DNA of 64,000 nucleotides from Polytrichum commune (lineage: Eukaryota > Streptophyta > Polytrichopsida > Polytrichales > Polytrichaceae). A model generated the notes under the pieces. The model made no database searches, was not told the DNA's origin, and saw only the letters and a program-made list of their open reading frames with translations. This document shows, in pieces, positions 1 to 64,000 of this stretch. The stretch lies in assembly GCA_950295325.1 (NCBI GenBank), contig OX485804.1, positions 22,258,001 to 22,322,000 on the forward strand. The letters run 5' to 3'. Both the position numbers and the translations under genes were made by a program. Within the stretch, counting starts at the first letter, position 1, and each line of letters starts with the position of its first letter.

Positions 1-9
1 GGCGCAGCC

Positions 10-3000
10 ATGAAGAAAAGAGCGCACGGGTACTCGCGCTGGAGATGGAGGTCAGGCGGATACCTGTTACTGGGGGTGGCTTTGGTCATAATTGTGTTGA
101 TGAAACTGCAAGAAGTGGTGCTTCGTGACACTTTGGAGTATCCAGAGCCCACCTTTAGTGAAACCTTGCAAATTACGAACAACAACTCCACCAAACCCAA
201 GCTGGCATTCATGTTTCTAGCGCGCCGAAACATGCCTTTGGACATCCTGTGGGACCATTTCTTTGAGGTACCTACCTAAGTCGGCACACACTTTCAAGTT
301 TTTTATTTCATTATTAATACAACCATGTATTGGAATTGAACTTTAGGGTTGCCAGTCAACATTTGCATATGGGGTGCTATGCATATGGCATTTGGGAGAA
401 AGAACTGGAAACATGTGGCATGGGTGGTTATGAGGGTTTTTGAACAAGCGGTACTGCATTTGTATTATTAGATGTCGCATCTCTGTGTAACCGTGCAGTA
501 AGGTTTTAAAAATTTCTAAGAGCTTGATGCTACTCTGCGTTCTCTCAGGGATCTCGGGAAGCAGAGTTTAGTGTCTACATTCATGCAAGGCCTGGATACT
601 CTTACACCAAGGATAATACCGACTGCCGCGCTTTTGTAAATCGGCAACTGCAAAACCCTATACAGGTAACGACATCTTTGTAGTAGTGGTCGTCTTGCAA
701 ATCACCAAGGATGAATGGCAAGAAATTTTTTTCCATCTATGTTAACATGGTTGCAAATGTTTCTCAGGGGTGGTGTAATTTCTGGTATTTTGAGGTTGCC
801 TCCAATTTTATGTTTGTCGTGTAGTGTAATTCAAATGTGTTGGTTGTGATAGTGTACCTGCTAGGCTAGGATTTTGTAGTCACCATTATTCATTCTTTTA
901 AACTCAGTCCATTTTATGCACTGGCGGATGCAGGTAGTATGGGGCGAGGCAAGCATGATTCAAGCAGAGAGGCTGCTTTTAACTGCAGCCCTGCAAGATC
1001 CATTGAATGAGCGATTCTTTCTTCTCTCTGACAGGTACTTTGACAAAGCATTGTTAGAGAGGTTCATATGCTCTGGCCAAGGAATTTTTAGAACTGCTTT
1101 GTTGTTTGCATATAATCTTGTCAAAGTTACTGACGGAGGATAGGTATTTGTTGCAAATGCAACACTTTAGTCACCATGTAATTAGAATTTTGGTTTATAC
1201 ATTAGACCTATCTGGAAATCATGCTGAAATTGGGCAGGAGTGAATGTGGTTATTTGTTGTGGCCATAATTATTGTCTTTGGTTGTGTGTTTTGCAGCTGT
1301 ATTCCCCTTTACAATTTTAACTACGTTTACAGTTATGTAATGGCGTCTCAGAAGAGTTTTGTTGACAGGTTTGTGATTTGTTTCATTTCTGTGCTTGAAC
1401 TCATACTTACAATTATTATAGTCCGGTGTTTAGAGCTCTCAAAGCAAGCAATCTGGAGATGCTCATTGCACTAACTTGTCTATCTGGTGGGAAGCAGTTT
1501 TGTTGATTATGCAGATGAGCAGTATAACATCCTCATGGGATCTGTTATCCCACAGGAAAAATGGCGCAAAGGATCTCAGGTATTGCAGTAAACATGCAGT
1601 GTGTATTGCATATCAATGAGATCAAATATATCTGAATATGTATGTGCTTGGGATTTTATTAGTTTTGATGATTTGAGGCTCCACTTTCAGACGAGTTGCT
1701 AAGAAATGATGATTTCTGTGGACTGACATAGACTGGGTCTGGGTGTTTTTGAGCAGTGGTTTGTGATAATACGAAAGCATGCAGAGGCTGTAGTAGCAGA
1801 TTCTACTGTGTTCCCAGTTTTTGTTGACTACTGCAAGGTTAGCTCCTCCACTTACCATTCTGTTAGTAAACCTGAGGCAAAAGGGGGTCTTGAGCGCTAC
1901 TAATGGTTATTTTTATCATAATTCAAGTGTGTAGGAGCTGCTGGGATTGAGTAGTGCTGTCAATGGCATGTACAGTGTCCCGCAATAGCAGGAAAGAGTG
2001 TTTAGTCATGTTGTATTGGATTTGTGACGAGAGTTTGATATGCTAGCCTTGGGGTCAAGTGCCACCTGCATGGGGTTGAGAAGGGAACAATGATGTGCCA
2101 TGGACCCCCAGCTGAGCCTTAGTCTTGTTAACTGGACCTGATACATGTCAGCAAGGACCTTATCATTCTGGGTTAGTGTATTAGTGTTTCTTTTGCAAGG
2201 TAGATGGTGACAGGACATGGAGTGGATGGTTGGCTGGCTTGTTGCAGAAGGTGGTCTTACCCGACAATTGGGACGAGAATACTGTGGTGAGGTGGTGTTC
2301 CCGGTGTTGAATAGGATGTCAATGTTCCCCTCACGTTATCTCTGCGCCTTTCCTATTTCCTTTTGTATAAAAACCTGTACGTTCAAGTCTGATTGGGCAA
2401 GTCTTTGACTAAATTCAATTTCCATGTCATCTTCACGAGGTTCCAATCAATAACATGATGACATGTGGTGGTCTTGGCTTAAAAAGAAAATTGTGCCTAA
2501 TCTGACCTGCACGTAAGGTAAAGTAGTTTCCTTTGTACTCCTAGGATGCATGTCCTTGTCATCAGTTTTCTCTTAAAGGGTGTCGATATTTCTCAACAAT
2601 CAGTTGCTTTGATATACCACAGACCAACAAGACCAAGAAACAGCACAATTGTATACCTGACGAGCACTATATTCAAACTCTTTTAGCGGTACACTCCTTT
2701 TGCTTTTGTCTTCATGTTTGGGTTTGTCAGGTTTCTGGGGGTTTTGGATCAACTGGCAAAAGGTTTCAGTTCTAAGGATTTTTTGTGGCAAGTTCTGAAT
2801 TTGGCATCAATCAGGTTTCTACAAGTTATTCATATCTGGTTATGTGTTCTCCATCGTCAATTGGCTTAATGAAATGGATCTGATAGCAATTGGTTGTTTT
2901 TGTGAACACCCACCATGATAAACCTGTATCTCTCTTAACCTTGCTATCTTTATGCAGATTTAGTGTTCTGCAGCCTTCAGAGTTTGGAATCTAGTTTCTA

Positions 3001-3680
3001 GCTTCTATTTGTGCAAGACAGGAATGTGAAGTTACAGTAGGGCATTTGTTTTCCATTCTTCTGAGAGGTGGTATGATATCAGATTGAGGACATGGAGAAT
3101 GAAATAGAACGGAGGACACTCACATATAGTCGCTGGGAAAACTCTGTTAAAGGCAAAGGTCGGCAAGGGTGGCACCCTGTTACTTTCAGCTTTGCTGATG
3201 CTTCCTTGAAGGCCATCACTGATATTCAGGTTTGTGTCCTTTTGCAACCAGTCATTTCTTTTTGCTGCTCAGAAGCTAAAGCATTTGGAATAGAGAAATT
3301 AAATTTAAATCTGCCAGGTTTCAGCTAAAGTAATATTCTGGTAACCGGGTTTGTAGCCACTGCAGGTGGGTGTTGGTTAGCTTTCTAGTTGTGGTGACTA
3401 TATTGGTTAACGGACTACCAAGTTATGAACACAATCTGTATTCTGGGCATCATGATATGTATAACATACTTGGAAGGTTTATATGGTAGAATAATTTGGA
3501 TGTTTGTATATGTTGCTTGTGTAGGATATCACAAATGTTCGCTACGAAACTGAGTCGAGGACAGAGTGGTGCAGTTCTTCTGGCCAGGCTAGGCGCTGCT
3601 TCTTGTTTGCTAGAAAATTCACAAAAGCTGCAGCATTTCGACTGTATGATCAAGTAGCTAGCTATGAATATCGATCTTGA
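10..3680 (+). CDS. GT14 family (DUF266/BC10-like, core-2/I-branching) glycosyltransferase
   Basis: Ten exons join into a 372-residue protein: 10-267, 549-665, 934-1034, 1297-1368, 1498-1579, 1757-1837, 2248-2286, 2623-2688, 3083-3229, 3525-3680. All introns are GT/AG and phases match. The protein is type II: a basic N-terminus (MKKRAHGYSRWRWR), then one membrane anchor at about residues 17-31, then a lumenal catalytic domain. Family landmarks in order are KLAFMFLARRNMPLDILW, VVWGEASMIQAERLLLTAAL, FFLLSDSCIPLYNF, VIPQEKWRKGSQW, RKHAEAVVAD, HNCIPDEHYIQTLLA, RRTLTYSRW, GWHPVTF, YETESRTEWCSS and CFLFARKF. From family knowledge, plant members are Golgi enzymes of unproven substrate that affect wall polysaccharides or arabinogalactan proteins (rice BC10). 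The HNCIPDEHY variant points to the Arabidopsis At1g10880/At1g62305-like subgroup (from memory). The start at 10 is the first in-frame ATG and gives the full anchor; the promoter lies outside the window. Exon 7 (39 bp) is the least certain. Confidence 0.9.
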
Positions 3681-4335
3681 ATGCAGCATCCAGTTCAAAG
3701 CTTTGAGATGATTGCAGCAAAGCTCTGTTGCAGTTTGAGCTCTGAGATGAATCATAGAGCCAATCATGACTGGGAAAAGCCCAGCATATTCATGTTCCTG
3801 CATTCAAACACTTCAAGCATATTTTGCACCATCAAACAACGGGCAAGGGAGCACAAACCTGAATGATGGGTGGTGCAATCTCAATTTTTTCGTCCACAGA
3901 GCCTTGCTCTTGTGCAGAGTCACGAGGCCTTAATGAGCCGGGTATGAAGATTTACCCCATGTTTTAGGTGACAGCATTTTTACACTTGTCTTGAACCTCA
4001 GTGCTGTCTGTAGTGTACTATACAAAAAATGAAAGCATGCTGCAAAGTTGCAAGATCTTGATCTGGTTCCCAGTGAAGTCCAGTGTTTCTTGTACTGAGC
4101 TGTAACACATTGTATTGCTGTGACTATTCACTACCTGAACAATATCTCTTCATTATAGGGCTTGAAAAGGGTTTGGCTGCAGACTGGGGGAAAAGGGTTT
4201 GGTTCTGAATTTATTGCTTCTACTTTCTCTGCACTCGCTAAATGTAGTCTGCAATACTGTGGACTTTTTATACAGTTAAGTATATGTGCCTGCTGCCTAC
4301 ATGCAAGCACCTATGGACATAAGCTGTCGTGATTA
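3681..4335. other. 3' flank of the GT14 gene
   Basis: This is the expected 3' UTR and downstream flank of the GT14 gene. No further coding exon, tRNA or clear repeat was seen. The polyadenylation site could not be fixed by eye. Confidence 0.4.
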
Positions 4336-4635
4336 AGGGTTCAAGACCAAAGAAACTCCGAAACCGAGTGATCCTATTGGCAGAGAGCAAATTTTTTGAC
4401 CCAAGGAGTTTACACTAGGGTTTCGGGTCCAAGGTTTAGGATTTAGGAAGTGGTGCTAATGTAGCATCACTCTTCTGCCAAATCTCAGACGTCCCGCACT
4501 CAAGAAAATATTCCTCCTATTTTGAGAAACCAATCTTCAAGCTTGGGTCCAATCTTGAGTCCAAAAGCATTGTCCATTCAACTGGTGTTTTGGACCCCAG
4601 GTTTCTTAAACCCGGACCCTAATGTAAACCCATGC
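4336..4635 (+). mobile_element. Harbinger/Tourist-like MITE, copy 1
   Basis: This roughly 300-bp non-coding unit aligns along its length with two others in the window, at 24306-24608 (same strand) and 23935-24249 (opposite strand). Shared landmarks are CCAAGACCAAA-type sequence near one end, a CTTCTGCCAAATCT-type middle and GTTTTGGACCCC near the other end. It is flanked by TTA (4333-4335) and TAA (4636-4638), and its right terminus (reverse complement GCATGGGTTTA) resembles the better preserved GAGTGGGTT terminus of copy 2. A TTA/TAA target suggests the PIF/Harbinger group. It lies between the 3' ends of the GT14 and kinase genes. Confidence 0.6.
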
Positions 4636-5091
4636 TAAGAAGCTTTCATTGCACATGAAATTATGGGTGGTGCATCCTTGATACGAAGGACCCTCACAGT
4701 ATTTACACCACATTGCATTGTCCCAATGGTTAAGAACAGTAATCTGAAACTTAGAGCGGGCTTAACTGGAAACTTATTCCCAATGGGGAGGATGCACTTT
4801 TTTAATCAAAACATTTGTATGCATTTAGTGGAAACCATGTCGTTGCATGGTCAGAGAACAGCTAGCTGAAGAAGACACATTCTATGTTATATGGGCGCCC
4901 CCATGGAATGAAGGAAAACTCACATATCCCAGTTATCACTAGTACCCATTCTCCCTGGTCTTGGCAATATCAGATTCCAGTGTACAATCATGGGTATAAA
5001 GTGCTTAGTACTTGAACCATCCTACATCTCTAGTTCAGTGGAGGGTTGTTCTAGCATTACTGCAATCCAAGCAAATTACTTTTGGACATGC

Positions 5092-8000
5092 TCAAAGATC
5101 CTTGAAAATGAGTTGGTCTTCAGCTGTCAAGACAAACTCGTGTTTCATAGGGCCAAGCTTTGAGTAATCGTCAAAGCAGCTTGTGTCATCCTTACCCTGC
5201 ATCGCAGACATAAGAGAAGAAGAAAATCTCATCAATGTACAGATTACTTACTGGAAGTGCTTGGTTTGAGGCCAAAAACATTGATGCCACCTAGGTATTT
5301 GACAATGAGAAATTACCGAAACTTTTGGCCGTATGGGTGGAATGTCCTTTTTTCGAATGACTGAATCCCAGTCTGTGCTTTGGAACCATGCATGTGTCTT
5401 GAGGTCCTTCACACCTCCTTTCAAACACCCGAGCCTACCCCACCCCAATCGGTTGCACAGGTTTTAAAGTTTTAGACTGGAGATGTAGATGAAACTTAGG
5501 TGTTTTGTTGAGTGGCGTGTCATTAATTGTGGGTCTAAATGCCACTTTACACTATGGCCGAGGGCCGTGACCATTAAATTATGAGGGCCCTTGAATCTCA
5601 TCTGCGGGCTGCACTCTGCAAAATTGAAGTTGAATGTGGCGTGCTCACATGCCTTTTAGTGTTAAGACATAAGAGATGATCTCTCAACTCATTTCTATTA
5701 TATTAACATCCTATTCACGTGGGCCTTTCCACGATATAACTTACAGTAGACTAGAAGTTGTGGTATTCCAAAGGTGTTAGGGTCTTTAGATTATGTGTCA
5801 TACTCACCTCTTTGAAGTGGGCTTGACACAAAATCTGGTATATCATGAAACAAAATTCATGGTCTACTGGTGGAAACACTAATTTATGCTTCTCTACTCA
5901 TTTCATTTCATGCCATGTAGGTCTTCGTGTAGGTTTTTCATCCATTCAAAACTTCGTTGGACCTGTAGACCCTCAAATGCTAGTGTAAAGTGAAGCCTTG
6001 GGATACAGTAAGTGCCTTTTATAAAATAAATTGTGAGCCAAGGTGAGCTTCAGAGGAATTAGTGTATAGAAGCCCACCGTTTTGTCAGGTCAGCTACTAG
6101 AAGTCTCCGCAGAAGATCCTTGGCACTGCAACGTTCCCGAATAGTTTGTGTCAATAACCGACAACAACCATAGTGAATTATATTGCTCTTAAAAAACATT
6201 GAAAATTATTAAGATTCTACACAATTATAAGTTTTGTCAAGTTTTAATCTACCTTCGTGAGAAATGGCCAGGAAATTGTACTTTCCCACTCAAAATCTTT
6301 TGATACGTGCCAACGGCATCTGCCATGGTGATCCAACATCATTATTACTCTTAAGTTTATTTGGCGATATGGAAATCCATTAATTTATTATCCAATTTGT
6401 GTTGACGCCACATGATATGATAGCTGCGACTTTTATTATATTAGCCTTGCAGCAGTTAGAGAGTTATGATGATGTTGTAAGTTTAAATTACGTCCCAAAG
6501 GAGTCTCACCATCATCATAGAAAGGAGGATAACCAGCTAACATTTCATAGATTAATACTCCAAATGTCCACCTAGCATAACATCAATCAAACCACGTTGC
6601 ATGATTCATTTGTTCATTGGTTGTTGAATGTGATTCGCATGCATCTACTTATTAGTGTTCTTCCACACTTACCAAGTATTTTATATTACTTCAAACGAGT
6701 ATTAGAACGATTTGGCACATATGGTGCTTTTTCCAAACTCTAATATTATGAGCCCTTTGTGTTTTTGATGCAATGTACATTTCATCATGTCTATTAGCAC
6801 TTTTCTTATAAAGAAACAGAGTATATAGCATGACATCATGAAACCGTTAACCACAAAATGGGTTACCAACACTAAAATAAAATACTATTTTGTTGAGTTC
6901 TCGTAATGAAGTAAATCAAATTTACTATATGGTTGTTAGACCAAATAACCAAACCCATATTTGACTCATATCTACCTTTCAAATAGTGTTGTGCTTGAAT
7001 AATGCATGCTAGGTGTGGCCTACAATGAGCCACCCAACTATAGTGGGGGTTACCCAATCAATCATTCAAATGATGTGAGAACCTAGGAGATTTGGAATTT
7101 TTTGGAGGCAAGCACAAGATAACTTCCTTGACTCAATTACGGGAATTAAGAACATCCACCTTGAATGGAGGGTTGTTTTCCAATTGGCTATAGAGACTCT
7201 CATCGTGCATTGCACTAAAATATCTAATTAGTATGGATCATAATTTATCCAAAATTGTATGTGGGGTCAGAAGTGCACACAATAGGGTCACATAACTTAC
7301 GATATATTTTGAGAGCTTGGAATCCCTCCGGATGATCCCAAATTGGTGGATACAGGTTTGGCGAATCAACTCTAAGACTAGTTGAGGTTGATGCAAAATT
7401 TATGTATTTCTAATGACATTTACCAGTCAACAGGCTTGCCGTGACCCTTGTTCAGGATGATTTCAGGTGCAAGATAATCTGGTGTACCTGCATATGACCT
7501 CCATGCGAAATATTAGTAAATTAACCTCCATAGTGCCTGTGGTAAATTGACAATGCGAATATAGTAAATGAAAATAGGGGTAAACAAAACTTGGTTGAAA
7601 TTTTGTAACAACTTACCACACAAAGTGTAGGTTCTGCGATCAATTTGTTTAGCAAACCCAAAATCAGTAATCTTGATGTTTCCCTTCTCATCAAGCAGCA
7701 AGTTCTCAGGCTAGCACAAGAACGAGCACACATGCACACACACACACACACACACACACATTTTGTTTTTGTTTCATTGCTCAATTTCTGATGATCCGAT
7801 GAGAGGACAATTCTTATACTCGAAGCAATCTACTAAAGACTGGAAAATTGGAGAGGGCTTATTGTCACAATGTTTTACTTTTTCATTCTACCATACAAAC
7901 AGTGGCAATTATACGTTTGTGCATTATTTGAGCATCAATTGTTTTGGATATGAATTAGTCACCTTCAAGTCTCTATATATGATGTCCATGTTATGTAAAT

Positions 8001-10225
8001 ACTCAAATGCAAGTAATACTTGAGCTGCATAAAATCTCTGCCACCATCAGAGAATGCACACGTCAGGTTTTCCTATGTAAGATGAAATATTGCATCTGAA
8101 ACACAAACCTGAATCTCATATCTTTTATTATTAGGATTATCTTTTCTTCTGCAAACAGATGATTTTACTTTATTTAACCCACCATTGATGATTCAATCAG
8201 ACTCATGTATGGAGGACCCCAATAAATCAGGGTACCTGTAGAGCCATTTGCAGAGGAATTGATAAACCCAAATATTCCCAGTACGTGGCACACTGAACAC
8301 TTGGGTTAACCCTTGAAGGACCAAGGGGCTCAATGTACGACCTATGTACACAATTTCTACGAGCCCTACCCTGCCTTCAAACATATGTTTTGGTATTTAT
8401 GTGTTTGAAGCTTCACTTAGAATATTATCATTTGTGAGGGAAAAAAATAAAAATACACTCATTTGTGACATTGATGATCAAATGATGAAGTTCGTGTGTG
8501 CATCTAGGGGCACCTGGGTTGTGTACTTAAACACAAATCTTTAATAACATCAAGATACTCAACTGATGTAGAAAGTGCACTTGAAAATAGGTACGGTTGC
8601 TTTTGACACAATAAACTAAAATGCAAGTATGTAGCTCAAATAAACATTCACAGGCATGGAGAAGGCCTATCGGATGCTTAGGGGCTAATAATTTACAATG
8701 TTCTTTATTGTTATTTTTCCATGAAGTTGGTTGTGTAATGTAGGTGGCTTACAGTTGTTTGTTCATCAAAACGACCTGTGCTGCGAAGGTAGGTGAAAAA
8801 CTCCCCCCTACACCACAATGCACCCGATCATTATCAAAAACAAATAAAACAGTGGTACACTACCTTAGTAGCACTTGTTGGGTTTTGAAGATGAGTGACA
8901 CAAGGCAACTTCAATTCAGACGTACTGATTGATCAGAATTTAGAAATATTTTGTGATATTGTAGGTTAATTACGTACCCGCACACATACTCTATGATGAG
9001 ATGCACGCACTGATCATCCTGGCAGTATCCAAGCAAATTGACAACAAACGGGTGTGATATCCTCGCTAAGATAGACTTCTCTTGCTTCACGTGCAATACC
9101 TGTTGTGATGCTCTCCAAGGGATCAGCTTAAAGCATTCTTAAGCATGTGGAAGAAGATTCTCTTTCTATTCTAGCTTCAAGCTTGAAATTTCCAAGAATG
9201 AAGTTGTCAAGTGGTAAGCTCCCATTAGTCGACATGCCCTAAAGCCTTCAACCATCTACCTAGATTTTCAAGAGGAGAGGTGTGCCCCAACTGGAATCAT
9301 TCTTAGGTTATCTGGGTACCCTACCCACATACGCTCCTCGAGAAAATCCTAACTTAACTTATCATCCTCCAGAAATGATCATAAATTGCCCTGGATTTCG
9401 GAGGCTTTCGATTGACTGCCTATTATGGAGACATTTAGGTATTACACACACATCGATGCATACTACGAGTTGGGAAACCTAAGAAATAGATGTTAATTGA
9501 CAAGCCCTAAAGCCTTCTCCCACCTACCGAGATTCTTTGAAGAGGTGTGCCCAAATTGGAGTCATTCTTAGGTCATTCCAATACCCTAAGAATGATTCCA
9601 TTTGCACCCAGAAACTAAATGGGATAATCCAAAAAATGTGAAGGAAACTTAATATCCTTCAACCTATAATAAGTGCATTGGATTTCAGAGGCCCTTTTTT
9701 TTATTGACTGATTGGTACGAATAAATACAGGTCTCACGCACACAAACGCATGATTCGAGTTGGAAAGCTAAGAAAAAAATAGTTACCCACCACCACTGCC
9801 ACGTGGAAGGAAGAGGAATAACAGATAAAGCAGGACACAAAGTTGGGTGTCCTTTACCTGTTTGGTTTTTACGATGGAGGCCTTGGACAAAGATTTAGTG
9901 GCGCAAACTTGTCCTGTAGGAATGTAATGTGCAATATGCACGCGGCCAAAACTTCCCGTCCCCAATATGGGGCCCAACTTGAAATCCGAAAACTTGCAAC
10001 CTTCCAACCAGACCTACAAAAGCAATTAAGCCCTCCACGGAGTTAAGTAAATCGCAATCAATCACCGCTGCCGTGCCATGAGGACGATTTAACAATGATG
10101 CAAAAAATTGGTTTGTGCAGCATGCTGGAAATGTTTGAAGGAGTGGTAACCTTCTTTTGGGATGGCTCGGGGTCTCCGGAGCCGGAGGAGACGGATTTGG
10201 ACTTGGAGAAAAGCCTCCCAAACAT
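5092..10225 (-). CDS. cAMP-dependent protein kinase (PKA) catalytic-subunit-like AGC kinase
   Basis: Twelve exons on the minus strand give 346 residues: 10225-10151, 10013-9858, 9099-8978, 8807-8753, 8037-7963, 7710-7617, 7487-7424, 6571-6510, 6319-6253, 6125-6078, 5434-5317, 5196-5092. From the glycine loop to FDDY it keeps a constant offset of 7 from mammalian PKA-C numbering without gaps. Matches are GTGSFGRV (43-50), K65 (Lys72), E84 (Glu91), GGE with E120 (Glu127), YRDLKPEN (157-164), DFG (177-179), activation-loop T190 (Thr197) in [15 protein letters not shown]223 (Glu230), and the C-tail signature DTSCFDDY (316-323). The acidic residues that read Arg at P-3/P-2 in PKA substrates are therefore all present. 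The C-terminus is LIFKDL, an FxxL in place of FxxF. There is no Gly2 for myristoylation. Exon 1 ([11 protein letters not shown]...) is least certain because no homology supports it. By homology it phosphorylates Ser/Thr under a cAMP-binding regulatory subunit. Confidence 0.9.
5539..5998. mobile_element. TIR element of the CACTTTACACTA family, in a kinase intron
   Basis: Its ends are inverted repeats of about 26 bp: CCACTTTACACTATGGCCGA on the left, and on the right the reverse complement of CCCTCAAATGCTAGTGTAAA. The element sits entirely inside the kinase intron between exons 10 and 11. Ends of the same family recur at 22.4-23.9 kb. It has no coding capacity; the superfamily was not assigned because no clean target duplication was found. 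Confidence 0.5.
7735..7760. repeat. (CA)n microsatellite
   Basis: An uninterrupted CA dinucleotide run lies in the intron between kinase exons 5 and 6, just upstream (in gene sense) of the exon 6 acceptor. Confidence 0.95.
9230..9790. repeat. Two-unit tandem duplication inside kinase intron 2
   Basis: Two diverged units of about 275 bp begin with CCCTAAAGCCTTC (9237 and 9505). They share GAGGTGTGCCC, TCATTCTTAGGT, TTGGATTTC/CTGGATTTC, GATTGACTG/TATTGACTG and a CGAGTTGG ending. They account for much of the intron between exons 2 and 3. No coding signal was seen in either unit. Confidence 0.65.
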
Positions 10226-10992
10226 GGTGTTGAGATTTTAATTTGTAAACCAGCCACACTCAAGTGAACGCACATGATGAAAGCATGACTTGCCGGCCCC
10301 TCTCTCACATTCATGGACGTGGCTCACGTGTGAGGAGATGCAAAGATAGGGTTGATGTGAAACATGGTTGACATAATAACTTCAGCCATCACCAAAAAGG
10401 CATCCTCGGTCTCTACGACGAGATGAGTTGATTTGTGAAGGACCTTCGTGCCCAGAGTTGGCTACATCATCTAATTATCCCATCACCGGCAATCGGATGT
10501 TCGTTTGAAGATCGGAACCACTCACCACCCAGAAAGAATTACACGCACCCGACTTTCACACACGCGCAAATCAAAACGTGACTTCCAAGGCTAACGCGAT
10601 GCCAACTACATCCACGCTCGTAGTTCAACATAGGCCGCATGCAAAGCGCACAAAGAGCAAGGTCTACCATATTTTAGTTATGGGCATAGAGCATTTTCAG
10701 TGACACGATTGATCACTCGGGGTTCAACAATGCCCTCAATCCGAGCGTGGATATAGGTGTGCGAATTACAACATGTGACGAATGTGACGAAAGCGGAACC
10801 CTACTGCTCACCTAGAGCTTTCCGATGGTACCAAGGCCGCATTCATCGGCCTCGTGGTGTGAAAAGGGTGAGGATGCTGTCAAACATGCGAAGCACAGAT
10901 CAATTACAGATTTTGGATTTACACTTTCAATACGTATGTTGAGAATAAACGTAGATTTTAAGAATGGTTATCTTGATACATAGCGCTACTGA
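10226..10992. promoter_or_regulatory. Upstream region of the kinase gene
   Basis: This is the presumed promoter and 5' leader, placed only by position. No firm TATA box or other element was assigned by eye, and no coding exon was recognised. Confidence 0.3.
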
Positions 10993-11486
10993 TCTACACT
11001 GATATGTGCAATTAGGTTGACTTCTCATGTAGGTTGCCTCTTTGCCCATGCAAATTACCTTGGGTCAAAGTGAGTTTAAAAAAAAAAAACTTATAACTTT
11101 GTTTATGAATTGGTGGAAAGAGAGAGAGAGGAAATTATCATTTGTACCTCTCCCTCATCCAACACAAAAGCCCTCAAATAGTATGCAATCTGGAGGTTAC
11201 TCTTTTTAGTTAATTTAACTCTGGAATTAGCTCTAGATACCTCAAATTAACCTAGTCAAAGTCAATTGAGATGAATCAGCCACAAACCTACAAGGGGTCA
11301 AGTTTTTAAGTTGGATGGATGAGAGGTACGCTCGTATGCGATCATTCCCTCTCTCCTCAATTTGTATAGCAAGCACATTTTAAAATAAACTCATGTATTT
11401 TTGTTGTTGTGGTAATAAAGATTCAAAAGAGTGTGGAATGTCGATATATTTGTGTGGAGCAACCTAATTGCACATATTGATGTAGA
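10993..11486. mobile_element. TIR element (about 0.5 kb), unclassified
   Basis: Terminal inverted repeats of about 26 bp are present: CTGATATGTGCAATTAGGTT at 11000-11019 pairs with CAACCTAATTGCACATATTG near 11460-11479. The left half, including CATGCAAATTACCTTGGGTC, recurs in opposite orientation at 40080-40180, so this is a repeated family. It is non-coding and no clear target duplication was found. Confidence 0.5.
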
Positions 11487-12599
11487 GCTTTTCAAAGGAA
11501 TGAAGAGTGCAATCATAATAAGCCTTGTGGTGTGAAAATGGGGTGTCACAAACAATAAACACTTCAAACACTACATCGTTTAGTGTCACGTACACTATTT
11601 CCAAAAGGTGATATTAACCATAACCAAAAGGTGATATATAAGGTAAATTCTCTATAACCTTAGAAATATGATGTTCAATAATTGTCAACAATAATAAATT
11701 TTTGGCTGAACAATGTGTTACATTTTGACATTTATCAGAGCATGGAGTGAGAAATGAGGAGAGAAGTAAGTGTTAATGTGGCGATTGAAGGTCAATCCAC
11801 CACATATGGGGGATCTCTCCATACATACTGTACCTTTATCATTAATATGGAATTTCATTATGCAATGGAATTTAACCATAATTATTGTCTGATGATTCCA
11901 CTGAAAATTGTTTTAAGCCTGCTTTTAATCTTTGTTGTGACAATAATTGGAAACATGTTGGCACTTAATGTAACTTATACATCAGCTTCAATGTAGGGTA
12001 GGTGACTACGGTATTAGACCAGTGACAACACATACCATGAATCATATGATAACTATATTGATTATCCCATTTAGTGTGTGTGGCAATAGTTCACAAAATG
12101 CACACTATTTTGCCAAATCTCAAAATTAAGGAGGGTTGAGACTTTTACTGAGTTATATTAAACTCATGAATATGTGCTCATTAACCATACACTGAGAGAA
12201 AATTAGTGCGTGCTCTAAAGTGTTGGTAGAATGTTAATATAAATTATATGCAAACACATGCTTGTTAGTACATAGAGCAACACTATTAGAATATATATAT
12301 GAATATATGAATTATCATATCACCAAACAACCATAGAAAATTCAAGCAACACATAAAGCTTGGAATAGGTTTGGCAGGCAAATGTCTCATTGTCTCTCTC
12401 TACCCTCAATGAGATTGCAAGGCTCAATCTGTAAGGAAAACCTGCACAAACACTTCACTTTTTTCTAACATACGGAGTACTTGCTTATGTGACATGAAGG
12501 CAAATATGAGTTAAATTTACAACTTTGTATTTCTCCAGTCTCCAAGAAAGGTTAGCCCTATACTATCTAAAAGTATCACAAATGAGTATTGGTTTGAGG
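11487..12599. other. AT-rich intergenic DNA
   Basis: AT-rich sequence with a short (AT)n stretch near 12288-12300. No gene, RNA or defined repeat was recognised. Confidence 0.4.
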
Positions 12600-13017
12600 T
12601 CTATCAAAGTATATTGATATCACATACATAACTTTCTAAGGTCGATGGGTCTCAAGTGGCACGTTTTCTTAATGGGACTCATATATTTGATTCTTTGTCA
12701 TTCAATGTGAATCAAAGAGCAAACATCATAATGACACATGTTTAAAAGAGATTGGAATATGCCTTCAGATGTTATTAAGCACTCTACACTCAATAGTCAA
12801 CACAATGGGGAGAACCTATGTATCTAGTTAAGGACTCAACAGACATGCACTTCTGATAGCCATAACTAAATCAAGGGAGGTCCGATTTTTAACTTGGTTT
12901 TTGCAAATGTTTCATTGTAGATTTGCTATTGCAACTTGAGTTTTGTGGTGTAAATCTAATCAGTAGAAGTTGGAGAACATGAAAAACAAACCAAATAACA
13001 CCCACATACCTTATGTG
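12600..13017. repeat. Dispersed repeat, copy A
   Basis: About 400 bp matches 45880-46322 on the same strand, with many shared blocks including ATCAAAGAGCAAACA, GGGAGGTCCGATT, TTTCAT-GTAGATTTGCTA and CCAAATAAAACTCCCACAT-type endings. Neither copy keeps an open frame in common with the other. The superfamily is unknown; a degenerate retroelement fragment is possible. Confidence 0.6.
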
Positions 13018-15094
13018 AAGAGGGCCAAGTATTCGTTTAAAAGCCCCACCATGGAATGTAAGACAAAACTTCTTCAAGTTGTTGATGAACTCAATGGTAC
13101 TAATATATATGTTGCATGTCTTACCTTAAAATACTACAGTTTAACAAACTTCAAGACTTTGAAAAAGTTACTCACCACTCTATTGATCTTATCATGCACC
13201 ATAACTTTAATTATGAAATATATACCGTTCAGTCTAGCGTAGTGGGTTGTTCTAACTTTCTGTAACCCAAACTCAAATTTGGAAGAGAACTTGCCATCAA
13301 GGAAACTAACCAAAAACAAGATTAATTTTAAGATTGTCACACTCACCTTGCAATGTGAGAGGAGTGTCCCATTCAAAAGAGAAGAAGGCTTGAATAGGTG
13401 TAGCTGCCCATAACATCCCAAGAACATCCCAACCATGGAATGTATGGAGATTATGAACTTGAAGACAAGAATAGTTTAGGGTTTCTAAACAAATAGCTTT
13501 TAATCATAAAGTTGAACTCAAGATTAGAGGGATGGCCTGAAGATGAACCTTGCATGTAACCAAAAGCTAGATTGCATAAGCTTCAAATTAGTCCATAACC
13601 TTGCCTACAAAGGAACCACTGTGAGAACCAAATGAATGTCTCCCAAAATCCTAGATCTTTTGGTGGCACTAATTCCATACTGTAACATAAAGAAGTTTAA
13701 TATCACCTTCATTAATTTCCCCCACACATTATTAGCTCTCCCTGACTAAATGAGATAATCAGTGTAAACCTAAGATTGTTCTTGTATACATTAAAGCGTA
13801 CTATAATGATTAGATTGACTTAAATTAGCATTGAGTGTTATTGGTATTTCAAAAAGGAACCAAGCACAAATTATCATGAAGAGAAACACATCAAAAACCT
13901 GTGTATTTTCAAAGTGTTGGTTAGAGGTTTATCCAAAACCAACCCTAGGCTCTCATGTCCAGGCAAGAATCTATAGGGGTCGCTTATGGGCAAGGATCTC
14001 AATTAGGTGTGGTTACCATAGTCAGCCCAAGAGTTATCCTGGTCAACCAATCTTGCAATCCATGCACTAAAAATGAGCTTGGACTTCAAATCCAAATCTT
14101 GACCTAGACTACAAAGATCTGTTGGATGTGACTTGTTCTTGGGAGAGAAGACAACTTTTGCATGTATAACATATTTTCAATACCTAGTGTGGACACTAAC
14201 TAGTGTACAACAATTCCAAAAAGCTATTGACAAAGAATCAAGTCACTAAGCAACCTGATCAATCACTAAGCTGACAATAAAAAGGCTAGGGTCGTCAATT
14301 CAGCTCAAAAGGGAAAAACATTGCTTGGATTGGTGCATAACAAACCCCAACTATAAGGTCATATGTATATGTGATTCAAAGACAAGGTTCAACTCCAAAA
14401 TACGCATTAACAACAACACAGTCCTCTTCAACTTTCTGATGCAAATCTAAACAAGCACTTTCCAAGACCTACATGCCAAACGTCCCTAGCTGAAACTAGA
14501 TGAAACTAGATGATGTGTTTTAGGTACCCAGTTACACATGATTCCACAACAACAAATGCTCCACATGCATGTCCATTCTGGAAAAAGCTTCTTGGAGCAC
14601 TCCCAAAGAAATTCTAGAGATTACGGGCTAGAGCAAGATGGATTTTGTAACGTGTGATCATGCACTAATTTTTTTCTTTTTAAATTAACAGTACAGAAAG
14701 CTTGAATGTCCGGCACCAGACAAACTGATGCTAGATCATTGCCTTCAAGCTCAAGCTTCTTGATAGTGTACTGTCCAACTTCTGCTACTCTGCAATCAAA
14801 GCTGATTCACAAGTTCAGCAGGATGTTCTACAGAAGGACTCATCAACCATAATCTCTTCATTCAACAAATCCTAGCACCTCACTGACTGACTAGCGACAC
14901 TTCCTGAATCCAGCAATTGTCCTAGATGTATTCCTTTCAACATTTCAATCTTGACAAGGATGATGTAAGGAGATTTGGTTGATACAATACAGATCAAGAT
15001 ATAACACTAGCAGTAATTTGACAATGCACATCAGCATCAGCATCAGCTATTTCCTAACTCCTGCTGCTATGCAGCCACCTCAACCACCCACTTT
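13018..15094. other. Intergenic DNA ending in the helicase 3' UTR
   Basis: No gene was recognised. The last roughly 200-300 bp before 15095 should be the 3' UTR of the minus-strand helicase gene and contain a short (TGATGC)n-like stretch in gene sense near 15028-15045. Confidence 0.4.
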
Positions 15095-21728
<6,634 letters not shown>

Positions 21729-22431
21729 TTTTAACTACTTCCAACGCACAAACTCCCCGGTATCCTGATACACGGCAAACACACACACATACTGATCACA
21801 TAAGAAAAGTAACCCCGGCCCCCCCCCCCCCAAAACCCCTCACATAAGCCATTGCATCATACCTACTAATTCATCACTAAACGAACTATTCTATTTCCTC
21901 ACAACCACAGACACCGGGAGACTTGATGGTGATAGTATGCTATGATGATGTTCAGCTCTAGAAGTTTCACGAGTTACCTAATATGAGTTAGGCAGCGTAA
22001 ATTTAGAAAGATGAGGGTGTTTCATAATTCGGAACTTAATTAGAAAGCCACCTTACGTTCGTTGTCGGGGCAGCGTTGCGATAGAAGCGACGAGTAAGCT
22101 TGCTACGACAAATCGCAGCAACAAAAATGAAGCGGAAGAGAACCTGGGGTTAGCGAGGCCAACAAGAAAGCGGGCAAGGGGCCCCTTGGCGAGAAGACTG
22201 GTAGGTCGGTTGGTCGGTCGGTCGATAAGTCGGTCGGTAGCTGGTAGGTACGGGGTGGGAGGTGACGAGGCTCAGGTGGGGCGGTGGGAAGCTGAGTAGG
22301 TAGGTAGATAATGAGCCGCTTCAGGGGCTGACGTGTCCGTCAGCTGAAGGGACTGCAGTGCGAGGATCAAAGGATTTGGAAGTTGGGATTTTCGCGCCTG
22401 AACTCTTAAGCCGCTTCACACACGAGACTGA
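21729..22431 (-). promoter_or_regulatory. Helicase 5' leader and promoter region
   Basis: More GC-rich than its surroundings and without open frames of note. It contains a run of about a dozen C at 21820-21831 and a GGTC/GGTCGGT repeat cluster at about 22201-22242, followed by GGTAGGTA repeats. It is placed by position as the leader and promoter; no transcription start was identified. Confidence 0.45.
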
Positions 22432-23330
22432 GGGCCCGTGACCATTGCGCTTCAAGCATTCTCATTGGTGGAAAAGGTGGAGCCGGCTCCAAGTTCGCTT
22501 CACATTACGCTTGAGGGACCCACGCAGTAAGTGGATGCAAGATGGATGTAAAGTCTACGTGGATTCCTATATGGCATCGAATGGATCATGTTCCATGGTC
22601 TCTTGGACTATTTTCAAGGACCATCTCGTGGAGGTAGGTCTAGTGTTGCATTTTTTTATTCTAGAGGTCGGATGCGACATTATAAAACGTTTTTTTAATA
22701 TTTTACATTGTTTTTTATGTTTTTTATTGAAAATCATCGAAGACATATCATATCTTCGATGTGAGGTCTTTTATGGCAAATCGTATCGAAAACATTCTCC
22801 TCTTCTAAGATCAGTTCTTCGAGCTCTTCTCCGCCCAAGTATTGACCCAAGAATGAAGACATTGCGAATGCAAACCACCATTCACAACTTGTCATGTGTG
22901 CCATGTGTTGCGTTATGTATTCCAAGTATTTGTCAGTTCGTGTGGCAACACTCAAGGCTCAGACACTGCCATTGAGTTTGAATGTACTAATGCTATATGG
23001 TAATATGGAACAATTGGTGAAGTTGAGGGTATCTATATTTGCCCTACTGGCCTGAACTGCCTATAGCCGTGAATTTATAATCAAAAAACATTAAAAAAAA
23101 TGTCTCAAAATTTGCCGAGTATCATAAAATTCATTTTTAAATGTGTATTTTAAAATAAATTAAAAATAAATGCACCACTAGGTAGGTCTAACACAAAATT
23201 GGAAGAATCTAGCATTATGTTGATTTATTATAATTTATCATGTGTAAGGACCCTACATGAATAGAATTTCATTGAAATGGTATTTAGTTGAGGGCCCGGA
23301 TACACATGATTTCACACTACACTTGAGGGT
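22432..23330. repeat. Cluster of CACTTTACACTA-family ends (first block)
   Basis: GAGGGCCCGTGACCATT at 22431-22447 matches the interior of the 5539 element, and ACACTTGAGGGTCCATGACC occurs near 23318. Between them, both strands have modest open frames. The minus-strand frame at about 22734-22910 is strongly acidic (GGEELEELILEEEN) but resembles nothing I can name. It is best read as a nested or decayed DNA transposon. Confidence 0.4.
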
Positions 23331-23439
23331 CCATGACCACACTACATAATTTTGAAAGTGTCTCGGGATGGCTTTTGAACACTTCTTTTGGGCTCTTACA
23401 ATTTCATGGTCGTGGCTCTTGGCCCTTGTGTCAAGAGTC

Positions 23440-23925
23440 CCGTAGGGCCACTTTACACAAACCAAAAGCCATGACCATGGAAATCTAAGGCCCTTAAAAA
23501 TCATCCAAAGGTTATATTGTGAGCAATCAAAATCAAAATTTGCAAGTGATGGGCGCTTGTGCTTAGTGTAAAGTGAAAATGGACCATGTTGAGGGACTGC
23601 AACATGGGTTTGGGTTTGGGTTTGGGTTCCACCATGACAATCAAATATTTTTAGGAGCCAATGCGAATTTAGTGATTTTCATAACCTTTAGTTTTGTGTT
23701 AGACTCGCCTCTTTTTCACGGGCTTGATGCAATATATGAGATCATGAAATATTATCCACATGATGTCATGTGCAACTCCATGTAGATTTTTCATTAATTT
23801 GATCTCCTTGGTCTCTCAAGCCTTCACGGTCTAGTATAAAGTGAACTTGGGATTGTATTTTGGCTTCTTGACCAATCACATTTGTATATCACAAGTCAAG
23901 GGCCCTCGAACTATAGTGTAAAGTA
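23440..23925. repeat. Further CACTTTACACTA-family ends
   Basis: Ends of the family appear as GGCCACTTTACACAAACC (23447), TTAGTGTAAAGTGAAA (23563), CTAGTATAAAGTGAA (23831) and ACTATAGTGTAAAGTAGCC (23909). At least two diverged short copies in mixed orientation are likely; exact boundaries are unclear. Confidence 0.4.
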
Positions 23926-23934
23926 GCCTTATTA

Positions 23935-24249
23935 AGTAGGTTCATGTCAAGGTCCAGGTCCATAGAAACCTGAGGTTTTAAACACCCTTTATTTGAACTT
24001 TATTTTCATAGTCAACACTAGACTCAAGCTTGGAGATTGGACTCTCGAATTGGGAGGAGTATTGTCTTCAGTAACAACCGCCAAGATTTGGCAGGGAAGT
24101 GATGCCACATTATCACCACTTTATAGTTTTTTCATAGATTGGACTCGAACACTAACAAGTATACTCCTTGGAGTCAAGTTTGCTCTCAGTTAATAAGATT
24201 ACTAGTTTTTAGAGTTTTTTTGGTCTTGCATCCTAGAGTAGAACCACCC
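23935..24249 (-). mobile_element. Harbinger/Tourist-like MITE, copy 3 (inverted)
   Basis: Reverse-orientation copy of the 4336 and 24306 elements. It begins AGTAGGTTCATG and ends ACCACCC, bounded by TTA on both sides (23932-23934, 24250-24252). It carries the family's central CAAGATTTGGCAGG block on the opposite strand. Only 56 bp separate it from copy 2. Confidence 0.6.
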
Positions 24250-24305
24250 TTAGCCCTTTGGCGTCACAATCAAGGCCATGTGTACCCTTGTTGAGGCCAT
24301 TATTA

Positions 24306-24608
24306 GAGTGGGTTAGCAATAAAGCCCAAGACCAAAAAAAACTCCCAAATCAAGCAATCCAGTCAGTTGAGAGTCAAATTTGGGACCGAATGAGTCTACA
24401 ATAGGGCCCAAGTCCAAAAGTACGAGAGAATGAAGTGGCATCACACTCCCACCAGATTTCCTATATCCCAACTCAGGAGATACCTCCACCCAATTTGAGA
24501 AACCAGAGTTGAAGGTTGGGTTTAATATTGAATCCAAAAGTATGGTCCCTTGTGGGGTGTTTTGGACCCCAATTTTCTTTGTACCAATACCTTCATATAA
24601 ACCCACTC
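24306..24608 (+). mobile_element. Harbinger/Tourist-like MITE, copy 2 (best preserved ends)
   Basis: Perfect terminal inverted repeats GAGTGGGTT (24306-24314) and AACCCACTC (24600-24608) are flanked by TTA on both sides (24303-24305, 24609-24611). The 303-bp body is non-coding and aligns with the two other copies. The 3-bp TTA duplication and G-rich termini are typical of PIF/Harbinger-derived MITEs. Confidence 0.75.
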
Positions 24609-24984
24609 TTAGATTTATTTTAAAATGTAAGATCAAGGGTGAAGCACAAGAAAATACATGAGTTCCGTAGGGACTTCTAGTCTTGTATAGATTGCCTCTC
24701 GTGTGCTAGGACCTATAAATAAACAAAAGTCCAAAGAGTTCTTTGTCCTATTTTTGGTTTTACTTGAGTCTAGTTCAGAGTTTGATTGTTTTCTTTTGGT
24801 AACATGTGAATTGAACTTGCGAACTTCTTTGGAGCCGTAAAGATGGTGGGCCCAACATGTCTATATCAAGAGCATTTGTTGGAACCAAGAACTTTTCAAC
24901 TAACAATCAAAGACATGATGCACCTACAAATACCCAAATGGATGTTCCCGCCCTTTTGAAGAGAGACTCCAGTTTTTGTGCCAA

Positions 24985-25011
24985 AAAGAAGAAGAAGAAG
25001 AAGAAGAAGAA
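24985..25011. repeat. (AAG)n microsatellite
   Basis: About nine GAA/AAG triplets in intergenic DNA. Confidence 0.95.
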
Positions 25012-26223
25012 ACTCCATTTTGTATTGGTTTGGCCCATGTCGCATGCCATGTAGCATCTATTCATATGCATGAACTAGAAAAAATTCACAACTACCATGA
25101 TGTATAATTGGTTTTCACATGTTTGTAGTATAAATTTTGTCTTACATCCACGGCAACTTTGATCAATTTCTAAGTTTGGCATGTGCACCCATGATAGAGA
25201 GAGAGATAGGATGTCATGTACCGCTCCCTCAATTGTCACATTCCATTTGCAAAGGCAACCTACTGTTTCATGTTACAAGTTTGCCAAGGGTTTGCCCTAG
25301 TTATGACATTGGTTAATACCAACACCTAAGTGGTACCAATACCTTGTTGGTAGGATCCACCATGACACAAGGTTGTTAAGGTTAGGTGCTTGTAGTTCAA
25401 TTTTTGGATACAATAGACCCAAAGAACACACTCAAGGAAGACTTAAAAGGTGATTTTTAGGTCATCTAGATCTCAAATAAGTTTTACTAGGACAATTGCA
25501 AGTTTATTCCATATTATTTAGGATTTTGGTTGACCTTTTATACATTCGTAACAAGGAAATTAAGAGTCTCCTAATCACAATATATACTTTTGTGATAGTC
25601 TCTCAAATCTCACATTAATTACCCAGGTTGGCATTGAGTTCATTTTAATTGGACCTTGTGTTGTGCGCAAGCACAGGCACAACCATTGTCAATAGTCTTG
25701 CAAAGAGTATGTCATTTATGTTTCTTTACCAAAGGCAAGGGCACTTTGGTGTGGTCAATAGTCTTGAGTTAATTAATATTTTTAGTGTAACTTGTATTGG
25801 CAGTGCAATCACGCCCACATGGTTTTTAGTCTTCCCTTATCAATTCTTCATTTAATTATATTGTCAAGCAATTGTCTTTACCTCATCACCAATCCCAAAA
25901 GTAAGTATCCATTTGTATTAAATAGTAAGTTGTTCCTCTGCTCATGTTAAAGATCCATAGTCTTGATTTTTTTTATCATAATTTCCCTGATTTCAATTTC
26001 GATAACAAAGCTGTTTTTAGATATATGGATCATATCCAGTGATACATGTACAAAGATTGTGGCATAATAAAGAGATCTATGCATCACAAAGGTTCATTTT
26101 CCTTTTTATATTATTATGTTAGTCATAACTAATTTATAAATAGCATCTACAACTATGTTTCAATCTCATGTGCTCTTGTATTATTAATGTTATTTCCTTA
26201 GTCAAACTTGCTCCATGCAAAGC
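25012..26223. other. AT-rich intergenic DNA
   Basis: No gene, RNA or defined element was recognised here. Confidence 0.4.
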
Positions 26224-27715
26224 TGTGAGCCCAAAAGCACGTGCCCACATGTGTTTTAAGTTTAGAATTGATTAAGACCCGAGTTTAGATTTATTATTAT
26301 TTTATTAAAACATAAAAAGAGTGATGTTGTTAGCATGGAGTGGAATTGTGTTAAGTTTGGAATTCAAGTTAGGTAGGGGGTTAGTGTCGGGGCTTAACTA
26401 ATATAGGAATTAGTGAGGGTTAGGGGCTGCCTAAGGCGGGGAACCCAATTTCAGGGTTTTGGTGTTACAATCGGACCCTTGCTGTCCATTTTGGGAAAGG
26501 GCACCGTTGGTTAGAATTATCTGAACTCAGCGGTCACAGAGGGAGGGGGAAGTCCCTGGACCTAGGCGGCAAGGGGAGGAGTGCAGAGAGAGAAGGGCGA
26601 CAGAGAAGAAAAAAAAGGCTGGACAGCTGCGGCGGCTGGCAGGGTTGCGGGAGGTAGAGGAAGATCGGTGAAATGCGCGGGGGATGGAAGCCGATGCGGT
26701 TGGACTTGAAGCCAGGTTGGGGATGGAGAGAAAATGGGGTAATGGCTGGGAGAGAAAGAAATATAGCTACCCAGGACATTGCGAAATCAGGCTCCTGACA
26801 GGGGGGGGGAAAGGATGTAGCTGGATCAAAATTAGTTGTCACGTTGGGTTTTGATGTTTTACCCACCCCAGGGGAAGTGAGAGGATTGTGAGGAATTGTG
26901 AAGGGGGTGCTAGTATGGGAAGTGGGTGAGGAAGTATTGGAAGCATTCTTCTCCCCTGATGAATTGATCAGATTCGGGAAATGCGAGTGAGCAATGGGGA
27001 TCGATGCAGAATACGTTATGAATGAGGAGGATTGGTAATCAGGGGGGTCACACTGACGATCAGGAAGGTCGCAGTTGGATGGAAGAGGATGGAGGGAAGG
27101 ATCAGGGCTCGGTGCGGAAGCAAATGGGTGCCGAGGGTGACATGTTGTTGAAGGTGGAGGTCGGAAGACGTGGTTGTATGTTGTGGGGTGGTGTGACCTA
27201 CCAACCCCTTAAGGCAGCCTGAAACTGAATACGGAATAAGGGGGAGTTAGCCGAAACCAGCAGCTAGGCAGCGAAGGCGAGGGCAACCAGGAGGTTAAGG
27301 AGGACTGAGGGCCCTTCCGAGGGAGAGGAGGGGCAGTACCTAAGTGCGAGCTAAGCTGGCCAGGGGCATACTTAGGTGGTGGAATTAAAGGAAGGGTTGG
27401 TTGATATAGGTGGAGGCCACAAGGGAAGTCCAGGAAAAATACTCATTTAAGGGGTATTGGGGTTAAGTAGGGATGATTAGGGGGTGTTGAATCAAGGTGT
27501 ATGTGAGGGCATTATATGTAAGCGGCCACATTATGGGAGTGGCCAATACCACGGATGGTGGAACACTGTAATGCTTGATTGTTTAGTTTTCTTATTTGAA
27601 TAAAGTATTGTGGATTGATGTTTAATTGTGGGCACTATGGTTGCAAGTGTTAAGGGGAAGGAGGGTAAACCGAATCCGTGTCAGTGCCATGCCTTCACCC
27701 GGACTACGACGCGCA
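26224..27715 (+). repeat. LTR-like block, copy 1
   Basis: It begins TGTGAGCCCAAAAGC followed by GTGCCCACATGTGT, and ends with CACCCGGACTACGACG and GCGCA, so it has TG...CA termini. A GC-rich middle (26520-27380) is followed by AATAAAG sequence at 27599. The same start and end motifs lie back to back on the minus strand at 62488-62543. No flanking 5-bp duplication was seen. A solo LTR, or the LTR of a decayed element, is the simplest reading. Confidence 0.45.
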
Positions 27716-30157
27716 AGGGTGGGGGTTTTGGACTGATAAAAGCCAAGTGACAACTCAAATGACCTTTTGACTACCTTGGATTACCAAAGGGTTAATGGAC
27801 AACAACCTTTTGGTTGCTCATCTAGCATCAAATAGTAATTGCCTTGACTTCTAAGGGTGAGGCTATTGTCTACACTCGTTCCTTCAAACAATCTTCTCAA
27901 AGATATGTAATGCAACTTCACCCTTCATAAACTTAATGTCAACATTGGGATCCCAATCCTCATAAGATCTCAACCATGTTGCTTAATTCCACAACTAATT
28001 TTAATCCACTACGCGGATTGTTTATGAATTCCCAATACACCACGAAATATCAACCTTTGATTGGGGATTCTCTCCTCCTACTACATATTCATTTACAGAT
28101 TCAACACATATATTCTTATATTTCTTAAGGACCACCTACTGACAAAATTGTGTTCTCCCATACCATAGCCTTAACATGCTAGGAGACTATCTGTCATTTC
28201 ACATTCATCACACTAAAGCTTGACTTTTGAATTCAACATACATAATGAAATTACAACCAAAACCAAGGTATCACAACCTTGAGATTGTTTCCAAATAGAC
28301 TCCAACTACAATTTACTTGTTGAAGTGGAAAAAAAAGGTCTTACAATCTAGTATGAATTCCCTTGATGCACTTTAAGTAGCCTCCTAAAGGTCTCTTAAG
28401 ATTTTTTTGCCTCAAGCAATACATGTGTGACTCTTCATCTACGAGACCATCGACTAATTGAATGTTCACCAAGCTTCTGTATTGCTCACAAAAAAAACTC
28501 ATTGAGAGAGAGTCTCCTCCAAGATTGCTAGCCTATATGTCTTTTTTGATGAGCACATGTCAATTTACAAAAATACACCTCTTTCAATTAGGCTATGGTC
28601 CTTCCAATCAATATTTCTAAGATCTCATGGCCATAAACGGTTCATACATGCTGGATTACTAATTTCTAGTGCATATCATGGCATGGTCCCACATTATTCC
28701 TAACTTGAGCAATAATAATATTTATAAATTAAAAAATCAAGACAACAATGCTTAACCCCTAATTTCCCAAGCAACCATTTTTTAGTTGACGAATGATCTC
28801 TTCCTATACTAACTCCACCTTACTCATTCACCCACAATCAAAATAATAAGAAATAAAAAGCGAACACATATATTTATCCATAGATAATAATAAAAACCAT
28901 GCAACTTGGAGATGATTAAGATGTGTAAAAAAATGTCAAAGTGGGAAGTGGTCTTGTTGTTACTGTGTTGGGAGCTCATGTGAGGGTGTTGACACCGATC
29001 ATTGGTTGCCACTCAAATGCAAACTTTGAAAGATATCAATGTTTTTTTTATCTTGGTAAAATATAGTTTTCCCTATGTTTATGTAGAAATGACCTTTGTG
29101 CTCACATCGACCATTCAATATAGCTTTCGGACACTCTCAAATTTTTGAGGAATTCTTTGCATATGTGGAGGTAGAAATATGGGACAATTCACATACTCTA
29201 AATGCAAGGTGGCTAGCTTGCATGGGTAGGATATATATATATATATATATATATATTGGGGGATTGATTTGATTGGCAAAAGGGGGGGGGGCAACAACGA
29301 ACACAACAAACGAAAACACATCAAGTTGCACATCACAACTGCCCATAGAATAATACTTTATTTCCACACACAAAACCCCAAAGACACTAAAATACCTCCT
29401 CCACACTAACCTTGCAAAGGCCGCGCAAAAGGACAAACAAGGGCAACTGCCAAGAAGATGTGTTGTTGGCCTCGCCACTCTAGCCAAGTGAACCAAACAA
29501 CAAAGACAAGGCTTCATTTACAACTATTACAAAAGATGGTTGCCAATGTTTATCCAGCCACAAAGTCGATGCCATCCTTGGCTACAACCAATAATGTTGC
29601 CATTCACCACACTGCCTAGCAGGTCCTCTTCTCGCCAATGTTTTTGCATATTTTGTAGAGGACATGCTCTCCCATGATCCTCAAAGGCAACCTCTGCATC
29701 ATTGCAACATTATGTCAATGTCTTGCTCCTCCACTTTGTGATTGAGTGCAATTTGTTGTGCATCGAAGTACCACATGCTAGAAACCCATTGATCGTGTCA
29801 ATGAAGACGTTCAAAATGTTCTCCATCTTTATGTCATGAGGATTCATTATGGTCCTTCAAATGGAAGCCACATGTCCAACATCCATTCCCACAAACCTCA
29901 ATGGAATCACCCATGCAACAGAACTGTCCATTCTTGCACATGTTAAACAACGTCCTAGGAAGACTAACACCCAAATGTTACTTCATGCGGAAACATGCCC
30001 ACTAGTGAACCCATTGCAAATTTTGTTGTGGAACAACCTAACACGATTTTAAAGCCCCACCTTCCCAAATTTGGCATACTCTATTTTCCCCTCGTTTGTA
30101 TCATCAGCGGAGACATTGTGATGCAAGAATTCAAAGTGGTCCTCCCCATTGTCCTTC
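27716..30157. other. Intergenic DNA with (TA)n and a decayed coding-like stretch
   Basis: A (TA)n microsatellite lies at about 29230-29256 and a poly-G run near 29282-29290. On the minus strand at about 29550-30150 there are several short, coding-like frames broken by stops, such as VIPLRFVGMDVGHVASI. This looks like an old protein-coding or retroelement sequence, but I do not recognise it. Confidence 0.35.
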
Positions 30158-30165
30158 GTGCATAC

Positions 30166-31090
30166 CAGTGTTGAACGGGTATGTTGTAAAGTGCATATAG
30201 GGGAGGCCTGGTTTTTGAAAATTTCTTGGAAATGTAGAACATCGAGGTATTGATATTACAAAGGTTTTGTATTTTCAAGGTAGGGTATGTGTATGTGGTC
30301 TTGTAAAATTTCTTGAATTTTAGGGTACGTGTTATGGTGTGATTTTTTTTCATATACCAGGGTGCCCAGTGCAAGGGTATGGTATGTCATTTTAAGGTTT
30401 TTAAGAGAGAATTTAATAATTTAATAATTTAATAATTTAATAAAATAAAAATCCAAAACAGATGAAGCATGAACTTGAGCAAACTGATCAAATTGAATCA
30501 TGATTTGAATTTATCAAATTGTCATGCTTGACTAAGTATTGAATCGGATCAACATGGACTACTTCGACCAACATCAGTTTAATCAAACAAAGTTGAATTG
30601 ATAAAAAAACAATCAAACAATGCCCTCAAGCTAAATCTCACTCTAGCTCACCCGCTGCAATCAACTCCTCTTCACTAAATTTGTTTAGCAAACACAAACC
30701 CTAGTTGTTATATGAAGTTGGTGCTTCAAGCAAAGACAAAACATAATTACCTCTTCTTGAAGGTGCAACACCCTCTCTCCCACATTAATCAACGTTGCTA
30801 GCTTAACCCCAGCAACAAAGCTCCACTACTTGTAGTACGTTGTGCACACAACAAACCCGTACATCGCCGGAAGCAGGCATAATGAACAAAGACGTGCATG
30901 TTTAAGGGTTTCCAAGCTCATCGTTGAGCAAGGTACGGGTTAGTGACCAGGTTTAGGGTTGGCAGTGAGTCCAGGGCCCGGGTATGAACCTGGTATTTGC
31001 GCACTGCTTGGTAGTTCAAGCTGGTATCACAAACCAGTGTACATACCCTTTTACAGACCTGTGTGCGGGACAGATACCCATTCAACACTG
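30166..31090. mobile_element. Non-autonomous hAT-like element, 925 bp
   Basis: Terminal inverted repeats CAGTGTTGAACGGGTAT (left) and ATACCCATTCAACACTG (right) differ at one position. They are flanked by a perfect 8-bp direct repeat GTGCATAC (30158-30165 and 31091-31098). CAGTG ends with an 8-bp target duplication define the hAT superfamily. The interior has no transposase frame and holds a (TTTAATAA)n run at about 30411-30442. Confidence 0.85.
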
Positions 31091-31098
31091 GTGCATAC

Positions 31099-34000
31099 CC
31101 AAGAATGTATGCAATCCCTGATCTCTTAATTTCTTACAAGATACTACATGCCCTAAAGGTGCATTTGCTTCTCATGTCAATGCAACCTTCATTTTCTTGT
31201 TCAACACCAAAAAATTGCTAAAGTTACCCTTCATGACCATTTGGACATGTTTTTGGGTAAGTGCACCCCCTTTTTCCAAGACCACAAATCAACAATGCAA
31301 TGATCTTCAATGATCCTCTTCAATTTGACCAACAATCTTATATCAATATCCACTCCCCCACCCCACCACAATAGTCACAAAAGCTTCAAAAATACTTCAA
31401 GGATGCATGAGCGTGCTCATGTGCTTGCGCATGAGCCACAACTCTCATTCTTTGAGGCATGACAATCACAAACTGAATCGTAACCTCAATAAGCAAAATA
31501 CAAAAATCAAAACCAAGTTAAAAACAACGTAGATAGAAAACTTGAATCAATGAACAACACTACAAATAAGCCTCAACTTGTCCCCTAGGGTCCCAATGTG
31601 GTCCCAACTCCAATTGTTGTATGGCCTTCCGTTTGCAAAGAGACAAAAGTCTTGCCACTTAGCAACCTCCCCCCCCCCCTCCCCTTGCTCCCAACAATGG
31701 CCATTTTCCTTTTACACTAAATGTCACCATAGAATTTTTGCTAATTAGTGTGGCAACACACTACTTATTGTGGTTTGTGGATTTTGGCATGAAAATTTGT
31801 GGAGATGCTCAACTATTGAGTTGTTCCCATCAAGTGGACCACGCATGCATTTTGCTCGTTTTCTAGGTGATTATGATTGGTCAAGGGTATTTTGGGGGAC
31901 CAAAACATGGTATTTTCATGTGCATCCCTTCCTTCAATTTTAAATTTCAAAGGTTTATTATTCATGCCCATTTTCCCCTTGAAATAGCTCATCTTCCATG
32001 TTTCAAGATCTTACGGATAAATCCCATTTTAACCTCAAAATTTGTCCATGAAAATTCCACAACCAACATTCAGTGAAATAAACTCAAGCTTTATAGCATG
32101 ACATCAGTCTTTGTGTATGGTAATGTAAACACTAAGAAAACTCGTATGACTTTGTATAAATTCTCATAGACTCAAAGTTTGGGATTACATCCATAGTTTA
32201 ACATGCTTTACTTTACAACTAACTCCAATATACTCAAGAGATTTGACATAGCAACACATTGAGGGAAGAAAAAAGGGAAAGCATGCACTTTGGTTAACTT
32301 GTCACCAACAGAAAAATATTGTAAGGCTATAATTAGTTCCCAATATTTTATTTTTATACTTTGAAAGACTTGTTTCTATGTCCAAACTTGAAAACAATAA
32401 AAGACTTTAATGGCCAAATTAAGTTAGTGAAATTCACACGGTATGATAATGATTGACAAAATTTAGTCTTCCCTATAGTCATCCTAACATTGTCAATGAT
32501 GTGATTATGAGGCAACTAAACCTCTTTTTAATTCATTGATGATCGAGGAGTCGCTAAAAATTCCCAATAAATGATTGAACGTTTACATTGGATGGTGCCT
32601 AAGTGAAAATTTCCAAACTTGAGACACAATTTGTTGAAACCAAGACGTTTATCAACTTCTAGTATTGATCCTTCAAGGTTGTTGGCGAGTTCCTTAAATG
32701 TGACCTTGCATGGAATTAAAAACTAGGTGTTTTGCATTTGAGGAACCACAATGTCTTGATGTGTCAACTCTAGCATGCAAAGAGACAACATGTGTCTAGT
32801 GTCACATGTGACTCACACTGAATTGTGTCCAAAGCCACATGCAATAAATTTGGGCATGAAAAATATTCTCAAAAGTTGTCAATGTTCCAAGCCACTCATC
32901 CTTGGCTATTAGTCTTGTGAATTTCAATCAACACAAAGCAAAAGGAGATTATCCCATTCATTATTCAATGTTACCAGCTTCTCTTGAGACACCTCCATTA
33001 ATTCTTTTCACCACCTTCATGGCCCCAAATGCACATCAAAATAGTGATGATCTACCAATGGAGATGGATATTTTGAAAAACAAAAGTTTTGATATGGTGC
33101 AGACTTGTTACATTACATTTGCAAATTGGAGCATTATGAGCATGCTTTATATATTCTGCCCCACCGAAAGCCATTCCATTTCAACGTGACTACATAATCG
33201 ATGCTATGAAAGCTTCCACTCGAAATTCTAATATCCCTTAAGTTGTAAATAAATAATTGTCAATAACAGTCAGAGCATTTAGTGCACTTATTTTGAGAAC
33301 ACAAAATTCCCATTCAATTTGTTATTAAATTAGACAAATTGCGATCAACTTCTAAGTATCTTTTCTATCAAAACCCACCCGACTATTGTTGGACCAAAAT
33401 TGGGTCATCAAAGACTGTGTGTTCTCAGTATGCCACTTGAAGGATAAGTTACACTCAATTCCACATTGTAGTGCCATGGCGAGTTCAACAATTTCCATGT
33501 TACAAGGTATGTACTTTTATTTTGTGTCACATCAACTTTGCTACAAGTTTTGGTCAATTGTGTTGTGACACGTGGTGTTGCCGCTCCATGATTGAATGAA
33601 ATCATTTTGAAGCTTCCATGGTATAATTTGGAAGTATGAACTAGGATTTAAGTATATTTGGATTCAAGCATGAATTTTGGACAATTCCAACTGCCAATGT
33701 CATGTACACTAGATCGCAAAACTACACAAATATGATGGTTGACAAACATGAAATACAAACATTCAAAATTGTAATTGTTGTTGTTGTCGCCGTCCCCACA
33801 AGTGCACATCCCTTATTATTTGCAAACAAGTGATTTGTCCAAATATACTTAAATGTCAGTTAATAGTAATGAACATGGTATTGGAAAATCCACACAATGG
33901 TTGCATATCTCATCATCTACTTTCAACGGTCATTTGTGTCTTAGTGGTGAGGTTGCCTAAAACATTCACAAAATCAAAAAAGTTGGAAAGTGTCACCTAA

Positions 34001-36165
34001 GCAAGATTTTGTTCCAAATAACAAGAGATATATCCAGATAAGAGTAAGAAAGATCGTTCCTAGTCCCTTGCTTCCGATCGAAGTTAATTTCTTCTATACT
34101 TGACTGCAAATTATGCACATAATTGGCAACCTAACTGCAACCAAACAAGTCTATCGAACCCACAATTAAAAACTCTCCTTCCCTCCCCCTTCTCTCCTCC
34201 TATTTTAATCCTCTCACCCCTTCCAAGCTTATGACTATACAATGTTCTACGGAAAAAATAGAGGCATACAAGAAGAACAAGAAGAAGAGAGAGAAAGAGT
34301 CTTTAAGTTGCACTGATTTTCTTTCACTACATGGTTTTGTGATCCACTACAATGATAATGTTATAATGGATTTCTGATCCTTATTCATAGTTTTAAAAAT
34401 CATGTAGTGGAAAAGAACCAATGGTAAGATTCCACACTTCTTGTGGTGATTCTATCTTAGAGTTTCAAAGATTGAATTCTCGAGGACCTCGATTAAATTG
34501 GTATCAAAACCAAAATCGTAACACACACACTTGTGACGAAAAGTTTTCGCTAGGATGGCAAATAATGCAACTCATTCGCCTTCCTAATCACTACAAGATC
34601 ACGTGATCTTAACATTGGTAACATGTGACCTAGTCTCGACAATTAGACAATAACTGGCATTTATTATCAATTGCAAGCTCTTGCAATTTGCTACTCATAA
34701 CTACTTTAAGAGGTATGAGCATGTAGATAATGGATGTAATTGATGATTGCATTAAAGACTTAATCAATGTATTAGTACAATGTACAAGGCTATTGTAATA
34801 AAATTCAAAATTTCATTCATATTATAACAATCACCATAAGACTATGATTACATTCTACTGCTAAAGGTGTGCCAAAGCAAAATGGCCCCATGATCATCTA
34901 CAACAATTGAGTTTCATTTAAAAACTCACTAAAGATAATTGACATCTTTTGCGATAAGTTTGACATTACATATGTAGAGTTAAGATTGCACACACATGTT
35001 TTCAACTGTCCACGTGTCCAAGATCAGAAGATGATAACGTCAGTACATATGTTGATATCATCGAGCAACGATGAATGCCTGGACAAAATACATGCCTTGA
35101 CCTTTAGGGATTGAGGTGACCTTGGCTTTGAAAAGAGGAAAAAATGGAAATGAGTTACTCCAAAACTCTTGGTTACGGATGTGGTCCATTGCCAATGAGC
35201 TTTAAAAATGTTTCAAATTTGTGCAAGGTATGGATCCCAAAATCTCAAGATCTCAAACGTTTGTACATTGAAATTCAATCTCTCTTCATGACAATCATGC
35301 CAACATCATGTGTTATGTCCACATATAGTACTTGGGTACGAATCCGATCTCGGCATATGCATATTGTGATGCAAGACAATCATGAATCAAGACCTTAGGG
35401 CGGATATGTATTTACCTATTTCTTTGCTTATTTATTAAGTTTTCCCCCTTGTACTTTCCGTGAAGTTGGCCCACATTACATGTTGAAGTTTATACGTACA
35501 ATGAATGCATTTGTGAATCCATGTGTCCAAAATATACACATTCGGTTTCCGATCTCCGCAAGACTCGCGACCGTTCTCTTTCACGATATCCAAGTTGCCC
35601 GTATGTGTGTGTACTTTATAGACTCGTTGTGATCATGTGAAAGATTTCAAGCACAATCTTCCAATTTTGAATGCGGTATTCCAATTTGCGTTTCTAGTGT
35701 TGAATGTTACAAAACTAAGTATCTAACCAACTAACGACCCTTTATATCCAACACTATGTACCACATTTATACATTTGGGGGCTTCAAACGAAGAAGGTGG
35801 TAAGTTACATAGTGATGGATCTAGATTATGTGTTGGTGTTGGATATGCCCACTTTACATCTAGAATAAGTAAACAAAATCATGGGTTCACTTTTTACGTT
35901 CATCTAGAAATTCACTTATGAAATTGGGAGACCTAGGGTGGTCGTAAAACAAAGGAATTCAACTATATTTTTGGACTTGTTTGTGGTGCTAGTGATGGCG
36001 CATCATGTTGACAACATGAGAAAACAAATGTTCAATTGAGCTTGGACTATTTGGATGTTTGAAAATATTCCATGGAGACATTTCGATTTATATCCATCTA
36101 TGAGCATCGATGTTGTGGTAAGACATCTATTTAGAAGCATACAATTAGGTTTGTATAGGCAATTT
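31099..36165. other. AT-rich intergenic DNA
   Basis: No gene was recognised in about 5 kb. A run of C at about 31669-31678 and a purine-rich (GAA/GAG) patch at 34268-34300 are present. TTGGTATCAAAACC at 34497-34510 resembles a degenerate primer-binding site complementary to initiator tRNA-Met, so an eroded LTR could end there, but no paired LTR was found. Confidence 0.35.
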
Positions 36166-36528
36166 GGGGCTAGTTCACATGAGGTCACAAGTCCCAACAC
36201 AAAAGCAAAGTCCCAACATTTGAGCCTAAAGAAACCATTAAAAGAAGGTTAATTCTCATGAAAGTTAGATTTTGATCATTTCACGCAAAAACATTTACGG
36301 GACTTGTGTTGAGAGCGGGATCTAGCTTTTTGCTCAACCCAATTCTCAACACAAGTCCCAAGCTTCACCTCCAAAAAATGTTGCCATATAAGCATCCATG
36401 CCAAACTTGGCACTTAGGACTTAGAACCCCATGTGAAGTGGTAAGTCCCAACTTTCCATGCCGGTATTGGCATCAAGTGACTTGGGACTAAGGACTTGGG
36501 ACCGTGTGAACCAACCCTTAATTATCGT
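36166..36528. mobile_element. TIR element, about 360 bp, with internal palindrome
   Basis: Left end GGGCTAGTTCACATGAGGTC pairs with the right end, whose reverse complement begins AGGGTTGGTTCACACGGTCC. Inside, GGGACTTGTGTTGAGAG (36299-36315) and TTCTCAACACAAGTCCC (36344-36360) form a near-perfect hairpin. It is non-coding and unclassified. Confidence 0.5.
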
Positions 36529-36830
36529 GATACTTGTTTCATTCATTGTATCACTAGGCCCAACCATATATAACGAGTTTTCATCCACTATACACACAAG
36601 AAAAAATAAAATAAAAATGCATACGAAACACGGTAGCATCATAGTCCAAAAGTTTCCAAAAGTATCCAATTCTTAATTATTGACTAAAATCTTAATGTTA
36701 AGGTGCCAATATTTACTTGATCCAAGCATTAGTCGTTGTATGACAATGATGTGCTATACCTTGTAGAACATATCTTTAAGTGGATCTACACTTTTTGGAG
36801 GTCTAGAATTTGTCCATGACAATATTTCTC

Positions 36831-36867
36831 GTATGTATGTATGTATGTATGTATGTATGTATGTATG
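36831..36867. repeat. (GTAT)n microsatellite
   Basis: Nine tandem GTAT tetranucleotides in intergenic DNA. Confidence 0.95.
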
Positions 36868-37211
36868 GTTCATGTGCATCATTGTTTCGGGTAAATAGGA
36901 AATTTGCCCAACAACATGCAACTAGGTTTGTTTAGGCAAATTTGTTCATGAAGTTAGCTACCCTTTTTATTCATTCTATGGATTGTATCCTTTGCACAAA
37001 CGAGTTCCTAAACCCAATGTCAACTATGTGTAATGAAACAATACATGCATTCAAAAACATGTGATTTCACTTAATTTGGTATTCCCAAAATCATCCAATT
37101 TTACTTTTATCTATCTATATACATGCGTGTCTTATGGTATCTTACGAGAAGTGGTGGCCGTTTAAAGACCCGCTTAACTTAATACTTCTAACTCTCTTGA
37201 TGTTGGCCTTT

Positions 37212-37257
37212 CTCCAACCCCGGTTAGCAAGCCGGGAAGGTCAAACCGGGGTTGGAG
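37212..37257. repeat. Short perfect palindrome
   Basis: CTCCAACCCCGGTT (37212-37225) and AACCGGGGTTGGAG (37244-37257) are perfect inverted repeats around an 18-nt loop. It is much more GC-rich than its surroundings. Confidence 0.8.
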
Positions 37258-38354
37258 TCACATGAAGACTTGTCGGTTTCTTCGGTCTAGTGAGGCTATT
37301 TGCCAAGGATTTGCTTATCAAGGGGAGCTTGGGTACTTTGTACTCTCACGAGCATATGATGATGGGATTCATGCATGGCTCTCCTTGTATTGCGCCAACC
37401 CTTGTGAATGAGAATCATCCTTGATTGAGTACCTACAATAACTACGTGTAAGAGAATCCAACCAAGCATTTGAATTTGGTATTAGTGGTCTCATTGAAGT
37501 TGTTTCATTGTTGTTGGGTCTTGTTGGTCATTGAAAACATGATTTCAACAAATTTTAGCATGTAGATTCTAGATAGTGTATGGATATATATATATATATT
37601 ATGGGTTTCAAAAGTGTTTATTGTAGGTGTGTCGAAAATCAAATTCAACAAAGATCTCTTTTGGATAAGGGTTGTAATGACAAGGTGCAGTTATCATACT
37701 TTTGCACTTACATATGGACTTTGCACAATCACTACGGTGATGACACATGTAAATCCTATTTTTGAGCATATGAACACATGTATAATATTGATAGTAGTAG
37801 TAATAATGATAATAATAAATGGGATATAGTAATTGAAAATGGTCTTTAAAGGTCTCCGTTTGTCATTTTTGGACACCATTTGAACAAAGTATGAGAATTT
37901 AAAGTTTGAATTATAGGTGTGGATGAAAACTGACCACAATAGGTTCCTCATGGTCAAACCATGTGCGTTTAAGGAGAATGTTTTTTTAGGGATCGCTTTT
38001 GGGTAAGATTCATGCAAGTACATGTAATTACCATACTTTCTCACATCATTCCATATATTGCGATATCATGACATGTGTAAAAAATCCTATGATTTTAGTT
38101 CATGTGAGCCAATGAGTTGTGTTCTTGGTCCTTAGTTCAACATCAATTTACGGTAAATGCTTATTGCCCTCTTGTGAACCACGGCACCTTCCAATAAAAC
38201 AACCTTATGAAGTAATGATAATGATAGTTGACAATGCTAATCCATGTTGAATGGTTGGCGATGTGTTATCACTTCTAATTTTTTCACATAGTATAAATGT
38301 GCCCTACGGAGGAGTTGCATCATTTGAGTGATGAAATAGCGTGGATTTGAAAGT

Positions 38355-38714
38355 ACACTAAATAGTCCTATTGATATGGGCCACGTAAAGCTTCTAGAGC
38401 CCACGCTAATTATCATAATTAGAATTAGTGCGGATCATATTAGTTTTCAAACCCACGCTAGATCTCCAAAGAAAATCAGTGTGGGTCATACCAATTATTG
38501 TTATAGAAAAGGGAATGTGGGTGATTATTTGCTTTTGTGGTACTTTTGATGTAAGGTAACTTCTTTATTTTATGTAAGGTGTTGGTCGGAAGTCTTCATG
38601 AAGACTTAGGGGAAGACCCATGGTCTCGGACCCACAGTAAGTCCACCTTGACTAGAAAACTAGGGTGGCCCACCCTAGTTTTTCACCCACACTAATAGGA
38701 CTATTAGTTTAGTG
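38355..38714. mobile_element. TIR element, about 360 bp
   Basis: Left end ACACTAAATAGTCCTATTGA pairs with the right end near 38694-38714 (reverse complement ACACTAAACTAATAGTCCTA). Close to the right end, GAAAACTAGGGTGG and CCACCCTAGTTTTTC form a second hairpin. It is non-coding; no certain target duplication. Confidence 0.5.
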
Positions 38715-40184
38715 TTCAATAATTCGTAAGGTCTTCTATTGTCCTTCACAACAATCCCTCTGCGAACAAAATCTTTCATTTGTGCTTGCTTCCTCAAGAA
38801 GCTAGTGTCACGCTATTATAATGTCCAATCATTAGACGTTGTGTAATTATTGTAGTGTTGAAAACATTCAAGGAAACGAAAGGGATGTGTACATGACACT
38901 AGAGACTCTACAATTCCATTTTGCTCCTAACTTAGGGTCAAAAGTTTCGTCACTTGCAAACAACTTGCCAAGGTAACCCGATTCCAATGATGAGAGAGTT
39001 TCACGTGAGGAAGGTGTGCCCCTCCGCTCACCATGACAATCTGTGCTTTCCTTTACGTAATGATGTGCAACCATGTTTGAAGAAAGAGCTCCTTCTTGCC
39101 TAGGGGTGCTTAGCCTTGGGCCACGTAGGCGAGTCAACGAGAAAAACCCCATGGTCCATGAACTCCGTAACTTGCATGAGAGGAGAGGACATCACCCATG
39201 CATTCATGTGTAACTTAATAGGCAAAACAAAGGAGGTAACTTAAGAATAAATGTCTAGTATCAAAGTGCCGAATGATTCATGACGAGGAATTTAACATGT
39301 CTTCGAAGGGTACAATTCATTATTGGAATTCGAAAGTACTCGTCCCTGGGCCGGATCGTATATATGTACGTGAGATGTTGGTGTTGTGATCTTCTAGGGA
39401 GGTTAATATGAACTTCTCCAAAAGGGGGAGAGATGTGAACACAAATGTTAGATATTGGGAGCATCGTCCCATTACCTTACGTGGGTGTAAACTCTATGGA
39501 ACGACACATTCGGGGGTGGAAAGAGGCAAATGTGATAAGGACTAACTTGAGTGCAATGAGGAAAAGAGGGAGAGTGTGGTGACCACCGTGCCTTAGAAAG
39601 CGGAGGTAAGGACAAGTGGGAGGGAAAATGAGAAACATATAGCCTATATGGGACACCTGATATGAGTAGATAGAACTTTGGCATTCATCGAGTTACGATA
39701 ATTTTTAAAACAATTATAATACCTTGTAAGTTTTTTTCTAACAAGAAGAAACTCAAATTCATCCCATCATCAACCAGTTTGCTATAGTGCCATGGCAACT
39801 TTGGTGTCAATTATATCATTTGAAGAATTATAAAAAAGAATTGATAAATTTTGTCATTGAAAACCTTTTTTTTGTAAAGGATGATATAATATAATATTCC
39901 CTATATCAACATTAAATTTAATCGTTTGACAATGATTTGCCTAAACTGCCCTAAGACGGCAATAACTTTAGCTTTGGAGGCTTGGGTTTGTTACATAAAT
40001 GCTATACAATCTCATTTAAGTCACACGCATGTTTCACAAAAGTTAACTTATCATCATTTTCATGGATGTGTAACATACGGATAAATAAACAAGGTCATAA
40101 GTTATTGCGATCCCGTTTTGACCCAAGATAATTTGCATGGGTAGTCGCGAAGGTAACCAAATTGCATATATTAATGTAGATGCC

Positions 40185-40262
40185 TAAGGGTTAGTTCCGT
40201 GTAGGCCGCCAACCCACTAGATTCTGGTGGGCTAGCAGCCTACATGGAAACTAACCCTAAGG
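40185..40262. mobile_element. Small foldback element
   Basis: Two arms of about 37 bp pair almost throughout: CCTAAGGGTTAGTTCCGTGT on the left and ACATGGAAACTAACCCTAAG on the right, with a loop of a few bases. It abuts a partial copy of the 10993 TIR element at 40080-40180. Confidence 0.65.
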
Positions 40263-40855
40263 GGCTTCACAATCTCAGATGATCCATGATAACATTTGTT
40301 TAAAGTTCAATAGTTAAAATACTCTAGCAATGTGGTTAGATCTCATAGATACCATTGTGATGACTACATAATATTGTTGATTTAGAAACATTTGTTTATG
40401 AAACTTCTTGTTTTATGGAATAAGAAGTTGTCCAAGTTATGTGCTTTCATGTTGTGAAAATGCTTGGAGCAAATGTGATTGCATGTAGGAATGAAAGGTA
40501 AACTTTTTATACATAGTAAAACATTCAGAAAAGTCTAAAATAGGGGGAAGGGTCAAGAGGGATATTAAGTCATCCTTTGTGTATCGTATCCTTATAGAGT
40601 AGAGGAGAAGTGTTATTGAAAGTGTTATGTGGCCATCAAGAAATGACATTATCTCGAGAGTGAAGGTGGATGGTATTGGTTGTATATATACATATGATAA
40701 CTTTATTTATGAATATTACTTTTGTCAAATAATATTTACCGATGACTCGAGTTTTATATTTATTGGCTATTTTGTTGCTTTTTGTATAACTTTATTATTT
40801 TACTAACATATAGTCATAGTCTTGGAACTTACTAGAGCTTCTATAAACACAATGT

Positions 40856-42290
40856 ATATTAGAGCAAGGAAGACCCAAAGAAGGCATTATGTAGGAAGGA
40901 AGGGGTAAAAGGAGCGAGAGTAAAGAGGAGAGGGAGAGGGGATTTATTTACTCTAGATATATTATTACATATATTTGGTCGTAGTTTGGTTGCCAATTTT
41001 GTGCAAGCTTGCACTCAATTAGAGAAGGAATTAGCCTTGGCTGGAGGTGAGAGACCCACGTCACTAAGGCGACGTGAACGCCTCCCACGTGGTCGTGAGC
41101 TAGGAAGATCTTGGCCGTCGATTACGACTAACAGATCTAAAGTCTCTTATGTTGCCCCAACTTCTGGCTTTTTCTTCCCCTTGGTTAGAGCTTGAAAAAC
41201 TTCATGTTGGATGAAATCTTCACCTCCATCCACTCATGAATCTTAGATGAATTTTTCCAAACTAAGTCCTTCATTAAAATGACTTGTGGATAGATGGTGC
41301 CAACCGTGCGCGGGGGGGGGGGGTGGTTCAAACTTCTGCCCCTTCCTTCGGAAAGGTAGAACCAAGGGTACTAGGCATCAACTCCAAGTTGCTTTTGATG
41401 ACCAACCTTCAAATAAAATGAAATTTAACCAGTTGTATGAGAGCATTTGTGTGGGATTTTAAAGGTTTCCAAAGGGTTTTTGAAGTCCCCAATGAAGTTC
41501 CCAACCTTCAAAATCCCACACAAATGCTCACATATGATGGGATGAACAATCAACCCCTTCATCTTGCAAACATTGATTTTTCAATTGCGAGCTTTCATCT
41601 GTCATAAGTTTCTTTTTCAGGCTACCCGAGAAGTTTCGTAAATTATAGGACATGGCTTTGTGAATGAATAGCTTGGATGTGGTCTGCCCACGACCACACA
41701 CCCTTCATTCACATTGCCTCAGTGACATGGGTGAGAGTTTGGGCATGATAGATTTACGATGTTGCAGTTACTCTCACTTCCTAAGTAATTTTTGATTTTA
41801 GATTCCATTCATTCATGATACTATTTATTTACAAAAATGTAAGGATTTAAAACGTACCAAAGTTTGTTTGAATAATTGGCATGGATTTCATCCAAATTTC
41901 AGTCATCCATGAAGGTGTTTGTATTCTCATTTGTAAGAAGTGTCATTAGAAAAGGTTATTATTATGGCATAAAATATCATATGACACTAAACACAATATT
42001 CAGTGTAGTAGGAATGATTTTTTTATACTTTATATTCCTTGAATATCATATTGCTTCTTGCATGCCTATGCTATTTTCTTATAAAACATAGTCACAATGT
42101 CTAATAGGCCAATGTAAGACCCAAAGAAGGCACAAGGTATGAAGGAAGGAGGAGAGAGAGAGAGAGAGGAGGAGAAAGGTCAAATTTGTTATGGTTTCGT
42201 TAGATTACTGGATATTGTTGGGTTGCCAGTTTTGTGCACAACTTGCATTCACTTTGAAAAGGAATTAGCCTTGACTAGAGGTGAGGGTTG
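40856..42290. repeat. Pair of direct repeats 1.25 kb apart
   Basis: 40856-41043 and 42110-42285 are diverged direct repeats sharing AGACCCAAAGAAGGCA, GGAAGGA/GGAAGGA, GGTTGCCA-TTTTGTGCA and GAAGGAATTAGCCTTG blocks, in the same order. They could be a segmental duplication or decayed LTR remnants. No coding sequence was recognised between them. Confidence 0.5.
41441..41529. mobile_element. Small foldback element
   Basis: The perfect 20-bp inverted repeat GAGCATTTGTGTGGGATTTT (41441-41460) and its complement (41510-41529) enclose about 49 bp. It lies between the two direct repeats at 40.9 and 42.1 kb. Confidence 0.75.
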
Positions 42291-43302
42291 GGAGTTGATT
42301 TCTTGACCTAATATGGATATCTCTTCTTAATTAGAGTAAGATCTTGTCGATTATGTATTCTCAAATAATTCTTATTATTTAAATGTTTTTGGCACACCCC
42401 CCTCCCCCTCCCCTACTAATGTATTATTAACTGATAAAACACATGTCATGTACATAATAGTTCAGATTAAAAAAACAACAACAACACTAAGGGAAAGTTT
42501 AAAGACAAAGAACCTCTAGTTCCAAGACTTTGTAAATGGACCTAAACTTAGACTCAAGATTGGCGACAGAGTACACTCTTACAAGCATTTCTTGTACTTG
42601 AGTTGGACAAACAAAGTTGACAGGTAAAGTGGTTTCATAGAAGTCCCACTTAAGTTTGACATGCTTTGGAACTAGATTAGGGAACCAAAGAAGTGCCAAA
42701 ATGAATTGGATTGTTGGCGAAGACTGAAAATTACAAGATCACATTAGGGTCCAAGTCCAAAGTAACATCAATATGAAATGCTGCTTTTTGTGACACACAT
42801 TTTCCATAGACATTTTATTCGTTTGGGCAACTCAAGTGAAACATGAAACTATAAACTCTAACTTTGTCCGGTATGCAAAACCAAACTTCAACTTGGTTTC
42901 AATGCATGTCAAGATTGAAATCATACGCTATTGAGAGGATTTGCGTTTTCATTGCCCAAGGTAACAAGGAGAGGTCACCACCTCTTGGAAGGTACTCCTC
43001 CAATGGCACACGGGTAGGACAATCTCATGATTAGGGGTTGTTCTTTCTTATAATTGTAAATCCCACGAACAAAGTCTCACTTCAAGATTCTTGAGGAGTT
43101 GCCCTATAATTTGTGGCGGAATTGCCTTGGTTGACAAATGCACTTTCAAATCTTATAGGCAAGCCGAACTTGGAGCTTGTATGACATAATGAAGGATGAT
43201 GCAATGTATATAAGGTAGGGGTACACAACTCTACGCTTAGTACATGAAACACTGGTTATCAATAGAGTTATCCGTAAGGTCCGAGTCAAAGAGGAACAAA
43301 AC

Positions 43303-43713
43303 CCCGGGGAGGTCACTCCATTGTCAAGTTGAAAACCACGTGTGAAAGAAGTTTGGTACCCCTATATTATATGCCATAGATAATTTTAAAAATTATGATT
43401 TTTTTTCTATATATACATATCCATTGATAATATCTTTTTTTTTATATTTTTATATTTTTAGTCATCTCCATTTTTTCTAGTAATTTTTTTAGTTCAATTC
43501 TGCGTCATTCTAGTTAGAAACAATATGTTTTCTAGAAAAAATAAATGATCAAATTTGGTTATCAAATTTTACTATGTAATAGATACCATGTATATGTACT
43601 CATAATTTTTTCTTGATAAAAGTTTGACCCATTTTGTTGATGCAACTTAGAAAAAATAGATTTTTTTCTTTCGCACGTGGTTTTCAACTTGACAATGGAG
43701 TGACCTCCCCGGG
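43303..43713. mobile_element. hAT-like MITE with CCCGGGG ends, 411 bp
   Basis: Inverted repeats of about 46 bp, with one mismatch, start CCCGGGGAGGTCACTCCATT. They are flanked by 8-bp direct repeats differing at the first base (AACAAAAC at 43295-43302, GACAAAAC at 43714-43721). The AT-rich interior has no open frame. The terminus matches that of the element at 57407. Confidence 0.7.
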
Positions 43714-45879
43714 GACAAAACCGTGGATTTGATCCTTCTATGAGAAAGCTTTATATCAAGAGCTCCTTAGCTCATCATGTATTGGAGTCTATTTTGAATG
43801 CAAATTCTAGGACCTCCTTTTTACACTTTTTGCACTCTGAGAGAAATTTAGGATCTACAATAGGGTAAGCACATGGGACTCAATATCCTAAATCTCGGAT
43901 TGGCCTATGTAAGGCTAGCTTGGTCCACCCTTCTTAGTAGGATAAGTTAACAAGCCGGTTTTGAATAACCTGACACCACTCCTTGCGTACCATAATTTAA
44001 GCAACAAGAACTCTTTGGGTGACTTTGTGTTAATTCTCATTAATTTAAGGATTTAGTTTACGAATAAGTCTAAGAAGTCATTGGACTTTAACTCTTCATA
44101 TCGAACTTTTGAAAGTCCAAGCTTGGAAAGTATGTTTGTAGACATTGTAGTGTGCTTGTTGAACTCTATACCACACTACTAACTTGTTTGCTCTAAAAAG
44201 GCTATGATTAAATGTCGACGAAAAAAAATCATCACTTCACTACCAACATATGAGTCCTTGGTAATCATCTTGCGTCACTAAAAGAATTACGTAATTCTAA
44301 CAATATGGTAGATTTGTATATTTTCCAGTGATGTAGCAACTACTAAAACTGCCAAACCCTAAATGATGTGATATGAGTGCTCTGATCTTCATCTTTAGGG
44401 GACCAAAAAGGCTAAAAATGCTCTAAGATGTGTTGAAAAATGACAATTTCAAAGGCTTTTGATGATTATTTACAAAACAAATTCGAGAGGCACCAACAAA
44501 GAATCACATCCATGCAGTAAAAGGCCATATTCAAAAATTATAGTCATAGAAACAATAACTTTGAAAAATCACCTCATTGTCCTTAAATACGCTGGTCAAA
44601 CTTGAATTCTACTTTGAAGAGGATTTTGATTGTTTAGAACACAACCACTGAAATAAAGTTTCAAACATCCACTCTCTATTGCACTTTAAAAACAAATGTA
44701 ATTTAAATTATATATATATATATATATATGTATGGTGCATGTAATGTAAGGTAGATGTGCGTAAGTCCACCAAGATGTGGACTTTGCTAATTGTCTCGCA
44801 TTAATTGCATGATTCATATCGTATGTGAGAAGTGGATGTAGAGAGGAAAACATGCAAATAACACACATCTGCCTTATCTTAACTCTTTCATTCTAGAGAG
44901 AATCCCACAAGTTCTTCCTAGAAAAGAGAAGTCATTGTGGAGCCAATTATGTCTTCATCTAGGGGCCCCACTTGGCATGAAGACTCTATGATATTTTCGG
45001 AATAGATAAGTGCAAATCTCATTCGATTTTCAATTTGATTTCAAGCAAAACGATGCTTTGAAGTTTTGAGAAGCTTGTAGAAGGTCACTTAGATTTGAAG
45101 AAGGGAGCAAATATTTATATTCAGGGTGTTGCCTGGTGCAAGGGTCATCCATCTTTAGTAGTGCAACAAGTTATAACACCTGGAACCAAAAATGTTTCAA
45201 AATTGGTATCAAGCTCATTGTGAGAAACACTCATCGCTTAGTCAATGAACTTTGACCACCTCTAGAATAGGCATAAGAACTCCAAATTTGCACATATTAA
45301 TGATGTTTATAACACTTTCTATTTATATCAAACACCTTCATCCATCCCCATCCAAATTTGGAAAAACAAGATTTTTATTGGTTGCCCAATTAGGGGACTT
45401 CAACTTTGTGACCGTTGGACCTTCTCAACTTCAGTTAAAACAAAAAGATAGTTCTTCCTAGATCTTTGTACCGGAGTTGGTTTCCACACACAAGTGGCCG
45501 ATTATAAAATATAATGGTGATAGTGGACTAAATATCCCTCAACATGAAGGGTGGTGTGAAAGTTCCAAGCTGAATTGCACCCTATAGCAACAAGGTATGT
45601 GTGCTTTGTTTGGTTTGTCTTTCATGTTCTCCAACTTCCACCCATTGTGTATACACAACACAACTTGTGTTGCATTAGCAAACCTAAGATGGAGCATCGA
45701 CAAACTTTGGATTGAAAACCTAACCTCCCCTTATTTAGTTATGGTTATTGAGAGTGCACATTTGTTGACTTCTTGACTAAATACATAAGTCCTCCCAATT
45801 GTGTTCATTATTGAGTGTGGAGTGGTGAATAAAATGCGAAGATGTAGTCCAAGTAGATCTCTTTTTAAACGCGCATCTT
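43714..45879. other. AT-rich intergenic DNA
   Basis: No gene was recognised. A (TA)n run lies at about 44709-44729. TTGGTATCAAGCTC at 45205 is a second weak match to a Met-tRNA primer-binding site. Confidence 0.35.
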
Positions 45880-46322
45880 TATGGTGTTCGTTCTGTGAAC
45901 TTTACCAAACCAAATAGCATCCACATACCGTAAACTATTAAGCTAAATGAGTCTTAAGTGGCTCCAATTCTTAACCAAACCCCTAAAACTGATTGGTGTG
46001 TGGTTTAGTGAGGATCAAAGAGCAAACACCATAAAGACACACTTTCAAAAGAGACCAAAGTACGTCCTCAAAGATATAAGTAACTACCTTACACTCAACA
46101 GTGAGCTCAATTGGAAGGACCTATGTATCCAGTCAAGAAACCAACAAACATGCACTTTCGATAATCGTAACGAAAATCATGGGAGGTCCGATTCTCAATC
46201 CAGTTTTTGCATACGTTTCATCGCAGATTTGCTAATGCAACATGAATTTTGTTGTGTAATTCTAATCGGTAGAAGTCGGAGAGCACGGGGAAACGGAACC
46301 AAATAAAACTCCCACATTCCTT
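45880..46322. repeat. Dispersed repeat, copy B, upstream of the MYB gene
   Basis: Same-strand match to 12600-13017. It contains a 119-codon open frame (45947-46306) that is not conserved in copy A, where the same frame has several stops. It ends about 540 bp before the MYB start codon and so may form the distal part of that gene's promoter. Confidence 0.6.
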
Positions 46323-46859
46323 AGTTGGAAGAGTTGGTTTTGTGGAGCTTAGGAGAGGAGGGATTGAGGGAAGGGAAGGGAAGGCAAGTGGGGGGGGGGG
46401 GGGGGTCCCATGAGTGGCGGGGGGATGCGCAAGAGGCGGGCGCACAACACATGAGGGCAGGGCTGGGGCCGCCACGTGCGCTGCATGGCCCCCAGCCTCC
46501 CTCTCTCTCTCTCTCTCTCTCTCGCCCTTGGATGGATGCGATGGCCATTCCCTCCCCTTCTCCCCCCGTACTCCCCGCGCCCCCTTTGCGTGCCCCCCCC
46601 CCCGGTCCCGCCCCTCCCTTTCCCAGCTCGCCCGCGCGCTCCCTTCTTCGTCATCTCTCTCTCTCCACCTGAATGTGTTGCAGCTTCATCGACGAAAATC
46701 GCTCCACACACCAGCAGCGTCAATTACACGGCACGAGAACGGCGTCGATTGCGTGCGGTGCTGTTCCGTGGATCCGGCCATGGCTGTCGGCTGACGGGAT
46801 TCGCGCTGCTGCAGGAGGTGACGACGCCACGTGAGGCTAGGATTTGCATTGTGACGACC
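46323..46859 (+). promoter_or_regulatory. GC-rich leader and promoter of the MYB gene
   Basis: The region contrasts with the AT-rich flanks. It has a run of 16 G (46390-46405), a (CT)n tract (46499-46523), C-rich blocks at 46560-46620 and a CT-rich patch at 46655-46668. Pyrimidine-rich tracts like these are common near plant transcription starts. A frame open from 46476 runs into the MYB frame, but the family's fixed MGR-PCC start is at 46860. Confidence 0.5.
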
Positions 46860-49800
46860 ATGGGCAGGGCGCCATGCTGCGAGAAGGACAGCGTCAAGCG
46901 AGGGCCCTGGACACCCGAGGAGGATACCAAGCTGCTTGCCTGCATCGCGCAGCACGGGACTGGCAGCTGGCGGACACTGCCTAAGAAAGCTGGTATACTT
47001 ACACAGCCGGGGCCCCGAGTCTCTAATTCATCATACAGCTCCGTGGAGTCACTGGGAAAAACTACTACGTATACTCCTGCTGCTGCTGCTACTACTACTA
47101 CTACAACAACTACAGAAGTCTAAGAAAGTCATGACAAAGTAGGACAGGTGAAGGGGGGGGGGGGGGACTTGGTCTCAAGCGCTGATGTTCAGACGTTGAT
47201 TAAGGTCGAGTTTCGAGAAGAAATGCGGTGAAAAGTTTAGAGGCATGTTGATGACTTGTGAGGAGTGCTGCAAGGGGAGTAGGGCCGTAGTATGTGAGCT
47301 GGAAGACTGTATTGGTTGCTTGAGGCTCCTCAGTAGGAATCTGTGTAGCTCCTGAAGAGTGTTGCAGTGCATCCACCAGAATAGCTGATATTCATCTTCT
47401 CAATTTCATGCAGCGTGCAACCTTGCGAGCAAATGTGAAGCAAAATTATTAAATCCTTTACGAGAACAAGACCGAGTGTTCCTGGTGCATTGAGTGCATG
47501 TCTCGATCGCGAGTTCGCAAAAGTGATAATTCGAGACAAACGCTCAGGAAAGTTTGTCTGTCAGTCTGTCCTGTGGCTCGGTGGAGCTGGAGTATGTGTT
47601 ACAAGTGCGAGCAATAATTAGAGGTGAAAGAAACCTGATTAGTGTCAGAAGTGTCATTCAAGTGTGGAGAGGATGCTCACAGCTTCTCATCCACTTCCAA
47701 TTGAACAACATTAAGCGTAGCACACGCAAGCCAATATATCACCGTATCACGAGATAGCGGCTATGTACTGCTTGTTATCAATTGCCGACCTGAATTGGAT
47801 AATATGATCGCGACTGGAATTAAAACAAGAATGATATGAGAAACTGGATGGATTTCACAGGATTGCAGAGGTGTGGAAAGAGCTGTAGGCTGCGCTGGAC
47901 AAACTACCTGCGGCCGGACCTCAAGCATGGACGCTTCACCGATCATGAGGAACAACTGATTGTCAACCTTCATGCAGCTCTAGGCAGCCGGTCAGATTCG
48001 CGAACCTTTAACCAATTAACCTGCAGATCAGACCTCGTCATTACTTTCTTCTTGAAACAAGGTTCATAATCATCATCAGCATGCCCCTGCCTTTTAGACT
48101 AGTCTGTCTGTGTGTGCTCTAATCCATTGGAATTTAGTCGCACCTTTTAATAATTATCATCCATCTTCTATTTCTCCATCAGTGTTTACATTTGTTCTAC
48201 CATCTTAGCGTTCTATGACCACCTGAGGTTGTTAGGCTTCCTCCGTACACTGATTCAATCCTCCTCCATGCTAACATTTTGCCGCTACTTTCAGCACAAT
48301 TGCTGATTATATTGCAAGTGGCAGGACGTCCTGTAGTGAGAAACATGAGACACGGGCTACTGTGCTGGCCAAGTCTACAATACCTGGCGAATACTTAATG
48401 AATGTCCTTTAGAAACGGGATCTGGACTCTCAGTCGATAGATAACGGTTGTCCTCGTAACGCTCGTGTTTAATTAACCAGTAGAGTGCTCCAAAAAGACG
48501 CACGTCATACGCTCTTTAAGAACTATGACCTCTCTTCCAATGGATTGTCATTGGCTCTTGTGAATTAGCTCAGACTGCTAAAGTTCACGAGGATGTGCTG
48601 GTGACAATGTCATGTACGCTTGTACTTTTGAGCATCATATAAATGGATCAGCGACTTGTCAACAGGTTTGGCTAAGGAGTTGCACTCCCCGTGGTCTAAC
48701 TTCGCGTTTCTTAACGCAAGCTCGGACGATTAAAAGAAACTGCATTCTGTTTCTTTGATCTCTTTTTTTAGAGAGCACCTAAGTAGATCAGGCGCTTATC
48801 AAGAGCTTTTTAGGGGCTTCTAAGGGAATTCGATTCTCACTGCCTTTTTTAACGCAAGGTCAACGATTAAAAAAAAGAAAAACTCCATTCTGTTTCTCCT
48901 TTTTGAGCACCGAAGTAGACCAGCGACTTCTCAAGAGCTTTTGGATCTTACCCGTGTCTTAACTGGTCGGACGAAGAAATTTCCATTGCCGTATTTGACA
49001 ACTTGAACGACGCAAATCTAGATTAGCATTCTATCAAAATCTCCTTAACGAATTCCCTTTTACATGTTCGTTACTCCCCGTTTTGAGAAGAAATTCGAAG
49101 GTAGGAATCAACCTTCCACTCCTTTGCTCTTGTGTACAGCTCGACTCCGTGGCATTTTGCAATATCCTCGTAGCCAATACGTTAACCATGCTCTCACTCT
49201 TTTTCTGGTCAAAGTAAGACTTGTTATTTCGGTTCTTTAGATTATGAGCAGCACATATGTATGTTGCCACCTTGTTCAACAACTGTTCAGCAAAGACGAT
49301 CTCGTCGTAAATTTCTTAGAGCAGAGAGGATGTCTCAGGAGTGACATTCTCATGAACTCAATTTTGCACCCTTGCTCGACTTCGAACCGAGAAAGAGATG
49401 AACTGCTGAGACGCAACGTTCTACAACACTTTTGTGAAGGTGCAATAGGAGCTTTAATTCAGTTAAGGACAATTAGATCCTTAACATGGACACTGTATGT
49501 CAATTGAACTTTGATTGGTTTAAACAGTTCAATTCAAATACCTTCAGGTAGAACTAAGGATCATCCCAAATAAAGAGGTAAACATTCTACTGTCGGTAGT
49601 ATATTCCATTAAGATATAAACGTCCGGCAGCCGGCCTGAGCATCCCTAGACAAATAGTTACTGAGGGGCAGCGTCCATGGGTCCATCTGCTTTGAATATT
49701 TTCTTTTACAAATCTGACCACATATCTGAAAAATTTATGAGGCCAGATTTCCTTAGATCTGGCTGTAGCTACCGCACAAGGCTTCTCTCGCATCCCAAAT

Positions 49801-52298
49801 TCTTTCATGGCCCCTGCTATTTTCAGGGAGGCGAGAATGGAGGATCCACCTTCCTTCCTCTCTGTGATAGACAATCTGGCCTCATCGATATTTCTTGGAT
49901 CTGGCCTCCATTTCTCACAACGCTACTTTCTGTCATCATAGAACTTCCCTCAGCTCCTGTCAGCTAATTCATTGTTGGAGTAGGGGCTGGGTAGGATTGG
50001 GTTTTTTCCGTGGGCTAGTATGGAATATATACGGTTTTAAGATGATCGTAGACCAGCTCAAATCATTCACATGACTGTTGATTGTTCTGGAGCTCCTATA
50101 ACAGAACGATGCAGGTTATATAGTTGTGATCCCAGCACACATTTAAAAGTTCTTGTTGATGGTTACGCCATGAAAATTGTCTACAGAAATCATTCATGAA
50201 TTCGAATAATTCATGCCATGTTTTCAGACACACGAGGTTCATAAGCAATGTTTGGATTGAAGCAGAATTTCAAAATAACATTCTGTGAGTAAATGCTGCA
50301 CATGTTGCAAGTGGTGTATATAATATTCCAATTTTGACATAGTGCACTCGGAGTTTTCCAAGTAACATGATCCATATCAGATAGCAAATGTGTTATGCAC
50401 ACCTCGATTTCCCTACAATCTGGTTGCATTTGACTATAAGACATCGACATCGTAGCTGACATTCTAGATTACCGAAGTAGGTAAGTTCATTGAAAGGGTC
50501 AGAACTGTGGAAATTTATTTCAAGGAGGTCAGTTGAGGGTTATTTTGAATGTTTCATTTTGAGTGATATTTCTTGATAAGCTCACCAGTGACCAGTTTTC
50601 ACATCATTTTTTTGTGAGCCAGTGACTTGCTTATGAGGACGAGAAATGGCTGTAATTCCGATTTTGGAACCTGGGCGTGCAGGTGGTCTCTCATTGCTGC
50701 ACAATTGCCTGGACGAACGGACAATGATGTGAAGAATTACTGGAATACGCGCCTCAAGAAGAAATTGTGTGAAATGGGCATCGATCCCATTACGCACAAG
50801 CCCATCTCCCAGCTTCTAGCAGATCTTGCTGGCAGTATGGCACTCCCTAAAGGGGGCGAAATTGCTGAGGCTGCACTTGGATGTTTCAAGGATGACATGC
50901 TAAATGTCCTCATGAGGAAGCGACCTGATTGGCAATTGGAAGGTTCTAATATTGCAGTGCCACCCCCAACACATGGCATCTCAATAGGGCGACAATCATG
51001 GGATATGGTTGCTGGCCCTCGGGCTTTTGTCTCCCAACCAAAGTCTGTCATGACAAGCACATACAACTCAAGCGTCAATGAGCAATGTAACCCAAGGTTG
51101 ACCAATCAAAATCTTCAAGTCGATGCCGTTGTCCAGAAGATCAAGTATAGTTTGTCAAGAGCTGTTCAATCGAATGAGGTAACCGAGTTCAATACAAATG
51201 TTACACCATTCTTATTTATTGTACACCATTTTGAGAATTAAAATGTTTTCACAGTTGAATTTATATTTTCTCAGTAGGATGTCTGGTTGATGTCTGATGA
51301 TCCAGCAAGAAAATGAAGCTACTAATCGTTGCGATCTATGATGCGAATAATTATAAGTACACTATATCTCGTTGTTGACATATAACTTTCATCTGTATAC
51401 AAATATGTTTCGAATTCAAGGTTGACACTCTCAATCATACTCCGCTAATGAGACAAACATGGAAAAAAAAGGAGATTCCAGTCAGGATAACATCTTATCT
51501 TACCAACCTTTATTGCAACTTAACATTCTTATAGGTCCAACTTGGTGCGGATATCATGAAGCCAAGGGAAGAATCATTGTCTCAAAATATGGCAGTCATG
51601 AGTGGACGATATTATCGAGGAGAGGGAGGAAGTCCCGGTAATTCACCACAACCTCTGAATCAATCATTGATTGGAAAGAAAATCTGAATAAAATTTTATT
51701 GCATACTCCCAAACTCAAACGTTTTTGTCTATTTCCTACAATGTCCCTGGGACTACCAAGAAAATGCAGAACCGCACAAATTAAATTTCTCCCAATGGTG
51801 GAAAGCCAGATGTAACTCAACTTGCTTCTTCAGCGACATGTAAGGATATGATAATCAACAGAATTTTGATAATCTGACATCACTGTTTATGCACTCATCA
51901 TTGCTTGGAAGGAGGCCTGGCTATCTCATGAATATATGTAGCTTACATAAAATTCATAACATCATAAATCTGTGATGTTGGCAGGTATGGCAGTAGGAGG
52001 AGAAAATTGCACAATCCAAACTCTACAAATGCCATGCATGGTTGATACACCTCAGATGTTTACCAATCTTTTGTGTGATCAACAAGAAACAAGCACCAGA
52101 AGCCATTGCCAAGAGAGTCCGAGCAGCAACACCCATGTTCCCACAAGCTGCGAAATGGAACCTTGGAGCCCAAGTCCAAGTGGCAGTAGCTGCAGTAACA
52201 CGAGCCTTGTCAATGGTGATGTGTCAGGGCTTGAAAAGGTGCTCAATTCAGACGTCTTTTTGTGGGACTTCTCAGAGCTCGGCTCCATAATGAGTTAG
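46860..52298 (+). CDS. R2R3-MYB transcription factor, MYB80/MYB35 (tapetal) type
   Basis: Five exons give 391 residues: 46860-46992, 47861-47990, 50683-51178, 51535-51637, 51985-52298. The first two introns are at the usual R2R3-MYB positions, and exon 2 has the usual 130 bp. The R2 repeat has W17, W37 and W57; R3 has F70, W89 and W108. DNA-contact helices read [20 protein letters not shown] and [41 protein letters not shown] and [17 protein letters not shown] match Arabidopsis MYB80 (formerly MYB103), with MYB35/TDF1 the next closest (from memory). Those factors control tapetum development and spore or pollen wall formation. The C-terminal half is Ser-rich and ends [14 protein letters not shown], an acidic/hydrophobic stretch that may activate transcription. 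Exon 4 rests on splice sites and phase only and is the least certain. Start chosen at the conserved MGRAPCC. Confidence 0.93.
47083..47120. repeat. Trinucleotide repeats in MYB intron 1
   Basis: CTG, CTA and ACA triplet runs lie 90 bp inside intron 1. They are followed by 14 G at 47153-47166. Confidence 0.9.
48646..48955. repeat. Tandem repeat in MYB intron 2
   Basis: Units start at 48646, 48786 and 48918 (third partial) and are about 135-140 bp long. Shared blocks are GATCAG-CGACTT-TCAA, TTAACGCAAG, ACGATTAAAA, CATTCTGTTTCT and GAGCACC-AAGTAGA. No coding signal. Confidence 0.65.
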
Positions 52299-53999
52299 AT
52301 TTATTATGTTCATACAGGTGCAAAAGGAAATGCTAGAATGCGAGCAAAAACCTGAAGGAGAAAAATAGGTCTTGTGAAGGTAACCCTTGATCCCCATCCC
52401 ATGATAGTCATCCTCACTCGATTCTTGAGCCTCTTGTAAAACGAGAAGCTCCTTTTTTCTTAAACGCTGCAACTATAGATTTCCACTTGAACCAAATCGT
52501 TAAGTCAAGGATACTAATTAAGATGGTCATATGCCCTTCACATATGACCGCTATTCTTCGCAAATAAATTAACACCCCTAGCTGATACTTTACAATGTAA
52601 TATACCCGGTTGCCACCCTTTGGACACCCCACAAGGAAGTAGAGAAGTAAAGACCACCTTTTGTCAAATCTCAAGGACAGTCTGATCATTGCATCGAGTG
52701 CCTTCAGATGACACAGTTTCGTTTTATTGCTTGTTGAATAGCAAGACCAAACACCACCAACCCCATGGACTTCCAAGCAATGTAGGTACGTTACTTCCCG
52801 GGGATCCTGCAAACCTTTAGCAATATGATTTCCATGCAATAAATTTCTGATGATACTTAGTACTCTTTGAAATCTACACACAGTGCGGGGTTATCAAATT
52901 TGCGATCTTCACCGTATGATTATTGTCTGATTGGCCCTTCAATTACTTGCGCATCAATTTTGCCTCTATCCATTTCAAGTACATGTATGATATTGTAATG
53001 AATAGCCTAGCTACGACCTCGCTGACAACCGGTAGGTGGTTAGGGTACTCTAAATGAACTCTTGATGATGAACTTATCTGAAGCCAAGAAAAATGAGATT
53101 AATAAAGAGGCACAAGAGCAAAGTAGGCTGGTGGTTACTCTGCAGACGTGTCCTCAAGTAGGACAAAAGTGTTTTTTATTTTTATGCCAACACCTGCTGA
53201 ATAAACTCATACAAAAAACCTTGAAAGAGTCCTTACTGACTCATGCAGCACATGACCACTCATTTGTTCTTGTTTTATTTAGTTTGTTGCTTTGCGATAT
53301 GTTTTTGTTCATCACCCAGTGGAAGCGTCTCTCAACAAGCAGGCGTGCAGGTTTGTCACTCTGGTAAAATTACAGCACTCACACTGCTTTCCATCATTGA
53401 AAGTAACGTAGAGAAAACTGTGAATGAGGGTCATCTTTTGGAACCTTCGATCCACTAGAGTGGGGATTCAAGAAAATGTGGCCCACATAAATATCACAAA
53501 ATGTTGAAGTTCGGGGCTAGGAGTTTTAGGGTTAATGAATAGTGTCTTGTGAACTACATACATGTAGCTATTTACTCCCAAACACTGTTTTGGACAAACC
53601 AATTCTCCAATACAATAGGAACTTTCCTTTATTTTTTCCACAAAATTCCCCATATTTTTGTCCACGAAGCTTAAAAACTCACATACAAAGGTTTCTTTGA
53701 TTTTATCTTCAAGTAAATCTGGTGTTTGTTTTGGAAAACTTGACAAAATCATATTGAACATTTTTGCAGACTTGGAGTTTCTCTTTTTGTTTATATATTT
53801 TGTAGATTACATGATAGTAGAAATTTCTGAAGTATGGTTAGGGTCACCAATATAATGGATGGAATTGGTACCATAGCAACTATTTTCTCAAATAAAATGT
53901 ATATGTACAAACTTGGTTGATTGCAATCTATATACAACAGAAGACATGGTGGTGGTGATGATGGCCTACCATCCCCCATCATTCTCGAGCCATGTTGTC
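52299..53999. other. Downstream flank of the MYB gene with one long minus-strand frame
   Basis: On the minus strand, 52881-52414 is open for 155 codons (MCRFQRVLSIIRNLLHG... to ...TRGSRIE). It has no motif I recognise and no clear splice context. It may be a chance frame or a repeat-derived fragment. Nothing else was identified in this stretch. Confidence 0.25.
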
Positions 54000-54100
54000 A
54001 AAAAAATTAAAAATTAAAAAATCAAAAAATCCTATGAAATAAGGTCACATGTCAAAGATTTTGTATAAGAAAATTCATGTTACCAAAAGGTGGAAAGATT

Positions 54101-54112
54101 GGGGGGGGGGGG
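54101..54112. repeat. Poly-G run
   Basis: Twelve consecutive G beside a G-rich, (GT)n-containing stretch (54150-54310). Confidence 0.95.
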
Positions 54113-54730
54113 ATGATGGCTACAAAAGATGTGTATGATATGGGGAATTTGGTGTGGCAGCCATGGGATGGATGGGGGTCATAGGGGGCATGTTGGCAGG
54201 TCATGTGCATGTGTGTGTGTGTCGGGGAAGGGGGGCTTATGGGTATGGGCATACATGCATGTGGCAAATATGCATGGGCATGGGGGGCATATGGCTGCAT
54301 GGGCTTAGAGGGTTGAGGTGGCTATATGCACATGTGCAATGTGTCGGGACAAAACATGTCCAAGCTAGTTTTTATTACATAATTTTTTGGTGTATCATAC
54401 ATGTAACCAAGAATGAAGACATGAACAATTTATGGACATCCAAAAAGTCACATCTATGTTTTGGTTTTCTCAACTATACATGTGTAAGCATGCCTAATAA
54501 GGTTAATTATTTTGATTGGACACTCATGTTTGAGTGGTGTGTGGTGTATTGTGCATCTAAATCCAAACACCAAAAATACCCATGTTAAAAAATATTGAAA
54601 CGAAGAAGAATTTCTATGTGCTCATAATTTGTTAGCCATACTAAGTTCAATAGTCAACACAAATGTCTACATACATATAGATTTGCTAACAAATCAAAAA
54701 GCACATGAGCACATTATCAAATTCAAGGGA

Positions 54731-55200
54731 CGAACATGAAAGTTGAACTTGCTATTTATGAAATTAAGGTGTATATTTTTTGAATTCTTAAAGTGAAAGT
54801 TAAAACTTATGGATGCCTTTAATGGATGCTTCTTTAAGATATGTGTATTTCAAACTTTGACATGCATTCATACATCGATATCCATTATAGGTCACAGTTT
54901 ATGAAAGGTGCAAGGCACCTTCATTGCATGTTTAATATCCTAGGAGAAGTGGCTGCGAAGTGTGTTTTAAATTAGCTTATCTTAAAACCACTCGACCTTT
55001 TAAATTCTGAAAATGAAAGTCATAGATAGCATGGAGGGATATTTTGTGAGTTCTAAAATGATATTTTGAAAGTCAATTAGATTCCAAACTTTGATACATA
55101 CCTATACGTTAGAATCCATTATAGGTCATGGTTCATGAGAGGTGCAATCACCTCAATTAATCGCGTGTTGAATATCCTAGGAGAAGTGGGTGCGAAGCTA
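54731..55200. repeat. Two-unit tandem duplication, about 235 bp each
   Basis: Units at about 54731-54966 and 54967-55200 share ATCCATTATAGGTCA, CATGAGAGGTGCAA-type and AATATCCTAGGAGAAGTGG blocks in the same order. AT-rich and non-coding. Confidence 0.6.
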
Positions 55201-56100
55201 GAACCCTCAAAAAAATGGTCCGTTTTAGGCTTGCTTAGGGGTTGTTTACACTACGGACCGTGAAGTCATCCCAAGGCCCTATAAAATCTATGATTGGTTG
55301 TTGAACTCGTCCCGAGACCACTTCAGTCTACACCTAGGAAAAAATGTCAAACTAACCATGAAGTTCAAGGTCCCCAAAAGACATATAATAGGCCTACATT
55401 ATCCACCAACATGGTCCAACGGGTTTTACGGTGGGAGAGGCAAACAAGGTGCCTCTTAAGAGAAGATGAAGAGAAGAGAAGACCAAAAAACAAATGATCG
55501 ACTTGAGATAATAATAATAAAAATAAATAAAAATGCCAATTTTGAACATATATTAAAAAAAATCAGCACCTTCACTTTTTGGTGCATGGTCATACCTCTT
55601 GATCCACATTTGGTTTACACCTAGTGAGGAGTCCAATGGCTTTGTAACTCGATTTAAAAAAAAATCGAACCTTGGAAGTTGAACCATCAAATTGGACAGT
55701 GGGAAAAGACCATCTTCCATATATATGGTCCGACTTCACGGTCCATGGTGGTAAATTAACCAGCCCTTCAATTCACCCTTGACCTTGGGTGGTATTGGTG
55801 GCGGCCTTCAAGACAAATAAAAGCACGGATAAGTCAATGCCTTGGTGTGCGCCGTGCAAGCCATAAGTTACGTGTTAAACTTAAGCAACAGCTTGACGAA
55901 AACCTTGCAGCAAGTTGCAGCATGGTCACGAGCTAGGTTAATATATATTCAACGTAGTTAGTCGAGTCGTCTCGAATCTCCACCCAATCCAATTCAAATT
56001 TCCAAGTTCTTGGCTCCCGGCCTCTCCATGCCAGTCCCAGTCCCAGTCCCATGCCAGTCCCTACATATATATAACATCATAACTTACATGATGCTCCTGT
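55201..56100. other. Intergenic DNA
   Basis: No gene was recognised. The last hundred bases become more GC-rich and contain a tandem CCAGTCCCAGTCCCA stretch near 56031-56058. Confidence 0.4.
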
Positions 56101-56356
56101 CATGGTGGCAGATTCATCTGCCTGCCTGCCTGCCTGCCTCTGACAAGCTTGTCGCGAAGCCTGCTTTCAGATCAAAGTAACCCTGGCCTCTGCCAAATAA
56201 TGGCCGGCCGGCCGGCCCTCCCTCTGCCACGCATTTTCAAGTAGCTCTAGTTAATTACTGCGGCCTTTCGGAGTGCGTCCGTCGAATGAGTAACTTATAC
56301 AAACCCCGCTCGCGCGCGCGCTCGGATTGATTTGGCTTGCAAGCTACGATACTTAC
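56101..56356. repeat. Cluster of short GC-rich repeats
   Basis: In order: (CTGC)n at 56117-56138, (GGCC)n at about 56201-56217 and (CG)n at 56306-56321. They immediately follow the candidate exon in its reading direction, so they would lie in its first intron. Confidence 0.8.
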
Positions 56357-56473
56357 CAGGTCAACGAATTCAAGATCTGATGCAGCAGTGGATGCGGTTG
56401 CAGCAGCAGCAGCAGCAGGGGTCATGTCCGAGTGTGGGAAGATCGGCACCCGATGCAGAGCTCGATCCTTCAC
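56357..56473 (-). CDS. Candidate first exon of an unidentified gene (partial)
   Basis: From an ATG at 56473 the minus strand reads MKDRALHRVPIFPHSD, then MTP with six alanines, and ends SDLEFVDL at a perfect plant donor, CTG followed by GTAAGT (56356-56351). The alanines come from a (CAG)n run on the plus strand at about 56398-56417. I could not find the next exon on the minus strand, and no homologue is recognised. It may be a real first exon reading away from the adjacent tandem array or a chance frame. Confidence 0.25.
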
Positions 56474-58020
56474 CGTACTCGTAATTTCTCCACCCTCGAT
56501 TTCCAGTCACTCGCTGATTTGCAATCCCAGATCTAAGGTCGACAGCAGTCGCGTTGTCCAGCTACACAGCGATGATCCGGGAGAACCGGGGGTCAGTTAC
56601 AGATGCCCCGGTTGAGTTTGAGAAATCACCGGTTGAATTTCGTCAAGACGACTGCAGGTGAATTACCCATTGTTTTGGAGGGAATCTCATAGAAGAATAT
56701 ACCCAATTTAATGAAGGAGAACCTTTCGATCCTTTACCCTACTCGTAATTTCTCCACCCTCGATTTCCAGTCGCTCGGTGATTTGCAATCCTGGATCTAA
56801 GGTACACAGCAGTAGCATTGTCCAGCTACACAGCGATGATCGGGGAGAACCGGCAGTCAGTTACAGATGCCCCGGTTGAATTTCATTGAGACGACTGCAG
56901 GTGAATTACCCATTGTTTTGGAGGGAATCTTATATAAGAATATACCCAATTTAATGAAAGAAAACGTTTACCGTACTCATAATTTCTCCACCCTCGATTT
57001 CCAGTCACTCGCTGATTTGCAATCCTGGATCTAAGGTCGACAGCAGTCGCGTTGTCCAACTACACAGCGATGATCCGGGAGAACCGGGGGTCAGTTACAG
57101 ATGCCCCGGTTGAGTTTGAGAAATCACCGGTTGAAGTTCATCGAGACGACTGCAGGTGAATTACCCATTGTTTTGGAGGGAATCTTATATAAGAATATAC
57201 TCAATTTAATGAAGGAAAACCTTTCGATCCTTTACCCTACTTGTAATTTCTCCACCCTCGATTTCCAGTCACTCGCTGATTTGCAATCCCGGATCTAAGG
57301 TAGACAGCAGTTGCGTTGTCCAACTACACAGCGATGATCGGGGAGAACCGGCAGTCAGTTACAGATGCACCGGTTGAGTTTGAGAAATCACCGGTTGAAG
57401 TTCATCCCCGGGGTGGCAACTAGTACAAAATAATTTGTAACAGATTATCCATCCATATTATCCTTGTACATTCATACCAAAGAATGATTTTACGGAACTT
57501 AGAATGGAGTGATGTAGTGCACATTGAAACCGTCCATCATACGTAACAATATTTTGGTTTGAAGATGACTATGTATTATGATGCATCAATAATTTGAAAA
57601 TGATGTGGACCTTCTCTTGGACAGGGGGGCTCGTCCATAATTTGGTCTCCATCAGACCTAATTATAATTTAGATAATCTACAAAAATTTGAAGATAATCT
57701 AGATTATTTTGACTTTTAAGCCCTAACCCTAACTCTCTTCTCAACTTCTCGGTGGCTTCTCTCCCACTTCTCTTTTGAAACTCTTGAATCCAAATAATTT
57801 GAAACATAATCTAGATTATATGTACGATTATGTGTTCATAATCTAGATTATATGTACAATTATGTGTACATAATCTATGCCTTTGTGAAAATTTTGGATG
57901 AGCCCCCTGTAATTATTTGTTTGAGTTGCCACCCCGGGAGTTCATCGAGATTGTAGGTGAATTACCAATCATTTTGGAGGGAATCTTATAAAACATACCC
58001 CAATTTAATGAAGGAAAACC
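56463..58020. repeat. Tandem array, four units of about 245-260 bp
   Basis: Units start at about 56463, 56722, 56965 and 57221. Each has TAATTTCTCCACCCTCGATT, GCTGATTTGCAATCC, TACACAGCGATGAT, CAGTTACAGATGC, GACTGCAGGTGAATTACC and TTTTGGAGGGAATCT in this order. Units are very similar, so the array is young. The fourth is split by a 532-bp element at 57407-57938 and resumes after it to 58020. Confidence 0.9.
57407..57938. mobile_element. hAT-like MITE with CCCGGGG ends, 532 bp
   Basis: Ends CCCGGGGTGGCAACT and AGTTGCCACCCCGGG are perfect inverted repeats, extending imperfectly to about 30 bp. The 8-bp target AGTTCATC is duplicated perfectly (57399-57406 and 57939-57946). The insertion lies within the fourth unit of the tandem array, whose neighbour unit shows the empty site. 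The interior has several TAATCTAGATTAT palindromes and no coding frame. Confidence 0.9.
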
Positions 58021-59579
58021 GGAGGATGTCAACATGTGACCGGTTGGGCTTGCAAACACTAGGATCTTAACTGATTAGTATGCACAAAAAATTCTCCCCA
58101 ATCACTGCTATACAATCTAACCTCTGTATTACTTCACTCGATTGTATTAAGCCACCTCGACTATACGATGCATTTCATGTCGACCGAATTTTCTAGTGTT
58201 GATTTACCTTCGTATTACGACTACTATGCTCGTAATACGATCTTTTTAGGCCCAACTTGGATTGTGATAGAGGTAATTAATGTGCATGTGTAGCTGGGTC
58301 CATATGTATTCCAAGGTTCGTATGTGATTAGGGGCCATTCATGACTGGGGTGTCAAGAATGAGTGTCTCACCCGAGCGCGGCGTTTTCACAAAAGGTCAA
58401 CACTCCTGGTAGAACAAATGTTTTTATTCAAGAGAATAGAACGCTTTTTTTTTTTTTTTTTTTTTGCTTCGTACCTCTTTTTTTCTCGCTTCCCCCGTCG
58501 TATATTTTTCAATTAACGGAAAACGGACTAAAGTAGGTAGCTTTACATAGTTGGTACGATTAGATTTGTGTTGTGGAGCATATTTTGGATTGTACCTAGA
58601 TTTAGTATTCTATAATCAATACTAGCGACAAAGTTTATTTACATGGATTAGGGTTATCTAAGATATCATTCTGATTCCTTAATTGTTATCTATGGTTGTT
58701 GTCAGAATTGTTGACCTTAGGATTAAGGAAGAAAAGGACAACCAAAAAAAATTGAAATGATCCCGATTTCCTTCCTCACACCTATCATTCAATCATGTAC
58801 CGATAGAACTAGAGATGTGTTGCATACCGATTGTATAGCTTTACGTATGACACCAAACATGGGCCACATTACACGATGGCCTGGCCACATGAAAAAGAAA
58901 CATTTAGAAATAGAATTGGACGTAATAAAATATATGTGTATGGACACATGACACTTACACCAAGGTACTAGGATGGAAAACATGAAATAATTCACCTCCG
59001 ATGTACACTTCAATAATGAAATTGCTATTGATGTGGCCCAAACAAGTACTATGATCTCTATACAAGTCCTATGACCTATCTACTCATTTCAAAAAGGATT
59101 TGTCTATTCTTGGTTATTATTTAATAATATATAATATCTTTCTTGATAAGTCCTATGACCTATCTACTTATCTATTTAAAATTTATTACATAAATAATAA
59201 TAAATCGTAATAAAACGTGGAGATTCAATGCTACATAGTCCTCAGTTCCTTGGTCCCAAAAGTAGTACCCCAATCGTGAATGGATCCATTAGTGTTTTGA
59301 AACATGCATGGGAACTTTACAGATCATCGTACGCATTGGAGAATGTAGTGAGTATTGGGAAACCTTGGGAAACGTTGTGAGCATATATTTTCAGTGATAA
59401 CGTTCTTTCATAGTGAAGCATCTTCATCATGTATACAAAATGACATTCTACATTGAACTAGGCCATATTCTTGAAAAACCCCGACAATACGACATTTGAG
59501 GCCAAAATGTCCTATTGCTAAGAACACGGCACTTTCTTGCGCAATTATACGTGTCTTAATAAAGAGGGAGAAGAGTAGC
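58021..59579. other. Intergenic DNA
   Basis: No gene was recognised. A run of about 21 T at 58445-58465 is present, in a stretch without an obvious retroposon body beside it. Confidence 0.4.
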
Positions 59580-60560
59580 ATATGAAACATGTGATTAGTA
59601 CAAGATGGTCAAACAAATCCAAATCAAGGTTGTAGCCGCTTTCCTCATAATGCTCAGAGCTCATATGAATATCACATTCATTGTCAAAGTGAACATTTTC
59701 ATACCCATTAATTGGTCATATAGGTCCCCCTAATCATGTTGACCATTAGGCTTAGAATGGTTAGCATATTTGGATATGCAATCCAATCTCATTTAAACAC
59801 TTTTTTTTTAGTATACGCTCTTAGATCCACATGTAACCACATACCACTCAAATGTAGGTGTACATATCATGAATGCGATGGAATTACACATGCCTACATT
59901 TAAGTAGAGGTTTGGGGGAGTTCACTAGCTATAAGGTAGACGTGTGTTATTTGGATATCTTTCTCTTTGTACCAACTTCTTGTAAGTTGTAGGATATGAA
60001 TCATGTAATTTGTGCAAAATGATTAGCAAATTTAACTCATGCTCATAGCCAATTACCTCATAAATTTCAGAGCTCATGTGAATATCTTATTCATTATCTT
60101 GAGCACACAGTCCAATCTCTTTTAAGCATACATATTTTTGGTGCCAATACCTAGACCCACAATTAACCACATACCTCAAACATTGGTGTCCATGTTATTG
60201 TTGTATGCGGTTTGGGCATGTCTATCTTACCTATAGGGGTTCACTTACCATCTATGTGCAAAGGGTGTTTTATGGGAGGTTGTAATATGATGGCATTTCA
60301 AATGATGTATTTAAGATGCATTGGAACCCTATCTTTGATCATTCATGGTTATGTAATTTGCAATCAAAGTGATCATCCCCCCTCTTCCTAGGGTAAAGTA
60401 ATTGCGCCTAAAACAAATACGTTCATCTTTGTGCACACTTCTAAGTTCTAGGCTATTGAATGCATAATTGTTATGAATTAATCGTCAAAATCCAAATTGA
60501 GGTTGTATCCACTTTCCTCAAACTTTGTGGAGTTTAAGTTCATCCATTGGCGAAAACCCT
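59580..60560. repeat. Diverged tandem repeat, about 430-bp units
   Basis: Three units begin near 59582, 59996 and 60456 with CATGTGATT/CATGTAATT/CATAATTGT. Shared landmarks are TTGTAGCCGCTTTCCTCA-type, CAGAGCTCATRTGAATATC, CACATACC and GGGTTCAC/GGAGTTCACT blocks. Old and AT-rich; no coding signal. Confidence 0.5.
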
Positions 60561-61590
60561 ACCTTCCCTTGTCAACAACTTGTGATGAGATATTGTTATG
60601 GATGATTGAAATTTGGATGAAAATCCACTTGGTAAGAGATAGTAATTGCAACATTGTAAATCTATAATTCCACCCAAAAATTACAAGGAATGACAAATAA
60701 TGTTGGATTACCATTTAGTGTTGGTGACACTATACAACGGCTTACAATTAGTATTGAGCAAGACAATTATAATTGGTGACACTAAATATCATATTTAGTG
60801 TAGTTGGTATGGCTTTGGGATAGAAAATAGAGCCATCTAGTTTCGATCTTAATGTAAAGCCCTTGGACTCTTTAGATGTTGATGAGGGACCTCCACTTAT
60901 TATGAAACTAGCAACAACATGCTCAATTGTGAGATACATTTTTTAATGGAAAACCCATTATAATTTACTCTTGCATATGTAATGAAATCATGGTAGATCA
61001 AAGAAGCTCAATAAGACATATATTGCTAAACATGGAAACTCACCCTAAGGGTGTGTGAGACCCAAACCGACACCCTTATGCGTTGTGAGGCCAAACCCAC
61101 CACCCTTAAGCATCCTAGTCCAGGTAATGGGTTTGGAGATCACATGTGTAACATAAAAACTTGTAGCAACATGGAATGTAAGTTCCACCTTGATGGACTT
61201 CAAGTCATGACATTTTATTAGTGTGATCCTCTTGCGTAGGTACATCCTTAGCTTTATCAAGAGTCCATCCCACCGCCTTTGTCACACATGCCCTTAAGGA
61301 TTTCCCTCTTGCAAACTTGGTCATGACTGACGATTCTTCACTAGTGTATGACACCTCGCTGAGGCCATGACTTATTGATTCCATGAGGCACATAAGTCTT
61401 CAATACAAGTGTTGAAAAACACTTATACAACTTGTCATTACCTCTCCTTCCACAAGTCCCTCACAATTCCTTCCCAAGTTCACACCTTAATGCAACTACT
61501 AATCCAACTAGCTTAATTATCTAGCCTAACTAACTAGCCTATTAACTAATAGTAAATTAGTTGATCGACCCTACTTAAATTTGGTAGTAA
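60561..61590 (-). other. Intergenic or retroelement-internal DNA
   Basis: On the minus strand, 61393-61205 is an open frame of 62 codons (MCLMESISHGLSEVSYTSEE...). It lies downstream, in that orientation, of the TATA-containing LTR-like sequence, so it could be a remnant of a retroelement reading frame. It resembles no gag or pol motif I know. Confidence 0.25.
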
Positions 61591-61820
61591 GCAGTTGGTC
61601 TGAAGGCTTAGCCGGTTGCAGGTAGCTGGTCGAGGTTTAGCCGGTAGCAGTCAGCTGGTCGAAGGTTTAGCCGAGTAGTCAGCTGGTCGAGGCTTAGCCG
61701 GTAGCAGTCAGCTAGTCGAAGGCTTAGCCGGTTGCAGGCAGCTGGTCGAGGCTTAGCGGTAGCAGTCAGCTGGTCGAAGGTTTAGCCGAGCAGTCAGCTG
61801 GTCGAAGGCTTAGCCGGTAA
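61591..61820. repeat. Minisatellite, eight units of about 26-30 bp
   Basis: Core CAGCTGGTCGAAGGTTTAGC with variants, repeated eight times. Units alternate in recognisable types: GGTTGCAGGCAGC, GGTAGCAGTCAGC and a shorter GAGTAGTCAGC form. The order suggests amplification of a multi-unit block. It lies inside the transcribed part of the LTR-like sequence on the minus strand. Confidence 0.9.
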
Positions 61821-62520
61821 ACCCACAAGATTAAACACCACTAATCTAACCTAAGTCTAGATGCTACAAGTCTAAATATCATAATTCTAAAGACCATGAA
61901 TCTAAACACTATAAATCTAAATGCTAGAAGTTGAACACTATGGGCTAAGCTCTTGTTTCCAAATACCTTAAATCCAAGACTACATCCAACAATGTGAAGG
62001 TAACTTCAAGACTAATTAGTCTTGGCTCTTCACCTTGAAACCTTGTAGACACACGTGTTCCTCTCTTGCTTCCCACACACCCACACTTATAACACATGAG
62101 GTGCCAAGGAGCACGAAGGAAAGAGAGAGAGGGGCAAGTGAGGGTTATATAGTTAGGTGAAAGGGAGGAGGTGAGCACCCCCAAGGCTCAAGATAAGCTT
62201 TTTGATCATTTCCTACTTTGTAGGCTCTCATCCTATCCTTTAAGCCTTCAACTCTTAAACCAACAACATAGATCCTAATTCAAACATTTAATTCAAGGAG
62301 CTACCCTTGGTTCACCACACACTATGCTCACCTAACTAATGAACTTTCTTCACACCGCTAAACTTCTAATCAACCACTCCACACAAGCCTAAGGCCTAAA
62401 CATAACTTACTCAAGTCTCACTCTTTTTATATTTTTGTGAATAATCATAAAACATCAAAACATAACTTCTAATGGTTTCAAAGGGTTAAGAACACATGTG
62501 GGCACTATTTTGGGCTCACA
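61821..62520 (-). repeat. LTR-like sequence with TATA box (unit 2)
   Basis: Reading on the minus strand, this starts TGTGAGCCCAAAATAGTGCC (62520-62501). It has a TATA box, CTATATAACC, at about 62144-62153, followed by a pyrimidine-rich start region, (CT)n at 62122-62131, and then the minisatellite. The first roughly 110 bp match the start of the 26224 block. This arrangement resembles a U3-R region. Confidence 0.45.
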
Positions 62521-62522
62521 TA

Positions 62523-64000
62523 CGTCGTAGTCCGGGTGAAGGCTTCGGCTCGCATGATTGTAGTTTTACTTACCCAACCGGGGAGTATGTCACCCCTTAC
62601 ACCATCACATAGATATATTTCGTATCCCTTTATTCCCAATGTCACAATATGCGAGCATTCAAAATTGCCCCCTGTCTTAACATGTGGATTACAAACTCCT
62701 AGTTTAAATAGAGGATTTTCCTACCCTTAACAATCCCTACACCACAATGGAGGTAAGCTCTCCAATTTCCTTCCCTCCCTTCATCCTATGATTAACAAAA
62801 CCCTTCCTAACTAAGTATGCCTACTAGCCTTTAATCTGCCCTTAGTTATGAATAACGTCCCCCTCCACATTGGTTCAGTACCCCAGGGGTTACAGTTATG
62901 GTTGACTGGTCCCCTCCCCTGGAACGCCCTTCAAAACAGCACTACTGCAGTCCCAGGGCCAAGCCCTCGACTGTCCCCTGTTTTCTGTAGCTGCCCTATG
63001 TTGGTTCAAGCTGAGCTCGTCCTAGGCCAAACTGCAGTCCCCGTAAGGCCATCCTCACGAATCCCCCCTTCGCAGCTCCTTGCTGAATCCATCAACAATC
63101 TGCGAGGGCCCACCTCCTTCCTGCCACCCTGATTGCATTCCATCCTCCCCGATTGCAGCACTGGTCTTAGCCTCACCCCTGCCATCAGCATATTTGCTCC
63201 GTTAATGTGGCCTTCCTGGTCCATCAGATTACACCTGATTCCAGCTCCTTCACTCTGCCCTGAGAACACTAATCCAGCGATTCAATTGAGTCCAGCGCCT
63301 CTTAGCGCTACCGCAGATGCCGCATCCCGCTCTCCCTACTGAGATTCGGGTAGTGGATTCAAATTCGACAATGCTCTCCCTGTCCTCTACCCACTCACAT
63401 AGTTATAAATCTGACCTTCGCAATCCACCGCTTCTGTGGCAATTCGGTGTTGTGGCCCATGTCACATTCCACCCAGCTGCAGTATCCCGATTCGGTTGGC
63501 GACAACCGGCACTGATGCAACCGCTTCCGCTCTTTAGCTCGGAGCTTCGGGAGCTCATCTGAACCGCCGTCAACCAGCGTCCTCTCCTCCCAATGTTGCC
63601 CCTTTCTCGTCCAACATTACTACCTCAAGCTGCCAGGGACGACATCAATTTCTCAGATTCGCCCAGTTCCTTCACCCGTCCGAGGACAGGCTCTCCTCTC
63701 CCCTGTTGAGCTCTTCCCTGCCACACCAGCTCGTCCTAGCCACACACAGAGCGAATACCGAAACACCCAGCAACCGTTGAGCCATCCCCGACCCCGGAAT
63801 TCTCTAGGGTCACCAGTGTGCCCATCCAAACCAATCACTACCTAATCCTAAAATGGTTAATAAAACCAGCTGCCGGTCTCACTCCCTTGCCCAAAGCCTA
63901 CCCTTTCCATAGCCAATTCAACCCCCTAATACTAAGTTCTTAACCTTAAATCCTTTTACCTTACTTTCTATTGTTACTAAAACCTCACAACACACAAGCA
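62523..64000 (-). repeat. LTR-like sequence, copy 2 (unit 1, runs off the window)
   Basis: On the minus strand the block ends with CACCCGGACTACGACG (62538-62523), the same end as the 26224-27715 block. It has a similarly placed GC-rich middle (62850-63800) and an AATAAAG at about 62625-62631. Its expected start, 1.47 kb away by comparison with copy 1, falls at the window edge. Unit 2 begins 2 bp after it ends. Confidence 0.45.

Follow-up and report, generated by a model that had tools for sequence, protein, structure and literature searches.

Gene Structure and Genomic Setting

The window analyzed here is a stretch of 64,000 nucleotides of Polytrichum commune DNA (C2:22258001-22322000), taken from an assembly of 407.8 Mb and 64 contigs in which C1 to C6 measure 77.9, 70.3, 59.2, 59.1, 52.9 and 44.7 Mb; all of the genome matches listed in this work fall on contigs C1-C7, and a set of seven large chromosomes would be in keeping with a moss. 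A predicted gene for a PKA catalytic subunit (PKA-C), rebuilt from the raw sequence, runs in 12 exons from 10225, the position of the start ATG, to 5092, where the stop codon ends, and all 11 of its introns begin with GT and end with AG. The coding sequence of 1041 nt yields 346 amino acids, with 0 stops and 0 frameshifts across the 346 codons, in agreement with the 12-exon, 346-residue AGC kinase described in a first-pass annotation of this DNA. The strand, left unstated there, is minus.

Exon 1 (10151..10225) carries the start codon and an N-terminal tail beginning MFGRLF and is followed by exon 2 (9858..10013) with the glycine loop and the Lys equivalent to K72, exon 3 (8978..9099) with the αC Glu and the hinge, exon 4 (8753..8807) with the equivalent of E127, exon 5 (7963..8037) with the catalytic loop YRDLK and exon 6 (7617..7710) with PEN, DFG and the activation-loop Thr. 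Exon 7 (7424..7487) includes a ten-letter protein segment and the +1 loop, exon 8 (6510..6571) the E230 equivalent and GYPPF, exon 9 (6253..6319) the Y247 equivalent, exon 10 (6078..6125) DLTKR and the R280 equivalent and exon 11 (5317..5434) the end of the C-lobe, while exon 12 (5092..5196) encodes the tail DTSCFDDY and terminates in FKDL and the stop codon, all of these exons lying on the minus strand.

The neighbors of the gene in the window are Helicase_C and Myb exons (Pfam matches in 4 of the 10 scanned frames), which we read as probable plant genes; 0 tRNA and 0 Rfam matches at gathering score were obtained in the window. Contamination, an objection raised in the first-pass annotation against its own reading, is disfavored by the 70.3-Mb length of the contig, by these plant-like neighbors and by a diverged paralogue of matching intron structure that is located on a different contig. 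No support was found either for a contaminant or for recent acquisition of the gene from animals or fungi, and the probability of such an origin is close to negligible.

A Second Catalytic Subunit

Searched with the window protein, the genome gave at least 120 matches, among which is a second PKA-C gene at C4:14906940-14910959, on a different chromosome from the window gene. Exons 2-12 of this copy were found at the borders projected from the window gene, with 11 AG acceptors, 10 GT donors and a stop; its exon 1 was sought by eye and not found. The resulting 321 amino acids, of which 230 are identical to those of the window gene, include a tail reading FEDY. Over the 321 codons the two copies differ at 310 nucleotides, distributed as 87/39/184 over codon positions 1/2/3, a pattern that suggests protein-level constraint (dN by NG86 is 0.206, with dS not computable and returned as -1). 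The chance that the window gene is the pseudogene of a once functional PKA-C is slim, as it must be reconciled with a frame, splice sites and catalytic residues that are intact over 346 codons and with the concentration of differences between copies at third positions. Nine of the 12 loci cut by protein search were read (those other than L005, L006 and L008), and seven of these are CDPK-like, one is CIPK-like and one MAP3K-like, where the labels CDPK, CIPK, MAP3K and AGCVIII, here and below, denote a reading of motifs and not a database result, and the S6K label rests on separate evidence.

Similarity to PKA

The window protein matches the Pfam Pkinase model with E = 7.6e-70. In a phmmer search of the PDB its top match is cAMP-dependent protein kinase or its fusions (E = 2.1e-111, 375 bits), with 1fot, which we take to be yeast PKA, forming the second group (1.2e-100, 340 bits) and three PKG1 rows coming after it, from 2.2e-81 and 277 bits; among the best 60 of the 2722 matched sequences PKA thus outscores PKG and the other AGC families. 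These E-values, together with a paralogue whose splice borders lie at the projected places, exclude a chance match. Within a hand-picked reference set blastp gives mammalian PKA-C as the best match outside the paralogue, with 57% identity over 284 residues and no gaps, against 44% for PKG1, 40% for the S6K proteins of this genome and of animals and 41% for an AGCVIII-like gene. In the reverse direction, with 10 rows from this genome, the best matches of mammalian PKA-C are the two plant PKA-C genes, the S6K of this genome being the next mentioned at 45%. The Pkinase_C model (PF00433) gave no match and was equally silent on the controls, so that it is uninformative.

Residues 35-325 of the window protein align without gaps to residues 42-332 of the PKA chain, confirming the gap-free alignment at a constant offset of 7 that had been proposed in the first-pass annotation, and 163 of the 291 aligned positions are identical to mammalian PKA-C. 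The catalytic residues, activation-loop Thr, three substrate-reading Glu residues and FDDY tail claimed there are also in place. Thirty-one of the 34 PKA-numbered positions that were checked agree with PKA, including G50/G52/G55, K72, E91, R165-D166-K168-N171, D184/G186, T197 and E208 as well as E127/E170/E230, R280 and F327-D-D-Y330, and the three departures are the gatekeeper M120, replaced by Ile, W196, replaced by Tyr, and E203, replaced by Asp. With the functions that we assume for individual PKA positions, the kinase core (K72, E91, D166, N171, D184 and APE) is complete, the residues that would read basic substrates (E127, E170, E230) are all kept, and both the activation-loop Thr197 and the FDDY tail are present. 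Trp196, presumably an R-subunit contact and treated here as variable and not defining, is absent from both plant copies, which have Tyr instead; L198, K213 and Y247 are kept.

Regulatory Subunit

The window protein has no regulatory domain, and an R subunit is encoded separately in the genome. Of 10 genome matches to the cNMP-binding model two lie at C5:225011-227230, inside a PKA-R gene (C5:223963-228755) for which seven exons with AG/GT borders, picked by eye, encode 295 amino acids; the cyclic-nucleotide-binding regulatory subunit that the first-pass annotation had suggested looking for is thus found. Its protein has a glycine pseudosubstrate, RRTGV-SAE, followed by two cNMP domains, which Pfam matches in two stretches at 7.4e-45 and both of which contain the PRAAT signature that we take to be typical of cAMP sites. 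The best solved structures, over both cNMP domains, are PKA regulatory subunits, namely 5kbf (7.1e-68), which we take to be the Plasmodium protein, and 4din (RI-β, 1.9e-64). The R subunit differs from the known ones in that no N-terminal docking domain was found for it, in a modeled part that starts without the N-terminus; the sole match of the RIIa docking model in the genome scan, at C3:40418010, lies away from the R gene, in a scan where three prokaryote controls also matched, below the cut-off. A genome search with the PKA-R protein listed 8 matches, and as 7 of these are at the C5 locus and the other lies in a PKG-like gene, one R gene was found.

Phylogenetic Placement

Phylogenetic trees were built from 8 to 11 rows, NDR and PDK1 rows being absent, and four tests were made; own_AGCVIII_C5, own_MAP3K_C1 and own_CDPK_C4 were dropped in later builds and own_PKGlike_C1 and own_AGCVIII_C1 in turn. 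Grouping of the two PKA-C genes with S6K was rejected by three of the builds, at p-AU values of 0.028, 0.046 and 0.025, and was borderline in the fourth (0.057), so that an S6K placement is disfavored. An exclusive clade with mammalian PKA-C was missing from the best tree in all four cases and was never rejected (p-AU 0.165-0.437). Clades with mammalian PKG1 (0.100-0.234), with the PKG-like gene (0.244) and with AGCVIII (0.336) likewise went unrejected, and the final build does not even resolve the two plant PKA-C genes as a pair but leaves them in an open fork. Of the AGC-kinase tree suggested in the first-pass annotation, what stands is the rejection of an S6K placement in 3 of 4 tests; PKA and PKG are not separated, and placement between the two is weak. 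Assignment as PKA-C is therefore based on similarity, residues and the R partner, and not on the tree.

Two other sources of a PKA-like kinase must be considered here. The first is the PKG-like gene at C1:6.51-6.53 Mb, which packs a pair of cNMP exons together with a kinase exon into 17 kb, since the window gene could have arisen by copying its kinase part without the regulatory part. The unrejected clades with the PKG-like gene and with mammalian PKG1 would allow this, and one best tree does group the former with the two plant genes and mammalian PKA-C (support 48/48), although the grouping carries no weight and the PKG-like row covers part of the protein and has a long branch. The PKG-like gene shares with the window gene a PKA/PKG-type kinase exon and, presumably, cyclic-nucleotide regulation, but its regulatory domains lie within the same gene and its identity is 44% over 204 residues, with gaps, as compared to 57% without gaps for mammalian PKA-C. 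Together with a separate R subunit that has its own pseudosubstrate, this makes a PKG origin very unlikely. The second is a plant S6K, NDR or AGCVIII kinase that converged on PKA-like motifs, for which the unrejected AGCVIII clade might be cited, its row being again partial and long. AGCVIII kinases are marked by DFD in place of DFG and by an insert in the activation segment, and the two AGCVIII-like genes read in this genome do show DFD, with their activation segment split, unlike the window gene, which has DFG and an activation segment without an insert, so that the AGCVIII hallmark is absent. With the S6K clade rejected in three builds and borderline in the other, convergence is highly improbable, and identification as PKA-C is the reading that we retain.

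A Candidate Cyclase Locus and a Flagellar Marker

A candidate source of cAMP was found at a locus on C3, where two PDEase_I exons (C3:45262715-45264095, Pfam 1.4e-25 and 2e-27) are followed on the same strand, ∼11 kb downstream, by a Guanylate_cyc exon (L023:7996-8526, Pfam 7.6e-6, 26.1 bits with a cut-off of 21.9). The genome scan with Guanylate_cyc listed only C3:1892984 and missed this exon, which came to light when the sequence beyond the PDE exons was read. The PDEase_I and Guanylate_cyc exons thus share a strand, span about 13 kb and follow the order of CAPE, hydrophobic stretches are seen by eye between them, and we regard the locus as a putative PDE-plus-cyclase gene laid out like CAPE. 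The adenylyl cyclase that the first-pass annotation had proposed seeking is in this way supported in part, through a Guanylate_cyc exon beside PDE exons in CAPE order; the exon that precedes it (L023:6277-6531), presumed to be the first half of the cyclase, has no Pfam match. At C1:21.99 Mb there is a radial-spoke gene with four exon matches, the best with E = 2.6e-38, in addition to one weak match on C5. A radial-spoke gene implies a genome with flagellar equipment, and from this we infer that the plant makes swimming sperm.

Proposed Mechanism and Comparison with Known Systems

Predicted parts of a cAMP-PKA module are therefore present in the genome. The PKA-R gene, the CAPE-like locus and the radial-spoke gene together support identification of the window gene as PKA-C, so that the earlier assignment to a plant that has flagellar equipment as well as a cAMP system is sustained, and it is with high confidence that we view the gene as the PKA catalytic subunit of a plant with flagellated cells, probably regulated through R and cAMP and, by analogy, with a role in sperm. 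At rest the RRTGV segment of R would sit in the active site of the kinase and block it. Cyclic AMP, which CAPE would both make and degrade, would then bind both domains of R and free the kinase, allowing it to phosphorylate targets with basic sites. By analogy with Marchantia, this would most likely happen in the sperm cell and serve to control flagellar motility; the kinase itself is presumably functional in such a role.

A cAMP module that regulates sperm motility in Marchantia was reportedly described by Yamamoto et al. in 2024, and the Marchantia polymorpha module (CAPE, PKA-R and an antheridial cAMP-dependent protein kinase) has the same set of parts as the predicted module in P. commune, where one R and two C genes were found. 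The putative C3 gene would share with Marchantia CAPE the order PDE, membrane part and AC. Marchantia CAPE is described as having an N-terminal PDE, two hydrophobic segments and a C-terminal cyclase (PMC5159850, PMC8115329). Kasahara et al. (2016, PMC5159850) report that it is antheridium-specific and that Physcomitrella, Selaginella, Adiantum and charophytes have orthologues; a further paper places CAPE in Cryptomeria as well, a plant without motile sperm (PMC8115329). Since CAPE (2016, 2021) and the Marchantia cAMP module have been published, a PKA-C gene is expected in a plant with motile sperm, and the present finding is a further example of a known plant cAMP-PKA system and not a surprise. 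Among the papers listed by our literature searches we recognized none on the PKA-C of this species, although one may exist. The genes reported here add a chromosome-scale genome as a second view of cAMP-PKA parts that were apparently kept with swimming sperm and lost in flowering plants, and now that sequences are available for the R pseudosubstrate and for the two C subunits, a direct test of inhibition by R and release by cAMP becomes straightforward.

With two Tyr196 C subunits and a single R in which no RIIa domain was recognized (the R N-terminus lying outside the model), the plant holoenzyme might be built differently, perhaps as an R-C heterodimer, with flagellar anchoring other than by AKAPs and with a CAPE that both supplies and removes cAMP, a proposal that is tentative and on balance unlikely. 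When compared with mammalian PKA-C α (e.g., 1ydr and 1atp, which we take to be structures of this subunit) the window protein has in common the gap-free core, the catalytic residues, T197, E127/E170/E230 and the FDDY tail, with the Trp-to-Tyr change at 196 among the differences. Mammalian PKA has a myristoylation start at its N-terminus and a tail ending in F-x-x-F, whereas the plant protein begins with MFGRLF and ends, three residues later by hand count, in F-x-x-L.

Cyclic nucleotide and RIIa loci elsewhere in the genome

A whole-genome search with RIIa, the docking-domain model of PKA regulatory subunits, gave a single match, located at C3:40418010-40418108 (contig C3) and scoring above the cut-off (8e-4, 28.3 bits), which could correspond to a flagellar protein. 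The same search returned no match at the PKA regulatory subunit gene, the N-terminal part of which lies outside the gene model.

A second class III cyclase exon is found at C3:1892984-1893235 (L021:4883-5533 in the excised locus), separate from the CAPE-like locus on the same contig; the solved structures closest to it are those of adenylate cyclases 5 and 9, together with a rhodopsin-cyclase fusion. For Marchantia, a second AC-like gene without a PDE is reported (PMC5159850). The genome also contains a PKG-like gene at C1:6510677-6527487 (contig C1; loci L018 and L019), comprising two cNMP-binding exons and one kinase exon of PKA/PKG type within a span of at most 17 kb.

Other features of the window

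Helicase_C frames identified by Pfam lie on the minus strand at 15336-15911 and 17799-18416, within a putative helicase region (15336-21089, minus strand) that includes a glycine-rich frame at 20598-21089 (minus strand); the latter has no Pfam match and, judged by eye, may encode the N-terminal end of a DEAD-box-type gene to which the Helicase_C frames also belong. On the plus strand two Myb DNA-binding exons (46455-51238, Pfam) apparently form, in our reading, a single R2R3-MYB gene split by a long intron. Tandem arrays are present at 56472-57406 (unit of 234-264 bases, approximately 3-4 copies) and at 61592-61819 (unit of 28 bases, just under 8 copies).
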